From Acidobacteriota bacterium (GTDB lineage: Bacteria; Acidobacteriota; Terriglobia; Terriglobales; Acidobacteriaceae), in contig JABCZH010000006.1 of NCBI GenBank assembly GCA_013289795.1, positions 62,001 to 126,000 of the forward strand: a DNA stretch of 64,000 nt, in the 5' to 3' direction. The position numbers and the translations under genes were made by a program. This document shows positions 1-64,000 of this stretch, piece by piece (position 1 is the stretch's first letter; the number at the start of each line of letters is the position of its first letter). Under the pieces are notes generated by a model that saw only the letters and a program-made list of their open reading frames with translations, was not told the origin of the DNA and did no database searches.

Positions 1-1
1 T

Positions 2-454
2 AAGATTGTTTCCGCTGCTGAAGCGGCTACGTCTCCCGATGCCGTCTTTGCGATGCCGATCTACAACAAGACCAAAGACATACTGAAGATTGCGGAAGAT
101 GTTCTGGGCGCCAAGATTGCGTTGGCCAAGAAAGACAGTGCGCAGGCAATTTCGCTGCTGACCGCTGCGGTCGGAATTCAGGACACACTCAAGTATGGCG
201 AGCCGCCGGACTGGTTCTTCCCGGTACGCGAGTCGCTGGGTGGTGTGCTCCTGATGAACGGCGACGCGGCTGGCGCCGAAAAGGTATTCCGCGCCGACCT
301 CGACCGCAATCTCCGCAATCCGCGTTCGCTTTTCGGACTGCAGCAAGCGTTGAAGGCCCAGGACCGCAACTACGATGCCGGCTTTGTCGAAACCCAGTTC
401 AAAGCCTCATGGAAGGGCGGGGTGACGGCGCTGAAGGTGGAGGATCTGGTTTAG
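2..454 (+). CDS. TPR-repeat protein, C-terminal part (5' truncated by window edge)
   Basis: The reading frame is open from base 2, and the first ATG at base 53 has no clear Shine-Dalgarno sequence, so this is read as the tail of a longer gene starting outside the window. The visible 150 residues are helical, with alanine-rich repeats of TPR type (for example the AEKVFRADLDRNLRNPRSLF stretch, a usual TPR helix pair) preceded by a PPDWFFPVRESLG segment. I recall that segment from large secreted TPR proteins. TPR domains act as protein-protein interaction scaffolds. The specific role is unknown. An independent short protein starting at base 53 is possible but less likely. Confidence 0.6.
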   Translation, partial: KIVSAAEAATSPDAVFAMPIYNKTKDILKIAEDVLGAKIALAKKDSAQAISLLTAAVGIQDTLKYGEPPDWFFPVRESLGGVLLMNGDAAGAEKVFRADLDRNLRNPRSLFGLQQALKAQDRNYDAGFVETQFKASWKGGVTALKVEDLV

Positions 455-467
455 GGCTGGCAGTGCG

Positions 468-959
468 CTACTTCTGTCGCTGACGTGTCGCATCGCTCGG
501 CAGGATGCAAGCTTGCGTGGCATCCTTCAATGCTGTGTCGAGAGCCGCACCCAGGGTCTCTAGCTCCTCCGCGCTCATGAGCTTCTGCATGCCTTCGAAG
601 AGCTGGCGCTCTTCGTTGCGGATATGTTGAACGAGTGCAGTTGCAAAAGAAGCCAGTGCCTGTTGGTCGAGGCTTCTTGACCGTGCGCGGTTGAACAGGT
701 CGCGCAGCAGGGCGTGCTCTGCGACAAGCTCCTGCACCAACGGCCGCAGTTCTGGAAACTTCGCGGCAGGGGGGAACAATTCTTCCTCCTCGGCGGAGAA
801 GTGGACCGCGATCTCCTGCTCGAAAATCTGGACGATCTCCGCCTGCCAAGGTTCGGGGTCAATTGGGCCGTTCTGAATGGCCCGATCCAGGCGCACACAC
901 AGTGCCAACGCGTGCTGATGTTGGCGTGAAAGCGGGATCAGACTCTTGTCGCGAAGCAT
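468..959 (-). CDS. Hemerythrin HHE domain protein
   Basis: This 163-residue protein is a four-helix hemerythrin-like (HHE) domain. Candidate iron ligands are regularly spaced: H14/H16, H53 with E57, H82, and H112 with E116/E117. Proteins of this fold bind a di-iron centre and O2 or NO and are often linked to oxidative or nitrosative stress or iron handling. There is no signal peptide, so it should be cytoplasmic. It lies on the same strand as the agmatine deiminase gene just upstream, about 22 bases away, and may be read through from the polyamine pair, although a functional link is not evident. The family call is firm and the physiological role is inference. Confidence 0.8.
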   Translation of the reverse strand: MLRDKSLIPLSRQHQHALALCVRLDRAIQNGPIDPEPWQAEIVQIFEQEIAVHFSAEEEELFPPAAKFPELRPLVQELVAEHALLRDLFNRARSRSLDQQALASFATALVQHIRNEERQLFEGMQKLMSAEELETLGAALDTALKDATQACILPSDATRQRQK

Positions 960-981
960 CTGTTGGCATTCTATCGGTTCT

Positions 982-2019
982 TCACACCCCGGGCTGCTGC
1001 TGGGTCATGCAGTGCATCGCGCCAAAGCCCCAGATCAGATCACCCGAATAGATTCCCACGACTTCGCGGTCTGGAAACAAGTCGGCGAGAATGTGGAGCG
1101 CGACGCGGTCATTGGGATCGTTGAAGACAGGCACGAGCACCAGCCCATTCGCGATGTAGAAATTTCCATAGCTGGCGGGAAGCCGGCGGCCTTCAAACAC
1201 GACTGGGGCGGGCATGGGAAGCTCGACGATCGAGAGCGATCGGTCGTCTTGATTCGTGGCCTCGCGCAGACGGCGGATATTCTCGCGCAACGGCTCGTAA
1301 TTCGGGTCAGCAGGATCGGACTCAACGGCTGTCACCACGGTATCCGGGGAGACGAAGCGCGTGATGTCGTCAACGTGGCCGTGGGTATCGTCGCCGGCGA
1401 TGCCCGAACCCAGCCAGATCACTTTCCTGATTCCCAAATGATCGGCGAACAGTCTCTCGTAGTCTTTGCGCCTCATGGCCGGGTTGCGTTGTTGCACCTT
1501 GCTAAGCAGGCATTCCTCCGTGGTCAACAGCGTGCCATGGCCGTTGACGTCAATCGATCCGCCTTCGAGGACGACTCTTTGTTTTCCGAACATGGGGCGG
1601 AGTTCGGAGGCCTTGGCGGCTTTCGCAATAAGACTGCCGATCTTTTCGTCGTGCTTCCAATTCGGATACTTCGCCCAGGCGTTGAAGCGCCACTTAATGG
1701 CAGAGAGCTTTCCTGCGTCCGTCACAAAGGTGCAGCCAGAGTCGCGGGTCCAGACGCGGTCGGTGGGCCAGCGATGAAAGTGAATGTTGTCACTGAGTGC
1801 GTTGGCCAGGGTTAGAGTCTTGCGAGCGCGCTTTTCGGAGGCCGCATCATTAACGATCAGTTCCACCCGCTCATGACGCGCGAGGTGACGGATGATTTCC
1901 GCGTACACCCAGGGAATCGGCTCGAACTTACCCGGCCAGTCGTCTTTGTAATGCGGCCAAGCCAGCCATGTGGCGTCGTGAGGCTCCCATTCGGCGGGCA
2001 TTCGCAAGTTGTGGGCCAT
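982..2019 (-). CDS. aguA: Agmatine deiminase (agmatine to N-carbamoylputrescine)
   Basis: The 345-residue length fits the agmatine deiminase / PAD_porph family, in which a cysteine hydrolyses the guanidino group of agmatine to N-carbamoylputrescine and ammonia. The N-terminal MPAEWEPHDATWLAWP, the VLEGGSIDVNG segment, the catalytic-His region GDDTHGHVDD and the C-terminal Cys (about C337, in GAMHCM) are all present. The gene starts two bases after the stop of the amidase gene, so the two are co-transcribed and probably translationally coupled. The next pathway step is therefore encoded by the adjacent gene. A peptidyl-arginine deiminase is the main alternative, but size and context argue for agmatine. 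Confidence 0.9.
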   Translation of the reverse strand: MAHNLRMPAEWEPHDATWLAWPHYKDDWPGKFEPIPWVYAEIIRHLARHERVELIVNDAASEKRARKTLTLANALSDNIHFHRWPTDRVWTRDSGCTFVTDAGKLSAIKWRFNAWAKYPNWKHDEKIGSLIAKAAKASELRPMFGKQRVVLEGGSIDVNGHGTLLTTEECLLSKVQQRNPAMRRKDYERLFADHLGIRKVIWLGSGIAGDDTHGHVDDITRFVSPDTVVTAVESDPADPNYEPLRENIRRLREATNQDDRSLSIVELPMPAPVVFEGRRLPASYGNFYIANGLVLVPVFNDPNDRVALHILADLFPDREVVGIYSGDLIWGFGAMHCMTQQQPGV

Positions 2020-2021
2020 GA

Positions 2022-2930
2022 TTAATCGATCAACCGACTGGTAATGGGAGCGTAGCTGTCAATGCGGCGGTCGCGCAGAAACGGCCAGTTGCGGCGAATA
2101 TCTTCGAGGGCGCGAATGTCCACTTCGCCGAGGAGAATTTCTTCCTTATCATGCGAGGCCTCGGCAATCACCCGCCCGAACGGATCGCACAGAAACGATC
2201 CACCCCAGAATTCAAGGCCAGCGCCCGGAGCCGATTTTCCCCGGATGTCCCCGGTTTCAAACCCAACGCGATTCACGACCGCCACATACACGCCATTGGC
2301 AATCGCGTGCGCGCGCTGTATGGTGCGCCAGGCGTCGTGCTGGGCGTGGCCGAACTCCGCTTTTTCCGCAGGATGCCATCCGATCGCGGTCGGATAGAAG
2401 AGTACATGCGCTCCTTGCAACGCGGTCAGGCGCGCGCCTTCCGGATACCACTGGTCCCAGCAGACGAGAGTTCCCACCCGGCCAACTCCGGTATCGAAGG
2501 CGCGAAAGCCGAGGTCCCCAGGCGTGAAATAGAATTTCTCGTAGTAAAGAGGATCGTCGGGAATGTGCATCTTGCGATACAGACCGAGAACTGCGCCGTC
2601 CTTGTCAAAAATCACTGCCGTGTTGTGATAGACCCCTGCGGCCCGCTTCTCGAAGAGTGAGGCGATCAACACGATCCCCAATTGCTTAGCCACCGTTGAG
2701 AGCTTGGCCGTGCTCGGCCCCGGTATGGGCTCGGCCAAATCGAACAGCGCAGCGTCTTCTCGCTGGCAGAAGTATTGCGTTTGAAAAAGCTCCGGCAAGC
2801 AGACGATCTGCGCCCCTTGGGCGGCGGCGTGGCGCACGCGTTCAATCGCGCGTTGCAGATTCTGGTCTGGATCGGCCGTCGTCGACATCTGAATCAGTCC
2901 AACCCGAAACTTGTCCGGCGGCGAGTCCAT
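2022..2930 (-). CDS. aguB: N-carbamoylputrescine amidase
   Basis: This is a carbon-nitrogen hydrolase (nitrilase superfamily) that would convert N-carbamoylputrescine to putrescine, CO2 and ammonia. With the start at the ATG ending at base 2930 it is 302 residues, normal for AguB. An upstream in-frame ATG at 3068 would add 46 residues without family resemblance and would run into the divergent gene. The catalytic Glu-Lys-Cys triad is visible as E47 (CLPELFQ), K120 (LYRKMHIP) and C157 (CWDQWYPE). It is the first gene of the reverse-strand pair with agmatine deiminase, and 124 bases separate it from the divergent deoxyhypusine-synthase-like gene. That gap should hold both promoters. Confidence 0.9.
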   Translation of the reverse strand: MDSPPDKFRVGLIQMSTTADPDQNLQRAIERVRHAAAQGAQIVCLPELFQTQYFCQREDAALFDLAEPIPGPSTAKLSTVAKQLGIVLIASLFEKRAAGVYHNTAVIFDKDGAVLGLYRKMHIPDDPLYYEKFYFTPGDLGFRAFDTGVGRVGTLVCWDQWYPEGARLTALQGAHVLFYPTAIGWHPAEKAEFGHAQHDAWRTIQRAHAIANGVYVAVVNRVGFETGDIRGKSAPGAGLEFWGGSFLCDPFGRVIAEASHDKEEILLGEVDIRALEDIRRNWPFLRDRRIDSYAPITSRLID

Positions 2931-3054
2931 AGATTCACACCAGTGAGGAAATAGAATACCAGCTTCGAGTTCATGATTCTCAGCGCGCGTGGTAGCAGCC
3001 GGTCGCTGGCTTCTAGTAGAGTAGTACTTCGCAGACAACTGGGGAGACGCCAGC

Positions 3055-4164
3055 ATGAAACATGGCAATCACGACGGCAGCGGTATCGATCGCAAGCTTC
3101 ACAACCCGGTCGAAGACCGGCTGACCCCGCTGCAACCGCTCGATTTGACCAAAGTGCGATCGATTGATGGCCTGGTGCGCGCCATGGCCAAGACCGCGTT
3201 TACTGGCAGGCAAATGGGCGAAGCCGCTGACGTACTGGAAGCCATGGCCCGCGATGAAGAGTGTTTCGTCGTTATGACCCTGGCCGGCGCCATGACGGTT
3301 GCCAAGCAAGGACTCATCATCACGGAACTGATCGACCGCGGCATCGTGAATGCCATCGTTTCAACCGGCGCGCTGATGGCGCACGGTCTGGTGGAAGCCA
3401 CCGGCCGCGCTCACTTTCGTTACAACCCCGAAGTGAGCGATACCGAGCTCTACGAGCAGGGCTACAACCGGGTTTACGACACACTCGAACCGGAGACCAA
3501 CCTCGACGAAGTCGAAGAAGTCATGTCTGAAGTGTTGGAGGGTTGGGACCATGCCGACGTGATGTGCTCGTACAAGCTGAACCATGCCATCGGCGCATAT
3601 TTGGCGAAGCACGCCAAAGACCAGCGTGGCATTCTGAAGTCAGCTTATGAAAAAGGTGTTCCGGTTTTCGTTCCGGCTTTTACTGATTCCGAACTGGGCC
3701 TGGATGTGGCCTTGAACAATCGTCTGCGCGAATCGACCGGACGCCACAAAATCAGATTTGATCCCTTCGAGGACTTGGAGCACTTTGCCGCCACTCTCTT
3801 GCGGCAAACCCGCCTGGGAATCTTCACCATCGGAGGGGGCGTGCCACGCAACTGGTCGCAACAGTTCGGGCCATTCATTGAGCTGCGCCATCGCCGCATG
3901 GGTGAGAATGTTCCGCTGAAGCGTTATCACTATGGAGTGCGCATTTGCCCCGAGCCGGTGTACTGGGGAGGACTGTCGGGAAGCCCCTATAGCGAGGCCA
4001 TTTCATGGGGCAAGTTCGTGCCTCCTGCTGAAGGTGGGAAGTTCGGAGAAGTCTTTGTAGATGCCACGGTTGGGCTTCCGATCATTGTTGCCGCGGTGCT
4101 GGAACGGCTGGGCAAGGACAAGTCGGCGTCTAAGAAGAAAGAGAAGGCGGCGGCCCGGAAATAA
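3055..4164 (+). CDS. Deoxyhypusine-synthase-like protein, putative homospermidine or related polyamine synthase
   Basis: The 369-residue protein belongs to the deoxyhypusine synthase fold. In eukaryotes and archaea this enzyme transfers the aminobutyl group of spermidine to a lysine of eIF5A. Bacteria lack eIF5A, and some bacterial homologues are proposed to make homospermidine or other polyamines by transfer to a free amine. The NAD-binding core (TLAGAMTVAKQGLI, STGALMAHGL) is intact. The active-site lysine is retained as K320 in SEAISWGKF, equivalent to the EAVSWGKI lysine of human DHS. A GGGGAG Shine-Dalgarno-like tract (CTGGGGAGACG) sits about nine bases before the ATG. The gene is divergent from the putrescine-forming pair and convergent with arginine decarboxylase, which supports a polyamine role. 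The exact product is not known. Confidence 0.8.
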   Translation: MKHGNHDGSGIDRKLHNPVEDRLTPLQPLDLTKVRSIDGLVRAMAKTAFTGRQMGEAADVLEAMARDEECFVVMTLAGAMTVAKQGLIITELIDRGIVNAIVSTGALMAHGLVEATGRAHFRYNPEVSDTELYEQGYNRVYDTLEPETNLDEVEEVMSEVLEGWDHADVMCSYKLNHAIGAYLAKHAKDQRGILKSAYEKGVPVFVPAFTDSELGLDVALNNRLRESTGRHKIRFDPFEDLEHFAATLLRQTRLGIFTIGGGVPRNWSQQFGPFIELRHRRMGENVPLKRYHYGVRICPEPVYWGGLSGSPYSEAISWGKFVPPAEGGKFGEVFVDATVGLPIIVAAVLERLGKDKSASKKKEKAAARK

Positions 4165-4174
4165 GCGAATCCAG

Positions 4175-4732
4175 CTAATCGAAGATCAGCACCGCCGACG
4201 CGATCACCGTAGTCCACAGCCCGCGCTTATCGCCCACCGCGGACTGAGTGACATTCGCCGTCCGCACGATCTTATTCGAGATGCGGTAGATTTCCTTCTT
4301 CTCGTCCCAGGAGCGATCGGGATCGAACTCCACGTTCAGTGTAGTCGCCAGCATCTCGGCTGCGAGTTCCTCGGCGTAGTCGCCAGCGGCGTTGTCTGTT
4401 TCCCCGAATGAATGATGCTCGCTCAAGTAACCGTAAGTGTTTCGGTCCGCGGGAATAGCTACACCGATACTTGAAGCCAGCAGGCGATGCGGTTCCCGGG
4501 TAGAATTTTCCGCCACCACAGCGAAAACTACTTCACCCGGACTCAGGTATTTAAGTCCCTGCGAGCGGGCTACGAGTTTGCAGTTTGGCGGGAAGATGGA
4601 CGAGACCCGTACCAGATTCTGGGCGGCGATCCCGGCGTCGCGCAGTGCCAGCTCGAAAGAAGTGAGGCGTTCCCGATGCTTGCCGACCCCCTTAGTAAAA
4701 AATATTCGCTTGGGGACCATATCTTTGCCCAA
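4175..4732 (-). CDS. pdaD: Pyruvoyl-dependent arginine decarboxylase
   Basis: A 185-residue protein of the PvlArgDC family, which decarboxylates arginine to agmatine. The family makes its cofactor by serinolysis. The Ser-Ser pair in [12 protein letters not shown] (S44-S45) matches the known self-cleavage site, so a small beta chain and a larger pyruvoyl-bearing alpha chain are expected. The E-N-S-T-R and G-Y-L-S-E-H-H segments are also family-like. The gene ends ten bases from the convergent deoxyhypusine-synthase-like gene, with no room for a terminator. It supplies the substrate for agmatine deiminase encoded 2.2 kb away, completing a route from arginine to putrescine without ornithine decarboxylase. 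Confidence 0.9.
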
Positions 4733-4856
4733 TTCATTTTCCTCCGCTGCCGTGTGGGTTGATCGTCAAATCTAACACAGCCCGTCCCACAGGCAATATG
4801 AAAATTGGGTTACAGGGACGAAATTTTCGACGGAACCCGGAACCGGCGGATTGCGG

Positions 4857-6113
4857 CTATTGAATTACGTCGGCCGGGGTCAGTTCCGGAACGATAACCA
4901 GCAGGTCATAGCCGTAGATCATCCGTTCCATGCCGGGGTCGAGCGTACCGAGTTTCGCAAAGCGCAGCTTACGCAGATCGTACAGCGTCCATGCGCCTGG
5001 AATCTGGTTGTCAATCGCCGGTTTCAGCCAGCGATAGTCCGGATCCTCATCCATAACGAATTTATCGAGCTTGGTAGGTTGATCGTAACCCGTAAACAGC
5101 CTGTGCGTACCCTTAGCCCCCAAAACACAAATATACAGCGATGAGCTGCCTTGCCCGTCTGCCATTTCGGCGATGTAATTGCCCAAATCTCGCTGCTGTA
5201 GCGGGTTAAAGCCCTTATAGAGGTGCCAATCCCCGAACTTGACCAGCACTTTTTGTGAGCGGTCAGCGCCGCCGGCCATCTCCACGTCGAGTCGAAAGTT
5301 AGTTTTTAGAAGCTGGGCGCGTTGACTATTGGAGTCGGGTGAGCCTTGCATGTTCTTGAAATAGATTTCGTGGCTTTCCCTCAATTCGCGGAAGAGGGCA
5401 TTTGCGGTTGCATTCCCCTCACGTTGCAGTAGGGCAGTGATTTCCGCGAGTTCAGAATCCGGGACAGCGAACAAGAGCAGCTTCGAGGGATCGCCGGTCT
5501 CTTTGGCACGGGCGGCGCCCTGTTGGTCCTCGCTTTTCAGGCGGGTGATGGCGGCGGTTGCGGCCGGGCCGGGATGCGTGGCCAGAATCTGATCCAGCAG
5601 CCACCCCGCCGAGCCCACGAACTCCTGATCAAGTCCCCAAAGGTGAAAATGAGGATTGCGGGCCGCTTCTGCACAATGCGCCGCCAGATCATTTTCTTGA
5701 CGGATGTCCATGAAGGCGACACTGTTCGGGTACTGTTTCGTGAGCGCAGCCATGCGGGCCAGCCGATCGGGCTTGCCAAACGAGGACGAAACAAATTCCG
5801 CGACTTGCGGACCAACCTCGACGGCCATCGCCGATAGCCCCTGCGGGGCCATGAGGTCGCAGACTGCCGACGCGAATTGAGGAATTTCGCGGGTGATGTG
5901 GTCTTCACCAATAAGCACGTACTTCGCATTGGCGATGGAACTCTTGAGCACGGGAGCGCCGTTCCCCACAAACCGCCCGCTATCGAAGCGGAGGTCGTAA
6001 CGAACCTCACCCAATTTCTGGTCGAAAGACGGCGGCGCCGGTTCGACCGGTGTTTGCGCCCAAACCAGCCGCGTCAGTACGGTTGCAAAGAATATCAAGC
6101 GCGTGATTTTCAT
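4857..6113 (-). CDS. Secreted protein, possible erythromycin-esterase/ChaN-like fold
   Basis: The 418-residue product starts with a typical Sec signal peptide ending near WAQ (about residue 20). After that, a YVLIGEDHITREIPQF segment resembles the conserved GE-H motif at the start of the erythromycin-esterase/TraB/ChaN-like superfamily, and WGLDQEFVGS and LVKFGDWHLYKG could carry further conserved acidic and histidine residues. Members of that superfamily include putative hydrolases and haem-binding proteins. The function here is unknown and the family link is tentative. A periplasmic location is expected. The preceding 124 bases to the arginine decarboxylase gene carry no other gene. Confidence 0.55.
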   Translation of the reverse strand: MKITRLIFFATVLTRLVWAQTPVEPAPPSFDQKLGEVRYDLRFDSGRFVGNGAPVLKSSIANAKYVLIGEDHITREIPQFASAVCDLMAPQGLSAMAVEVGPQVAEFVSSSFGKPDRLARMAALTKQYPNSVAFMDIRQENDLAAHCAEAARNPHFHLWGLDQEFVGSAGWLLDQILATHPGPAATAAITRLKSEDQQGAARAKETGDPSKLLLFAVPDSELAEITALLQREGNATANALFRELRESHEIYFKNMQGSPDSNSQRAQLLKTNFRLDVEMAGGADRSQKVLVKFGDWHLYKGFNPLQQRDLGNYIAEMADGQGSSSLYICVLGAKGTHRLFTGYDQPTKLDKFVMDEDPDYRWLKPAIDNQIPGAWTLYDLRKLRFAKLGTLDPGMERMIYGYDLLVIVPELTPADVIQ

Positions 6114-6207
6114 TCGAATTCGCCAAGATCAGGCAACAGCAGATACGCCCCTTAGACTGACTTGGTTCCACGAAAATTCAACCACGCAAAAGCCGCCGGC
6201 CAAGCAA

Positions 6208-6558
6208 CTATTTCGTGGCGGCGACCGAACTGACGGTGATCGTGTCGCCGTCAACCGTGCCCTTCACCGTAGCTTTTTGAGCGCCCAGCTTGGCCAGCGC
6301 CTCCAGCGTTGCCGGATTGCTGCTGTCCAGGGTGTAAACCTTGTCTCCTACCAACAGGGCATACTTCGATCCCTTGTTCACACAGGTTCGCAAGCAAGCC
6401 GCCGGGTCGCCTTCCATCATATGCGTGGCCCCACACATGGCGTCGGTGACCGTGCCAGTAAAAGTCTGGGCCTTGGCCGCGAAGGCGGCGGTCGTGAGCA
6501 GCAGGGTCAGTAAGAGCGTTGCCGATGAAAGCTTGATGTTCCTGAAACTGGATCGCAT
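6208..6558 (-). CDS. Small secreted conserved hypothetical protein
   Basis: About 116 residues with a Sec signal peptide (hydrophobic run LLLTLLLTTAAFA) and a mature domain of about 85 residues. The start is placed at the ATG ending at base 6558 because AAGGAG lies 11 bases before it. An in-frame GTG four codons upstream overlaps that Shine-Dalgarno and is less likely. The mature part opens with FTGTVTDAMCGATHM and contains two further cysteines in AACLRTCVNKG, followed by a beta-rich stretch (YALLVGDKVYTLD). I recall similar short proteins from acidobacterial genomes, but no function is known. The cysteines and the secreted location suggest disulfide bonding or metal or haem contact. Confidence 0.7.
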   Translation of the reverse strand: MRSSFRNIKLSSATLLLTLLLTTAAFAAKAQTFTGTVTDAMCGATHMMEGDPAACLRTCVNKGSKYALLVGDKVYTLDSSNPATLEALAKLGAQKATVKGTVDGDTITVSSVAATK

Positions 6559-6655
6559 GAATCTAGTCACTCCTTGGAAGTTTGCGGTTTCGAAACAAGC
6601 CTACCAAACCCCGAGGTGGAAGTTGTAAAAACTTGAGTTGTTGATCCGTGACACT

Positions 6656-7978
6656 TCAGCTTTTGGGGTCGAAGCGCAGGGTCACGTCCACCGTCTTGTC
6701 TTTGGGATTGACGGACTCATGGATGGTGATATTCCACTCGCCCAGTTTCTTGTCCGCCTGCTCGGCGAATTGCTGGGGATAATCCGAGTTGTAGGTATCG
6801 CCGGCGCGCAGCGCCCAGGCCGTTTGCATCCGTGCGGTGGTTGGTGAATCGAGTCCGTGGATGTCGAGGTCACCCATGGTGTACACATCGCCCTCAGTGA
6901 TAGTCAAGCCGTACTTGACGGAGAGTGACTTGTCATCCACATCGCGTTGGGCTTTGATCGCCGCCGCCATGTAGCCGCGCGTGCCATAAAGATGTCGCAG
7001 CGCTGCCAGGTCGTCCTCCAATTCGATCACGTTGACCGGTTCGCCGATTTGCGCGCGAATTACCTTCTGCAGCGCATCCGTGGGAACGACCTTGTTCCCG
7101 GAGATCGCAAGCTCAGCCAGTTTGTACTGCGATCCAGGTTCGGGCCGGAAGGTCACATCAACCGTCGTCTCTTCGGGATCGCTCTTGATCACGCTGGCCT
7201 CGGGGTCGCCGAGCGTTGCGTTCAAGTACCCGTGCTGGAGGTAGAACCGCAGGAAACTCTTTTCAGCTTCCGTGCGAATTCCGTCGCGAGAGTATTCCTT
7301 TCCGCTAAGCCCCTTGGCCGCATGCTGTAGCAACGGGAGCAAGCTCGGATCAGCCCCCTGGAACGTCACATCACGAATCGTGATGGGGCGGCCGGCGACG
7401 GTGAAGTCGAACGCTTCGGTTGGGCCGCCTTCACCCGCCCGCAGGTAGTCGGCGCGGCCTGCCACTTTTGCTTCGATCAACATGGCTTGCAGCGCCAACG
7501 AGACCTGGTCGACGAGGTCTCCTCGGATGGGCAGCTCGCCGTGAAAGAGCGGAACGCGCGCATGCAGTTCTTCCGCCAGCTTGCGATCTGAAAACCAGAC
7601 GAGATTTTCAAATCGTGCGGGTACGAAGTTGGGCGCATCTTTTACGTGGAACTCGCCCTTCGTGCCTTTGGCGGAGTAGTCGAAGCTGAAGGCCACGTCG
7701 CTGAAGGCCCCGCTATCGCCCAACACCCGGACCCCGCCTCTGAAATCCTCCTCATGCACGGTTTGGCCGATCTGCAAGCCGGTGGCGGCGGCGATATCTT
7801 CCGGTTTGTAGCGCTCACTTCCAGTGACTTTGAGACTGATGAGCTGATAAGCGGAGGCCGGAAGATCCTTAGGAGCGGGTTTGGCAGTTTGGGCAAGAAC
7901 GGTGCTACTAAAGAGAACGGCGCAAGCGCAGCAAGCAATACCGCGAAGGTTCGCGAGAGAAAGCATCTTCGCGATCAC
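6656..7978 (-). CDS. Periplasmic POTRA-repeat protein lacking a beta-barrel
   Basis: A 440-residue secreted protein (signal peptide to about residue 30) made of BamA/TamA-type POTRA repeats. They begin near residues 45 (YQLISLKVTGSERY), 198 (ITIRDVTFQGADPS), 285 (YKLAELAISGNKVVP) and 362 (YTMGDLDIHGLDSP), each followed by the usual helix-helix-strand pattern. POTRA repeats bind unfolded outer-membrane proteins or partner complexes. The protein ends after the last repeat with VDVTLRFDP, so the C-terminal 16-strand barrel of Omp85 proteins is absent. The GTG start overlaps the stop of the LysR gene (GTGA), which indicates coupling; an ATG lies four codons later. Confidence 0.7.
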   Translation of the reverse strand: MIAKMLSLANLRGIACCACAVLFSSTVLAQTAKPAPKDLPASAYQLISLKVTGSERYKPEDIAAATGLQIGQTVHEEDFRGGVRVLGDSGAFSDVAFSFDYSAKGTKGEFHVKDAPNFVPARFENLVWFSDRKLAEELHARVPLFHGELPIRGDLVDQVSLALQAMLIEAKVAGRADYLRAGEGGPTEAFDFTVAGRPITIRDVTFQGADPSLLPLLQHAAKGLSGKEYSRDGIRTEAEKSFLRFYLQHGYLNATLGDPEASVIKSDPEETTVDVTFRPEPGSQYKLAELAISGNKVVPTDALQKVIRAQIGEPVNVIELEDDLAALRHLYGTRGYMAAAIKAQRDVDDKSLSVKYGLTITEGDVYTMGDLDIHGLDSPTTARMQTAWALRAGDTYNSDYPQQFAEQADKKLGEWNITIHESVNPKDKTVDVTLRFDPKS

Positions 7979-8880
7979 GATTTGCCCGCCGCCGCATCCA
8001 CACCTTTGATTCTAACGGCAACATCGATAAACGCCAGGGCGGCGCGGCTCAGGGATTTGTCGGTGCGAAACACCAGTGCCAGGTCGCGGCGTATGGTGGC
8101 GTCGGAAATGGTAATCGTGGCCAGGGAATTGGCGCGCACATCCTCCAGCACGTTGGAGCGGGCGATGAAACCCACTCCGGCGCCGGCAGCCACAAAACGT
8201 TTCAGCAGTTCGCTGGAGTCGAGTTCCATGGTGTAGCGGGGCTTCAGTTTGCGCTCGAAGAACAGATTCTCCAGGGCATCGCGGGTGTGGCCGCCTTTGG
8301 GCACCACCAACGGGAACTTGGCGGCTTCGGCCACCGTGGCAGACTGCTTCTTGGCGAGCGGATGCTGCGGTGGCGCAATGATCACCAGTTCGTCGCGATG
8401 AATCAGCTTAACCGTAAGACGCGCGTCGTCCACCGGAAGCGATACCACGCCAAAGTCCACCGAGTTGTCGATCACCCACTCCAGAATCCGGGCATAGTCG
8501 GAGCGCGTGATGCTGATGTTCACATCCGGATATTGCTTCTTGAACTCCGCAAACACCTCCGGCAGAATGTGCAGGCAGGTGCCTTCGTTGGCCCCAACGA
8601 CAATCTCACCGCGCGGTACGCGCTCGGTTTCGGCGATGCCTGCCAGCATGGCCTTGCGGGACTCCAGCAACTCCTCGGAGAATTTCAGGAAGACCTTGCC
8701 GGATGCGGTGAGCGAAACTTTGCCGCCCGAGCGGTCCAGCAGCCTGGCTCCAACTTCTTCTTCCAGCAGACGAATCTGGGATGAGATTGCCGGCTGCGTG
8801 CGGAAACGCTTGTCCGCCGCCCGTGAGAAGCTCAGCAGCCGGGCCACTGAAATGAAGGTTTCGAGCTGGTCAAAGTCCAT
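7975..8880 (-). CDS. LysR-family transcriptional regulator
   Basis: 301 residues, typical for LysR-type regulators. An N-terminal winged helix-turn-helix (residues 1-60, MDFDQLETFISVARLLSFSRAA, LLEEEVGARLLDRS) is followed by a periplasmic-binding-protein-like effector domain from about residue 90. It is the first gene of a two-gene unit whose second gene, overlapping by four bases, encodes the POTRA protein. LysR proteins usually bind near their own promoter and control an adjacent gene. No clear T-N11-A operator was identified upstream, and the effector is unknown. The call is secure at family level only. Confidence 0.9.
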   Translation of the reverse strand: MDFDQLETFISVARLLSFSRAADKRFRTQPAISSQIRLLEEEVGARLLDRSGGKVSLTASGKVFLKFSEELLESRKAMLAGIAETERVPRGEIVVGANEGTCLHILPEVFAEFKKQYPDVNISITRSDYARILEWVIDNSVDFGVVSLPVDDARLTVKLIHRDELVIIAPPQHPLAKKQSATVAEAAKFPLVVPKGGHTRDALENLFFERKLKPRYTMELDSSELLKRFVAAGAGVGFIARSNVLEDVRANSLATITISDATIRRDLALVFRTDKSLSRAALAFIDVAVRIKGVDAAAGKS

Positions 8881-8994
8881 GGAAGCACACAGCCGTCGTC
8901 ATTCAGCATACCGCGAGGAGACTCCCCGGTGCTCAGCGCGGGTGAACACCGGGGTCCGAAAGCTGTGCTTCATGTGCTAACCAACGGGCTAAAT

Positions 8995-9603
8995 TCACGC
9001 GGCCACGGCGAAGCTTCGGGACGCCGCGGTCCTCGTTTTCAGAATCGCCGCCACCACCAGCCCCGCCACCAGGTAGCCAACGAACTCAATGCTCATGTAC
9101 GCAGTCGTGTAGCTAGTCGGAAATCCGTACCAGTTCCAGTAAGGAAGGTTGGTCGTAATCGCCGCCATGAGCGCGGCAATGATCACGAATCCTATCCGCG
9201 ACGCAAACGTCGGCAAACTGGTTTGCGCCAACAGCAGGGCCAGTAGCAAGGCCTCAGCCAGTTCGGTCAAGAATTCAGTCACCAGTTGACTCGGCGCTAG
9301 CGCCTTCGCTCCGGGCGGATGATAAATCAATATTCCCGACGGATTCGCCGCCAGCTTTTGCTCATACTGCTGCATGGCCGCATTTTCTTCCTGCCGAGTG
9401 GGGTTCGGTCCCAGGCCCATCCCGGGGAATGCGTAAAGACCGGAAGTCGTTCCCAATTGTGCCTGCATCCCGCTCAGCACCGCCTGCTCGTTTGGAATCT
9501 CCTTGATCCCAGTTCTTCCCAGCGGCAACGCGATATGCGCAATCGACGACCACACAAACATCGCGATGCCACCCAACACCCCTGCCAATAGAACCCGCTT
9601 CAT
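8995..9603 (-). CDS. Conserved four-helix membrane protein
   Basis: About 202 residues with hydrophobic segments near residues 1-25, 115-135, 140-162 and 168-190, so an integral inner-membrane protein is expected. The ATG ending at base 9603 was chosen because AGGAGG lies eight bases upstream; the frame is open nine codons further, but that extension contains the Shine-Dalgarno sequence itself. The first loop is long and contains GLGPNPTRQEENAAM, and the last membrane helices contain the aromatic run YWNWYGFPTSYT. No enzymatic motif was recognised and the function is unknown. It stands alone between the LysR/POTRA unit and the recombinase-like gene. Confidence 0.7.
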   Translation of the reverse strand: MKRVLLAGVLGGIAMFVWSSIAHIALPLGRTGIKEIPNEQAVLSGMQAQLGTTSGLYAFPGMGLGPNPTRQEENAAMQQYEQKLAANPSGILIYHPPGAKALAPSQLVTEFLTELAEALLLALLLAQTSLPTFASRIGFVIIAALMAAITTNLPYWNWYGFPTSYTTAYMSIEFVGYLVAGLVVAAILKTRTAASRSFAVAA

Positions 9604-9718
9604 AGGAATCGCCTCCTGTCGGTTGGACATTATGAGGTAGTGGAGGCTAATCTCAAAAGAAAAAACCGGGCCTCAGGCTGGGGGTTCAGCGACTCCAGTT
9701 ATCGATGTCGGTAAGCAG

Positions 9719-10162
9719 CTAGATCGGCAGCCCTTGTTTCCGCTCCCGGACCTGCTGCCGGCGTCGATGCCACTCCTCAGAAGAAAAGATCTTAGGCCCA
9801 GCTTCGATCAGGCGGGGCAGCATCTTGAACACCGATACCGGATTCCACTTCGATCCCTCCCGAGTCGCGTAGCCCCGGCGGTTGAGTTCCTGGGCGATCG
9901 AGGAATAAGGCCCATCCTGGATCATCAACTCCATCATCGTCACCAGAACTTTGGCCTCGTCGGGATCTTCTTGCAGACTCAAACAGTCATCACCGACGCG
10001 CAAACCATAAGGGGGATTTTCGACGCCGGGTGCGGCTTCCGAGCCAGGCACTTCGCGCTGCCACTCGATGGCCGTCGCCGTCCAGCCTTGCCGCTGAAAT
10101 TTCTCAATGTCTTCCAGACTCAGGGGACCAGAAACCGTTTGCCGGATACGGTCAGTTTGCAT
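9719..10162 (-). CDS. Recombinase-domain-like protein without catalytic domain
   Basis: A 147-residue protein. Its middle and C-terminal parts (PPYGLRVGDD, DEAKVLVTMMELM, SSIAQELNRRGYATREGSKW, PVSVFKML) follow the pattern of the DNA-binding recombinase region of large serine recombinases: substitute-next-copy linker, then a helix-turn-helix for choosing the right site. The N-terminal resolvase catalytic domain and its serine are missing. The ATG ending at 10162 is preferred; the frame runs 118 codons further upstream, but that part crosses a palindromic repeat and has no protein-like character. It may be a regulator derived from a recombinase, or a remnant. I recall similar short proteins from Acidobacteriota, which would favour a stable gene. 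Confidence 0.6.
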   Translation of the reverse strand: MQTDRIRQTVSGPLSLEDIEKFQRQGWTATAIEWQREVPGSEAAPGVENPPYGLRVGDDCLSLQEDPDEAKVLVTMMELMIQDGPYSSIAQELNRRGYATREGSKWNPVSVFKMLPRLIEAGPKIFSSEEWHRRRQQVRERKQGLPI

Positions 10163-10356
10163 ACCAGTAAGCCCTCCCAACGCCCGAAGCCACAGCCCAT
10201 CAAGTACCCGCCTGCAAGAATTCGACCACGCCATTCGTGCGCTAAGCGTTTTCTTTGGATGATGAACGATCCAGCCGCCTCGAATTCCCCTGTCCATTTG
10301 TGGGATTGAATGTCCGAAACCGGGGTTGAACTGGGCGCTCCCTAGCGAAAAGCATG

Positions 10357-10433
10357 AACCACAAAGGACACGAAGGTGCACGAAGTTTTCTTGGATGGGA
10401 TTCCCTTTGTGAACCTTTGTGTCCTTTGTGATT
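10357..10433. repeat. Palindromic intergenic repeat (hairpin family 1)
   Basis: Left arm AACCACAAAGGACACGAAGG pairs with right arm CCTTTGTGTCCTTTGTGATT over about 29 bases with a few mismatches, around a loop of about 20 bases. The arms are built of units about ten bases long (ACAAAGG, ACACGAAGG). Other members are at 18260, 23679, 36796, 47386 and 49550, and single arms at 51174, 53998 and 57193. It lies between the recombinase-like gene and the DUF2252 gene, in the 334-base gap that has no other content that I can identify. Confidence 0.75.
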
Positions 10434-10496
10434 GAAGCTTTCTCCGGCCCACGTTGACATTTATTGCCGTCAGTTCTATGTTTGCCCACCGGACGC

Positions 10497-11582
10497 ATGA
10501 ATATCGTCAAAGCCACTAGCCGCTACGAAACCTGGCTGGGCCAGCACACCACGCTGGTGAGGCCCGATCTTCGCCTCAAACACCAGCGCATGGCGGACTC
10601 GCCTTTCCCTTTTTTCCGCGCCACCTTCTATCGCTGGATGCAAATCTGGCCGGAGGTTTGTCCCGACCTCGCCAAAGCGCCACGGGTGCTCGCCGTCGGC
10701 GATCTTCACGTGGAGAACTTTGGCACTTGGCGTGATATCGAGGGCCGACTGGTTTGGGGCATCAACGATTTTGACGAAGCCGGAAATATGTCCTACACCA
10801 TCGACCTGGTGCGGTTGGCAACGAGCGCGCTGCTGGCCAGCACCGAGGGTCACCTGCGCCTCGAAACGAAAGACGCCTGCGCCGCTCTGCTGGATGGTTA
10901 CCGCGAATCCCTGGTCGAGAGCGGACGCCCCTTCGTCCTCGAAGAAGAACACAAATGGTTGCGCCTGATTGCTCTCAACGAACTGCGTGACCCCGTGCAC
11001 TTCTGGGCGAAGATGGACGCGTTGCCCAAGATCCCCGGAAAGCTTCCTCGCAAGCTGCGCGAATCGCTGGATCGCATGATGCCCGAACCCGGTATCGAGT
11101 ACCGCGCCGTGCGCCGGGTCGCGGGTTTGGGAAGTTTGGGGCATGTTCGGGTGGTGGCCATCGCAGAATGCCACGGCGGCAGAATCGCCCGCGAAGCCAA
11201 AGCTTTGACGCCCTCAGCCATTCACTGGGCCAGCGGGAAAACAGGGCAAACGGAAATCATGTATCAGACCATCCTCGACCGCGCCGTCCGCGATCCTGAT
11301 CCCTTTGCGCGGCTGCGCGGTTCCTGGGTCCTCCGCCGCCTCTCGCCGCACTGCTCGCGCATCGAGCTGGCGGTTTTACCCAGCAACCGCGATGAGATTC
11401 GTCTGCTCTTTGCCATGGGATGGGAGACTGCCAATATTCATCTGGGCACCAGCGGTGCGCGTCGAAGTATCAGCCGGCATCTGGACCGGCTGAAGCCGGT
11501 GGAGCTCTTGGCCGCCGCCAAAGACATGGCCAAAGCCGTCACCGAAGATTGGCGCGCCTGGAAAGAAGCCAAGGAAGTCTGA
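10497..11582 (+). CDS. DUF2252 family protein with kinase-like motifs
   Basis: A 361-residue DUF2252 protein. The segment AVGDLHVENFGTW followed by GINDFDEAG resembles the catalytic loop (HxDxxxxN-like) and the metal-binding DFD of aminoglycoside phosphotransferase/choline-kinase-like folds, and DUF2252 is generally placed near that superfamily. The substrate is unknown. The start is the ATG at 10497; an in-frame TTG eleven codons upstream is less convincing. There is no signal peptide or membrane segment, so it should be cytoplasmic. The downstream genes are convergent and unrelated. Confidence 0.75.
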   Translation: MNIVKATSRYETWLGQHTTLVRPDLRLKHQRMADSPFPFFRATFYRWMQIWPEVCPDLAKAPRVLAVGDLHVENFGTWRDIEGRLVWGINDFDEAGNMSYTIDLVRLATSALLASTEGHLRLETKDACAALLDGYRESLVESGRPFVLEEEHKWLRLIALNELRDPVHFWAKMDALPKIPGKLPRKLRESLDRMMPEPGIEYRAVRRVAGLGSLGHVRVVAIAECHGGRIAREAKALTPSAIHWASGKTGQTEIMYQTILDRAVRDPDPFARLRGSWVLRRLSPHCSRIELAVLPSNRDEIRLLFAMGWETANIHLGTSGARRSISRHLDRLKPVELLAAAKDMAKAVTEDWRAWKEAKEV

Positions 11583-11587
11583 GTCGC

Positions 11588-12097
11588 CTACGCAGGTCGA
11601 AGCAACCCAGCGGCCACGCAGTCCGACGAATCGAAGCGGGCGTCACTGGTGCTCTCGCGTTGCAGCGCCCGGGTCAGTTCGTCCAGAATAAGCTGCAGCG
11701 ACTCCGGACTCTCGTTGAGCAGCCGGCCCATGCTTTCGCGATGCACTGCCAATTCGCCGATCTGGCGTGCGCCTCGAATATCCGGTTCAGTCATCACGGG
11801 CAAGAAAGCCAGTGGCACGCGGCGTCCCAGCCCAACGGGACCTGCCGTGGTCGCGAACGGGAAGTCCAGGCTTCCTGTCGTCATCCAGTGGATCACCAAC
11901 TCTTCCACATGGGCCGGACAACACGCCCCATACATTCCCTGTCGCCCGGCGATTTCCTCTTGCCATTGCAGAATCTTCAGCTTGTCTTCGCAGTGGCTCT
12001 CGGTGACTAGAAACCACACCTGAGTGGGAGGTTTTTCTTCACCACAGATGGTACACGCTTGGATTTGCAGCTCGTACCGGGGAGCGTCACGCCTCAT
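11588..12097 (-). CDS. Conserved hypothetical protein with two Cys/His clusters
   Basis: 169 residues. Near the N-terminus are a CTICGE knuckle (residues about 15-20) and a second cluster GACCPAHVEELV, which together look like a zinc-binding site. The rest is helical, with no recognised domain. GGAGGA lies six bases before the chosen ATG at 12097. The start overlaps the end of the upstream gene by 11 bases, so translation is probably coupled. The neighbour is also a small protein with paired cysteines, which suggests that the two act together. No function can be assigned. Confidence 0.6.
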   Translation of the reverse strand: MRRDAPRYELQIQACTICGEEKPPTQVWFLVTESHCEDKLKILQWQEEIAGRQGMYGACCPAHVEELVIHWMTTGSLDFPFATTAGPVGLGRRVPLAFLPVMTEPDIRGARQIGELAVHRESMGRLLNESPESLQLILDELTRALQRESTSDARFDSSDCVAAGLLRPA

Positions 12098-12434
12098 TGG
12101 CTCCTCCACGTGCGCTCTGCATCCGGTCGTGGATTCCAAACGAGGGGGAGCCGGCAACTTCGCTCGTGCGCACCGAAGCTGCTGGCATCCTTCCCAGGGG
12201 CCGCGTCAGCGGTACAGCGACTACCCCTCGCTCTTGTTCAAACGACAATGTCAGCACCGGCGCACAGGAATCGCACAGCCAGTAGTGTTCGAGGTGGCGG
12301 AACAGCCTGCCTGTCCCGGCCCCATGGACGGAGAACGCAGCGTCGGCGACATCAACTTCCACCAGAAACAGCTTTCCCTCTTCCAGTTTGCGGAAGCGTC
12401 GGACGCATCCCGGATTGGCACAGTGGTCTAGCAT
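12087..12434 (-). CDS. Small Cys-rich conserved hypothetical protein
   Basis: 115 residues from the ATG ending at 12434, beginning MLDHCANPGCVRRFRKL and containing a second pair in WLCDSCAPVL. The CxxxxC...CxxC arrangement around a beta-rich middle (GKLFLVEV) is like small treble-clef or zinc-ribbon proteins. A longer reading (24 more codons upstream) has no family character. Its stop lies inside the next gene (11-base overlap), making a two-gene unit. The product is probably cytoplasmic; the role is unknown. Confidence 0.55.
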   Translation of the reverse strand: MLDHCANPGCVRRFRKLEEGKLFLVEVDVADAAFSVHGAGTGRLFRHLEHYWLCDSCAPVLTLSFEQERGVVAVPLTRPLGRMPAASVRTSEVAGSPSFGIHDRMQSARGGANEA

Positions 12435-12698
12435 CGGAGACAATCGCGTTGTGTGTGCGACTGCATGTCCAATGCCAGAGCGCCGGAAGTGGCAGCTGCG
12501 GCGCAAGCTATTGGGAATTCTTGAGCTTACCCTCCGTGCAGGAGTCTAATTCCGCCGCCTGCCGTGACGAAACCGCCCAAAACTGCCGAGAGTTCGGCAT
12601 CTTTACCGGGTCTACCCGAAAAATGGAAATTCCCGGTCGCCCACCGCTATCGTCTATCATCTTCTTGTGTGCCCAGCCTTTTATGACCCAAGCCTTTT

Positions 12699-13520
12699 AT
12701 GACTAAGACCGTCCTGATGTGTCCTCCGACCTTTTTCGACGTGCGCGAGGCCAAGAACCCATACATGGGCCAGGCCATCGATCGCAAGAAGGCCCAGCAG
12801 CAATGGGACGCTCTGCGGCGCTCGCTGGAAGACTCGGGGCTCAAGGTAGAGTTGATTAATCCGGTGAAAGACCTTGAAGACATGGTGTTTGCGGCCAATC
12901 AGGTTTTCGTCGGCCAAGCCCGGACCGGAGAAAAATTCATCGTTCCCAGCCACATGCGCTACCCCTCCCGCCACCAGGAAGTAGCCTTGTACGTCGACTG
13001 GTTTCGCGGCCGCGGATACCGGATCATCGATCTCGACCTGCGAGAAGAATATCTGGAAGGCCACGGCGATTTGCTCTGGCATCCCGACCGCTCCCGCATT
13101 TGGGCTGCCTACGGATTTCGCTCCACCCGCGGCGGCGTGGAGAAGTTTTCCGCCGCCATGGCAAACATGGGCTTTCCCGTCACGCCACTGCAACTGGTCG
13201 ACGCCCACTGCTATCACCTGGACACGAGCCTCTGCCCACTGAATAACGATGCCGCCCTCATTTATCCCGGAGGTTTCTCTCCCAAGTCTTTGGCCGCAAT
13301 TCGCTCCGGCTTCCCACGAATCCACGAACTGACCCGCGACGAGGCCTTACAATTCATGGGCAACGGCATCGTCGCCAACGGACGCTTCCTCACCCCACGC
13401 CTGAACGAACATCTGTCGCAGATCCTCGCCAAAGAAGGCCTGAGTCCGATTGTCGTGGACACTTCCGAGTTCGAGAAATCCGGCGGCAGCGCCTTCTGCA
13501 TGAAAGCGTTTCTGGATTAG
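12699..13520 (+). CDS. Amidinotransferase/DDAH-family hydrolase
   Basis: A 273-residue member of the guanidino-group modifying superfamily (dimethylargininase / arginine-deiminase-like beta/alpha propeller). FAANQVFVG carries the substrate-binding region, DAHCYHLDTSLCPL carries the catalytic histidine, and the nucleophilic cysteine lies close to the C-terminus in GGSAFCMKAF. Enzymes of this group hydrolyse arginine, methylarginine or citrulline side chains or transfer amidino groups, and the sequence does not tell which. It is the second guanidine-hydrolysing enzyme of the window after agmatine deiminase, 10 kb away. Upstream there is a short duplication (CCTTTTATGAC twice) at the start codon region. 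Confidence 0.8.
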   Translation: MTKTVLMCPPTFFDVREAKNPYMGQAIDRKKAQQQWDALRRSLEDSGLKVELINPVKDLEDMVFAANQVFVGQARTGEKFIVPSHMRYPSRHQEVALYVDWFRGRGYRIIDLDLREEYLEGHGDLLWHPDRSRIWAAYGFRSTRGGVEKFSAAMANMGFPVTPLQLVDAHCYHLDTSLCPLNNDAALIYPGGFSPKSLAAIRSGFPRIHELTRDEALQFMGNGIVANGRFLTPRLNEHLSQILAKEGLSPIVVDTSEFEKSGGSAFCMKAFLD

Positions 13521-13564
13521 ACGAACTCTTCACCAATCCCCTATCATGGGTTCGAGGCAATCCC

Positions 13565-13801
13565 ATGGCAGAACCTACTTATGAAGAATTGAAAGCTCGC
13601 TTGGCGGAACTGGAAAAGAGTCCCCGCCGCACCGGCAGTCTCGAATTCCGCGTCGGAGAAAAAGGTGGCGTGAGCGTGTACGGGTTGGGCCGTTTCCCCG
13701 TGACCCTATACTACGAGCAATGGCAGCGCCTGCTCGAGGCTTCCGAGAAACTCCGCGAGTTTCTGGAAGAGAACAAGTCGAAACTCAAACTCAAGGAATA
13801 G
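13565..13801 (+). CDS. Small conserved hypothetical protein (78 aa)
   Basis: A charged 78-residue protein with an N-terminal helix (TYEELKARLAELEK), a short beta segment (LEFRVGEKGGVSVYGLGRFPVTLYYEQW) and a C-terminal helix rich in K and E. The pattern resembles small proteins I recall in acidobacterial and related genomes, but the family is not named here. Its stop codon shares its last base with the proposed GTG start of the hydrolase gene downstream. No signal peptide. No function is proposed. Confidence 0.65.
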   Translation: MAEPTYEELKARLAELEKSPRRTGSLEFRVGEKGGVSVYGLGRFPVTLYYEQWQRLLEASEKLREFLEENKSKLKLKE

Positions 13802-14712
13802 TGCCCCAACTGAGAACTGAGAACAGGGAACTGATAACTGGGTTGAGATGGAATCCAACTCGCCGCGAAGCGTTGCGCTTCTTGGGCCTCGCCGCGCTCA
13901 GTGTGCCCTTGTCTTCTCTTGCCAAGGCATCTCAAATGTCCTCCGATTCTATCCTGACCCAGACGCCGCCTCCGGCCGACGCCCGCGTCGCCTACGGAAC
14001 CGATCCCAATCAATTCGGCGATATCCGCCTGCCCAAGGGCAAAGGCCCGTTCCCGCTGGTGATGAACATCCACGGCGGCTTCTGGAGAGCCAAATACGAT
14101 CTGGCCCACGCCGGGCACTTGTGCGCCGCGCTGACCGCGAAAGGCATTGCCACTTGGAATATTGAGTATCGCCGAGTCGGCAATCCGGGCGGCGGCTGGC
14201 CCGGCACGTTCGACGACGTGCGCAACGCGTATCGTTTCTCGCCTGAACTCGCCAAGCGTTATGGCCTCGACCCCAAGAAAGTCGTGGTCATGGGCCATTC
14301 CGCCGGCGCGCAGCTTGCACTTTGCCTGGTCGCACACGAGGCTTCCCTTAAGAAGGTCGTCTCACTCGCCGGAGTCGTCGATCTTCAGCAAGCCTGGGAA
14401 TTGCACCTCAGCAACAACGCCGTGGTCGAGTTTCTCGGCGGCAAACCCAGCCAAGTGACAGATCACTACCGCGAAGCCGATCCCACGCAACTCGCCATCG
14501 ACCATGCCACCACGCAATGGCTCATTCACGGCGCTGCCGACGACGTGGTTCCTTCCACCTTCAGTCGAAACTATGCCCAACAGAAAAAGAACAAAGGCGA
14601 AGACGTGCACTATCTGGAGATTTCCACTGCCGGACACTTCGATCTGATTGATCCCCATTCGCAGGCGTGGACCAAAGTCGAGGACACGGTCCTGCATCTG
14701 CTGGCCTCATAG
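13801..14712 (+). CDS. Exported alpha/beta hydrolase (esterase/lipase-like)
   Basis: An alpha/beta hydrolase of the carboxylesterase/dienelactone type, 303 residues from the GTG at 13801. The oxyanion-hole HGG (91-93), the nucleophile elbow GHSAG (serine about 167), the acidic residue in GAADDVVP and the histidine in AGHFDLI form the catalytic set. Near the N-terminus TRREALRFLGLAALS resembles a twin-arginine signal, so export in folded form is likely. The start is uncertain: GTG 13801 overlaps the previous stop, and a TTG at 13843 lies just before the RR motif. The longer ATG reading at 13720 would lie inside the preceding gene. The substrate is unknown. Confidence 0.75.
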   Translation: MPQLRTENRELITGLRWNPTRREALRFLGLAALSVPLSSLAKASQMSSDSILTQTPPPADARVAYGTDPNQFGDIRLPKGKGPFPLVMNIHGGFWRAKYDLAHAGHLCAALTAKGIATWNIEYRRVGNPGGGWPGTFDDVRNAYRFSPELAKRYGLDPKKVVVMGHSAGAQLALCLVAHEASLKKVVSLAGVVDLQQAWELHLSNNAVVEFLGGKPSQVTDHYREADPTQLAIDHATTQWLIHGAADDVVPSTFSRNYAQQKKNKGEDVHYLEISTAGHFDLIDPHSQAWTKVEDTVLHLLAS

Positions 14713-14794
14713 ACGCCGCACCCGGCCTGCCGATCGCGCCCATGACCTTGGTAATCTTCTCTCGCTCCGCCCGGACCAACATAATGAAGTGGCC

Positions 14795-15145
14795 ATGGCC
14801 GAGCAGCGTAAAAACAAACGCACCAAGATGGTTCTTCCGGTAAAGGTGTCGATTTCCGGCGCCACCCATCTCGCCCATACCTTCGACCTAACATACGTCG
14901 GCGCCCGGATTGGTGGCCTGCATGCCGAACTAAAAGCGGACCAGGTCGTGTCCCTGCAACGCGGCTCTAAGAAAGCCAACTTTCGCGTGGTCTGGGTGCA
15001 GCAAATCAGCCCCAACGAAGTTCAGGCCGGAGTGCAGGCGGTCGACATGCAAAGTAATTTCTGGGGCGTGGATCTCTCCGAGCAGGAAAAAGAAGGCCGC
15101 AACGTCGAAGCCCTCATGTCACTCATGTCCGCCAAAAAGGCCTAG
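14795..15145 (+). CDS. PilZ domain protein
   Basis: A 116-residue single-domain PilZ protein. The RxxxR cyclic-di-GMP motif is seen as RKNKR (R5, R9) and the second D/NxS/TxxG motif as DLTYVG at about residue 35-40. PilZ proteins bind cyclic di-GMP and alter motility, exopolysaccharide or surface behaviour through protein contacts. The start ATG at 14795 fits the domain; the frame upstream is open but overlaps the hydrolase in another frame. It is separated from the hydrolase stop by 82 bases. No cyclase or phosphodiesterase is encoded nearby. Confidence 0.8.
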   Translation: MAEQRKNKRTKMVLPVKVSISGATHLAHTFDLTYVGARIGGLHAELKADQVVSLQRGSKKANFRVVWVQQISPNEVQAGVQAVDMQSNFWGVDLSEQEKEGRNVEALMSLMSAKKA

Positions 15146-15455
15146 CAACCGCGTCACGACTGCCTCAATAGAGTTATGCCGCATCCACATCTTGGGGATC
15201 GTTGGCGCTCCCGACGAAGCACTGCATTGCGTGAAGTTTTATGCAAGTGCCTCCCCGGTATCTCGTTCATTTGCAACAACGGCTGTGGACTAAATTTGCA
15301 GCTTGACACGCTCAGGGGCGAGCCTATACTGGCCGTGCCACACTGACTAGCGTTCGCTTCGTCCCACAGCGCTGGTTGATGTTCCAATTCTCCACTTGTA
15401 AACGACGTTCTCACCTAGCCGTTTATTTCTGGACTGACCGCAGGACTAGAAAGTC
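15146..15455. other. Intergenic region, 310 bases
   Basis: No protein-like reading frame was found. Its main content is the promoter at 15303-15330 and a leader of about 120 bases to the propeller gene. No strong riboswitch-like fold was recognised by eye. Confidence 0.6.
15303..15330 (+). promoter_or_regulatory. Housekeeping sigma factor promoter for the propeller gene
   Basis: A full TTGACA box (15303-15308) and TATACT box (15325-15330) are separated by 16 bases, the best -35/-10 pair I could find in the window. The predicted start is near 15337, leaving a 120-base leader before the ATG at 15456. Confidence 0.6.
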
Positions 15456-16448
15456 ATGAAAACTCGAATCGTGATTGGCGTGTCGCTGATTGTCGTAGTG
15501 CTGACGATGGCGAACTTGTTCGTAAGCCATGCGCAGCAAGCAACTGGCGAACCGACGCAGCTAACCGGAAACGGTGCGCCGCCGCTGTCGAACCCGCTCA
15601 AAGTGGCGTTGCTGAAGTGGTACAACGCGAACAGGGTTCCCACGACGTTCCCTGTGGGCAACCAGCCTTACGGAGTGGCCTTCGACGGGCAGAATATCTG
15701 GACCGCGAACTTTGGCGACGGTACGGTGACCAAGCTCCGCGCGAATGACGGTCAAGTGCTGGGAACTTTCCAAGTCGGGATCGAGCCGTACGGCGTAACT
15801 TTCGACGGTGCCAATATTTGGGTGTCGAATGTCGGGGACGGCACGGTGGACAAGCTCCGCGCCAGCGACGGCAAGAACCTAGGCATTTTCAAGCTGAGCG
15901 TTCCTGCAACCTGGATGACGTTTGACGGAGCCGACATCTGGGTGCCAAATGGGTACAGCACGCTTACAAAACTCCGCGCGAGCGACGGCAAGAACCTGGG
16001 CAACTTCACGGTAGGCGTCGGGCCGATAGCGACCGCCTTTGACGGCGCAAACGTTTGGGTAACGAACAGCGGCGATGGGACGGTAGACAAGGTACGCGCG
16101 AGCGATGGCAAGATGTTGGGTACCTTCGCTGTGGGCTCTGGTTTAGCGGGTGTTGCCTTTGACGGCGCAAACATGTGGGTCGCCAGTGGTGGCAATGGGA
16201 CCGTTGTCAAGTTGCGAGCGAGTGACGGCGCTGTCCTGGGGATGTTCAACACGCCTATTTCGCCATATGGCATCGTGTTCGATGGCTGGAATATCTGGGT
16301 GACAGGCACTTACGTTTACGAGCTGCGGGCGAGCGATGGAGCGATCTTGGAGTTCTTTGGTCTTTTTACAAACACGATCGGTGCAGCGTTTGATGGCGCG
16401 AACGTGTGGATAGCTGGGCTCAGCGTCAACAAGGTAGGTAAGCTCTAG
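15456..16448 (+). CDS. Secreted seven-repeat beta-propeller protein
   Basis: A 330-residue protein with a Sec signal (TM-like segment to HAQQ at about residue 28) and seven repeats of about 40 residues. Each repeat carries FDGANIWV and a KLRASDGKNLG-like segment. They are YVTN/NHL/Vgb-type blades, so one seven-bladed propeller closes the ring. The last blade is cut short at the C-terminus (VNKVGKL), as in velcro-closed propellers. Such proteins bind ligands or other proteins in the periplasm or outside the cell. The repeats are very alike at DNA level too, which points to recent internal duplication. No catalytic residues were recognised. Confidence 0.8.
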   Translation: MKTRIVIGVSLIVVVLTMANLFVSHAQQATGEPTQLTGNGAPPLSNPLKVALLKWYNANRVPTTFPVGNQPYGVAFDGQNIWTANFGDGTVTKLRANDGQVLGTFQVGIEPYGVTFDGANIWVSNVGDGTVDKLRASDGKNLGIFKLSVPATWMTFDGADIWVPNGYSTLTKLRASDGKNLGNFTVGVGPIATAFDGANVWVTNSGDGTVDKVRASDGKMLGTFAVGSGLAGVAFDGANMWVASGGNGTVVKLRASDGAVLGMFNTPISPYGIVFDGWNIWVTGTYVYELRASDGAILEFFGLFTNTIGAAFDGANVWIAGLSVNKVGKL

Positions 16449-16497
16449 CATCAAACCGGAGAACTCTTTCGCGAAGTCAATTTAAGGAGGTAGTGCT

Positions 16498-16806
16498 ATG
16501 AAGAACGGCTTCGGGGGTTCTCTAGCGATTCAATGGTTTGTTTCGCAACTCTTTGCTTTTATGTTGCTCGGCCCGGCGCACGTTGCCGCTCAGACGATGT
16601 GTAGCGGCGGTACGGGCACGGCGTGTGTGCTGACTTGGCAGAATGACAATTGGCGCACCGGACAGAACCTGGACGAAACCTCCATCACCTATCAGTCTTT
16701 TGGCGGGTGGCCCACCTTTGCGTTTTGTGCAAAGGTGGTGAGCGAAACAAGTCGAAGAGATCAGCCTATCTGCGAAATCAATTCATACGCCAGTGCAGAG
16801 ATGTAG
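16498..16806 (+). pseudogene. Truncated secreted protein, cut by a palindromic repeat
   Basis: A strong AAGGAGG precedes the ATG. The product has a signal peptide (to VAAQ near residue 32) and then the segment LTWQNDNWRTGQNLDET. I recognise that segment as the opening of large secreted propeller/Ig-like proteins of Acidobacteriota. After TYQSFGG the protein-like pattern ends, and the coding sequence runs into a perfect ten-base hairpin (16712-16738) and then into unrelated residues before a stop. The most likely reading is a gene fragment of about 65 native codons, 5' end only. It could still be translated to a 102-residue secreted peptide. Confidence 0.5.
16712..16738. repeat. Short perfect hairpin inside the truncated gene
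   Basis: CCACCTTTGC and GCAAAGGTGG form a ten-base perfect stem around a GTTTTGT loop. It marks the point at which the coding sequence of the secreted protein loses family character. Confidence 0.6.
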
Positions 16807-16809
16807 GGC

Positions 16810-16870
16810 GCGGGGTTATCGCCGAAGTCCCCGCAACGAACGAAGGACGGCCATCACCATGGGTGATGGC
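16810..16870. terminator. Two hairpins between convergent genes, probable terminator
   Basis: GCGGGG(16810-16815)/CCCCGC(16829-16834) and GCCATCACC(16850-16858)/GGTGATGGC(16862-16870, followed by TGTTT) are two stem-loops in the 118-base gap between the convergent truncated gene and ketoacyl synthase. The second is the better bidirectional terminator candidate, although its T-tract is short. Confidence 0.45.
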
Positions 16871-16924
16871 TGTTTCGCTCGTCCCCACAGAACGGGCGAG
16901 GAGCAAGTCTCGTGATATGACTTG

Positions 16925-18175
16925 TTACGCCACACTCTTCAAAACCAGCGCCGAATTCTTCGATCCGAACGCAATGCAATTGCAAACCGCGTGTTCAATC
17001 GCCTGCTTCCGTCCAGCTTTGGGGACGTAATCCAGATCACACTCGGGGTCAGGCGTCTCCAAATTGATAGTCGGAGGAAGCTGGCCATTGCGCATGGCAA
17101 CAATCGTCGCCGCCACTCCCGCCGCGCCGCAAGCTCCCTGAGGATGTCCAATCTGTGACTTGAGCGCCGACATAGGAACTCGCGAAGCATGTTCACCCAG
17201 CACCAGCTTCAGCGCCCGCGTTTCGATGCGGTCATTCAACTGGGTGGAGGTGCCGTGCAGGTTCACATAGTGAACGTCGCCGGCTGCGATCCCCGCCTCT
17301 TTCATCGCCAGGCCAATCGCCCGCGCCGGCTCTTCGCCGCATTCTTGCAACCGCACTCGATGAAACGCTTCGCAAGTCGAGCCATATCCGCAAATCTCCG
17401 CCAGCATCTTTGCTCCGCGCGCCCGCGCATGTTCGTATTCCTCAAGCACGAACATCCACGCACCCTCGGCCAGCACAAAGCCGTCCCGATCGACCGAAAA
17501 CGGCCGCGATCCCCGCTCCGGACTCTGGTTCCACGAGTCCGTCAGAATTTTCATGAGCAGAAACCCCTTCATAATTCCCAGGGCGATGGGAGCGTCGGCG
17601 CCGCCGCTCAGTACCATGTCGAGCCGCCCCGACTGGATCTGCCGCATGGAATACCCAAATGCATCGGTTGACGAGGTGCATCCCGTAGTGATGATGTGGC
17701 TCGCACCGCGCAGACCGAACCGCACGTTAAGTTCGCTCGACAATGCACCCATGACTCCCGTCGGCACACAAAATAAACTCATTTGCTTGTATTGCTGATG
17801 GAAGAACAGGCGGTACTGTTCCTCAGTGAACTCCTGCGATCCGCCGCCCGAACCCATGATCACGCCAAAACGCCTGCGTTCTTCGAGGGGCAGGGAAGTG
17901 GTGTCGATTCCCGCGTCGCTCAGCGCCTCGGTGCCCGCGGCAATCGCCAGCGGCAGGACTCGCGAAACGTGCTTGCGGTCCCGCTTTTCCACCCAGGCCA
18001 GCTCATCAAAGTCACGCACTTCGCCAGCAATCTGCACGGAAATCTCCGAAGGATCGAAGCGCGAGATACGCCGCACGCCGCTCTCTCCCGCGAGCACTGC
18101 TCGAGAGAACGCCGGCGTCCCCACGCCGTTGGGGCTTACGACACCCATCCCGGTGATGACCACTCTGCGTTTCAT
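16925..18175 (-). CDS. Beta-ketoacyl-ACP synthase II-like (FabF family)
   Basis: A 416-residue KAS II-type condensing enzyme that joins an acyl chain and malonyl-ACP. The catalytic cysteine is C166 (TTGCTSS), the two histidines are H307 (NLHGTS) and H344 (SQIGHPQGACG), and the lysine before it is K339. In fatty-acid KAS II the last motif is usually SMTGHLLGA, so the SQIGHPQGA form marks a subfamily that may serve a secondary lipid or polyketide-like pathway. No acyl carrier protein, ketoreductase or thioesterase gene lies nearby. The gene starts 140 bases from a palindromic repeat and is divergent from the UbiD gene. It is probably cytoplasmic. Confidence 0.85.
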   Translation of the reverse strand: MKRRVVITGMGVVSPNGVGTPAFSRAVLAGESGVRRISRFDPSEISVQIAGEVRDFDELAWVEKRDRKHVSRVLPLAIAAGTEALSDAGIDTTSLPLEERRRFGVIMGSGGGSQEFTEEQYRLFFHQQYKQMSLFCVPTGVMGALSSELNVRFGLRGASHIITTGCTSSTDAFGYSMRQIQSGRLDMVLSGGADAPIALGIMKGFLLMKILTDSWNQSPERGSRPFSVDRDGFVLAEGAWMFVLEEYEHARARGAKMLAEICGYGSTCEAFHRVRLQECGEEPARAIGLAMKEAGIAAGDVHYVNLHGTSTQLNDRIETRALKLVLGEHASRVPMSALKSQIGHPQGACGAAGVAATIVAMRNGQLPPTINLETPDPECDLDYVPKAGRKQAIEHAVCNCIAFGSKNSALVLKSVA

Positions 18176-18259
18176 GGCTGACTAACATGCAGTTTAGCAG
18201 GCGAACGTGCTGTCTTCGCAGCCGGCGTGTCAAATCTTTGTCACAAGCGAAAACCTGGA

Positions 18260-18332
18260 AACCACAGAGGACACAGAGGCACACAGGGGAAAGCAACGGA
18301 TTCCTGTGATCCTCTGTGACCTCTGCGGTTAA
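18260..18332. repeat. Palindromic intergenic repeat (hairpin family 1)
   Basis: Left arm AACCACAGAGGACACAGAGG, right arm CCTCTGTGACCTCTGCGGTT. It has the same unit structure as the element at 10357 but with CTCTGTG instead of CTTTGTG units. It lies between the divergent ketoacyl synthase and UbiD genes. Confidence 0.75.
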
Positions 18333-18350
18333 CGCCTTTGCCGGGGACTG

Positions 18351-18356
18351 TATAAT
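18351..18356 (+). promoter_or_regulatory. TATAAT box upstream of the UbiD gene
   Basis: A perfect -10 box TATAAT lies 20 bases before the TTG start and 10 bases before GGAGGA. No good -35 hexamer was found 16-18 bases upstream. The predicted transcript start is near 18363, immediately before the ribosome binding site. Confidence 0.45.
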
Positions 18357-18375
18357 TCCCGTCTCCGGAGGATTC

Positions 18376-19917
18376 TTGGCCTACGACGACCTACGCGACT
18401 GGATCCGCGCCCTCGACCGCGCCGGCGAACTAAAGAAGATCGGCACCGCAGTAGATCCTATCCTCGAAGTCACCGAAATCACCGACCGTGTCAGCAAGTC
18501 CGGTGGCCCCGCCCTTCTTTTCCAGAACCTCAAAGGCCATCCCGGCGCGCAAGTGCTCATCAACCAATTCGGCTCGGCCCGCCGGATGAATCTCGCTCTC
18601 GAAGTCGATCAACTCGACGAAGTCGCCGACCGCATTCGCGCCTTCATGGACGTCAAATCCCCGCAAGGCTTCCTCGACAAAGTAAAAATGCTGCCCATGC
18701 TCGCCGAAATGGGCAAATTCTTTCCCAAGACTGTCGCCACCGGCCCCTGCAAAGAAGTCATCAAACGCGAAAACTTCTCGCTGCTCGCTTTTCCGATTCT
18801 AAAATGCTGGCCGCAAGACGCCGGCCGCTTCATCACGTTACCCTGCGTGACCACCCGCGACCCGAAGACCGGCAAGCGCAATGTAGGCTGCTACCGCATG
18901 CAGGTTTACGACGCCCACTCCACTGGCATGCACTGGCAACGCCAAAAAGTCGGGGCTGAACATTACCGCGAGATGTTGCGCGCTGCCGCACGGGCGGGGA
19001 CGCCCGCGCCTACATCTGCCGCCATTGATCTTATGGCTCGTTCTTCCGGTGGTTCCGTCCTCGCCGACCACACTCCCCACGGCAAAATGGAAGTTGCTGT
19101 CGCCATCGGCACCGACCCAGCCATCACCTTTTCCGCCATCGTGCCCGCGCCGCCCGATGTCGAGGAATATCTCATCGCCGGATTCCTGCGCCAAAAGCCG
19201 GTCGAGCTGGTGAAATGCGAGACCGTCGATCTCGAAGTCCCCGCCTCGGCCGAAATCATTCTCGAAGGCCACGTTCATCTCGACGAACTCCGCACCGAGG
19301 GCCCCTTCGGCGACCACACCGGCTTCTACTCGCTCGAAGATCTCTATCCCGTCTTCCACATCAGCTGCATCACCCATCGCAAAGACCCCATCTACTCGAC
19401 TACCATCGTCGGCAAGCCTCCCATGGAAGACGGCTGGATGGGCAAAGCAGTCGAGCGCATTTTCCTTCCGCTCATGCGCCTCACCATTCCCGAACTCGTC
19501 GACATCAACTTGCCCATCGAAGGCGTCTTTCACAACCTGATGATCGTCTCCATCAAGAAGTCCTATCCCGGCCAGGCGCGCAAAGTCATGAACGCCGTCT
19601 GGTCGCTCGGCCAGGCCATGTTTACTAAGTGCATTATTGTTGTCGATGAAGACGTCAACGTGCAGGATATCGGCGAAGTCACGCTCAAGGCCCTCAATCA
19701 CATCGACCCCGAGCGCGACATCCAATTCACTCTTGGCCCAGTCGATTCGCTCGACCACGCCTCGCGCCTGCCCAATTACGGATCGAAAATGGGCATCGAC
19801 GCCACCCGCAAATGGCCGAGCGAAGGCTTCACCCGCCCCTGGCCCGACGAAATCCAAATGGACGAAAAGACCAAAGCGCAGGTGGATACGAAGTGGAAAG
19901 AGCTGGGCCTGAAATAG
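18376..19917 (+). CDS. UbiD family decarboxylase with a non-standard internal insertion
   Basis: About 513 residues of UbiD type, prenyl-FMN-dependent reversible decarboxylases of aromatic or unsaturated acids (UbiX supplies the cofactor). Family landmarks are LKGHPGAQVL, GCYRMQVYD and HWQRQKVGAEHYRE, then EGPFGDHTGFYS with the metal/cofactor region, and the C-terminal KWPSEGFTRPWP. The start is taken as TTG 18376, preceded by GGAGGA; the longer ATG frame would run through the 18260 repeat. Between the HYRE motif and MEVAVAIGTDPA are about 40 residues, whereas I would expect fewer than ten. This insertion coincides with a GC-rich palindrome. No ubiX gene is in the window. Confidence 0.85.
   Translation: MAYDDLRDWIRALDRAGELKKIGTAVDPILEVTEITDRVSKSGGPALLFQNLKGHPGAQVLINQFGSARRMNLALEVDQLDEVADRIRAFMDVKSPQGFLDKVKMLPMLAEMGKFFPKTVATGPCKEVIKRENFSLLAFPILKCWPQDAGRFITLPCVTTRDPKTGKRNVGCYRMQVYDAHSTGMHWQRQKVGAEHYREMLRAAARAGTPAPTSAAIDLMARSSGGSVLADHTPHGKMEVAVAIGTDPAITFSAIVPAPPDVEEYLIAGFLRQKPVELVKCETVDLEVPASAEIILEGHVHLDELRTEGPFGDHTGFYSLEDLYPVFHISCITHRKDPIYSTTIVGKPPMEDGWMGKAVERIFLPLMRLTIPELVDINLPIEGVFHNLMIVSIKKSYPGQARKVMNAVWSLGQAMFTKCIIVVDEDVNVQDIGEVTLKALNHIDPERDIQFTLGPVDSLDHASRLPNYGSKMGIDATRKWPSEGFTRPWPDEIQMDEKTKAQVDTKWKELGLK
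18986..19020. repeat. GC-rich palindrome inside the UbiD coding sequence
   Basis: GGGCGGGGACGCCCGCGCC (within 18992-19010) forms a compact stem and encodes part of the extra loop AARAGTPAPTSAA of the UbiD protein. It keeps the frame. Confidence 0.5.
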
Positions 19918-20361
19918 TCCCTTATAACTTTGTCATTCCGAGCCGTCCGTAGCCCCGCAGGGGCGAGGACGCGCGAGAAATCTGCTTTTAACTCCAGCCC
20001 TCTAATTGCAGACGGGTGCCGGGTGCCCCGTTCCCTTCGACTTCATCTCAGGGCAGGCTTTGCCGTTCTTTGGCAAGGGGCGGGCGCACGACCACGACCG
20101 TGGCCTTCTTACGGATCTCAACGCGTGGGTTTGGCACTGCGTCGCGCGGTGCGGGAATTTACAGTATGGCGCTTTGATGCTCCGCCGTTGCTGCCCGAGG
20201 AATCCTGGGCGATGGCAAGAAGGCGTCCCAGCCGCGAGCCGGAAATACCCAGCCTCAGCGGCATCTGTGCGGTGGTCTTTAGCGGGAAACTGATTCGTAC
20301 CCTCTTTGTCATGGATGGACTCTGCTTGGATTATAGGCTTGCTGTCCAAACGACCCGCCCC
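19918..20361. other. Gene-free region with repeat-like sequence
   Basis: About 440 bases without a convincing gene; the two overlapping open frames (19930-20379 forward, 20002-20364 reverse) show no domain or codon character. Bases 19930-20000 contain a TCATTCCGAGC start and a GAGGACGCGCGAGAAATCTGC tail related in style to the TCATCCTGAGC elements. Around 20020-20100 there is a GGGTGCCGGGTGCCCC tract. Confidence 0.5.
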
Positions 20362-20593
20362 CACAATCTGTCATCGTGAGCGCAGTTGTCGTTCGCAACG
20401 CGAACGACAACGCAGTCGAAGGACCCCTTGCCTGCGTGCAGTGAGATGAGCTCAGCAAGGCATGCTCACGATGCTGTCGGGTTACCGGGGAGAACTCCCT
20501 GAAAACGCTCGTGCTGGGTTGAGAGCTGCAGGGGGTCCTTCGACTCCGTGGCCGCTTCGCTTCGCGAAACGGCCGCTCCGCTCAGGATGACAG
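20362..20593. repeat. TCATCCTGAGC-type element, copy A
   Basis: A 232-base element starting CACAATCTGTCATCGTGAGCG and ending CCGCTCAGGATGACAG, so its ends are imperfect inverted repeats of each other. Internal segments (GTTGTCGTTCGCAACG, ACGATGCTGTC, GTTACCGGGGA, CGCTCGTGCTGGGT, GGGGTCCTTCGACTCCGTGG) are shared with copy B at 21203. It carries no coding capacity for a transposase. Confidence 0.8.
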
Positions 20594-20677
20594 TTTGTTC
20601 TTAGCGGATCGGACTCGCTCAGATGACGCTCGTGTACAATTCTCGCGTTCTCATTTCAAACAGGCGAGGCAACTAGC

Positions 20678-21196
20678 TTGCGTATGCGACCCTCAATCTT
20701 GCTGCGAGCGGTGTTTCTGGTGATCCTCGCGGTGCCAACCGCGTATGCACAACAGCCGGTTCTTGAAGATCAACTGCTGAATGCGTTAACCGGCAAATGG
20801 GTGCTCAGCGGAACCATTCGCAAGACCAGCACGACGCACGATGTGGATATCCAATGGGTGCTGAATCATCAGTTCGTGCAGATTCACGAGGTCTCGCGGG
20901 AGCGGCTGGCGAGCGATCCGACCAAGCCCCAATATGAAGCCATTGTGATGATTGGTTGGGACGCGAACAAGCAGCAATACGTCGTTTACTGGACCGACAT
21001 TTACGGCGGCGGATTCTCCCTGCGAGGCTATGCCGAGAAGCTGCCTGCGTCGATCCCGATGGTGTTCAAAGCGGACGACGGGAACTTCTATACCACCTTC
21101 ACCTATGACGACAAAACCAAGAGCTGGCGCTGGGACATGGACAACGAAAAAGACGGCAAGCGACAGGAGTTTGCCCGGTTGACGATGACGCGGTAA
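20678..21196 (+). CDS. Secreted DUF1579-like protein
   Basis: A 172-residue exported protein (signal peptide to YAQQ near residue 25). The mature part, with LTGKWVLSGTIRKTS, YEAIVMIGWDANKQQYVVYWTD and GNFYTTFTYD, resembles the lipocalin-like beta-barrel of DUF1579. The function is not established. The start is the TTG at 20678 with GAGG eight bases upstream; ATG 20684 is the alternative. A TACAAT box at 20635-20640 may be its -10. The gene sits between the two 230-255 base repeat elements A and B in direct orientation, so it may be part of, or a target of, a mobilisable segment. Confidence 0.7.
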   Translation: MRMRPSILLRAVFLVILAVPTAYAQQPVLEDQLLNALTGKWVLSGTIRKTSTTHDVDIQWVLNHQFVQIHEVSRERLASDPTKPQYEAIVMIGWDANKQQYVVYWTDIYGGGFSLRGYAEKLPASIPMVFKADDGNFYTTFTYDDKTKSWRWDMDNEKDGKRQEFARLTMTR

Positions 21197-21202
21197 GAGT
21201 AA

Positions 21203-21456
21203 CACAATCTGTCATCCTGAGCGGAGTTGTCGTTCGCAACGCAAATGACAACGCAGTCGAAGAGCCTGCCCTGAGCGAAGCCGAAGGGACCCCATGCCTG
21301 TGCGTAGTGAGATGAACTCCGCGAGGCATTTTCACGATGCTGTCAAGTTACCGGGGATAACTCCCTGAAACGCTCGTGCTGGGTCAGCAGTGCAGGGGTC
21401 CTTCGACTCCGTGGCCGCTTCGCTTCGCGAAACGGCCACTCCGCTCAGGATGACAG
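21203..21456. repeat. TCATCCTGAGC-type element, copy B
   Basis: A 254-base direct repeat of copy A (20362), with the same boundaries CACAATCTGTCATCCTGAGCG and CCGCTCAGGATGACAG. It contains an extra segment near 21264-21290 with a second partial end (CCTGAGCGAAG). The two copies flank the DUF1579-like gene and are highly similar. Confidence 0.8.
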
Positions 21457-21485
21457 GCACTTGGGGAGTTCTGGCACTCCGTCAC

Positions 21486-22052
21486 TTACTGCTTCAACTG
21501 TTTCTCAATCGCCGAGGTCACTTCCGGAGAATCGGGCGTAACTTTCGACTCAAAACGCTGCACCACTTTGCCATTGCGGTCCACCAGGAACTTGGTGAAG
21601 TTCCACTTGATGTCACCGTTGATGCCGGCGGGTGTGTCTTTGGTCAGGTACTGATACAGCGGCGTTTGGTCGTCGCCTTTTACCGACACTTTGCTGTACA
21701 TGGGGAAAGTCACGCTGTACTTGCGGGAGCAGAAAGTCTTGATTTCTTCGTTGGTGCCGGGTTCCTGGGCGCCGAAGTTGTTGGCAGGGAAGCCAACGAT
21801 CACAAAGCCCTGGGCTTTGTACTTTTCGTAGATGGCTTCGAGGGCGGTGTATTGCGGAGTGTATCCGCACTGGCTGGCGACGTTGACCATGAGCACGACT
21901 TTGCCTTTGAAGTCGGCCAGCGGCATGGATTTGCCGTCAATGTTGGGGAGCGTGAAGTCGTAGATATTGGAAGCAGCGAAAGTCGTTCCTGCCATGAGAA
22001 GCACCAGTCCTAAGAGAAGATAGTTGCGGGCGTTGCCGGTTCGTGCCGTCAT
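21486..22052 (-). CDS. Exported glutathione peroxidase (thioredoxin-type)
   Basis: 188 residues from the ATG ending at 22052, preceded by GGAGAAAT. The first 27 residues are a signal peptide ending TTFAAS, so the enzyme acts in the periplasm. GPx landmarks are VNVASQCGYTPQY with the peroxidatic cysteine C62, FPANNFGAQEPGT, and WNFTKFLVD with the conserved tryptophan. It is a cysteine, not a selenocysteine, enzyme, and such bacterial forms usually use thioredoxin to reduce lipid or hydrogen peroxides. The upstream frame extension (53 codons) shows no family similarity. It is divergent from the efflux cluster. Confidence 0.85.
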   Translation of the reverse strand: MTARTGNARNYLLLGLVLLMAGTTFAASNIYDFTLPNIDGKSMPLADFKGKVVLMVNVASQCGYTPQYTALEAIYEKYKAQGFVIVGFPANNFGAQEPGTNEEIKTFCSRKYSVTFPMYSKVSVKGDDQTPLYQYLTKDTPAGINGDIKWNFTKFLVDRNGKVVQRFESKVTPDSPEVTSAIEKQLKQ

Positions 22053-22412
22053 TGTTATTTGTATTTCTCCTTGAGATTTGGCCGCTGATAGCCCGACGAG
22101 AGTGAATTCAGAATAATGGATGGATTGGAATGGGGCAAATCTCTGCGCACTCCGGCCGTTCTCTGCGATCTCTGCAATATAGGGTTTTGACTTTGCCGAA
22201 ATCTTGCTCAACCTTAAAACGCATCGTTCGCGGAGAACGGCCGCGGAGTGCGCAGAGAAATCCCAGGGAAGCTGTTCGGAATCGGACAGTTACTCCCATG
22301 AGTGGACAGAAAGCTTTTTTCTGCCAGCTGGTGGAGTCCACATAAGTCTTTTCCTCTGTGATGCTTGCCTGATATTGTGCTGTGGTACAGGGCGTGCCCT
22401 TGTGAGGTACCA
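22053..22412. other. Intergenic region with a large inverted repeat
   Basis: Between the divergent glutathione peroxidase and efflux adaptor. It holds the palindrome at 22137-22263 and about 150 bases immediately upstream of the adaptor gene. No additional gene is seen. A promoter for the export cluster should be here, but I could not identify a convincing one. Confidence 0.6.
22137..22263. repeat. Large palindromic intergenic repeat
   Basis: TCTCTGCGCACTCCGGCCGTTCTC-type left arm (first half 22141-22164) pairs with GAGAACGGCCGCGGAGTGCGCAGAGA-type right arm (about 22235-22260) with a two-base length difference, over a loop of about 70 bases. It has the same CTCTGCG unit character as the hairpin family 1 elements but is longer. 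Confidence 0.7.
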
Positions 22413-23672
22413 ATGGATATCGCTCGGCCTGATGTGTCTCGTAAGAAACGTCGCCGTCAGATCATTTATATAGCGGTCGGAATTGTGTTGCTTGCTTTGG
22501 TGACCATGGGACTGTCGCGGCTCAAGCCGGCAGCGCCCACCGTGGAACGCTCGACCGTCTGGGTTGATACCGTCAAGCGCGGCTCGGTTCTGCGCCAGGT
22601 TCGCGGACTGGGAACTCTGGTTCCGATGGAAGGCTCGATCCAGTTTCTGCCCGCAGTCACCGAAGGCCGGGTGGACAAGATCCTGCAACTTCCCGGCGCC
22701 CAAGTGAAAGCTGACACCATCCTTCTCGAACTCAGCAATCCGCAGCTTACCCAGGAAGCGCTCGATTCCGAATGGAAATTGAAAGCCTCCGAAGCCGATT
22801 ACAAGAACCTGCAAGTCGCGCTTGCCAGTCAAGTGCTGGCGCAGAAGTCGCTGTCGGCGCAAGCCCAGTCGGAATACAGCCAGGCGAAGATGCAGTCGGA
22901 CATCGATAACGAATTGGCCAAACTGGGAGTCATTTCGCAGCTTAGCCAGAAAGTCTCCAGCCAGAAGACCGAGGAACTTTCCACCCGCAATGACATTGAA
23001 AAGCAGCGGCTGACCAACAGCAGCGAAGTCCTGATCGCCCAGTTGCAGGCGAAGCAGGCCGAGGTCGAGGAATTCCGCGCACTGGCGGAACTAAAGAAGA
23101 GCCAACTTGACCGGCTGCGTGTCCGCGCCGGTATCGATGGCGTACTGCAAGAACAGACTCTAAAGATCGGCCAGTATGTAACTCCCGGGACGACTCTGGC
23201 GAAAGTGGTTCAGCCGCAGCGCCTCAAGGCCGAGCTAAAGATCGCCGAAACCCAGGCCAAGGACATCCAACTCGGCCAGCCAGCCTCGGTAGACACGCAT
23301 AACGGGCAGATTCCTGGTCACGTTGTGCGGATTGATCCGTCTGTTGTAAATGGGACCGTGACTGTCGACGTGGCCCTGGACAGCGCGCTCCCGCAGGGAG
23401 CGCGGCCGGACTTGAGTGTGGATGGGACCATCGATCTGGAGAAGATGCAAAACGTGCTTTATGTGGGGCGGCCGGCGTTTGGGCAGGAGCAGAGCACCGT
23501 CGGCATGTTCAGGCTGGAAACCGATGGAAGCAATGCGGTGCGCGCACAGGTAAAGCTCGGTCGCAGTTCGGTGAACACAGTCGAGATTTTGCAAGGGTTG
23601 AAAGAGGGCGACCAGGTGATTCTGTCCGACATGTCACGCTGGGACAACTTCGACCGAATTCGTTTGGAATAG
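22413..23672 (+). CDS. HlyD/MacA-type membrane-fusion adaptor
   Basis: A 419-residue periplasmic adaptor of the HlyD family. It has one N-terminal membrane segment (about residues 16-34), a lipoyl-like beta domain, a long coiled coil of about 125 residues (about 110-235, rich in Q, E and K), then beta-barrel and membrane-proximal domains (VDVALDSALPQGARPDLSVDG). The start ATG 22413 has GAGG nearby. It would bridge inner-membrane MacB-like permeases to the TolC-like outer-membrane factor encoded at 42544. It is the first gene of the efflux cluster, followed by a palindrome and the first ATPase. Confidence 0.85.
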   Translation: MDIARPDVSRKKRRRQIIYIAVGIVLLALVTMGLSRLKPAAPTVERSTVWVDTVKRGSVLRQVRGLGTLVPMEGSIQFLPAVTEGRVDKILQLPGAQVKADTILLELSNPQLTQEALDSEWKLKASEADYKNLQVALASQVLAQKSLSAQAQSEYSQAKMQSDIDNELAKLGVISQLSQKVSSQKTEELSTRNDIEKQRLTNSSEVLIAQLQAKQAEVEEFRALAELKKSQLDRLRVRAGIDGVLQEQTLKIGQYVTPGTTLAKVVQPQRLKAELKIAETQAKDIQLGQPASVDTHNGQIPGHVVRIDPSVVNGTVTVDVALDSALPQGARPDLSVDGTIDLEKMQNVLYVGRPAFGQEQSTVGMFRLETDGSNAVRAQVKLGRSSVNTVEILQGLKEGDQVILSDMSRWDNFDRIRLE

Positions 23673-23678
23673 CGGCCC

Positions 23679-23755
23679 TGTGCTTCTCTGTGATCTCCGT
23701 GGTTATGGGTTGAGAAAAGGCCTAACCACAGAGGTCACAGAGGAGCACAGAGATC
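23679..23755. repeat. Palindromic intergenic repeat (hairpin family 1)
   Basis: Left arm TGCTTCTCTGTGATCTCCGTGG and right arm TAACCACAGAGGTCACAGAG pair over more than 20 bases around GTTGAGAAAAGG. It lies between the adaptor and the first ATPase gene, with the ATPase start 23 bases after it. Confidence 0.8.
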
Positions 23756-23777
23756 GAGAGATTTGAAAGGAACTTCA

Positions 23778-24476
23778 ATGCCTGACGCGGGAACCATGAT
23801 TAGCATGGAGAACATCACCAAGGTCTTCTACACGGATGAAGTCGAGACCCACGCACTCTCAGGAATTCACATGCAGATTCGCAAGGGCGAGTATGTGTCG
23901 ATTGCCGGCCCTTCGGGATCGGGCAAGTCGACGCTGCTGGCGTTGATTGGCCTGCTCGATTCGCCGAGCGACGGGACTTACGTGCTGAACAGCCATTCGG
24001 TCGCGAATCTCGACATCAGTGAGCGCTCGCGCATTCGCAATCGCGAGATTGGGTTCATCTTCCAAAGCTTCAACTTGATCGGCGATCTCAATGTGTATGA
24101 GAACGTGGAATTGCCGCTGACTTACCGCGGCATGCCTGCGGCCGAGCGCAAGGAACGCGTGCACGTTTCGCTAGAGCGCGTGGGCATGAATCACCGCACC
24201 AAGCACTACCCTTCACAGCTCTCCGGAGGTCAGCAGCAGCGTGTAGCCGTCGCGCGCGCATTGGCTGGAACGCCGTCAATCCTACTGGCTGACGAACCCA
24301 CTGGGAACCTGGATTCGCGCAACGCCGAAGCTGTGATGGATTTGCTGCGCGACCTGCACCGCGAAGGCGCGACCATCTGCATGGTGACGCACGATCCCCG
24401 TTTTGCGCGTCATGCCGACCGCCAGATCCACCTATTCGATGGAAGGGTCGTCGAGGAGAGTGTTGAGGTCGGCTAA
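23778..24476 (+). CDS. ABC transporter ATP-binding protein 1 (MacB/LolD-like)
   Basis: 232 residues with all motifs of an active ATPase. Walker A is at 44-52 (GPSGSGKST), the Q-loop in FIFQSFNL, the signature LSGGQQQRVAVARAL from residue 148, Walker B ILLADEPT at 168-175, D-loop NLDS and H-loop histidine H205 (VTHD). The size and sequence are of the MacB/LolD/FtsE class, which power FtsX-type permeases. The start is the ATG at 23778 with AAAGGA; a TTG five codons upstream is less likely. Its stop overlaps the start of the first permease (TAATG), so translation is coupled. It would energise one or more of the permeases downstream. Confidence 0.9.
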   Translation: MPDAGTMISMENITKVFYTDEVETHALSGIHMQIRKGEYVSIAGPSGSGKSTLLALIGLLDSPSDGTYVLNSHSVANLDISERSRIRNREIGFIFQSFNLIGDLNVYENVELPLTYRGMPAAERKERVHVSLERVGMNHRTKHYPSQLSGGQQQRVAVARALAGTPSILLADEPTGNLDSRNAEAVMDLLRDLHREGATICMVTHDPRFARHADRQIHLFDGRVVEESVEVG

Positions 24477-26995
24477 TGGAATCGTTGTTGCAGGATGTTC
24501 GCTACGCCCTGCGGATGATGGCGAAGAATCCCGCCTTCGTCATTGTTGCCATTGTCACGTTGGCGCTGGGCATTGGCGCCAATACCGCAATCTTCACTCT
24601 CTTTGATCAAGTGCTGTTGCGCCGCTTGCCGGTGCGTGATCCACAGGAGCTTGTCCAACTTCGCTTCTCCGGGTCGGACACCGGCCGCGCAAGCTCGCGT
24701 AGCCACAATCACGGCGACTATTTCTCCTACCCGATGTACCGCGACCTGCGCGATCGCAATACGGTATTCAGCGGAATGCTGGCTACTTACTCCCGGCAAG
24801 TTGGTGTGCAATGGCACAACCAGCCCGAACTCGCGAACGCCGAACTGGTCAGTGGCAATTACTTCGATGTTCTCGGAGTCCGCCCAGCGACGGGACGATT
24901 ACTATTGCAATCCGACGACCTCAACCAAAATGCCAATCCGGTGGTGGTGTTGAGTTTTGGTTACTGGCAGCGCCGCTTCGGCGCCGACCCGGGAGTTCTG
25001 AATCAGTCAATCCTTGTTAATGGGCATCCTTTCAGCGTCGTCGGCGTCGTGTCACCCGGATTTCGCAGCGTGGTGGTTGGTGACGCACCCGATATGTTCG
25101 TGCCCATGATGATGAAGCCGGAGATCACACCGGGCTGGAATGATCTGGACAATCACCGCTCCAAATGGCTGAACATTTTCGCCCGGCTGAACCCCGCGAT
25201 GAACCGCGCACAAGCGGAGGCCGGCATCAACATCCAATGGCACGCCCTACGCGCGGAAGAGCTCAAACAGATACAGAATCGCTCGGCCGCGTTTGCGCAA
25301 CACTTTGTAGCCGACAGCCATCTCTCGCTGCTCGATGGGGCGCTGGGCTTTTCGCCTTTGCGGGAAAACATTCGCACTCCGCTCCTGATTGTGATGGCCA
25401 TGGTGGGCCTGGTGCTGCTGATCGCATGCGCCAACGTCGCCAGCCTGCTGCTGGTCCGCGCTGCCGGACGGGTGCGGGAAATCTCCGTGCGCTACGCGTT
25501 GGGCGCGCGGCGGGGAAGAATCTTGCAACAGCTCGTGGTGGAGGGAGCGATGCTTGGCCTGGCTGGCGGGACGCTGGGTTTACTGCTCGCGCCCCGAGTA
25601 TCAGGGCTGTTAGTGCAAATGATGTACACGGACTCTGGCCAGCAGTTGCCCTTTTCATCGACTCCCGACCTGCGGATTTTGCTTTTCAATTTTGGCATTG
25701 CATTGTTCGTTAGCCTGCTGTTCAGCCTGGCACCTGCGGCCCAGTTCTGGCATCCGGACCTCACACCGACGCTGAAGCAACAGACCATCGCGGTCGCGGG
25801 GGGCGGCTCGCGTTTTCGGCGAGTGTCGGTCGGTCTTCAGATTGGCTTGAGCTTGCTGCTGCTGCTGGGTTCGGGGCTCTTCCTGCGGACGCTGTACAAA
25901 CTTAAAACCTTCGATGTGGGCTTCGCCACTGATCACCTGCTGACCTTCGGCCTCGACGCCAAACTGGCCGGCTACGATCCGAAAGATGTTCCTGCATTAT
26001 CGAATCGCGTGCTCGAAACGCTCTCGACCCTGCCCGCCATAAGCGCAGTGGCAGCGACGAATGATCCGGAACTCTCCGGGAATACCGAGGGCAGCACCAT
26101 TGCGATTGCCGGCTACACGGCCAAGGAAGACGAGAACATGAACGCGGAATGGTCGATCATCACCACGAATTATTTTGCGACCTTAAAGAGACCAATGGTC
26201 GCGGGACGCAACATCACGGCTCAGGATGGCCCCGATGCCGCCAAGGTCGCCGTCGTCAACAAGAGTTTCGCGGAGCATTTCTTCGGAAGCTCGCAACAAG
26301 CGCTCGGGCATTATTTCGCCACTAAGGGTGGTCAGGACGCCAAGCCCGACCTCCAGATCGTCGGCGTTGTGCAGGATGCAAAGCACGAGGGTGTGCGCGA
26401 GGACGTAAGGCGCAGCGTTTTTGTTCCCTATCTCCAGGCGAAGGAAGCCGGTGAAGTTCCGCTCCAGTTTTATGTGCGGACCTGGCAGGCGCCCCAGTCA
26501 ACAGAAGCCGGCATCCGCGGCGCCGTGCAAAAGCTGGACTCGAAATTGGTGGTCGATACCCTGATCACCATGGATCAGCAAATCGACGACAACCTGAGCA
26601 CGGAACGGATGATCGCGCTGCTGGCTGCGAGTTTCGGCGTGCTGGCTACTCTGTTGGCTGCGGTCGGACTGTACGGAGTTTTGGCTTATTCGACAGTGCA
26701 GCGCACGCGGGAGATCGGAATAAGAATTGCTTTGGGCGCCAGCCGTGGCGCAGTGGCGCGCATGGTGCTGTCTGAAGTAGCGCAGCTCGCGGGCATCAGC
26801 ATTGCCGTAGCGTTGCCGTTGGCGCTGGTTCTCGGCAGGCTTATCAAGAGCCAACTCTTCGGAATTTCCAGCGCCGACCCGTTGACTCTAATCGGCACCA
26901 CGTTGCTGACTGGCCTGGCGGCGCTTCTGGCGGCCTGGATTCCCACGCGCCGGGCTACGCAAGTCGATCCCATGGTGGCGTTGAGGTACGAGTGA
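24476..26995 (+). CDS. MacB/ADOP-type permease 1
   Basis: 839 residues. The N-terminal leader (LLQDVRYALRMMAKNP) and first membrane segment (about 20-45, [12 protein letters not shown]) are the acidobacterial ADOP signature. Two MacB periplasmic domains (about 45-290 and 470-700) alternate with two FtsX-type membrane blocks (about 300-470 and 715-830), so the protein looks like a fused duplicate of MacB membrane halves with about eight helices. It is the longest of the seven. It ends with the shared tail [11 protein letters not shown]. The start overlaps the ATPase 1 stop and its stop overlaps the next start. ADOP permeases often occur without ATPases; here one is adjacent. Confidence 0.85.
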   Translation: MESLLQDVRYALRMMAKNPAFVIVAIVTLALGIGANTAIFTLFDQVLLRRLPVRDPQELVQLRFSGSDTGRASSRSHNHGDYFSYPMYRDLRDRNTVFSGMLATYSRQVGVQWHNQPELANAELVSGNYFDVLGVRPATGRLLLQSDDLNQNANPVVVLSFGYWQRRFGADPGVLNQSILVNGHPFSVVGVVSPGFRSVVVGDAPDMFVPMMMKPEITPGWNDLDNHRSKWLNIFARLNPAMNRAQAEAGINIQWHALRAEELKQIQNRSAAFAQHFVADSHLSLLDGALGFSPLRENIRTPLLIVMAMVGLVLLIACANVASLLLVRAAGRVREISVRYALGARRGRILQQLVVEGAMLGLAGGTLGLLLAPRVSGLLVQMMYTDSGQQLPFSSTPDLRILLFNFGIALFVSLLFSLAPAAQFWHPDLTPTLKQQTIAVAGGGSRFRRVSVGLQIGLSLLLLLGSGLFLRTLYKLKTFDVGFATDHLLTFGLDAKLAGYDPKDVPALSNRVLETLSTLPAISAVAATNDPELSGNTEGSTIAIAGYTAKEDENMNAEWSIITTNYFATLKRPMVAGRNITAQDGPDAAKVAVVNKSFAEHFFGSSQQALGHYFATKGGQDAKPDLQIVGVVQDAKHEGVREDVRRSVFVPYLQAKEAGEVPLQFYVRTWQAPQSTEAGIRGAVQKLDSKLVVDTLITMDQQIDDNLSTERMIALLAASFGVLATLLAAVGLYGVLAYSTVQRTREIGIRIALGASRGAVARMVLSEVAQLAGISIAVALPLALVLGRLIKSQLFGISSADPLTLIGTTLLTGLAALLAAWIPTRRATQVDPMVALRYE

Positions 26996-29433
26996 TGGGA
27001 ACTTTACTCCAGGACATTCGCTATGCGCTCCGCATGCTAAGGAAAACTCCCGGCTTTACTGCCGTGGCTGTTATCACATTGGGGCTGGGCATCGGCGCCA
27101 ACACTGCGATCTTCAGCGTGGTGAATGCGGTGCTGATCCGCCCTCTGCCTTATCCCAACGCCAATCGGTTGGTGATGATCTGGGAGCGTCGCCTGCCTGA
27201 CGGCGAGCAGCAGAACAACACTTCGCCCGCAACGTTTCTGAACTGGAAAGAGCACGCCACCGTATTTGAGCAGACCGCTGCGTGCTTCAACTGGACCAAG
27301 ATCCTGACCGGAGGCGCAGCGGCAGAGCGGCTCAATGTGCAGGAGGTGACTCCTAACTTCTTTGCGCTGCTGGGTGTGAACGCGGCGCTGGGCCGCACGT
27401 TGCTGGCTTCGGAAGATAGCGTGGATGGCGCCAACGACGTGGTGGTGCTCAGCTTTGAGTTATGGCGGCGCCGTTTCGGTTCTGATCCGCGAATTGTCGG
27501 CCGCAACATCGTGCTGGATGGCAAGCCGCAAACGGTCGTCGGCGTGATGCCGCGTGGGTTCGAGTTTTTTGTGAAGCGCGGATCGTTCGGACAGGAACAG
27601 CCCCAGGCATGGCTTCCGGTGACTTTCTCCGAGAAGGACCCCAGTTTTCACGGGCGTTATTTACAGGCTGTGGGCTTATTGCGTCCGGGAGTGACTTTGC
27701 CCCCGGCGCAGGCGGCGATGACCAGCCTGGCGCTGAGTCTGGAGGCTCAAGATCCGGAGTCCATGAAGAACTGGACGGTGAATCTGGTTCCGCTACGAAC
27801 TCAGTTGGTGGGAGCGATTCAGCCTGCCTTGCAGGTTCTGCTGGGGGCGGTGGGATTGGTTTTGCTGATCGTGTGCGCCAATGTGGCCACGCTCCTGCTT
27901 GCGCGTTCCAAGTCGCGAAGCCACGAAATCGCGATTCGGGTTGCACTCGGCGCCAAACCGTGGCAGGTCATCCGGCAAGTGCTCACCGAGAGTTTTCTGC
28001 TTGCGGCACTGGGCGGGATCGCGGGGTTACTTCTGGCACGCTGGAGTGCCAGTGCGCTGCTGGCACTTGCTCCCGCAGGTCTGGTCCCACTGGAAGGCGC
28101 AGAAGTTGACTGGCGCGTTCTTGCCTTTACATGCGGAATCGCCCTGATGACTGGCGTTCTCTTCGGAGTCGTGCCCGCCGTTCAGGCCGCGCGGGCTCGG
28201 CCGAATGACGAACTGAAGGAGGGCGGCCGCAGTGGCTCCGAGAGTGTTCACAGCGGACGAACGCGCAACAGCTTTGTAGTAGCGGAGATGGCGCTGGCGC
28301 TGGTTTTGCTTGCGGGATCGGGGCTTCTGATTCGCAGCTTCAGCCGTTTGATGGCGGTCGATCCTGGGTTCCAGGCCAGGGGGGTGTTGACTGCACGAGT
28401 GGAGCTGCCGAGCTCCAAGTATAAGGATGACGCGAAAATCTCCGAGTTCTATGCGCAACTGCTGGAGCGCATCCGGCAGTTGCCCGGAGTCCGTTCTGCC
28501 AGCGCTGATGCGTACCTGCCATTCACTGGGGGTATTTCCGGGACGGGGGTTGAGGTGGAAGGCCGTCCGCCACTTCCCGCAGCGGAGCAACCCGAGGTCG
28601 ATATCGCGGTCGTCGAACCGCATTTCTTCGAGACGCTGGGAATCCCGCTGCTGAGCGGAAGATCGTTCACCGACCGCGAAGCCCGGGAAGTTACGCACAC
28701 GGTCGTGATCAGCCAGTCGATGGCCAGGAAACTGTGGCCGAATGAAGACCCGGTCGGAAAGCGCGTCACCATTCACATGAAGGACGTGGACGTGCCCAGC
28801 CAGGTGATCGGCGTGGTGGGTGACGTAAAACATGCCGGGCTCGATGCCGAGGTTAACGCTACCGCTTATTGGCCTCACCCCGAACTCGCCTACAACTTCA
28901 TGACGCTGGTGATTCGCACTGACGGCGATCCGCTGGCGCTGGCGCCCGCGATTCGGCAAGCGGTTTGGAGCCTGGACAAAGATCAACCGGTGGTGGACAT
29001 CACGTCGATGGAAGACCTGCTCTGGGTGTCGCTGGCGCGGGCGCGGTTCAGCACCGTGGTGCTGGGCGTGTTTGCTGGGATGGCACTGTTGCTGGCCATC
29101 ACCGGGATTTACGGGGTGGTCTCGTACAGCGTTGCCGAACGCACGCGCGAGATCGGCATTCGTGTGGCGTTGGGAGCGCAGCGGAACGACGTCCTGCGCA
29201 TGGTGTTGGGGCAGGGCCTAATGCTCGCGGGATTAGGCATTGCCATCGGACTGGCCGCCGCGCTTGCAGCCACGCGATTGCTAACCAGCTTGCTATTCGG
29301 AACCAGCCCCAGCGATCCAGCTACTTTTGCCAGCGTAGCTGGTCTTTTGATTGCGGTGGCCTTATCGGCTTGCTACATCCCGGCGCGAAGTGCCATGAAG
29401 GTCGATCCCATGGTAGCGCTGAGGTACGAGTGA
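26995..29433 (+). CDS. MacB/ADOP-type permease 2
   Basis: 812 residues from ATG 26995, which shares a base with the previous stop (TGATG); a GTG at 26992 precedes it. It has the leader MGTLLQDIRYALRMLRKTPGF, the [17 protein letters not shown] first helix and the same domain order: MacB periplasmic domain, FtsX block (VLLIVCANVATLLLAR), second periplasmic domain, and C-terminal block (LLLAITGIYGVVSYSVAERTREIGIRVALG). The GIRVALGAQ loop is the coupling-helix region common to FtsX permeases. The tail is [11 protein letters not shown]. Five bases separate it from permease 3. Substrate unknown. Confidence 0.85.
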   Translation: MGTLLQDIRYALRMLRKTPGFTAVAVITLGLGIGANTAIFSVVNAVLIRPLPYPNANRLVMIWERRLPDGEQQNNTSPATFLNWKEHATVFEQTAACFNWTKILTGGAAAERLNVQEVTPNFFALLGVNAALGRTLLASEDSVDGANDVVVLSFELWRRRFGSDPRIVGRNIVLDGKPQTVVGVMPRGFEFFVKRGSFGQEQPQAWLPVTFSEKDPSFHGRYLQAVGLLRPGVTLPPAQAAMTSLALSLEAQDPESMKNWTVNLVPLRTQLVGAIQPALQVLLGAVGLVLLIVCANVATLLLARSKSRSHEIAIRVALGAKPWQVIRQVLTESFLLAALGGIAGLLLARWSASALLALAPAGLVPLEGAEVDWRVLAFTCGIALMTGVLFGVVPAVQAARARPNDELKEGGRSGSESVHSGRTRNSFVVAEMALALVLLAGSGLLIRSFSRLMAVDPGFQARGVLTARVELPSSKYKDDAKISEFYAQLLERIRQLPGVRSASADAYLPFTGGISGTGVEVEGRPPLPAAEQPEVDIAVVEPHFFETLGIPLLSGRSFTDREAREVTHTVVISQSMARKLWPNEDPVGKRVTIHMKDVDVPSQVIGVVGDVKHAGLDAEVNATAYWPHPELAYNFMTLVIRTDGDPLALAPAIRQAVWSLDKDQPVVDITSMEDLLWVSLARARFSTVVLGVFAGMALLLAITGIYGVVSYSVAERTREIGIRVALGAQRNDVLRMVLGQGLMLAGLGIAIGLAAALAATRLLTSLLFGTSPSDPATFASVAGLLIAVALSACYIPARSAMKVDPMVALRYE

Positions 29434-29438
29434 AACCT

Positions 29439-31889
29439 ATGGAAACTTTCTTGCAGGATGTGCGCTACGGGCTGCGGGTGCTGGGGAAGAATCCTGGCTT
29501 TGCTGTTGTCGCGATCCTGACTATCGCGGTCGGTATCGGGTCGAGCACCACCATCTTCAGCTGGATTCGTGCGGTGCTACTCAACCCGCTGCCCGGCGCC
29601 GCCCAGCCCGAACGGGTGGTTGCGCTCGAAATGTTGACTCCTTCGACCGAATGGACGCCAACCTCTTATCTCGATTTCCGTGATTTTCGTGACAACGCGA
29701 AGCTGCTCGAGTCCGTGACCGTAACTCAGCCCATGGACCTTGCAGTTGGCGACGAGAGACAGGTTCAGCGCATCTGGGGCGAAACCGTCTCTGGCAATTA
29801 CTTCGAAGTGCTGCGCGTGAAGCCGGAACTTGGCCGTTTTTTCTCGAAGGCCGAGCAGGGCGACGAGCAGAATGCCCACGCTGTTGCCGTCATCAGCCAT
29901 ACGATGTGGAAGAACCGATATCACTCTGATCCTAATGTGGTCGGCACAGCCATGCGCGTCAACCGCTATCCCTACACCATCATCGGGGTTGCGCCCGAGG
30001 ACTTCCACGGCTCCATGCCCGGCCTTTCGCTCGAAATGTGGGTGCCGGCAACCATGTTCGGCCAACTCAGCGCGACCGGCGACTGGATGCTGCGCGACCG
30101 TAAGACCCGCATGTTCCGCGTGCTGGCGCGGCTTGCGCCCGGAGTCGGTATCGAACAGGCCCGGGCTGAGGTGAAGGCGCTCGCTCTGCACAATGCTCAG
30201 GTTGATGCAGACACCAACGAAGGCATGAGCGCGACCCTTCTGCCGCTCTGGAAATCGCACTACGGCATTCAGGATTCGTTGCTGGCTCCGCTCAGCATCT
30301 TGATGGGGGCATGTGGCGTGGTGCTCTTGATCGTTTGTGCCAACGTCGCCAACCTGTTGCTGGCCCGCGCAGTCAGCCGTCAGAAGGAATTTAGTGTGCG
30401 CCTGGCTTTGGGAGCACCGCGTTCCCGCGTGGTCCGCCAACTCTTAACTGAGAGTCTGCTCATCGCAGTGGGCGGTGCTTTGTCAGGTCTCGTGATTGCG
30501 CAGTGGCTGGGCGGATCGCTGCAATGGCTGGTGCCGGCGCCTGCCATTCCCACCATGCTCCGGCCACCGATCGATCTGGGCGTGCTTCTGTTTACCGCCG
30601 GTCTGGCGTTCGCGGTGGCAGTTCTCGCCGGAGTTGCCCCAGCCATGCACTCGGCGCGCGGCGACGTAAACGAGATGCTCAAGGAAGGCGGGCGAGCGGG
30701 AACCTCGAACACTCGCTCCCAGCGCTTGCGCGGGCTGCTCGTCATTTCAGAAGTTGCACTCGCTGTGGTGGCCATCATCGGCGCAGGGCTTTTCGTTAAG
30801 AGCTTTCAGATGGCCCGGTCGATCCAGCCCAGCTTCGAGCCGCATCAGGTGGCGATTGCCCAGATGAACCTTTTCGCGGCCGGCTATGGCGCCGCGCAGA
30901 CCGATTCATTCTGCCGCCGTCTGCGAGAGGTAATGGAGCATCAGCCCGGAGTAACGGCGGTCAGCTACGGTGACTATATCCCGCTCAGCATTTCAGGGGG
31001 TTCGTGGGAGGACTTGCAGATTCGAGGCTATGTCCCGGGACCTAACGAAAACATGAAGCTATACCGCAACCTGATTGCACCCGGCTATTTCGACCTGATG
31101 AAAATACCGTTGCTTGAAGGCCGCGACTTCAACCTGCAAGACGACACAGACCATCGGCCGGTCATGATCGTGACCCGGGAATTCGTTCGCCACTTCATGC
31201 CGAATCGGGAGCCGATCGGCCAGGAAGTACAGGGCTGGGGCAAATGGTTCACCGTAGTCGGGGTAGCCGAGGACAGCAAGGTCTTTCGGGTCACGGAGAA
31301 TACCGCGCCATACTTCTATGTTCCCATTCGGCAGATTTTCCGCCCGGAAATGGGGTTCAAGTTCTTTGTGCGCACTTCGGGTCCGGTCGCGGATGCAGCG
31401 ACAGCACTACGTCGTGAGGCCAATGCCATTGATCCTGCTGTGCCCGTATTCAGCACGATGCCTTTAGAAGAGTACATCGGCGCGTCACTGTTTCCGCAAC
31501 GCATCGCCGCCAGCCTGCTGGGCACACTGGGATCGGTTGCTTTGTTGCTGGCCGCAATCGGCCTCTACGGCGTAATGGCCTACTCGGTGGCGCAGCGCAC
31601 GAGTGAGATCGGCATCCGCGTGGCGCTCGGGGCGCAACCGCTCGATGTGATGCGCATGATCATTCGCGAGTGTCTGACACTCGCGCTTCCGGGACTGGTG
31701 TTGGGATCAGTGCTGGCAGTTCTCCTTGCGCGCGTGGTTTCCGCCTCTCTTGTGGAAGTCAGCCCGCGTGACCCGGCGATCTACGCGGCTGCGGCTGTTT
31801 TCACGATATTAGTCACGTTGTGCGCAGCAGCGAATCCCGCGCGGCGCGCTGCGAAAGTCGATCCCATGGTGGCGCTGAGATACGAGTAA
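29439..31889 (+). CDS. MacB/ADOP-type permease 3
   Basis: 816 residues from ATG 29439. The open frame extends 158 codons upstream inside permease 2, but that part is a shadow frame and [13 protein letters not shown] matches the other six starts. The first helix reads IGSSTTIFSWIRAVLL, differing from the IGANTA form of most siblings. The periplasmic domain contains a PNENMKLYRNLIAPGYFDLMKI segment with no equivalent that I could see in permease 1. The C-terminal block LLLAAIGLYGVMAYSVAQRTSEIGIRVALG is intact. It is 13 bases from permease 4. Confidence 0.85.
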   Translation: METFLQDVRYGLRVLGKNPGFAVVAILTIAVGIGSSTTIFSWIRAVLLNPLPGAAQPERVVALEMLTPSTEWTPTSYLDFRDFRDNAKLLESVTVTQPMDLAVGDERQVQRIWGETVSGNYFEVLRVKPELGRFFSKAEQGDEQNAHAVAVISHTMWKNRYHSDPNVVGTAMRVNRYPYTIIGVAPEDFHGSMPGLSLEMWVPATMFGQLSATGDWMLRDRKTRMFRVLARLAPGVGIEQARAEVKALALHNAQVDADTNEGMSATLLPLWKSHYGIQDSLLAPLSILMGACGVVLLIVCANVANLLLARAVSRQKEFSVRLALGAPRSRVVRQLLTESLLIAVGGALSGLVIAQWLGGSLQWLVPAPAIPTMLRPPIDLGVLLFTAGLAFAVAVLAGVAPAMHSARGDVNEMLKEGGRAGTSNTRSQRLRGLLVISEVALAVVAIIGAGLFVKSFQMARSIQPSFEPHQVAIAQMNLFAAGYGAAQTDSFCRRLREVMEHQPGVTAVSYGDYIPLSISGGSWEDLQIRGYVPGPNENMKLYRNLIAPGYFDLMKIPLLEGRDFNLQDDTDHRPVMIVTREFVRHFMPNREPIGQEVQGWGKWFTVVGVAEDSKVFRVTENTAPYFYVPIRQIFRPEMGFKFFVRTSGPVADAATALRREANAIDPAVPVFSTMPLEEYIGASLFPQRIAASLLGTLGSVALLLAAIGLYGVMAYSVAQRTSEIGIRVALGAQPLDVMRMIIRECLTLALPGLVLGSVLAVLLARVVSASLVEVSPRDPAIYAAAAVFTILVTLCAAANPARRAAKVDPMVALRYE

Positions 31890-31902
31890 GGGAGGGAGCA
31901 AA

Positions 31903-34338
31903 ATGACAGGAACACTGCAGGATCTCCGTTACGCGACTCGCGGTCTGCGCAAGAGTCCAGCTTTCTTCCTGGTGGCTGCGCTGACGTTGGCGCTGGGCAT
32001 CGGCGCCAACGTTGCCGTCTTCAGCGTGATGAATGCCATCCTGCTGAACCCGAGCGGCATTCCGCATCCTGATAGCGTCATCGCGCTCCGGGCCAAGTAC
32101 TCTTTGGCGGATCTCTCGAACATTAGTATTTCCGCGCCCGACTTCGGCGACGCCGTTACCGGCAAGGACGTTATCACTTCCGCCGCCGTGCTTCAGGCGG
32201 CGAACTTCAACTACGCCGGAAATGGCACCACTCCCGAACGGCTGGTCGGTGCGAATGTTTCATGGCAGTGGTTCGATGTGTTCTGGGCCAGCCCATACAT
32301 GGGACGTGTTTTCCGTCCTGAGGAAGACCAGCCCAATGCGAATCACGAAGTCGTTCTTTCCTACCACACCTGGAAACAGCGATTCGGCGGAGACCTTGGC
32401 CTCGTAGGGAAAAGCCTTCTGCTAAATCAAGAGTCCTACCAGGTGGTGGGCGTGATGCGTCCCGACTTCGATTGGCCCAACGGCACAGAGCTGTGGACGC
32501 CGATCGGTCTTCCCTCGAGCCAATACTTCGACCGCAAATTCCGCTTCAACGAGAGTCTTTTTGGGGTTGCGCGCCTGCGGCCTGGGGTCACGGTTGCCCA
32601 GGCTAATGCCTTTCTACGGCTTCGTTCCGCGCAGGAGATCGCCGCGGAAGGTCAGAACAGTTATGGCGGAAGCGCCGGCTGGGGTATGTTTGCCATGCCG
32701 CTGGTCGAGTTTGTAGCCGGCAATTTACGAAAACCGCTACTCATTCTGCTGGCAGCGGTCGCGACGGTTTTACTGATCGCGTGCGCTAACATCGCGGGTC
32801 TGTTGTTGGCACGTGCGACTGGCAGACAGCATGGAGTCTCCATTCAGATCGCCCTCGGCGCAGGGAACGGGCGTCTGGTGCAGCAGGCGCTGTTGGAGAG
32901 CTTGCTGCTTGCAGTCGCGGGAGTGTCGCTCGGATTACTCCTCGCTCACTTCGCGATTCCTTTGCTGCTGCTTTTCGCCCCCGCGAGTCTGGCGGGCAAT
33001 CTTACCGTCCACATGGGCGGACCGGTGTTGACGTTTGTGTCCGTCATCGGTGTTCTCTGTGTGCTCTTGTGCGGAACCGTGCCGGCCTGGCACGCCACTC
33101 ACAGCCGCTGGTTCCGGGTGCTGCAAGAAGGCGGTCGCTCCGGCACTTCCGGCAAGGTGCGGCAAAACCTGCGCTCCGTTCTGGTGATCGGTGAGATCGG
33201 TCTGGCAATGTTGCTGTTGGTTGGCGCGGGATTATTGCTCCGCAGCCTGGCTCAGGTGGAACGCCTGGACACGGGCTTCGAACCGCATGGCCTCATGACC
33301 GCAGTATTTTCACTCCCGCCTGCTTACAAGACCAATGAGCAACAAGCAGCTTTCCTGACGACCGCCGAACAGGAGTTAAAGAGTGTCCCCGGAGTGAAAG
33401 ATGCCGCACTCGCCGACGCGCTGCCGTTTTCGGCCAATGGTGGCTTGTCTTCTTTCGAGATAAAGGGGCGAGTCACACCGCCGAATGATCCTGGCCCGCA
33501 CGGCAGTATTCGGGTCATTTCTCCGGATTATTTTTCTACTCTTCGCATCCCCCTGTTGCGTGGCCGGTTCTTCACCGCGGAAGACCGTGCGAAAACCGAA
33601 CAAGTGGCCATCATCGATACCACACTCGCCCATCAGTATTGGCCGAATGAGGATCCGCTCGGGCAACACATCGGTTTTGGGGGCGACTCTCCCTGGATGA
33701 CTATTGTCGGAATCGTAGCTCATGCCAAGAGTTCATCGCTTGAGGCTGACGTGAAGGAAGGCTTTTATTTCCTTCCGTTCGCGCAGTCTCCGAACCCAGG
33801 CGGCGAAATCGTCGTTCGCACGGACGGCGCTCATCCGGAGACCCTGGCCGGTGCCATGCAGGCCGCCATTCGCCGGGTGGATCCCAATCAGCCGCTCTAC
33901 AACCTCGAGACCATGGAGCAGCGTGTGGATGGTTCGCTGGTCGGCCGCCGCTTTCTGGTGGTTCTGCTTTCGATTTTCGCTGGGCTCGCGTTGCTGCTGG
34001 CGGCGCTGGGCCTGTACGGAGTGATCAGCTATTCGGTGCGATTGCGGACCCGCGAACTGGGAATTCGTGTAGCCCTCGGCGCGGAGCGAGGAGACGTCTT
34101 GCGGTTGATTCTCGGTCAAGGGGTGCGACTGGCTGCGCTCGGGCTGGCCTTGGGGCTGGTCGCGACTTTTGTTGCCGGACGCGCGCTCTCGAGTTTGCTT
34201 TACAACGTGAGCCTGTTCAATCCCCTCACTTTGTTGCTGACTTCTCTGCTACTGCTGGGAACGGTTCTCCTGGCCAGCTACTTGCCGGCGCACTGGGCGA
34301 CTAAAGTGCAACCGATGGTGGCACTTCGCGATGAATAG
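31903..34338 (+). CDS. MacB/ADOP-type permease 4
   Basis: 811 residues, preceded by GGAGGGAGCAAA. It has the leader MTGTLQDLRYATRGLRKSPAFF and helix [23 protein letters not shown]. This paralogue is the most diverged of the group: the tail is WATKVQPMVALRDE instead of [10 protein letters not shown], and the first periplasmic domain differs (FNYAGNGTTPERLVGANVSW). Both FtsX blocks ([41 protein letters not shown]) are present, so it should be a functional permease. 13 bases separate it from each neighbour. Confidence 0.85.
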   Translation: MTGTLQDLRYATRGLRKSPAFFLVAALTLALGIGANVAVFSVMNAILLNPSGIPHPDSVIALRAKYSLADLSNISISAPDFGDAVTGKDVITSAAVLQAANFNYAGNGTTPERLVGANVSWQWFDVFWASPYMGRVFRPEEDQPNANHEVVLSYHTWKQRFGGDLGLVGKSLLLNQESYQVVGVMRPDFDWPNGTELWTPIGLPSSQYFDRKFRFNESLFGVARLRPGVTVAQANAFLRLRSAQEIAAEGQNSYGGSAGWGMFAMPLVEFVAGNLRKPLLILLAAVATVLLIACANIAGLLLARATGRQHGVSIQIALGAGNGRLVQQALLESLLLAVAGVSLGLLLAHFAIPLLLLFAPASLAGNLTVHMGGPVLTFVSVIGVLCVLLCGTVPAWHATHSRWFRVLQEGGRSGTSGKVRQNLRSVLVIGEIGLAMLLLVGAGLLLRSLAQVERLDTGFEPHGLMTAVFSLPPAYKTNEQQAAFLTTAEQELKSVPGVKDAALADALPFSANGGLSSFEIKGRVTPPNDPGPHGSIRVISPDYFSTLRIPLLRGRFFTAEDRAKTEQVAIIDTTLAHQYWPNEDPLGQHIGFGGDSPWMTIVGIVAHAKSSSLEADVKEGFYFLPFAQSPNPGGEIVVRTDGAHPETLAGAMQAAIRRVDPNQPLYNLETMEQRVDGSLVGRRFLVVLLSIFAGLALLLAALGLYGVISYSVRLRTRELGIRVALGAERGDVLRLILGQGVRLAALGLALGLVATFVAGRALSSLLYNVSLFNPLTLLLTSLLLLGTVLLASYLPAHWATKVQPMVALRDE

Positions 34339-34351
34339 AAGGTTGAACTGA

Positions 34352-36775
34352 ATGGAGAAGCTGCTTCAGGACGTTCGTTATGGCCTCCGCATGTTGCGGA
34401 AATCGCCTGGCTTTACCGTGGTCGCCATTGTCACGCTGGCCCTGGGCATCGGCGCCAATACGGCCATGTTCAGCGTGCTGAACTCAGTGCTGCTGCATTC
34501 GCTGCCGTTTCGCGATCCCAATCGCATCATGGTGGTTTGGAAGACCATGTCGAACGGCCAGCCAAACGCTTTCTCGACACCTGCGTTTCTGGAAATGCAG
34601 CAGCAGGGAGACATTCTGGCGCACTTGGGCACTTTCTCCGGAGTCAGCTACAACTTGGCGGGGAAGGACGTTCCGGAGCGAGTCTCCGGTGGAAAAATAA
34701 ATTCCGATCTCTTTCCGGTGCTGGGAGTACAGCCGATTCTCGGGCGGGAGTTCTCGCCGGAGGAAGACCACCCCGGGGCCGGCGGATTCGTCATCCTCAG
34801 CCACGCCATGTGGCAGACACGGTTTGAATCGAGCAGCGGCATCCTGGGGAAAGTTGTGAACCTGGACGGCTCTCCCTACACCGTGGTCGGGGTCATGCCC
34901 CGCGGCTTTCATGTGCTGTCGGACCAGGAACTGTTTTGGGTTCCCATGCAGATGGAGACCACAAACGCGCAGGCCTCCGCCCGCAATCTCCACTGGCTGT
35001 TTGCATTTACACGGCTGGCTCCGGGAAGCACACAGAAGCAGGCGGAGACGGTGCTGGGTGCGATTGCAGCGCGACTGAAAGCGCAGGATCCCAACGGCGA
35101 GGGCGGCCTGGGTGTGACATTGATGCCGGTAAGTGTGTTCTTGAACGGTGACGTGAAGCCGGTTTTATTGCTCCTGATGGGAGCGGTGGCCTTTGTGCTG
35201 CTAATTGCATGCTCTAACGTTGCCAATCTTTTGTTGGCTCGCGGGACCACGCGGCGAAGGGAGCTTTCCATCCGCACCGCGCTGGGCGCAGGGCGCGCCC
35301 GGGTGATCCTGCAACTGCTGACCGAGAGCGTTTTGCTTTCGGTCCTGGGTGGTGCTTTGGGACTGGCTTTGGCCTGGACTGCGGTCAAGTTGCTGGTTGC
35401 CATTCATCCTTCCAGCATTCCTGCCGTGGACACTGTTGCCATTGACCTCAGCGTTCTTGCCTACACGGTTCTACTCTGTGGCGTGGTAGGAATTCTGTTT
35501 GGGGTGTTTCCTGCGCTTGAAGCCTCGCGCGTCAATGTCAGCGAGACGCTGAAGGAAGGGTCGCGCGGCAGCAGCGGAGGGTTCGGCAAGTACCGAGTGG
35601 TGCTGGTGGTCACCGAAACCGCGCTGGCTTCGATTCTGCTGATCGGAGCCGGACTCTCTCTCAAGAGTTTATGGCACGCGGAAAGCATTGAACCGGGATT
35701 CAATCCCACCGGCGAGTTGACGTTCCGCATCGCTTCGCCGGTGGCGTACAAGGGCGAGCGCATTCCGCTCTTCTACCAGCAGGTCCTGGAGCGGGTGCGG
35801 GCGTTGCCCGGGATTCAGTCCGCTGTACTGGCGAGAAACCTGCCCATGAGCGGTTCGGACCCCTCGATGGCGATCTCGATTGAAGGTACGCCGCCGCCTC
35901 CGAATCAGATTCCGATCGTGACGCGCTTCCGCGCCATTGGCCCGGAATACTTCAGCGGCTTGCAGATTGCGCTGAAGAGCGGCCGAGAGTTCAACGATCA
36001 CGATACCGCTGCAGCGCCCAAAGTCGCGGTTGTCAGCGAGAGCCTGGCCAAGCTCTATTGGCCCAAGCAAGACGCCATCGGCAAACGGCTCAAGCCCGAG
36101 CTTGCCGGAGGCGAATGGTACGTGGTCGTCGGAGTAGCCGCTGACGTTCGGCATTGGGCAGCGGATGTCACCGACGTCGAGCCCACGGCCTACTACCCCT
36201 ACACCCAGGTGCCGGAGGCGTTTCTCCCGCAGCTCGAGGGCAGCATGAGCATTGCGGTTCGCAGCGCCAACAGCGCGGGTCTGCTTAGTTCGATTCGCGC
36301 GGCCGTGGCCGAAGTGGACGCCACCGTCCCGGTTTACGCCGTAAAGGGCATGGAAGAAATGGTTGCCGATTCCGGGTCGCTGCGGCGGTTCGATATGTGG
36401 TTGATCGGAACTTTCGCCACGCTGGCTTTGACTCTGGCTGCCGTCGGTATTTATGGGGTCATGGCTTATTCGGTTTCGCAGCGCACACGCGAAATCGGGA
36501 TCCGCATCGCACTCGGCGCACAACGCACGAATGTTCTCCGCCTCATCATGGGTCAGGGGGCCAAGCTGGCCGTGGCGGGCGTAATGGTCGGAGTCGCCGG
36601 AGCATTCGGCTTGACGCGCCTGATGGAGAGTCTGCTGTTCGGTGTGAGCGCGCGAGACTTAGGAACATTTTCGCTGGTTCCGGTGGTGGTGCTGGCGCTG
36701 ATTCTGGTCGGTTGCTACATCCCGGCGTATCGCGCTACCAAGCTTGATCCGCTGGAGGCGTTGCGGGAAGAGTGA
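34352..36775 (+). CDS. MacB/ADOP-type permease 5
   Basis: 807 residues. It has the leader [21 protein letters not shown] and helix [25 protein letters not shown]. The tail is ATKLDPLEALREE, a different version from the [10 protein letters not shown] of permeases 1-3, 6 and 7, which marks a second subtype. The membrane blocks [18 protein letters not shown] and [31 protein letters not shown] are typical. It is the last gene of the first permease block; the 114-base gap after it contains a palindromic repeat and precedes ATPase 2. Confidence 0.85.
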   Translation: MEKLLQDVRYGLRMLRKSPGFTVVAIVTLALGIGANTAMFSVLNSVLLHSLPFRDPNRIMVVWKTMSNGQPNAFSTPAFLEMQQQGDILAHLGTFSGVSYNLAGKDVPERVSGGKINSDLFPVLGVQPILGREFSPEEDHPGAGGFVILSHAMWQTRFESSSGILGKVVNLDGSPYTVVGVMPRGFHVLSDQELFWVPMQMETTNAQASARNLHWLFAFTRLAPGSTQKQAETVLGAIAARLKAQDPNGEGGLGVTLMPVSVFLNGDVKPVLLLLMGAVAFVLLIACSNVANLLLARGTTRRRELSIRTALGAGRARVILQLLTESVLLSVLGGALGLALAWTAVKLLVAIHPSSIPAVDTVAIDLSVLAYTVLLCGVVGILFGVFPALEASRVNVSETLKEGSRGSSGGFGKYRVVLVVTETALASILLIGAGLSLKSLWHAESIEPGFNPTGELTFRIASPVAYKGERIPLFYQQVLERVRALPGIQSAVLARNLPMSGSDPSMAISIEGTPPPPNQIPIVTRFRAIGPEYFSGLQIALKSGREFNDHDTAAAPKVAVVSESLAKLYWPKQDAIGKRLKPELAGGEWYVVVGVAADVRHWAADVTDVEPTAYYPYTQVPEAFLPQLEGSMSIAVRSANSAGLLSSIRAAVAEVDATVPVYAVKGMEEMVADSGSLRRFDMWLIGTFATLALTLAAVGIYGVMAYSVSQRTREIGIRIALGAQRTNVLRLIMGQGAKLAVAGVMVGVAGAFGLTRLMESLLFGVSARDLGTFSLVPVVVLALILVGCYIPAYRATKLDPLEALREE

Positions 36776-36795
36776 CAGTCTCTTACCGATCTTAG

Positions 36796-36872
36796 CGAAA
36801 CCTTTGCGGCCTTTGCGGTTAAGAGCTTTTGACCGCAAAGTTCGCGAAGAAGACAACGCAAAGGACGCAAAG
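36796..36872. repeat. Palindromic intergenic repeat (hairpin family 1, CTTTGCG subtype)
   Basis: CCTTTGCGGCCTTTGCGGTT pairs with GACCGCAAAGTTCGCGAAG and CGCAAAGGACGCAAAG, with the loop AAGAGCTTTT. The loop and flank TAAGAGCTTTTGACCGCAAAG are nearly identical to those of the element at 49550. It separates permease 5 from ATPase 2. Confidence 0.8.
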
Positions 36873-36889
36873 AGTCATTGGAGTGAAAT

Positions 36890-37597
36890 ATGATTCAGCT
36901 ACGCAACATCGAACGCACCTATAAAACCGGCGCCGGAGTTACCTACGTGCTGCGCCGCATCAACCTCGACATTCGAGACGGCGAGTTCATCACCGTGATG
37001 GGCCCGTCCGGCTCGGGAAAGTCCACGCTGATGAGCATCCTCGGCATGCTGGACGATTCCTGGGCCGGCGAATACAACTTTCTGGAGCACGAGGTCCACA
37101 AGCTCGATCGCAAGAAGCGCTCCGAGCTCAACCGCAAATACATCGGGTTTGTATTCCAGAGCTATCACCTGCTCGACAATTTGACGGTTTACGAGAATCT
37201 CGATGTGCCGCTTTCCTACCGCAACATTTCCCGCGGGCAGCGTGCCAGCATGGTCGCTGAGATTCTCGATCGCTTCCAGATTGTGGGCAAGAAAGATCTT
37301 TATCCCAGCCAGCTTTCCGGCGGACAACAGCAACTGGTCGGAGTCGCTCGCGCCGTGGTGGGTAATCCGAAACTGATTCTTGCCGACGAACCCACGGGCA
37401 ATCTGCACTCCAGCCAGTCCAAGGAAATCATGGATCTGTTTAAGAAACTGAACGACGCCGGCACGACGATCATTCAGGTGACGCATTCAGAACTTAACGC
37501 CGCCTACGGACACCGGACGATTCAATTATTCGACGGTTGGATCACCAGTGACCCGGCCAATCCCCAAGCGAGAATTCCCGCGGTGGCAACGCCGTAA
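36890..37597 (+). CDS. ABC transporter ATP-binding protein 2, with unusual signature and D-loop
   Basis: A 235-residue ATPase. Walker A is at 38-46 (GPSGSGKST), the Q-loop in FVFQSYHL and Walker B in LILADEPT. Three conserved positions are altered. The signature is [15 protein letters not shown], with Leu149 where nearly all relatives have arginine. The D-loop is NLHSS, with His173 for aspartate. The H-loop is THSE, with Ser200 after H199 where aspartate usually stands. The core nucleotide residues are intact, so ATP binding is likely, but the hydrolysis rate may differ. I recall similar signatures in acidobacterial ATPases, so it may be a lineage form. It precedes permeases 6 and 7 by 11 bases. 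Confidence 0.85.
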
Positions 37598-37608
37598 GAG
37601 AGAACAAC

Positions 37609-40080
37609 ATGGAAACATTAATTCAGGACGTTCGTTACGGGCTGCGCATGTTGCGCAAAGCACCCGGGTTTACGGCGGTTGCGGTAACCACGCTGGCGCT
37701 GGGCATCGGCGCCAACACGGCCTTGTTTTCTGTGGTTGACGCAGTGCTGCTGCGGCCGCTGGCTTATCAGCAACCTGAGCAACTGGTGTCGGTGAAGGTA
37801 GAGATGCCGGGGATCAACCTTGCAGATGGAGGCATCTCGCAGCCCGAACTGGACGATTTCCAGAGGCGCTCCGGAGTGTTTGCGCAGGTTTCCGCGGTGT
37901 GGCCGATCAGCGCCAACATCACCGGACGGGAGAGGCCGGAACGGGTGGAAGCCAACGCGGTGAGCACCAGTTTTTTCACTCTGCTGGAAGCGAAGCCGGC
38001 TCTGGGCCGCGTTTTCAACGACGGCGATTATCGTCCAGGATTCACGGAAGGCGCGGTCATCAGCGACAGTCTGTGGCACAAGATGTTCGGGGCCGATCCG
38101 AATGTGCTGGGACAGGCGATCCGGCTTGACACCGACTTATACACCATCATCGGAGTCATGCCGCCCGAGTTCCGCCACCCCGGGCGCACGCTCCGTCAGG
38201 ATGTGGAGATATGGGTTGCAGCGGGCTATGCGGCAGACCCGTTCCCGCATCCACCCGTGCGCACGCAGCGCTTCATACCCGGGGCCATCGCGCGTCTGCA
38301 GCCCGGCATGACGATGGCGCAAGCCCAATCCAGGCTTGACGCTTTCGCCGCGCAACTGCGCGAGCAATATCCGACGGACTATCCCGCAACTGTGGGATGG
38401 CACCTCCGGCTGGTTCCGCTACAGCAGGTGGTGGTCGGTAACGTGAGCCTGATGCTTTACCTGCTGCTCGCAGCGGTCGGGGCCGTACTGCTAATCGCGT
38501 GCGTCAACATCGCCAGCTTGCTGCTCGCACGCTCTTCGGCGCGTCAGCGCGAAGTCGCTATTCGTCAGGCTCTGGGAGCGGGGACATGGAGACTCATTCG
38601 GCAAACTCTGACGGAGAGCGTCCTGCTCTCCCTCTGTGGCGGCCTGCTGGCCGTGCCCCTGACGTTCTGGTTAAAAAACATTTTGCTCACGCTTGTTCCT
38701 TCCAGCCTGCCCCGGCTGTCCGAAGTGGCTGTGAACGGGCGGACGCTCCTTTTTGTAATCTCGGTTTCTGTCATTACTGGATTGCTGTTCGGTCTGGCGC
38801 CCGCCCTGCAAGTGTCGCGTTGGCGGTTGATGGAGAAGCTCAACCAGGGAGCGCGCGGTGTGGGCATGGCCTCGCATCAGCATCGGTCTCTCAGTGCGTT
38901 GGTGATATGCGAGTTTGCTCTCTCGCTCGTGCTGCTGGTCAGCGCCGGCCTGTTGCTGCGCAGCTTCTGGAAGGTCCTGCAAGTCGAACCCGGCTTCAAT
39001 TCCGACCACCTGGTGACCGCGCAGTTCTGGCTGCCGGTGCCGAACGATCCCAAGAATAATCCTTATCCCACCCAGGAAAAGGTCAATGTCTTCATGGATG
39101 AGGTGCTGCGCCGCGTCGGTGCCTTGCCCGGGGTGAAGGAAACAGCCATCGGTGGAGGCGTGATTCCCACCCTCAACACTCTTCGTAATGCGGTTGCCTT
39201 CACTATCGAAGGACGGATTGGCGCTGCCGGTGAAGCGCCGACGGCCGAACTGGGAGCGGCGACGCCAAATCTGTTTCACGTCCTCCAGACCCCGCTCATC
39301 CGCGGCCGCGTATTCACCGAGGCTGACGATGATAAAGGCGAGCCGGTCATGCTGATCGATCAAACTGCGGCGGAACGCTATTGGCCGCATGGAGACCCGG
39401 TGGGGAAGCGGATCCAACCTCAATTCGGCCGCGGGCAGCCGCTGCGGAGGGTTGTCGGGGTCGTAGGGCGAAGCCGCGGCGATGGGCTGGATGCTCCCTA
39501 CGCGCCACACATGTTCGTGCCGGCGCGCCAGATCAACCTGAATACCATAACTGTTTACATACGGACTGAAGCGAGCCCCGAAGCGCTGGCAGAGCCGATT
39601 CGTCGCGCGGTTCAGGAGGTCAACCCCGACTTGCCGGTATTCGGCGTGCGCTCGGTGCAGAGTATCATTTCCGACTCGCTGGCGTCCCGCCGGTTTGCTT
39701 TGCAGATTCTGCTCTTCTTTGCCGCCACGGCCATGCTGCTGGCGGCCATCGGAATCTACGGGGTGATGGCTTACTTCGTCAGCCAGCGCGTGCGCGAAAT
39801 CGGAGTGCGCATGGCGCTGGGCGCTCAACGCGGAGACGTTCTCAAACTAGTGGTGCGACAGGGAATGTCGCTGGCGTTGGTGGGAGTCGTACTGGGCCTG
39901 GTCACGTCTTTGTTTCTGATGCGGTTGATTAGCAGGCTGCTGTTTGGAGTAAGTTCCGCCGATCCCGTGACGCTGGTGATTCTTACCGCGCTGCTGGCTG
40001 CGGTTGCTTTCCTGGCGAATTACATTCCGGCCAGTCGCGCTGCGCGAATTGACCCCATGGTCGCACTGCGGCACGAATGA
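37609..40080 (+). CDS. MacB/ADOP-type permease 6
   Basis: 823 residues. It has the leader [21 protein letters not shown], helix [23 protein letters not shown] and tail [11 protein letters not shown]. The first periplasmic domain is rich in proline and contains [21 protein letters not shown]. The membrane blocks [16 protein letters not shown] and [30 protein letters not shown] are complete. It belongs to the second block together with ATPase 2 (11 bases upstream) and permease 7 (7 bases downstream). A pair of permeases behind one ATPase would allow a heterodimer, but homodimers are also possible. Confidence 0.85.
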
Positions 40081-40087
40081 GGTGAAA

Positions 40088-42520
40088 ATGGAAACTTTAT
40101 TACAGGATGTTCGTTTCGGCTGGCGGATGCTGGCCAAGAACCCCGGCTTTACCGCCATTGCAGTGTTGACCCTGGCGCTCGGCATTGGGGCCAGCACTGC
40201 CGTCTTCAGCGTCGTGGATACTGTCCTGCTGCGCCCCTTGCCTTACCAGCAACCCGGCCAGTTGGTTGTGGTCAGCGAGACTCTACCGCAGATGTCGAGT
40301 GACGAGATCGGTGTGTCGGCAGGGGAGTTTCAGGACTATCGCGACCGCAATCATTCGTTTTCGCAAGTCGCTGCCTATGAGAGCGCGGGTTTCAACCTGA
40401 CTGGCGAAGGCCAGCCCTTGCGCGTGAATGCGGCCCAAGTCTCGGCCTCCACATTCCCTCTGCTGGGTGTTTCGCCGGAACTGGGTCGCGTTTTCACGGC
40501 CGATGAAGACCGCTACGGCGCCGGCAGCGTGGTCGTGATCTCGCATGCCCTCTGGCAGCACCAGTACGCGAGCGATCCCAACATCTTGGGCAAAACCGTC
40601 AAGCTGGACGAGAAGCCGTTTACCGTCGTGGGCGTGATGCCAGCCTCGTTCCGCTTTCCTTTTGATGGAGCGCCGCTCTCTGAAATGGCAGACTTGTGGA
40701 CCCCCATGAACTTTGATCCCCAACTCTTGAAACCCGAAAACCGGACGCAAGAATTTGGGGTGGGATTGATCGGGCGGCTCAAGCCCGGCGTCTCCTTGGA
40801 ACAGGTGCAGCAGGATGTCACCTCTATCGCCGCGGCGTTCATGCAGCAGTACGGATACACCGGCACGGTGAAAGTGGTGCCGAAGGCATATTTATTCGCC
40901 GCATACGCGGTGCAGAAAGCGCGCCCCCTGGTGCTTCTTCTGGCGATGGCAGTGGCATGTGTGCTGCTGATCGCCTGTGCCAACGTCGCCAACCTGCTAC
41001 TGGCGCGGGCCAGTCATCGCAGTCACGAAATGGCCATTCGCAGCGCGATTGGCGCAAATCCCGCCCGGCTGCTGCGTCAATGCCTGGTGGAGAGCGTACT
41101 TCTCGCCTTTCTCGGCGCGGGCGCGGGAATCGTGATTGCCAAGGCTGCGATCGAAGGCCTGAGGCGATTCGGTCCGGCCAACGTGCCGCGTCTGCACGAT
41201 GTGGTGCTGCATCCCATCGTGCTGCTATTCACGCTCGGCATTTCGTTGCTGTCTGCGATTGTTTTCGGTTTCGCTCCTGCCTGGCGGCTCTCGCACGTCG
41301 CTCCGCAAGCTTCGCTTAAAGAATCCACTCAGGCGGGCCCGGCGCGCGGTACTCAGCGGCTGCAGAATGCTGCCGCCACGGTCGAAATTGCGGCTGCACT
41401 GGTGCTTTTGATCTCCGGTGGGTTACTGGGACGCAGCTTCACGCGCCTGCTGAATTCTCCTTTCGGATTCGATCCCAACGGCACGTTTGTTGTCCGCACT
41501 CTGTTCGATCGCAGCCGCTATCCCGATCCCGTTAGGCGTAACGCCGTGCAGAAACAACTGTTGGAGGATCTCCAGCGTTTGCCGGGAGTGACGGCTGCTG
41601 CTGCGGCAAGCCATCTGCCCCTGAGCGATGTGCGGCAAATCGGATTCCGGTTGGAGCATGCCGCGGCCGACGATTACCACTGGGCGGAGAATTCCCTCAT
41701 CAGCCCGGGGTACTTCCATGCCATGGGGATCTCTCTGCTGAAAGGCAGGGACTTCACTGAACAAGATCTTCCCCAGGCGCCCAATGTCGCCATCATCAAC
41801 GAAACGCTGGCCCGGCAGTTCTTTCCCGGGCAGGACCCAATTGGCCAGCGTTTTCAGTGGGGAGGGCGCTATTCCTTTACCGTGATTGGAGTGGCGGGCG
41901 ACGTCCATATCTCGGCGCTCGATGCCGATCCCCAGCCGATGATTTACTACTCCATGTTTCAAGCGGAAAGCGGCGCCAGCGGACGCACGGCGTTTGTGTT
42001 GCGCAGCAACGCCGGTGCTCAGGGATTGTTCGCCGAAGTCCAGAAACAGATCTGGGCCGCCGACAAAGACCTTCCGCTTTACCACACCAGCACGCTGGCC
42101 ACGCTGGTCTCGGAATCCCTGGCGGAGCGGCGCTTTACGCTCCTGCTCCTGGGTAGCTTCGCTGTGATCGCTTTGACCCTGGCCGCGATTGGGCTTTTCG
42201 GCGTGATCTCGAATCTGGTGGCCGATCGCACCCGCGAATTCGGCGTGCGCATGGCCCTGGGTGCCAATCGCAGCAGCCTCTACTGGCAGGTGCTGTGGCG
42301 TGCGGCGAAATTGGGGATCAGCGGCTGCATTCTGGGTCTGCTTCTTTCGGTGCTGGCGTCGCGGTTGCTTGCGTCCAGCCTGTACCACGTCAGCCGTTTT
42401 GATCTGCCGACAATGCTGCTTTTGCCTTTGTTGCTGCTCGCAGTGGCATTGTTCGCCGCCTATTGGCCAGCGCGGCGCGCCACCCAGGTCGATCCCATGG
42501 TGGCGTTGCGCTACGAATGA
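40088..42520 (+). CDS. MacB/ADOP-type permease 7
   Basis: 810 residues from ATG 40088, with GAGGTGAAA before it; the longer frame starting at 40004 lies inside permease 6. It has the leader [21 protein letters not shown] and helix [30 protein letters not shown]. The C-terminal block [30 protein letters not shown] departs from the VMAYSV form of the others. The tail is [11 protein letters not shown]. It is the last permease; a 23-base gap with AGGAG leads to the TolC-like gene, so permease, outer-membrane factor and regulators are one transcription unit. Confidence 0.85.
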
Positions 42521-42543
42521 TCTTGGACCCTACAGGAGACGCG

Positions 42544-44553
42544 ATGATTAAGGGAGCGAAGAAGTATCTATATAGCAGTATATTCAACATGATACACGGA
42601 ATTGCTCTAGTATCACTTGCGACAGTGTTGTCGCTCGCAACAATCAGTGCTTCAGCCCAGAACCTGGTCGATTACTCGAAGCCGGCGTCTCATTTCCCGT
42701 ACTTCGTGAGCCCCTATGTTGCCCATCAGGTGCCGCCGCCTAGCTTCGGGAACACTCCGCGAATTGAAACCATGCTTAAGGATGGCAAGCTCCGACTGTC
42801 GCTGAGTGACGCGGTCGCGCTCGCCCTTGAGAATAATCTCGACCTGGCCATAGCCCGCTTCAATCTGTCCATTGCCGACACCGACATATTGCGCGCCAAG
42901 TCTGGACAAGCCGTGCGTGGCGTAGACACTGGATTGGTGCAGGGAACTCCTGGCGGCGGCGTGGGAGGCTTCGGCAGCGGCGCGCCCGGCGCAGGAGCGG
43001 GTGGCACTTCGGGCGGCGCCGGCGGCGCCGGTGGCGGCGCTTCAGGATTGGTGCAATCCACTCTCGGTGTGGGCACCAACATTGACAGCTTCGACCCTCT
43101 CGTCACCGGCGGGATGAACATTGAGCACGCCACCTTTCCGCAGTCGAGCATCATTCTGAACGGCGTCCAGTCTTTGCAACAGCACTCCGGCGTCGCCAAC
43201 TTCAGTTATTCACAAGGGTTTGGATCGGGCACTCTACTCAGCGTAGGGTTTAATAATGACCGCATCACCAACAATAGTTTGTTCAGCATTCTTTCTCCCG
43301 AAGTGGACAGCAGCTTCCGCTTTTCTCTTCGCCAGCATTTATTAGCTGGCTTCGGCTTTGGTCCCAATATGCGGTTCATTCGCATCGCACGCAACAATCG
43401 CGAAATTTCTGACGTAGCTTTTCGCGGTCAGGTGATCGCCACGGTTTCGCAAATCCAGAATATTTATTGGGACCTGGTCAATGCTTACGAAGATGTGAAG
43501 GTGAAAGAGCGTTCCCTCGAACTGGCGGAGAAGACTCTTTCCGACGACCGCGAGCAGGTAAGAATCGGCGCCATCGCTCCCATGGAAGTCATGAAGGCGG
43601 AGAGCGAAGAGTCTGCCCGCAGTCAGGATCTCCTGCTCTCTCAGAACGGACAACAATTGCAGGCCCTGCTCATTAAGAACGCGATCACCCGTGACCTCAG
43701 CGATCCGGTGCTCGCATCGGCTGAAGTGATTCCTACCGACACCATGAGCATTCCGGAAGAAGAGTCAGTCACCCCGATACAGGATTTGATTGCCGACGCG
43801 CAGGGGCACCGCCCGGAACTCGCCGAAGCTCGCATCGATCTCTCCAATCGCGAGATCAGCCGTAAAGCTGCTGCCAACGCCATGAAGCCACAAGTAGACC
43901 TGGTCGCGTTTTATGGCGCCTACGGCTTGGCTGGAGTACAGAATGGAGCCTATGCAGGTACGCCGATTTGCGCAAATCCGCCTTGCCCGCCGTTGCCTCC
44001 CTCGGGATATTCCAATGCGTTCACCGATCTGTTCAAGAACAATTCTCCCGACTATGCGATTGGGATCAACGTCAACCTCCCGTTGCGCAATCGTGCGGCT
44101 CAAGCGGACCAGGTGCGTTCGCAATTGGAGTACCGGCAGGCGCAGTTGCACCTGCAGCAGTTGCAGAATCAGATCGGAATCGAAGTGCGCAATGCCCAAT
44201 TTGCCCTGACGCAGAATCGCTCCCGCGTTAATTCCGCGCGCAAAGCCCGCGACCTGGCCCAGCAGACGTTCGACATTGAGCAGAAGAAAAAGGCCCTGGG
44301 AGCTTCCACCAGCAACCTGGTGCTACAGGCAGACCGCGATCTGGCCCAGGCGGAATCAACTTTCGTCGCGGCCATGTCCACCTACGAAAAATCGCGTGTG
44401 GAACTGGATCGCGCCACCGGCCTGACTCTGGCCCACACTGGTATCGAAATTGAGGACGCGGTGCACGGGACGGTGCAGCAAACGCCCGTCTTTTCAGGTG
44501 TTGCCCCACGCACGATTGCTCAGCAGCAAGATTCCAAGACGGAGCAGAATTGA
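42544..44553 (+). CDS. TolC-family outer-membrane efflux protein with Gly-rich insertion
   Basis: 669 residues from ATG 42544 with AGGAG seven bases upstream. The signal peptide ends near ISASAQ. Two outer-membrane efflux (OEP) repeats with long coiled coils are seen, from LRLSLSDAVALALENNLDLAIARFN to about 430, and a second with DLIADAQGHRPELAEARIDLS and the final heptads. Between them, early in the sequence, is a stretch of about 50 residues made mainly of G, A, S and P, between LVQGTPGGGVG and GGASGLVQSTL. TolC proteins normally have about 430-490 residues, and this segment plus other loops accounts for much of the extra length. It completes the tripartite export complex with the adaptor at 22413. 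Confidence 0.85.
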   Translation: MIKGAKKYLYSSIFNMIHGIALVSLATVLSLATISASAQNLVDYSKPASHFPYFVSPYVAHQVPPPSFGNTPRIETMLKDGKLRLSLSDAVALALENNLDLAIARFNLSIADTDILRAKSGQAVRGVDTGLVQGTPGGGVGGFGSGAPGAGAGGTSGGAGGAGGGASGLVQSTLGVGTNIDSFDPLVTGGMNIEHATFPQSSIILNGVQSLQQHSGVANFSYSQGFGSGTLLSVGFNNDRITNNSLFSILSPEVDSSFRFSLRQHLLAGFGFGPNMRFIRIARNNREISDVAFRGQVIATVSQIQNIYWDLVNAYEDVKVKERSLELAEKTLSDDREQVRIGAIAPMEVMKAESEESARSQDLLLSQNGQQLQALLIKNAITRDLSDPVLASAEVIPTDTMSIPEEESVTPIQDLIADAQGHRPELAEARIDLSNREISRKAAANAMKPQVDLVAFYGAYGLAGVQNGAYAGTPICANPPCPPLPPSGYSNAFTDLFKNNSPDYAIGINVNLPLRNRAAQADQVRSQLEYRQAQLHLQQLQNQIGIEVRNAQFALTQNRSRVNSARKARDLAQQTFDIEQKKKALGASTSNLVLQADRDLAQAESTFVAAMSTYEKSRVELDRATGLTLAHTGIEIEDAVHGTVQQTPVFSGVAPRTIAQQQDSKTEQN

Positions 44554-45989
44554 GTCCGGTGCAAAGTCCGACTACGGAAAAGGATAGAATTCATCCACGC
44601 TCAACCGTCATGCCCGCCACCAGCCATTCCGGTTCACGCCTCCTGATCGCCGACGATCAGCGCGATGTGCTTGAAGCCCTGCGACTCCTGCTTAAGCCCG
44701 AGGGGTTCGCCATCGAGACCGCCACGTCGCCTGCGGGCGTGCTGGATGCACTCGGCCTGCGCGAATTCGACGCTGTTCTCATCGATCTGAATTACACCCG
44801 CGACACCACCTCCGGCCAGGAGGGCCTGGACCTGCTTTCACGAATTCAGGCAGTGGACAGCACTCTTCCGGTGATCGTGATGACTGCGTGGAGCAGCGTT
44901 GACCTGGCCGTCGAGGCCATGCGCCGCGGCGCTCGCGACTTCGTGCAGAAGCCCTGGGAGAACGCGCGGTTGCTCTCCGTTCTGCGCACTCAACTGGAAC
45001 TGGGCGGCGCTCTACGTCGCAGTCAGCGCCTGGAGGCCGAGAACCGTTTACTGCGCGCCGAAGGACTGCCCAAGTTCATTGCAAATGCCGAGTCCATGCA
45101 GCCCGTGCTGCGCCTGATCAGCAGCATCGGCCCCTCGGACGCCAACGTCCTGGTCACCGGCGAGCATGGCAGCGGGAAAGAGGTCGTTGCCCGCACCTTG
45201 CATGCGCTCTCCAATCGCGCTTCCCGGCCACTGGTCGCCGTCAACACCGGCGGCTTGCCCGAGGGCATTTTCGAGAGTGAACTCTTTGGGCACGTGAAAG
45301 GCGCTTTCACCGATGCTAAAACGGACCGCATCGGCCGCTTCGAACTGGCTCACGGCGGAACGCTGTTTCTCGACGAAATTGCCAACATCCCGATTTCCCA
45401 ACAGGCCAAGCTGCTTCGTGTGCTCGAAAGTGGCGAGATGGAGCGGGTCGGGTCTTCGCAAACCCGTCGCGTGGACGTGCGGATCATTTCCGCCACCAAC
45501 GCCGATCTCGATCAGGAAGTCACTGCCGGACGCTTCCGGCAGGATCTTCTCTTCCGCCTGAACACCGTCGAGATTCAACTGCCGGCGCTGCGTGATCGCC
45601 GTCAGGACATTCCTCCCCTGGCCACATACTTCCTGAGCCGCTACTCCGAACGCTACCGCAAGCCGGTCAAGACCTTCGATCCTCCCGCCATGCAGGCCAT
45701 GCTGGAGTATCCCTGGCCCGGCAACGTGCGCGAACTCGACCACGCCGTCGAGCGCGCGGTCCTGCTTTCAACCGGGGACGCCGTACGCAGCAGCGATCTC
45801 AGCCTGAAGGCTCCCCAGGCCGGCACGCAGCGCTTGGAAGAACTGAGCCTGGAAGAAGTCGAATCCCTCTTGATTCGCAAAGCAGTCGACCGTTATGGTG
45901 GCAATATCAGCCAGGCGGCTGAGGCGCTGGGATTGAGCCGTAGCGCACTCTATCGGCGTCTGCAGAAATATGGAATCGGAAGCAGCTAA
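44550..45989 (+). CDS. NtrC-family sigma-54-dependent response regulator
   Basis: 479 residues if read from the TTG at 44550, which overlaps the TolC stop; ATG 44610 is possible and loses only 20 residues before the receiver. The receiver domain carries acidic pocket D35/D36, phospho-acceptor D79 and K134. The central AAA+ domain has Walker A (GEHGSGKE, 204-211), Walker B (GTLFLDEI, about 270-277) and a GAFTDA loop (251-256) instead of the usual GAFTGA. The C-terminal helix-turn-helix is at about 455-476 (NISQAAEALGLSRSALYRRLQKYG). It is expected to activate sigma-54 promoters, probably for this cluster. It overlaps the kinase gene by 20 bases. Confidence 0.85.
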   Translation: MSPVQSPTTEKDRIHPRSTVMPATSHSGSRLLIADDQRDVLEALRLLLKPEGFAIETATSPAGVLDALGLREFDAVLIDLNYTRDTTSGQEGLDLLSRIQAVDSTLPVIVMTAWSSVDLAVEAMRRGARDFVQKPWENARLLSVLRTQLELGGALRRSQRLEAENRLLRAEGLPKFIANAESMQPVLRLISSIGPSDANVLVTGEHGSGKEVVARTLHALSNRASRPLVAVNTGGLPEGIFESELFGHVKGAFTDAKTDRIGRFELAHGGTLFLDEIANIPISQQAKLLRVLESGEMERVGSSQTRRVDVRIISATNADLDQEVTAGRFRQDLLFRLNTVEIQLPALRDRRQDIPPLATYFLSRYSERYRKPVKTFDPPAMQAMLEYPWPGNVRELDHAVERAVLLSTGDAVRSSDLSLKAPQAGTQRLEELSLEEVESLLIRKAVDRYGGNISQAAEALGLSRSALYRRLQKYGIGSS

Positions 45990-47376
45990 CCCGGTCCGTC
46001 CCACTGCCGCAGTTACGCCTTCGCCCCAGCCTCGCACCCGCCCCCGGCGAAAGCCCAAGCGCTATCTGAGTCATGAAAACCGCATTCTGCTGCTGGCGTT
46101 GGGATCCGGCGCGGCCGGAGTCGTGCTCACACTGCTGCTGCTCTGGACCGGCGAGCACGATCCCAACACCCGCTGGAGCCTGACTTCCATTGTTGTTCTG
46201 CTATGGGTGGGCTTTGCCTTCGGATTGCGCGCGGCTGTGATCCGGCCCTTGCAGACTCTTTCCAACATGCAGTCTGCTCTTCGCGAGGGTGATTTCTCCT
46301 TCCGGGTCCGCGGTGCCAAGTCGGGGGATGCTCTCGGCGAGCTCATGCTTGAAGTCAATACGCTCTCCGAATTGCTGCGCGAGCAGCGCCTGGGCGCGAT
46401 GGAAGCCAGCGCACTCCTCACCACCGTGATGACCGAAATCGACGTTGCCGTCTTTGCCTTCGACGGCGACCAGCGGCTTCGCTTGGTGAACCGCGCCGGT
46501 GAGCGCCTCATGGCCCAGAACGCCGAACGCCTGCTGGGCAAGAGCGCCGAAGAACTGGGCCTGCTCGAATGCTTGCAGGGAGAATCCGCACGCACTCTGG
46601 AAAAGATTTTCCCCGGACAATCCGGCCGTTGGGGCGTCCGCCGCTCCGTGTTTCGGCAGGGCGGCAAGCCGCACTATCTGGTGGTTCTCGCTGACCTGAG
46701 CCGCGCCCTCCGCGAAGAAGAGCGCCAGGCCTGGCAGCGGTTGGTGCGTGTGCTCGGACATGAATTGAACAACTCGCTCGCGCCCATCTGCTCCATCGCC
46801 GGCAGCCTGGAAGATCTCATGAAGCGCGAGATTCGCGCCGCCGATTGGCAGGATGATCTCCGCCGCGGGCTCCGGGTCATTGCCGACCGTTCCGACGCGC
46901 TAAGCCGCTTCATGCGCGACTACTCCCGTCTCACGCGTCTCCCCAAGCCCGAGCTTCGCCCCATCGATCTGAATGTGCTGGTCAAAACCGCGGCCGGTTT
47001 GGAAACGCGCACCGCAGTCGAGATCGAGCCAGGACCCACGATCGTTATGAACCTCGATTCCGACCAGCTTCAGCAAGCGTTAATCAACCTGATCCGCAAC
47101 GCTGTGGACGCCTCGCTCGAAGCCGGAGGGAAAGTTCGAGTCGGCTGGACGAAAAACGCGAATTGGGTCCATCTCATCGTCCGCGACGAGGGTCCCGGCA
47201 TCGCCAACCCCGGCAATCTGTTTGTGCCGTTCTTTACCACCAAACCCGGAGGCTCCGGGATCGGCCTGGTGCTAAGCCGCCAGATCGCCGAAGCCCACGG
47301 CGGCACCCTTTCGTTGCGAAACCGGGAAAAGGATAAAGGCTGCGAAGCGATCATCCAATTGCCACTCTCGCCCTGA
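45970..47376 (+). CDS. NtrY-like sensor histidine kinase
   Basis: 468 residues. Two membrane helices (about 39-60 and 69-90) with a short periplasmic loop are followed by a HAMP domain (about 92-140), a PAS-like domain (about 150-240), the dimerisation/phosphoacceptor region with H264 in GHELNNSLAPI, and an HATPase_c domain (residue 350 to end, with NLIRNAVDAS, DEGPGI and GSGIGLVLS). The GHELNN box is typical of NtrY/NtrB-type kinases pairing with NtrC-type regulators. The tiny periplasmic loop makes membrane or cytoplasmic sensing more likely than ligand binding outside. It is the last gene of the export cluster. Confidence 0.85.
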   Translation: MESEAANPVRPTAAVTPSPQPRTRPRRKPKRYLSHENRILLLALGSGAAGVVLTLLLLWTGEHDPNTRWSLTSIVVLLWVGFAFGLRAAVIRPLQTLSNMQSALREGDFSFRVRGAKSGDALGELMLEVNTLSELLREQRLGAMEASALLTTVMTEIDVAVFAFDGDQRLRLVNRAGERLMAQNAERLLGKSAEELGLLECLQGESARTLEKIFPGQSGRWGVRRSVFRQGGKPHYLVVLADLSRALREEERQAWQRLVRVLGHELNNSLAPICSIAGSLEDLMKREIRAADWQDDLRRGLRVIADRSDALSRFMRDYSRLTRLPKPELRPIDLNVLVKTAAGLETRTAVEIEPGPTIVMNLDSDQLQQALINLIRNAVDASLEAGGKVRVGWTKNANWVHLIVRDEGPGIANPGNLFVPFFTTKPGGSGIGLVLSRQIAEAHGGTLSLRNREKDKGCEAIIQLPLSP

Positions 47377-47385
47377 ATAGGTTTC

Positions 47386-47515
47386 TCCCTGCGTACTCTT
47401 CAGCCGTTCTCAGCGACCTCTGCGTTGTGAGGTTTGTGACCACGAACTGGCAAGGACGGAAGCCTTAATCGCAGAGGTCGTCGAGAAGAACAAAGAGCAC
47501 GCGCAGAACGCCATC
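47386..47515. repeat. Palindromic intergenic repeat (diverged family 1 member)
   Basis: GCCGTTCTCAGCGACCTCTGCGTT and AATCGCAGAGGTCGTCGAGAAGAAC-type arms pair imperfectly around a loop of more than 40 bases. It lies after the export cluster and before the next promoterless-looking gap. Confidence 0.55.
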
Positions 47516-47628
47516 GTAGAAATTGAGACCCTGGCAAAAATCACAACCACAGGCAACTCCGGCCACCATACGTTACAATGACTCGCCCTTTAACATCCAG
47601 ACTTTCCAATCACAATACCGGAGGCAAA

Positions 47629-48216
47629 ATGAAACGGTTGCTGCTGTGTTTGATCGTAGGCTTAGCGTTTGCCGGCACCCTGAGCGCACAAGACCAGGAC
47701 AAAGACAAAGACGGAGACCCCGTCCTGCGGGATTCCGATAAATTCTTTCTTCCTAAAGATACCTTTTGGGGATACGCCCAGTTCGATCTCGCTCCCCCGC
47801 ACAACGAAATCGATCCTAACCTGTGCGCGGGAAATGCTGGCACGTTCGGCGGCGTCAACGCGCCATGTAGCGAATTCGCTCGCTATATGCTCTCCGGCCT
47901 GCTCGAGGTCCGCCCGTTCGGCAAAGGTCAGTTGCGCCGGTTCATGGTCTGGGGACAGCCGTCATTTCTGTTCGGCAAGACCATTCCGCAGACCTCGTAC
48001 ACCTGGTCATTTGATGCCATCGGCATCGAGCATTCCTGGGGCGTGGCAGTCTATATAGCCAAGGGATTCGATGTCCGCTTCACCCAGCATTTCCTGTTCG
48101 ACCGTCTGGGCGCCCGCGACACCCACCTCGGCCCCGCCGACCTCGGCAACAACGGCCCCTGGGGACGCTACAACGCCATCGGAGTGAGAAAAACTTTTGG
48201 CACGCGGAGATGGTGA
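47629..48216 (+). CDS. Small secreted protein, possible outer-membrane barrel
   Basis: 195 residues from ATG 47629, preceded by GGAGG. The signal peptide MKRLLLCLIVGLAFAGTLSAQ is followed by a charged D/K-rich stretch (DQDKDKDGD) and then alternating aromatic and hydrophobic segments (YAQFDLAPPH, RFMVWGQPSFLF, YTWSFDAIGIEHSWGVAVYI). These end in RKTFGTRRW, compatible with a small beta-barrel. No family was recognised. A TACAAT box lies about 50 bases upstream (47574-47579). It is unlikely to be part of the export cluster, being separated by a repeat and 252 bases. Confidence 0.65.
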   Translation: MKRLLLCLIVGLAFAGTLSAQDQDKDKDGDPVLRDSDKFFLPKDTFWGYAQFDLAPPHNEIDPNLCAGNAGTFGGVNAPCSEFARYMLSGLLEVRPFGKGQLRRFMVWGQPSFLFGKTIPQTSYTWSFDAIGIEHSWGVAVYIAKGFDVRFTQHFLFDRLGARDTHLGPADLGNNGPWGRYNAIGVRKTFGTRRW

Positions 48217-48375
48217 GGGTGAGCGGCTTTCAGCCGCGAAGCGGCGTCAGAATGCAGCCCACGGCGCAAGCCGCGGGAAAAATGAAGAAGTGAACAAGCC
48301 GCCGAGCGGCGAAGGACAAGTACGACGTTGCAACTCGCGGAATCCATCAACCTTGTCAAATCGTCCAGTGCTCTC

Positions 48376-48870
48376 CTACGCCGCGGCCGCCACTGGCCGC
48401 CTGCGCCGGAACAGCCAGATAATCAGCGCCACAAACCCGCCGAACAGCACCACCGGTGCCACCAGAATCAGCAGCATCCACCCGGCACCGCCCAGGGAAG
48501 TAACGTCGCCCGAGATTGTGGACTGCGGGTCGCGCTTCACCATACCGCCCACCGCCACCGCATCGCCGGCGATCTGGGTCCCGGTCCGCAACCGGACATC
48601 GCCCACCACGGTCGTAACCCCGCCCGCCACCTGCGCTCCCTGTTCCAACACCACGCTGCCGGCCACGGCCACCGCGTCACCAGCGACTTGTCCGCGGATG
48701 TAGATTGAACAGGCAACGCACACCAGGTCGCCAGCCTTGTCCTGCGGCTGGACATAGATGTCCCGTCCGATATGCACCTGGTCAGAGTTCTTTTGGGCAA
48801 ACAGCGGAGTTGAACATAAAGTAAGCGCAGCAGCCACAAGCATCACAACGTAGCGGCAGATTCGAGGCAT
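48376..48870 (-). CDS. Secreted bactofilin/polymer-forming-like membrane protein
   Basis: 164 residues from the ATG ending at 48870, with GGGGGAAA before it. A signal peptide (to LFAQ) is followed by short repeats of the right-handed beta-helix kind (VHIGRDIYVQ, GQVAGDAVAVAGSV, GAQVAGGVTTVVGDVRL, GTQIAGDAVAVGGMV) and a C-terminal membrane helix (WMLLILVAPVVLFGGFVALIIWLF) ending RRRRP. The repeat style is that of bactofilins and related polymer-forming proteins, but with a signal peptide and C-terminal anchor, so it would sit outside the inner membrane. The role is probably envelope structure; this is inference. Confidence 0.7.
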   Translation of the reverse strand: MPRICRYVVMLVAAALTLCSTPLFAQKNSDQVHIGRDIYVQPQDKAGDLVCVACSIYIRGQVAGDAVAVAGSVVLEQGAQVAGGVTTVVGDVRLRTGTQIAGDAVAVGGMVKRDPQSTISGDVTSLGGAGWMLLILVAPVVLFGGFVALIIWLFRRRRPVAAAA

Positions 48871-49032
48871 ACATTTCCCCCGGCACCATTCGTGCTCACC
48901 CAATAGTACGCCGATTCAAGCTCGAAAGTTCCCCCTTAAATGCCCGGAATCTCAGGGTTTGACGATACTAGCGAAGGCGCGACTCCAAGCCCCGGCTGGG
49001 CGAAAGCGCCCTCCGGACCGAGCTCGGGGATC

Positions 49033-49491
49033 TCATTTCGGTGGCGGATGCTTCGACTCGAGGCAATAGTTCCTCACGTCTCCGAACGCCGTGACCCCAA
49101 TATGTCCGATCGACATCCAGCGTTCCAGCGTGTGGTGTCCCGTGCGATGAAGAATATACGAGATCCCAACCGAGGTCATCGTCCCCGCCGCCTCCAGCGC
49201 TGCAAATCCCGCGGAGTTGTTCACTACTTCGTCCGAAAGAAGAATCTCTTGCCGCCCGCGCGCCTGAAAGTTGCGCGTCGAGGCATAGTCCATCCCGCGC
49301 ACCACCGCAACCCCTGAAAACAACAGAATGTTCGTTTGATCCCAGAAGCGGTGCACGGGCACGGTAGCAGGACGAGGCGAGTCAGGAACAATTGTTGCCG
49401 GTGTGGATGCCGCCTGGGCCGCGGCTAGCGGTCCGCCAATCGCCAAACTTGCCAGCAGAAGTAACAGCCCACCCCTTGCCATCTGACCCAT
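49033..49491 (-). CDS. Small membrane-associated hypothetical protein
   Basis: 152 residues with a signal-like start (GGLLLLLASLAIGGPLAAAQ) and a second hydrophobic region around TNILLFSGVAVVRGMDYAST. The C-terminal half contains HRTGHHTLERWMSIGHIG, with several histidines that could bind metal. Similar small proteins are my impression from acidobacterial genomes, but no family name can be given. The ATG ending at 49491 or the ATG three codons later may be the start; neither has a strong Shine-Dalgarno. Confidence 0.55.
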   Translation of the reverse strand: MGQMARGGLLLLLASLAIGGPLAAAQAASTPATIVPDSPRPATVPVHRFWDQTNILLFSGVAVVRGMDYASTRNFQARGRQEILLSDEVVNNSAGFAALEAAGTMTSVGISYILHRTGHHTLERWMSIGHIGVTAFGDVRNYCLESKHPPPK

Positions 49492-49549
49492 CTGAGCATT
49501 CTAACGGTGACTGCCGTGATCTCGAAATTTCCGGGGAGGATGAAAACAC

Positions 49550-49640
49550 TTTCTTTGCGCCCTTAGCGTGATCCTTTGCGCTTTTTGCGGTAAGAGCTTT
49601 TGACCGCAAAGGCCGCAAAGTCTCACGCGAAGATCGCAAA
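49550..49640. repeat. Palindromic intergenic repeat (hairpin family 1, CTTTGCG subtype)
   Basis: CTTTGCGCCCTTAGCG / GATCCTTTGCGC / TTTTTGCGG left arm, loop TAAGAGCTTTTGACCGCAAAG, right arm GCCGCAAAGTCTCACGCGAAGATCGCAAAG. The loop is shared with the element at 36796. It precedes the isocitrate dehydrogenase promoter. Confidence 0.75.
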
Positions 49641-49702
49641 GAAATCCTATGGGAACCCATGCGGAACGCCTTCCCTGTTTCCCCTGTCTCATGCCCACCC
49701 TT

Positions 49703-49708
49703 TATAAT
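49703..49708 (+). promoter_or_regulatory. TATAAT box upstream of isocitrate dehydrogenase
   Basis: A perfect TATAAT lies 33 bases before the ATG (49742) and about 22 bases before GGAGGA. No strong -35 hexamer is seen. The predicted start of transcription is near 49715. Confidence 0.45.
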
Positions 49709-49741
49709 TGTCAGTTCCCTCAAACCCTGCGGAGGACGTGA

Positions 49742-51169
49742 ATGGCAGTGTCTTACAACGGTGTTGCTGTGCCCGCCGCTGGCGCGACCATCGGCTATGC
49801 CAACGGGCGCTATCAGGTTCCGAACAATCCCATCATTCCTTTTATAGAAGGCGACGGAACTGGCCGCGACATCTGGAAAGCTTCCGTTCGCGTGTTCGAT
49901 AGCGCCGTGCAGAAGGCCTACAACGGCAAGCGCCGCGTCGCCTGGTACGAAGTATTTGCCGGAGAAAAAGCCTACTCCAAATTCAAGAACTGGCTGCCTG
50001 ACGACACCGTCGACGCTATCCGCGAATTCCGCGTCGCCATCAAGGGTCCTCTGACTACACCCGTCGGCGGCGGCATCCGCTCGCTGAACGTCGCCTTGCG
50101 GCAGATTCTTGACCTCTACTCCTGCGTTCGCCCGGTCAGATATTACAAGGGCACTCCCTCTCCGGTGAAGAACCCCGAGCGCATGGACATCGTCATCTAC
50201 CGCGAGAACACCGAAGACGTTTATGCCGGCATTGAGTGGGAAGAGGGGACACCGGAATGCGCCCGGCTGATCGAATTTCTCAACAAAGACATGTTGAAGG
50301 GCAGCAAGAAGCAAGTCCGGCTCGATTCCGGTGTCGGCATCAAACCCATATCCGTAAGTGGCACCAAGCGGCTGGTGCGTGTGGCCATTCAGTTCGCGCT
50401 CGACAGCGGCCGCAAGACTGTCACCCTGGTACACAAGGGAAACATACAGAAATTCACCGAAGGCGCGTTCCGCAAGTGGGGATACGAACTGGCCACCGAG
50501 GAATTTCGCAATGATGTCGTCACCGAGCGCGAGAGCTGGATTCTCGACAACCAAGACAAGAATCCGAACCTCACCGCCGAAGAAAACGCCAGTCTGATCG
50601 AACCTGGCCTGGAGTTCGCCGCCGAAGCTTTTCGCCAATCCGTGTACCAGGAAGTGCGCGACGTTCTCGCAGCCATCTACGCCACTCACGGCAAAGGCGC
50701 CTGGAAAAAGAAACTAAAGATAAACGATCGCATTGCCGATTCCGTCTTTCAGCAGATCGTGACTCGAGCCGACGAATATTCCGTGCTGGCGACACCCAAC
50801 TTGAACGGTGACTACATTTCCGATGCCTGCGCCGCACAAGTTGGAGGGCTTGGGATCGCTCCCGGCGCCAACATCGGTGACGGCTACGCCATATTCGAGG
50901 CCACGCATGGCACCGCACCGAAGTACGCCGATAAAGACGTCATCAATCCCGGCTCCGTGATCCTCTCCGGCGTAATGATGTTTCGCTTGTTGGGTTGGAA
51001 CGAAGCCGCCGACCTGATTGAGCAGGGAATGGAACGTACCATCGAGCAAAAGAAAGTCACCTATGACTTCGAGCGGCTGATGACCGGCGCCACCAAAGTC
51101 AGCACCAGCGAATTCGCCGGCCATATTATCGAGAACATGGACGCGGCCGTGCTGAGCACAGCGCGGTGA
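49742..51169 (+). CDS. icd: NADP-type isocitrate dehydrogenase
   Basis: 475 residues, slightly longer than the 416 of E. coli Icd. The enzyme converts isocitrate to 2-oxoglutarate and CO2 in the tricarboxylic acid cycle. The substrate loop [12 protein letters not shown] contains S114, equivalent to the regulatory serine 113 of E. coli Icd. [39 protein letters not shown] (with the K and Y of NADP specificity) and the conserved GDGTG start are present. It is followed by malate dehydrogenase 61 bases downstream on the same strand. Promoter and Shine-Dalgarno (GGAGGA) are visible just upstream. Confidence 0.93.
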
Positions 51170-51173
51170 TTTA

Positions 51174-51210
51174 CCCTGTGGTCTCTGTGCCCTCTGTGGT
51201 TAAAGGTTTG
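51174..51210. repeat. Single-arm member of hairpin family 1
   Basis: CCTGTGGTCTCTGTGCCCTCTGTGGTTAAAGG without a matching partner arm nearby, in the 61-base gap between icd and mdh. It has the same unit structure as the paired elements. Confidence 0.55.
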
Positions 51211-51218
51211 TCATTTAG

Positions 51219-52157
<939 letters not shown>

Positions 52158-52236
52158 GGCGATCAACGTCGAAGAGCACGGCGTAGTCAGCTCGAGGCTA
52201 GGCGTACAATATGGTGGCGTTCGAACGAGGCACCCC

Positions 52237-52665
52237 ATGCGGAAGGTAGCCCTGGTCTTCATAGTCGCCGTGATAGTGGTCATCCTCTGGCTGCCATTGC
52301 GAAAGCCTGCGACTCACCGCATCAGCCTAACCACTTACTTCCGGAGCGGTGAAGGGCTGCAATCCAAAGCCCCGGTCCGGGTCGACGGGGTAGAACTTGG
52401 CTCGGTAACGAGTGTCCGTGTTCGTCCAGAACTTGGGGAGCGACCTGTTGAAGTAGTTATGGTGATTGCCACATCTTACGACCTTGCGATCCCAAGCGAC
52501 TCACCCGTGTTCCTGACGACAGGAGGACTCTTGGGTTCAACGCTCGTTGACATAGACACTCGCCACGCTCAGGGAGTTCGGATCGGAAATAACGGCGTAC
52601 TGCCGAGCTCAGAGCTAACAGACGAGGAAAAGAACGAAGCAAACCGCCAGGCCGCGAGGCTATGA
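52237..52665 (+). CDS. Lone MCE-domain (MlaD-like) protein
   Basis: 142 residues from ATG 52237: an N-terminal membrane helix (VALVFIVAVIVVILWLPL) and a single MCE domain (ISLTTYFRSGEGLQSKAPVRVDGVELGSVTSVRV, GGLLGSTLVDIDT). MCE proteins form hexameric rings in the periplasm for lipid transfer and are usually encoded with a permease and ATPase (MlaE/MlaF), which are absent here. The C-terminal tail is short, so no needle-like extension is present. A TACAAT lies about 27 bases upstream. It overlaps the tiny frame at 52662 by four bases. Confidence 0.75.
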   Translation: MRKVALVFIVAVIVVILWLPLRKPATHRISLTTYFRSGEGLQSKAPVRVDGVELGSVTSVRVRPELGERPVEVVMVIATSYDLAIPSDSPVFLTTGGLLGSTLVDIDTRHAQGVRIGNNGVLPSSELTDEEKNEANRQAARL

Positions 52666-52766
52666 ATCGTCTTGCAGATGCTGTTGCGCAAGCGACGACA
52701 AAGATCGCTCCTCCCGACAAACAACCTGAGAGTCCTGCAACGCCCGGCAATCATTCGCCCAAATAG
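52662..52766 (+). CDS. Candidate 34-residue ORF coupled to the MCE gene
   Basis: ATG 52662 overlaps the MCE stop (ATGA) and gives a 34-residue peptide beginning MNRLADAVAQATTK, rich in A, P, T and Q. Coupled translation is plausible, but the peptide shows no domain, and the downstream region is convergent with a cyclophilin gene. It could also be a chance frame. Confidence 0.3.
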   Translation: MNRLADAVAQATTKIAPPDKQPESPATPGNHSPK

Positions 52767-52771
52767 CCGCC

Positions 52772-53299
52772 CTACACCGTCTCCACCACCACCGCCTTCA
52801 ACACCGCATCTTTCACCGGCTTGTCATTCCTGCCCCGCGGGACGCCTACAATCTTCTCCACCACATCCTGACCCTCGACCACCTCGCCGAAAATCGTGTG
52901 CTTGCCGGTGAGCCATGTCGTCGGCGCGAGAGTAATAAAGAATTGCGAGCCATTGGTATTCGGCCCCGCGTTCGCCATCGCCAGTTTGCCCGGCTTGTCG
53001 AACTTGTGCGGCGATCCCTTGGTCTCATCCTCAAACTGATAGCCCGGACCGCCCATACCGGTACCCGCAGGATCGCCGCCCTGAATCATGAAATCGGGTA
53101 TGACCCGGTGAAAAATCGTGCCGTCATACAAACGGTCTTTGCTCTTCTTACGGCTCACGGGATGTGTCCACTCCCGCTTACCTTCGGCCAGTTCGACGAA
53201 GTTCGCCACAGTCTTGGGCGCTTCCTTCTCGAACAGGCGGCAAACGATCGTGCCTTCCGACGTATTAAAAGTCGCATAAGTGCCAGGTTGCCGTGTCAT
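52772..53299 (-). CDS. Cytoplasmic cyclophilin-type peptidyl-prolyl isomerase
   Basis: 175 residues from the ATG ending at 53299 (AAAGGAATTTCC before it); the frame extends 21 codons upstream without family similarity. Cyclophilin landmarks are [15 protein letters not shown] with the active arginine, [16 protein letters not shown], and a tryptophan in [12 protein letters not shown]. It catalyses cis-trans isomerisation of prolyl bonds. It has no signal peptide. It follows a second, exported cyclophilin gene on the same strand with a 19-base gap, so both are probably one operon. Confidence 0.9.
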
Positions 53300-53318
53300 G
53301 GAAATTCCTTTCCAGAAA

Positions 53319-53927
53319 TTACTTCGTCGCAGACTTCGCGCCTTGAATCGTGATGTGAACAATCTTCACCGGCCGGTAAGGCTTGTCGTTCGAATCGCGT
53401 CCCATACGGGCGATCTCTTTCACCAGCGTTACGCTGGCATCATCGCATTGCCCGAAAAGCGTATAGCCGCCATTCAAACTGGGGTAGGGAACTTCGGTGA
53501 TAAAGAACTGCGAGCCGTTGGTGTCCGGGCCAGAATTCGCATAAGCCAGGCGTCCAGGGCGGTCAAACTTCAGATCGGGCGAAGTCTCGTTCTTAAACTG
53601 ATAGCCCGGGTCGCCGCTGCTGTCGCCCGCCGGGTCTCCACCCTGAATCATAAAGTTAGGAATCACCCGATGGAAAATCGTTCCGTCGTAGAGCGGTACG
53701 CCGTGCTTTTTCTGATGGGTGACCGGACTGGTCCAGTCCTTGGTGCCGTTCGAGAGCCCAATAAAGTTCGCAACTCCGATTGGGGCCACATCCGGAAATA
53801 GAGTACAGGTAAGCTTGCCGGCGGTGGTGTCGATGACCGCCGTCGGCCCGGCCGCAGCCGCGGCGAAAGCTACCTGCGACCCCAGCGCGAACAGCATAAC
53901 AACGAAAGCGAGAACTGGTTTACGCAT
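53319..53927 (-). CDS. Exported cyclophilin-type peptidyl-prolyl isomerase
   Basis: 202 residues with a signal peptide ([22 protein letters not shown]) and a cyclophilin domain. [27 protein letters not shown] and [31 protein letters not shown] keep the active arginine, phenylalanine and glutamine; the tryptophan of the other copy is replaced, as in PpiA-like enzymes. It should help fold proteins in the periplasm. It is the first of two adjacent isomerase genes; its stop lies 19 bases before the cytoplasmic one. Confidence 0.9.
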
Positions 53928-53997
53928 GACTCAGCTCCTTGAAGTTTGATGGCAGAATTATGAATTGTACGACATTGAGTCGAAAAATTGCTTCGGT

Positions 53998-54060
53998 ACC
54001 TGCTCGTTTAGGTTTTCTTTGCCATCTTTGCGAACACTTCGCGACCTTTGCGCTCAAGCT
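53998..54060. repeat. Single-arm member of hairpin family 1
   Basis: TTTGCCATCTTTGCGAACACTTCGCGACCTTTGCGCTC in the gap between the exported cyclophilin and the dipeptidase gene. It carries CTTTGCG units and no obvious partner arm. Confidence 0.45.
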
Positions 54061-55317
54061 CTATTTCCGCATATCCCGGCTAACCCGCTCCACTTCCGCA
54101 AACACCCGCAGCACGTTCCCGCCAAGAATCTTGCGGATGTCAGCAGCGCTGTATCCCCGATCCAGTAACCCTTGCGTGATCTTGGGCAGGTCTGCCGCCG
54201 AATCCATGCCCTCCGGCGTTGCTCCGCTGACGCCATCGAAGTCCGATCCCAGTCCCACGTGCTCCACGCCAGCAACTTTTGCGATGTGATCAATCTGGTC
54301 AATCAGCACTTTGAACGGCGGGCGCGGAATCTTCGCCATCCACTGCCGCTGAATGCGTTCCTCATCCATATAGGAAGGCGTCTTGCCTTCGGCCTTCAGC
54401 TCGTTCAGATACTCTTTGACCGCGGCATCGCGCTCTTTCATCTGCGCCTGGTTGGCATCCCAGTAGCTCTGATCGTCAAAGCCCGAATAGAAATTAACGT
54501 CCACCACTCCTCCATTCTTCGCCACCGCGCGCAGCATGTCGTCGGTCATATTACGGGGCGCACTACTCAAGGCGCGGGCCGACGAATGCGATGCAATCAC
54601 CGGAGCTTTGGTCACCGCAATTGCATCCCAGAATGTTTTGTCGGCCACGTGAGAAATATCCACCATCATCCCCAACCGGTTCATCTCTGAAACCACCTGC
54701 TTACCGAAATCGGTAAGCCCGTTGTGATGTTGAATCTTGGAGTCGTCGATGTCACCGGAAGAATCTGCCCACTCGTTCGTGTTTGACCAGGAGAGCGTCA
54801 TGTAGCGAACGCCAAGGCGATAGAAGTCGCGCAGCACCCGAATGCTGTTCTCGATGGAGTGGCCGCCTTCAATGCCCATCAGCGCCGCCAGCTTCTTCTG
54901 TTTATGAGCGCGTTCGATGTCGGCAACAGAGAACGCCATCATCATCCGGTCAGGATGCCGCCCTGCCTGCTCATACACCGTGTCAATCAGTTCCAAAGTG
55001 TGCTTGGCGAAGTGGCCTTGATTGGTTGCAGGATCCACCCAGATCGAAAAGAACTCCGCTCCCAGATTGCCGGCGCGAGCTTTGTCCAGGCTGAGGTGAC
55101 CAATGTCCTTGGGATCGCTGTTGCCAATATCGAAGTTGTCATCCAGAAAACGCTGCGGCGTGTCGGCGTGAGTATCGACCACGATCGCCGACTCGTGGAT
55201 CGCCCGAGCCTTAGCGCTGATTGCGGATGGGTTTTGGCTAAGAGCAAGCGAGGAAAGCAGAACCGTTGCGCAGGCCGTCACACCCGCACGTCCAACTAAA
55301 CATCGGAGAAAATTCAT
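54061..55317 (-). CDS. Exported membrane dipeptidase (peptidase family M19)
   Basis: 418 residues with a signal peptide. M19 renal-dipeptidase landmarks: VVDTHADTPQRF with zinc ligands H50 and D52, GIEGGHSIENS, SHSSARALS, and GLGSDFDGV. Two zinc ions hydrolyse dipeptides, including those with a dehydro or D-residue at the C-terminus. The mature part (about 390 residues) is of normal length. The gene stands between cyclophilins and the DUF5715 gene, all on the same strand. A role in periplasmic peptide turnover is plausible. Confidence 0.9.
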   Translation of the reverse strand: MNFLRCLVGRAGVTACATVLLSSLALSQNPSAISAKARAIHESAIVVDTHADTPQRFLDDNFDIGNSDPKDIGHLSLDKARAGNLGAEFFSIWVDPATNQGHFAKHTLELIDTVYEQAGRHPDRMMMAFSVADIERAHKQKKLAALMGIEGGHSIENSIRVLRDFYRLGVRYMTLSWSNTNEWADSSGDIDDSKIQHHNGLTDFGKQVVSEMNRLGMMVDISHVADKTFWDAIAVTKAPVIASHSSARALSSAPRNMTDDMLRAVAKNGGVVDVNFYSGFDDQSYWDANQAQMKERDAAVKEYLNELKAEGKTPSYMDEERIQRQWMAKIPRPPFKVLIDQIDHIAKVAGVEHVGLGSDFDGVSGATPEGMDSAADLPKITQGLLDRGYSAADIRKILGGNVLRVFAEVERVSRDMRK

Positions 55318-55377
55318 ACGCCATGAATTCTATACGCTAGGAATGGAAACGGGAATTGCGGTTGCAGATACCGTGGT

Positions 55378-56139
55378 CTACTGTTCTCTGCTGTTGCTGG
55401 CCAAAGCTTCCGGTTGCGGGCCATCGGCGAGTTGGGTGCCCGCCTGCGCGCCAGCCAGAGTCCGCGACTCGCGCCAGTCCGCGTAGCTGCCCGACACTGC
55501 CACGTGGAACACCCACTGCCGCCGCTCTTCTTCGGGTTCGATCAGACCCTGTTCCTTGAGCGGCATCATGTAGTCCTGCATCCACGCGATTTGCTCCCGG
55601 GTCATGCCCCGGCGTTGAATGTCCACCGTGATGCCGGCCAGGTGAGACGACGCTGTCTCGCCCTTTTCCGGCGCCGCGTTACGATTGTGGCGGCGCAGCT
55701 TCTTCTGTACTTGCACCGTGCGCACCGCGGAATTCACCTGAATCTGGTCGTGAAACTGGTTGAAGTAGGCTCCGCTAAGGTCTTGCAGGAAGTCGCGAGT
55801 CCACGGACGGCAATAGCGGCGGTCAGGATCGAGCCGTGGATCGAACCGCAGCGTTTCGCCTGCGATGATCGGAACCAATTCCTTGCTGGCGATCAACTGA
55901 TCCAGTTCAGCCTGATTTTGAATGCGCGGCAACTCCAGCCGGTCGATCTCCGCATTCTGCCGTAACAACGAATCGCGGGAAGGGCGAAACACCGGGTTCC
56001 AGCGCGCCCGCCGCAGGTGCACCCTGCGCTTGCGATGCCCCGATTGCGTCGGAATATATTGATGCAATCCGAAGGCTTGGCTGCCGAGAGATAACATCAG
56101 CAGTCCGGCCAGAAAGACTCTTTGTAATCTCGCTCCCAC
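55378..56139 (-). CDS. DUF5715/M15-like secreted protein
   Basis: 253 residues with a signal peptide (to FG or AFG at about 24) and a basic stretch (SGHRKRRVHLRRARW). The segment SSHLAGITVDI matches the SxHxxGxAxD zinc-ligand pattern of M15/VanY-type carboxypeptidases, and a later FHVAVS provides a further histidine, in a position like the HxH of that fold. The protein is of the DUF5715 type known to me from Acidobacteriota. A role in cell-wall peptide cleavage is inference. The C-terminus is unstructured-looking (AGAQAGTQLADGPQPEALASNSREQ). Confidence 0.65.
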   Translation of the reverse strand: MGARLQRVFLAGLLMLSLGSQAFGLHQYIPTQSGHRKRRVHLRRARWNPVFRPSRDSLLRQNAEIDRLELPRIQNQAELDQLIASKELVPIIAGETLRFDPRLDPDRRYCRPWTRDFLQDLSGAYFNQFHDQIQVNSAVRTVQVQKKLRRHNRNAAPEKGETASSHLAGITVDIQRRGMTREQIAWMQDYMMPLKEQGLIEPEEERRQWVFHVAVSGSYADWRESRTLAGAQAGTQLADGPQPEALASNSREQ

Positions 56140-56422
56140 GAAGTGGCTTAACTCCTCAAATCCTCTGTATGGCTGGGTTGGCGCTCATTCTAGCGCACCC
56201 GCCCTGCCGGCTGTCTACGAAATACGCAGTCTGGTTACCAAAGAGTTGCCTGACCGCGGGTTACTGTTGGTTACCCCGCAGCCGCGGCACTCTCTATCTA
56301 TAGTGGAGCAGATGAATCGCCGTTCCTAACGCCCCGCCGTCCGCGCCAAGTGGCTGGATTGCAAGGGTTGGAGTGTCTCACAAGTGGATGCGAGAGCGCC
56401 AGCGGCACAAAAAATGGCGCTC
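56140..56422. other. Intergenic region, 283 bases
   Basis: It holds no coding sequence that I can support and no clear repeat. It lies between the start of the DUF5715 gene and the end of sdhB. Confidence 0.6.
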
Positions 56423-57169
56423 TCACTTGCGGAAAAGGTCACCGATGGCTTGTTTCATCACTGCGCCGCCGACCTCGGAAATCGAGCGTGTCAGCGGGAT
56501 GTCTTTGGGGCAAGCCTCCACGCAATTCTGCGCGTAGCCGCATTCCTGGATGCCCCCATCGCCCATCAATGCCGTCAGCCGCTCACGCTCAAGCGCCGCG
56601 CCCGTAGGGTGAGTGTTGAAGAGCCGGACTTGAGCAATAGTCGCCGCACCCACAAAGCCAGTGTCGTCGTTGAACTGCGGGCAAACCTCCATACAGCAGC
56701 AGCAGGAAATACAGCGCGACAGCGGATAGGCAGCTTCCTGTTGTTCCGCCGTCATGCGCGGACCGGCGCCCAGGTCGTAAGTCCCGTCGATCGGAACCCA
56801 CGCTTTCACGGCTTTGAGGTTCTCGAAAAGCACCTGGCGATCGACCGCCAAATCGCGCACCACGGGAAACTTTGAAAATGGCTCCAGACGGATGGGCTGC
56901 TCGAGCTTATCTACCAGCGCCGAACACGCCATGCGCGCACGTCCATTGATCAGCATGGCGCACGAACCGCAAACTTCCTCCAGACAATTCGAGTCGTAAG
57001 TGATCGGCGTAGTCGCCTTGCCGTCGCGCGTGACCGGGTTGGCGGCGATATCCATCAGGCAGGAGATCACATTCATCGCTGGCTTATACGGCAACTCGAA
57101 CTCCTCCCACCGCGATGTCTCGCGGGGATTCGCTTGCCGCTTGATTTTGATGATTACGCTCTTGGCCAT
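56423..57169 (-). CDS. sdhB: Succinate dehydrogenase iron-sulfur subunit
   Basis: 248 residues, starting at ATG 57169 (a TTG two codons upstream is possible). The 2Fe-2S ferredoxin cluster is made by the cysteines of NCLEEVCGSCAML and later MAC. The 4Fe-4S cluster is formed by the CISCCCCMEVCP region and the 3Fe-4S by the CGYAQNCVEACPKD region. It passes electrons from the flavoprotein to quinone. Distance and order place it last in a C-A-B transcription unit on the reverse strand; 69 bases separate it from sdhA, and that gap carries a repeat arm. Confidence 0.92.
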   Translation of the reverse strand: MAKSVIIKIKRQANPRETSRWEEFELPYKPAMNVISCLMDIAANPVTRDGKATTPITYDSNCLEEVCGSCAMLINGRARMACSALVDKLEQPIRLEPFSKFPVVRDLAVDRQVLFENLKAVKAWVPIDGTYDLGAGPRMTAEQQEAAYPLSRCISCCCCMEVCPQFNDDTGFVGAATIAQVRLFNTHPTGAALERERLTALMGDGGIQECGYAQNCVEACPKDIPLTRSISEVGGAVMKQAIGDLFRK

Positions 57170-57192
57170 TAGCAATTAGCCCTTAGTTAAAG

Positions 57193-57236
57193 CCTACGCA
57201 TTCCTCTGTGTTCTCTGTGCCCTCTGTGGTAAAGCC
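57193..57236. repeat. Single-arm member of hairpin family 1
   Basis: CATTCCTCTGTGTTCTCTGTGCCCTCTGTGGTAAAGC lies in the gap between sdhA and sdhB. No pairing arm was found on the other side. Confidence 0.55.
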
Positions 57237-57238
57237 CT

Positions 57239-59008
57239 TCAATACTTCCTCGCCCGCGGTGGAATCAACGAAATATCCACTGGCTCGAACTCAAACTTCG
57301 GCTCATCCGCATCCGGCGCAAAATACGCTTTCGTGGTCTTCAGCCAGTTCTTGTCATCGCGCTCCGGGAAGTCCGGCTTGTAATGCGCTCCGCGCGACTC
57401 GTCCCGCATCGCCGCTCCCTGCGCGATCACTCGCGAAAGCTGAAGCATGTTGTAAAGCTGGCGCGAAAACACCACACTGGTGTTGGCCCACTGCGTGCGG
57501 TCGCTCAGATTGATACGCCGGAAACGCTCCAAATACTCGCACAGCTTAGCATCCGTTTCCTTCAGATTCTTGTTATAGCGAATGACCGTGCAATCTTTAG
57601 TCATCAGCTCGCCCAGTTCGCGCCACAAGCAAAACGGATTCTCCTTGCCCTCCGACTTCATTAGCATCGCGTTATTTTCTTCCTGCTGTTTGCGCTCGGT
57701 ATCGAAGTGCCCATTGCCGGCTGCGGCTTTCTGGTTGCGCGCATATTGCACCGCAGATGGCCCAGCGATAAAACCTCCGTAAATGCACGACACCAGCGAA
57801 TTCGCTCCCAACCGGTTGGCTCCGTGGTACTGGTATTCACATTCCCCAGCGGCGTAGATGCCCGGAATATTCGTTGCCTGTTTGAAGTCCACCCATAGAC
57901 CGCCCATGGTGTAGTGCATGCCGGGGAAGATTTTCATCGGTGTGTCGCGCGGATCATCTCCCACGAACTTCTCATAAATCTCTAGAATCCCTTCCAGCTT
58001 GCGGTCAAGAATCTTGCGGTCGATGTGTGTCAGGTCGAGATACACCATCGGCTTGCCATCGATTCCCAGATTGTGCTCAAACACGACTTTGAAAATCGCC
58101 CGCGTCGCCACATCGCGCGGCACCAGGTTCCCGTACTTTGGATACCACTCTTCCAGGAAATACCACCGCTCGGCTTGAGGAATCGACTTCGGATCGCGCT
58201 TGTCCCCCGGCGTCTTCGGCACCCACACGCGCCCGCCTTCGCCGCGCGCCGACTCCGACATCAACCGCAATTTATCTTCGCCCGGAATACACGTCGGATG
58301 AACTTGAATAAACTCTCCGTTGGCGTAAAAGCATCCCTGCTGATACAAAGCCGACTGCGCCGACCCGGTGCACACCACCGAATTCGTAGATTTACCAAAG
58401 ATCGCGCCATTGCCTCCGGTGGCAATGATGATCGCGTCGGAAGGGAAGGTCCGCACTTCCATCGACCGCAAATCCATGGCACAGATGCCGCGGCTAATCC
58501 GATTTCCATCGAGCACGGCAGAAAGAAACTCCCAATGCTCGTACTTCTTGACCTTGCCCTCGGACTCGTACCGCCGCACCTGCTCATCGAGCGCATAAAG
58601 AAGTTGCTGTCCCGTCGTCGCGCCCGCAAACGCCGTGCGGTTATACAGAGTCCCGCCAAAGCGGCGGAAGTCGAGTAGCCCCTCAGGCGTGCGGTTGAAA
58701 GGCACGCCCATGCGATCCAGCAAATCAATGATCCCCGGCGCGGCCTCGCACATCGCCTTGACCGGTGGTTGATTGGCGAGAAAATCGCCACCATAAATCG
58801 TGTCGTCAAAATGCTTCCAGGTGGAATCGCCTTCGCCCTTCAGATTCTTCGCCGCGTTGATTCCACCCTGCGCGCACACCGAGTGCGATCGCTTCACCGG
58901 AACAATGGAGAACAAGTCCACCTGTCCGCCCATTTCCGCAATCTTAATCACCGCAGCCAAGCCCGCCAGCCCGCCACCAATCACCGTGATTTTAAGAGTC
59001 GTCGCCAT
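57239..59008 (-). CDS. sdhA: Succinate dehydrogenase flavoprotein subunit
   Basis: 589 residues. The GGGLAGLAAVIK Rossmann start, RSHSVCAQGGINAAKN with the histidine that binds FAD covalently (H42), and YHYTMGG- and GANRLGANSLVSC-like segments are typical of SdhA. The length and the KRSHSVCAQ form fit the Bacillus-type (type B, di-haem) succinate:menaquinone enzyme. It oxidises succinate to fumarate. It follows sdhC by nine bases on the same strand. Confidence 0.93.
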   Translation of the reverse strand: MATTLKITVIGGGLAGLAAVIKIAEMGGQVDLFSIVPVKRSHSVCAQGGINAAKNLKGEGDSTWKHFDDTIYGGDFLANQPPVKAMCEAAPGIIDLLDRMGVPFNRTPEGLLDFRRFGGTLYNRTAFAGATTGQQLLYALDEQVRRYESEGKVKKYEHWEFLSAVLDGNRISRGICAMDLRSMEVRTFPSDAIIIATGGNGAIFGKSTNSVVCTGSAQSALYQQGCFYANGEFIQVHPTCIPGEDKLRLMSESARGEGGRVWVPKTPGDKRDPKSIPQAERWYFLEEWYPKYGNLVPRDVATRAIFKVVFEHNLGIDGKPMVYLDLTHIDRKILDRKLEGILEIYEKFVGDDPRDTPMKIFPGMHYTMGGLWVDFKQATNIPGIYAAGECEYQYHGANRLGANSLVSCIYGGFIAGPSAVQYARNQKAAAGNGHFDTERKQQEENNAMLMKSEGKENPFCLWRELGELMTKDCTVIRYNKNLKETDAKLCEYLERFRRINLSDRTQWANTSVVFSRQLYNMLQLSRVIAQGAAMRDESRGAHYKPDFPERDDKNWLKTTKAYFAPDADEPKFEFEPVDISLIPPRARKY

Positions 59009-59017
59009 CTTGCTTTC

Positions 59018-59749
59018 TTAGTGATTAGACATCGTCATCTGCATCGCGCTACCCGGTTCCACTGGTGTACTCAAGAATGAATACATGGTCGCCGCACCCA
59101 CTCCCACAAACAACAGTCCGATCGCCAGGCAAACATACCCGAAGCGGCGCCGTGCCTTATCACCCGTCGTGATGCCCCACTTGGCCGCGAACAGCCAGAT
59201 CCCGTACGCAAAATGCCACGAAGCGCACACAATACCCACGGCGTAAAACGCCACCGCCCAGGGACTCTGAAATTCTGCCTGCACCTTGCCAAACGCCGCA
59301 TCCGGATGGCTCAACAGGTGAATGCCGGTAAAGCGCAGGTGCCAGGTGTGCCAGATCATGTAGAAGAACGCGATGGCGCCCGTCCAGCGCTGCGCGTTGT
59401 ACATCCAGTTGCCCGCCCACGGATAATCCGCGACATTGCTGTCGCCGCGATACCAGATATAAAACCCATAAAGCGCGTGATAGAGAATCGGCAGCCAGAT
59501 CCCGAACAGCTCCAGGCCCACCACGAACGGGAAGCTGCTCAGCAACTCGACTTGCTTGGCATAGGCGGCGGGCCCCCGGGTGGCGAAAGCGTTAGAGACA
59601 AAATGCTCGATCAGGAATGCGCCCACCGGAACAATGCCGCTGAGCGAATGCAGGCGCCGCAAGAAGAAGGAATAACCCTGGCCTGCCCGCAACGGTGCAA
59701 CGCCTCCCCGAACCTCGAGTGGAGACGCGGGTCTAGCCGTCGATGCCAC
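59018..59749 (-). CDS. sdhC: Succinate dehydrogenase cytochrome b subunit
   Basis: 243 residues with five predicted membrane helices, first gene of the sdhCAB unit. Histidines suited to bind two haems are in RRLHSLSG, HFVSNAF, HALYGFYIWY, HTWHLRF and SWHFAYG. Size and topology are those of cytochrome b558 subunits of type-B enzymes, which reduce menaquinone. It is first in the order C-A-B, as in Bacillus. The 170-base upstream space runs to the propeller gene at 59920 and should contain the promoter. Confidence 0.9.
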   Translation of the reverse strand: MASTARPASPLEVRGGVAPLRAGQGYSFFLRRLHSLSGIVPVGAFLIEHFVSNAFATRGPAAYAKQVELLSSFPFVVGLELFGIWLPILYHALYGFYIWYRGDSNVADYPWAGNWMYNAQRWTGAIAFFYMIWHTWHLRFTGIHLLSHPDAAFGKVQAEFQSPWAVAFYAVGIVCASWHFAYGIWLFAAKWGITTGDKARRRFGYVCLAIGLLFVGVGAATMYSFLSTPVEPGSAMQMTMSNH

Positions 59750-59919
59750 GAACGCTCCTATGAGTGCAATGAGATTAGGATAACTTTTTATTATCTTGGC
59801 GAGAGAGAAGGGAAGTCAAGGCAGCGGCAGTGAACATTCGAATGCCGAATCTCGAACCAGACGGCATTACGCCGCCTGGTGGAAGGGAATGAGGTTCCTA
59901 GTCATCCATTGCTTCCGGC

Positions 59920-61740
59920 TCACCACCCGATCACGAACAGGTGCCCGTTGTTCTGTGTGTACTCCTTCCCATCCAAGCCAACTGAAAGCGGAGTGTAAGC
60001 GGCTTCCACAGCTTTCTGAAGGAAGATCTTTTGCAGCGGCTTCTTAAAGATGCCATGGTGTCCTTGCGGCATCGAGTAAACGTGGCCATCCTCGCTGCTG
60101 GCGTAGACGATGCCCAAGCCATCGACCACCGGCGCATTCACGCACCACTCGTATCCGTACGGGTGCTGCGCATCGATGGTAGTGTTTTGGAACGACCATT
60201 CCACGTTCAGGTTGGCGTCGACTTGTGAGATCAAATACACCGGTGGCGGCCCCGTGCACACCGGGCTCTGGAACGAGCAGTATGCCGCTCCACCATAGCG
60301 GTTGTCCTTGATGATAATCGAATACGTGCCGTCGTGACGGTACACAGCCGCGGTCGAGTCCCATCCGAAAGTGAATGCATTGAGATAATTGCCTTTCGGG
60401 TCGAAGTGGAATAGGTGTCCCTGTCCGTGGTTAAAATTATCCAGGGTGCCGAAAAGAATTGAGCCGTCCGGAAGCACGGTCGGTGTGGCCGAAGCCGTGT
60501 CCGAGACCACCGCGGAACCATAGTCGGCCGTGGTGGGATCCACTCCCACCTTCGTCCCGTAGCGGCATGAATTCGGCATGTCGGTGACGCCTTGTGGCGC
60601 GATCGGCAATAGCACGCCGCATCCGTCCGTCAACCGGCGCTGCAGCGAGGCTGACCACTTGAGTGTCAGGTCCGGATTCACTGCGACAAGGTAGCTGACC
60701 ATGTTGTCAAAGTGCGCCACGCTGACCGTGTACACCGTCCCATCGGGCCCAATCGCAGGGGCAACATTGATCGGTGGACGCTGAGAACCGCATGGTTCCG
60801 TGAAAAGATAAGGAATATCTGCCGGCGGCCACGGCAACGATGAAGCACCGTAGCCTTCGTAAACAAAGTTTCCAGGACAGCTGAATGCGCTCCCCGGCGG
60901 TGCGTCTGGCACCAGAACCGAGAATGCAACCGTGGCGGATGTATCATCGGCTGCGATCTTCGCCAGCCATGCTCCCGCCACATCATTACCCTGCCAGGGG
61001 TTGCCATTGGTGTTCAGCTCAATGACGTTGTAAAAGATATCCCCATTCTCATCCGCGGTCAGCGGACCCGAAACGTACGTGTTCGCGGGATTGATATTCA
61101 TACCCGCGAATGGATTGATGTGCGATTCCACTTTGCCGGTCCGCTTGTCGACCTTCCACACCGTGCCGCCAGCGCCCGGAACATAAAGATGCCGGCCCAC
61201 CATGGCCGGATGGAACACCGGCTCCCAGCCGATCAGGCCGATGTACCCGAAGAACTGATGAGTCAGCGCGGTAGCATTCGGTACCGGCTTCCAATCCGTC
61301 CAATAGGTCCATGCCGCCGCTGCCTGCCCGTGTTTCCAGTTGTAGCGCACCACGTTCCAATTGAGCACGCCCCACGCGTTGGGTCCACAGTTTGCGCCGA
61401 ACACCCATTCGCCGTGCGGGGAACATGACTTATAAGTTCCGCTCTTCTGCACCATGTAGAAACTGTTGTCGTCGTCGATCAGCGTGGACTGGTAGTGCGC
61501 GGTCAAGACGGGTGCTCCAAGTACGGGAAAATTCTCTTCCTTCTCTTGCGGCACGAAGGGGTCGTACACGATGTCAGCCAGTTTGTGATTGAGCGGCTGG
61601 CCGACACTGCCGACCATCCCGGCGTGTTGCGCGTTGCGGCCCCATTGCGCCCAGAATACGCGGTCGCCACCAAAGCCGGTTAAGAGCAAAATTCCAAGAC
61701 ACAACAGAGAGACAATTGCAGCAAATCGCAGGCGGGACAT
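59920..61740 (-). CDS. Large secreted propeller-like (PQQ-repeat-like) protein
   Basis: 606 residues from the ATG ending at 61740, with GGAGG before it; the frame is open 59 codons further, but without family character. The signal peptide is the run IVSLLCLGILLLTGFG. The mature part begins VFWAQWGRNAQHAGMVG, like the start of PQQ-type or quinohaemoprotein beta-propellers. It continues with blade-like repeats such as WGVLNWNVVRYNWKHG, VWKVDKRTGKVESH, GTVYTVSVAHFDNM and GSILFGTLDNFNHG, and ends in DGLGIVYASSEDGHVYSM. It may be an extracytoplasmic scaffold or binding protein; cofactor ligands are not clear. The CDS stands alone. Confidence 0.7.
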   Translation of the reverse strand: MSRLRFAAIVSLLCLGILLLTGFGGDRVFWAQWGRNAQHAGMVGSVGQPLNHKLADIVYDPFVPQEKEENFPVLGAPVLTAHYQSTLIDDDNSFYMVQKSGTYKSCSPHGEWVFGANCGPNAWGVLNWNVVRYNWKHGQAAAAWTYWTDWKPVPNATALTHQFFGYIGLIGWEPVFHPAMVGRHLYVPGAGGTVWKVDKRTGKVESHINPFAGMNINPANTYVSGPLTADENGDIFYNVIELNTNGNPWQGNDVAGAWLAKIAADDTSATVAFSVLVPDAPPGSAFSCPGNFVYEGYGASSLPWPPADIPYLFTEPCGSQRPPINVAPAIGPDGTVYTVSVAHFDNMVSYLVAVNPDLTLKWSASLQRRLTDGCGVLLPIAPQGVTDMPNSCRYGTKVGVDPTTADYGSAVVSDTASATPTVLPDGSILFGTLDNFNHGQGHLFHFDPKGNYLNAFTFGWDSTAAVYRHDGTYSIIIKDNRYGGAAYCSFQSPVCTGPPPVYLISQVDANLNVEWSFQNTTIDAQHPYGYEWCVNAPVVDGLGIVYASSEDGHVYSMPQGHHGIFKKPLQKIFLQKAVEAAYTPLSVGLDGKEYTQNNGHLFVIGW

Positions 61741-61894
61741 GGCTTTCCTCCACTGGCTGACGTCGCGGGAGCAACGCGGCAGAGGCCCGAATTGTAACCC
61801 CGTTATGAACCTAAAACAACAGAGAAAATACGTCGCGGTCGGAGAGAAGGGCGACCTCTTCCGAACGGTTCGTTTTCTGGGATTTGGCTGCTTC

Positions 61895-62191
61895 CTAGCC
61901 CCCGGCAATCGCCCCAATCACGATAAACGGTTCCTTCCCGGACGCCACCGCCTCGGGCAGCGGCGCATCCGGCGGCTCGTGAGACAAATCTTCCTCGCAA
62001 GCGAAGAACCGCAGAAATGCTCGGCGCTGTAGTGTGACGTGGTCGCGGATGGTCCCGCGCAGCATCGGATAGCGTGCCTCCAGCGCATCCAGCACCGAGC
62101 GCTGCGTGACTGGACCCTCGACGTCGAGCGTCACCTCGCTGCCCACGTGCGCCAGCGTTCGCAGATGTGGTGGGAGTATGAGTCGGATCAT
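61895..62191 (-). CDS. MoaD/ThiS-like ubiquitin-fold protein
   Basis: 98 residues from ATG 62191 (a 9-codon extension is open). [23 protein letters not shown] followed by [15 protein letters not shown] and a C-terminal IVIGAIAGG is the MoaD/ThiS pattern, and the final Gly-Gly is the thiocarboxylate site used in molybdopterin, thiamine or thiolated-cofactor synthesis. No moaE, thiG or E1-like gene is nearby, so the pathway is open. The gene stops 154 bases from the propeller gene and starts 31 bases from the glycosyltransferase stop. Confidence 0.75.
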
Positions 62192-62222
62192 AGTGAGTGT
62201 GAGTATGCCACCGCTCAAACGT

Positions 62223-63791
62223 CTAGTTCCAGTGGTGCGAGTGCCACCAGATTTGTTGAATGTCGAACGTCACCCCGCGGCAGAGGTAGATCGGCGCGTT
62301 TTCCTCGCCCATGCCAAAGCGCTGGAAATGCTCGAAAGCTTGAAACGAACCGCAGTTGTCACGCACGTCTTCCAGACTCCACTGGATCACAATGAGGTTC
62401 TTGTAGACCTGCGGAGGCGGACCCCAGTACCAATGGTTCTGGTGGCGAGACCAGGCGCGTGGCAGCCCGAAGGCAGGTCCGAACTGGTTAATCGCACCGG
62501 CTTCGCCGTAGTTGCCTGCCCAGATGCCGGTCTGTGTGCGCTCCTCGGGCGGCAAGGCGTTGTAAATCTCGGCGACCTCACCCACCATCTCGGGCCATCC
62601 AAACTGGTCGGCAATCGATTGCGGCAACCTCGACTCATGCCCGACCTCAGTCTTGGAGAGTCTGATGCCTATCGCATCTTGGTAAGCCAGAAGCCTCTCC
62701 GGCGGCAGCATCCACGTTACCAGCGGGACGGCGGGAAATGTCGTCAGCACGATCACGGCAATCACAGCCGCTCGTGTCCATGCGGCACGGCGCGCCAACC
62801 AGCGTTCGATGACGACTGCGCCGCCGGCGAAAAGCATCGGATAGATCGGGAACACGTAATAGTTCTTGGCGTGCGCGACCTCCATCAACACGAAGAAGAC
62901 TACAAAGGTCAGGCCGAGCACCCGCCAGCGGCGGTCGCGGAGGAACCATAGCAGGCCCGAGAGCCAGACCGGCAACAAGATCGGGTGCATGTCAAGGATC
63001 TGCTCCTTGACGAATGCCAACGGGCCGAGCACGATGTTTTTGTGCTCACGCTGGACATTGGCCAGATCCTCAATGGTGGGGAAGTGATGGCGAACCTGCC
63101 AGATGAGGTTGGGAAGAAATAGCGCCAGAGCGATGGCCCCAGCGATCCAGATCCAGCGGCTGCGAAACTCGCTGCGATGGTGAGTCAGAAGCAGGGCGAC
63201 GGCGACCGCGAATCCGAACGATAGGGTGGAATGTTTGTTCTCGAGACCAAGACCGGAAAGCAGCCCGAACCACAGCCAAAGCCGCGAGTCCCCTGTGCGC
63301 AGAATGTGAATCACGACCCATACGCACCCCATCCAGAACAGCGGCTCGAAGGCATTCATCGTGAGCAGGCTGTCCACCAGCAAAAAAGCCGGGCAGAGCA
63401 GGATGGCGACTCCGGCGAGCAGTTGCGCATACCGTCTGCCGCCCAGTTCACGTGTGATCAGGATCGTGAGTGCGACTAACGCAACGCCGGCCAGCGCGGG
63501 AAGGATGCGTAGCGCCGCCAGTGAGCCCCCCATCAACAGCGCGACTTTGGAGTACACGGCAATCAGGGGAGCGGCATCGACGTAGCCCCAGTCCAGGTGG
63601 CGGGCCATGTCCATGTAATAGAGCTCGTCGCGAAAGTAGCCGTAGTGGAGGACGCTGGTGAAGAGGTGCAGCAGTAGCTTGGCTGCACAGAGGCCAATCA
63701 GAATACCGGCTGCCAGCGGCGACAGCCCGGGACGGCGAGGCTCCTGGCTTGGAAGATAGGAGGTAGATTGAGCACCGCTAGCGACTGCCAT
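62223..63791 (-). CDS. GT39-type membrane glycosyltransferase (ArnT/PMT-like)
   Basis: 522 residues with about ten to twelve membrane segments and a large hydrophilic C-terminal part. The first periplasmic loop [24 protein letters not shown] carries the acidic pair (DELYY) of the family's catalytic loop. Family GT39/GT-C enzymes transfer sugars from polyprenyl-phosphate donors to proteins or lipids; ArnT modifies lipid A, and others act on surface proteins. Downstream residues [14 protein letters not shown] and [18 protein letters not shown] are conserved-looking. The donor and acceptor are unknown. It is the last gene on the reverse strand. Confidence 0.8.
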
Positions 63792-64000
63792 AAACCAGAA
63801 TTGTTTTCCTCAACCACAACCTCTCGGATCTTTCGCCGGAACTCTCTTTCGACTTCGCCTCCGAGGCACAAGATACACCCTGGCCCTCCCAGTTCGCAAT
63901 CTGCCCGGCAGGTGTTCCCGCACGGAGCGTTTTCATCGGAATTTAACTAGCCTGTCACCTCCCAGTTACCTCGACCGGATAAGCTCCTTACGGCGCACTG
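63792..64000. other. Upstream intergenic sequence at window edge
   Basis: No coding frame of protein-like character; a short forward frame at 63768-63950 overlaps the glycosyltransferase start. It presumably holds the promoter of that gene. Confidence 0.4.

Follow-up and report, generated by a model that had tools for sequence, protein, structure and literature searches.

The window, a stretch of 64,000 nucleotides from the genome of an Acidobacteriota bacterium, contains two direct repeats in the same orientation, element A (20362-20593) and element B (21203-21456), each of which has inverted ends. They bracket a host gene on the plus strand (20678-21196), an open reading frame of 172 amino acids with a signal-peptide-like start that lies 84 bases from A and 6 bases from B, as an earlier note on this DNA had described. 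The label "DUF1579-like" given to this gene in the same note found no support in Pfam, where no family was matched at E <= 1e-3. Homologues with 42–45% identity are present in three relatives, and the gene was found in 4 of 61 genomes including the source. No such repeat lies within 1.5 kb of the homologues in the three relatives, and neither the gene nor its GPx neighbour is found beside ubiD in any relative examined. Element B directly follows the stop codon of the bracketed gene and sits between convergent genes.

The two elements are 81% identical over their whole length, with blocks of 86%, 98% and 93% identity. Element A, including its extended ends (CCCCCACAATCT / AGTTTGT), spans 20358-20602 on the plus strand with a conserved core at 20370-20591. 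Its left end, GTCATCGTGAGCG (20370-20382, plus strand), is followed by a left variable hairpin, GTTGTCGTTCGC / GCGAACGACAAC (20385-20411, plus strand), whose 12-nt arms are 100% complementary and which covaries across copies. On the right side, the inner arm GGGGTCCTTCGACT (20532-20545, plus strand) pairs with AGTCGAAGGACCCC in the left half, and a right variable hairpin, GGCCGCTTCGC / GCGAAACGGCC (20550-20574, plus strand), precedes the right end GTCATCCTGAGCG on the minus strand (20579-20591; genome match C6:82579-82591). Element B, on the plus strand with a conserved core at 21211-21454, has the same layout: a genome-wide end search located GTCATCCTGAGCG at its left end (21211-21223, plus strand) and at its right end (21442-21454, minus strand), its left variable hairpin (21227-21251, plus strand) differs from that of A at two bases, the right inner arm GGGGTCCTTCGACT recurs as a direct repeat (21395-21408, plus strand), and the right variable hairpin lies at 21413-21437 (plus strand). 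When folded, the outer ends of each element pair with each other, the hairpins become side arms and GTCGAAGGACCCC pairs with GGGGTCCTTCGAC as the inner stem, resulting in a four-way cruciform with z-scores of -9.0 for A and -7.8 for B against dinucleotide shuffles.

Two further features reported in the earlier note are real and have to be read differently. The extra partial end inside B corresponds to a 24-base module, AGCCTGCCCTGAGCGAAGCCGAAG (21263-21286, plus strand). Since this module recurs at the equivalent position in the copies at C11:125382, C6:138399 and C11:95896, it represents a recurrent internal module and no one-off nested insertion; a relic of it, an inverted 13-nt copy of AGCCTGCCCTGAG with 100% identity, is present at 20047-20059 on the minus strand. 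The supposed diverged start at 19935 belongs to a related repeat directly after ubiD (19932-19985, plus strand), a separate single repeat of the GTCATTCCGAGC type with a GTCAT tag, a GCCCCGCAGGGGC hairpin and a GAGAAATCTGC tail, which is distinct from A and B and whose end, GTCATTCCGAGCG, has four exact copies elsewhere in the genome.

All good copies in the source genome follow one plan, namely YTGTCATCCTGAGCG, (A/G)AG, a variable hairpin, (C/G)AGTCGAAGGACCCC and an inner part; in full copies the whole half-plan is repeated in inverted form, and variants of it occur in other genomes. The variable hairpins change in sequence between copies while their pairing is kept. All 21 parsed middles in the source genome are distinct, and 18 of the 19 long ones exceed their own shuffled stem score (mean of 10.2 compared to 4.3). 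Among nine aligned hairpins from the source genome and genome G028, covariation reached 0.467, compared to 0.183 after shuffling (0 of 500 shuffles) and 0.12–0.18 with slid partners. Comparison of the copies places the conserved boundary at approximately YTGTCATCC, with a sharp transition at -3/-2. In four genomes the information content is full at the G and drops to near background within about 4 bases upstream, which indicates that the copies sit in unrelated flanks.

The repeat is abundant and dispersed. Within the window, TCATCCTGAGC occurs 8 times with at most one mismatch, compared to 1.5 expected occurrences, a number reached in none of 100 shuffles. The genome search suggested in the earlier note revealed a dispersed family, with 23 exact GTCATCCTGAGCG ends in the source genome and none of the reversed pattern, and BLAST against the same genome returned 28 partial or full matches to the element, with two further full-length copies. 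Exact ends are present in 42 of 61 genomes with up to 144 copies (142 in genome G032). Most genomes of the same GTDB family carry the exact end (0 to 144 copies), which is seldom found in the rest of the order and class. In a scan of named genomes for the end plus inner arm, the matches listed fell mainly in Acidobacteriota (Granulicella mallensis, Sulfotelmatobacter and many Terriglobia), with a few cases in Verrucomicrobia, Gemmatimonadetes and others among them; overall, this family of GTCAT-tagged palindromes is widespread in Terriglobia. Element size varies among genomes, from mostly hairpin-less forms of 77–79 bases and hairpin-bearing forms of 218–262 bases in G028 to about 111–163 bases in G034. 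Searches with Rfam over eight element loci gave one chance match and nothing relevant, and a literature search for the exact repeat sequences returned unrelated matches only.

Comparison among close relatives revealed that the family is mobile. Within one genus, in which some genomes are incomplete, the number of ends per genome is 137 (G034), 77, 39, 38, 12, 9, 4, 3 and 1. A syntenic block of 20 kb in G034 carries five pairs and two single exact ends; in six congeners the gene order of the same block is kept, the G034 elements are absent and one end was found in total. The congener spacers that match element-bearing spacers of G034 are mostly shorter. Based on the range of copy numbers within the genus and the absence from syntenic sites, the family spreads at a rate that depends on the lineage. 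Target-site duplications, which the earlier note had proposed to look for, were not seen at the outer ends of the A/B pair (20358 and 21456), nor by eye in the flanks alone of copies from the source genome, G028, G034 and G. mallensis. Dispersed copies with a sharp boundary and inverted ends, together with copy numbers that vary strongly among close relatives, confirm a real mobile-repeat family, in which A and B are non-autonomous, MITE-like inverted-repeat elements with no gene of their own.

Elements that carry a gene between the same ends also exist. Listing all outward-facing pairs of ends at a distance of 450–4500 bases over all fetched sequence gave seven pairs, none of which contained a transposase recognisable on inspection of the open reading frames. 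Four of the seven, each from a different MAG, are elements of 463–545 bases with the same ends and an open reading frame for a GIY-YIG protein. At loci L213, L207, L210 and L269, the GIY-YIG gene stands in place of the interior of a full element. The reading frames match PF01541 with E values of 1e-9 to 5e-15 and 38–60 bits (curated cut-off 22.6), and the proteins, about 95–110 amino acids long, retain the conserved Y, R, H, E and N positions of the catalytic domain; their nearest solved chains are UPF0213 proteins (1zg2, 1ywl). A profile search over all loci detected the protein in one further MAG, a frameshifted copy in the part of the G034 genome that was read, and an intact copy of 110 amino acids in the source genome (C12:74929-75261), which is the sole member of the clade in 1.59 Mb of this genome. 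This intact gene begins 136 bases past the first base of an exact left end; half an element serves as its leader, further elements follow it, and the two ends around it point in the same direction and form no inverted pair. Over 80 bases its leader is 77.5% identical to A, and over 64 bases the right end of A is 87.5% identical to the L213 element. Thus, the same ends enclose or abut a GIY-YIG gene, once in intact form in the source genome, in a sample of seven acidobacterial genes that were fetched via the repeat. The earlier note had proposed to look for a transposase with these ends; a gene with the same ends was found, encoding a GIY-YIG nuclease and no classical transposase. In the GIY-YIG element L269:163-663, a stretch of about 90 bases splits the right end; it contains an inverted repeat of its own (TTGTGACTTTTTTGA / TCAAAAAAGTCACAA) and may be another small element inserted there.

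The association extends to other phyla. Sixteen GIY-YIG loci on plasmid records were picked by protein similarity alone, and their flanks were inspected afterwards by an alignment score for inverted repeats within 300 bases, with 1360 windows from the same loci as controls. A score of at least 16 was obtained for 12 of the 16 loci, compared to a score of at least 15 in 0.8% of the control windows; the number of independent cases is lower than 12 of 16, since near relatives are included (two Shinella, two Sphingobium and two Sinorhizobium). Inverted palindromes lie on both sides of the gene in Azospirillum, Shinella, Sinorhizobium, Rhizobium and Neorhizobium as well as in Sphingobium, Novosphingobium, Aeromonas and Neisseria. 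Nearly all of them are visibly GTC-tagged, and they differ between hosts and match on the two sides of a gene. In Alpha-, Beta- and Gammaproteobacteria, GIY-YIG genes of this clade have on both sides palindromes that look like the CGTC-tagged REPs of the respective host. Flanking repeats are absent from the Photobacterium and Rhizobium tumorigenes loci (2 of 16), and the scores of the Spirosoma and Planktothrix loci (2 of 16), which have GTCAT repeats nearby, are not above those of their own controls. In Azospirillum lipoferum 4B, sufB and sufC are separated by a unit of REP pair, GIY-YIG gene (protein WP_014249537.1) and REP pair. The flanks are 95–96% identical in three congeners, which have a plain sufB-sufC spacer of about 90–130 bases with no REP or GIY-YIG gene, which indicates that the unit of A. 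lipoferum 4B was inserted or has been lost repeatedly. A base-exact insertion junction was not found at this site, where the spacer is too diverged for a target duplication to be read, and the search for filled and empty sites in Rhizobium CIAT894 and Shinella yielded no clean close pair. Plasmid p1 of Planktothrix agardhii has its GIY-YIG gene (L331, 7989-8273), with GTCATTCTGAG repeats, in a DISARM defence cluster, with the MmeI-type enzyme on one side and drmA on the other. Several PLSDB records of 2.2–4.9 Mb (CP090106.1, NZ_CP119140.1, NZ_CP104131.1, NZ_AP026896.1 and NZ_CP069303.1) look like misfiled chromosomes.

Few repeats are as common in bacterial chromosomes as REPs, and the enzyme of the GTAG superfamily, RAYT, is known. 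For the CGTC superfamily, which includes dRS3 of Neisseria, the REPs of S. meliloti and A. lipoferum and further rhizobial and sphingomonad repeats, a dedicated transposase was apparently missing according to the survey of Di Nocera et al. 2013 (PMC3733652), which left the question of its enzyme unanswered. The same survey lists CGTC repeats for five phyla, Acidobacteria not being among them (PMC3733652). Our acidobacterial repeat resembles the CGTC-tagged REPs in its GTC tag (CGTC or TGTC) ahead of a palindrome that begins with AT, and in its head-to-head pairs, intergenic location and host-specific sequences; CGTC-tagged REPs of Neisseria (dRS3), Sinorhizobium and Azospirillum are the kind seen here around GIY-YIG genes. 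In contrast to them, the acidobacterial copies add an inner variable hairpin with a stem of 0–14 bp and form elements of 77–262 bases. An unpaired end motif of the CGTC/TGTC/CCTC type is present, as TGTCATCC in the source genome (with T at -2 in 96%) and as CGTCATCC in Granulicella mallensis. The CGTC rule of a stem of 8–9 bp from the AT, a loop of 4–5 bases and a CCA-like tail applies in part to the short forms in G028 (GTC-ATCCT...AGGAT-C); the copies in the window end in AGGAC-CCC, and their loop contains an additional hairpin. As the stem and tail rules hold only in part, the acidobacterial repeat is no more than a candidate for full membership in the CGTC superfamily.

The arrangement also has parallels in other systems. 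Like REPIN/RAYT pairs, it consists of hairpin repeats in a short inverted pair, with copies that are non-autonomous and a small enzyme gene flanked by the repeats, and no target duplication was seen; the tag is GTCAT here and GTAG there, and the enzyme is a GIY-YIG protein (PF01541) instead of an HUH tyrosine transposase. TIRYT/TIRtrons of Acidobacteria share the phylum and a small gene within terminal inverted repeats that form a repeat family (PMC3733652), but their gene encodes a Y1 transposase, and Y1 genes are not bracketed by the end found here. Compared to a MITE of a DDE insertion sequence, the terminal inverted repeats are present and a cognate insertion sequence with the same ends was not found among the seven end pairs. 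The catalytic domain is shared with the small GIY-YIG nucleases of the COG2827/UPF0213 kind (1zg2, 1ywl) and with UvrC, SLX1 and I-TevI, whereas neither an intron nor an intein is present here. Our literature search, with most subscription journals lying outside it, returned no relevant report that joins GIY-YIG nucleases with REP or palindromic repeats.

Taken together, A and B are probably gene-less, REPIN-like mobile repeats of a GTCAT-tagged family with a GIY-YIG nuclease as partner, an analogue of the REPIN/RAYT system in which this nuclease would take the place of the HUH tyrosine transposase. The REP-associated GIY-YIG nuclease is the best candidate enzyme for CGTC-tagged REPs. The chances appear even that a clade of small GIY-YIG nucleases serves, in several phyla, as dedicated mobiliser of the CGTC-REP superfamily and of the related acidobacterial repeats. 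Such elements would form a class alongside REPIN/RAYT, in which A and B would be members without a gene and the hypervariable paired hairpins would be the structure recognised. The nuclease would recognise the tag and hairpin and cut either this structure, in extruded or single-stranded form, or the target; the element would then be copied elsewhere or duplicated locally by repair. Copies without a gene, such as A and B, could be served in trans, and the gene between them would be a bystander of local duplication. GIY-YIG enzymes include structure-specific nucleases (SLX1, UvrC) as well as a homing nuclease (I-TevI), and by analogy both kinds would fit such a mechanism. Several observations speak against this reading: no target duplication or insertion junction was found, four of the 16 plasmid loci lack flanking repeats or do not exceed their controls, the ends around the gene in the source genome form no inverted pair, and the copy read in element-rich G034 is frameshifted. 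Since the nuclease gene is regularly bracketed by host-specific repeats that match on its two sides, the question of the CGTC enzyme can be tested directly with a protein of about 95 residues. If our reading is correct, GIY-YIG nucleases would be one more of the few enzyme types known to spread repeats in bacteria.

The main rival explanation, which we consider unlikely, is that the GIY-YIG gene is a homing-type parasite that lands in REPs, which themselves spread by other means. Homing endonucleases do occur among GIY-YIG enzymes, and the gene was found inside one element (L213) as well as between two complete REP pairs (Azospirillum). REPs are known targets of insertion sequences (PMC1525189). 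A parasite does not account well for L213, L207, L210 and L269, where replacement of the full-element interior is what an autonomous parent would show, or for the Azospirillum relatives, in which neither the REPs nor the gene is present at the sufB-sufC site. A second rival is that A and B are ordinary REPINs or TIR elements moved by a RAYT or TIRYT (Y1, HUH) transposase, and the REPIN-like size and architecture, the absence of target duplications, six Y1_Tnp genes in the source genome and the Y1 genes with terminal repeats of Koribacter versatilis, one of which forms a repeated family (PMC3733652), would agree with this. We regard this already weakened explanation as improbable: the GTAG tag is absent, and none of 36 Y1 loci (6 + 30) in eleven genomes is bracketed by the end, with two having a single end at about 0.5 and 1.3 kb. 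The number of Y1 genes is also unrelated to that of end copies, as G034 (137 copies) and G019 (71) have no Y1 gene and G021, without copies, has five. A Y1/RAYT link was thus not found in the eleven genomes, and as two element-rich genomes lack a Y1 transposase, an alternative mover for the REPs is not apparent.

Selection for static RNA or DNA structures, such as terminators or mRNA-stabilising or gyrase-binding palindromes that spread by duplication alone, would agree with the strong folding of A and B, the location of B just behind a stop codon between convergent genes, and the local duplication that is common in the source genome. This explanation is very improbable to us, as the range of 1 to 137 copies within a genus and the copies missing at syntenic sites argue against a purely static role, the flanks beyond the boundary are unrelated, and the link with the GIY-YIG gene would be left unexplained; a secondary role of this kind may still exist. 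The earlier note had read A and B as arms of a composite transposon that brought the bracketed gene, and two copies of the same orientation around an accessory gene present in only 4 of the 61 genomes would suit this reading. It is not supported by our data and we give it hardly any credence, since a target duplication was not seen, homologues of the gene elsewhere lack such repeats nearby, and copies that lie next to each other tend to be most closely related also in places where they enclose no unrelated gene.

Instead of by composite transposition, the bracket formed by A and B most likely arose by local duplication, with the gene between them as a bystander. A and B have their closest copy in one another, and the same holds for most neighbouring copies in other clusters, so that local duplication accounts for the bracket: among 19 ends in the source genome with a neighbour in the same cluster, 17 have their nearest relative inside their own cluster. 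Several element clusters of this genome enclose no unrelated gene, and tandem blocks with periods of about 180–520 bases carry element copies along. A separate observation concerns locus L047 (C12:73500-77900), where a block of 346 bases (2305-2650) next to the element cluster has a second copy, 94% identical, at 3253-3598.
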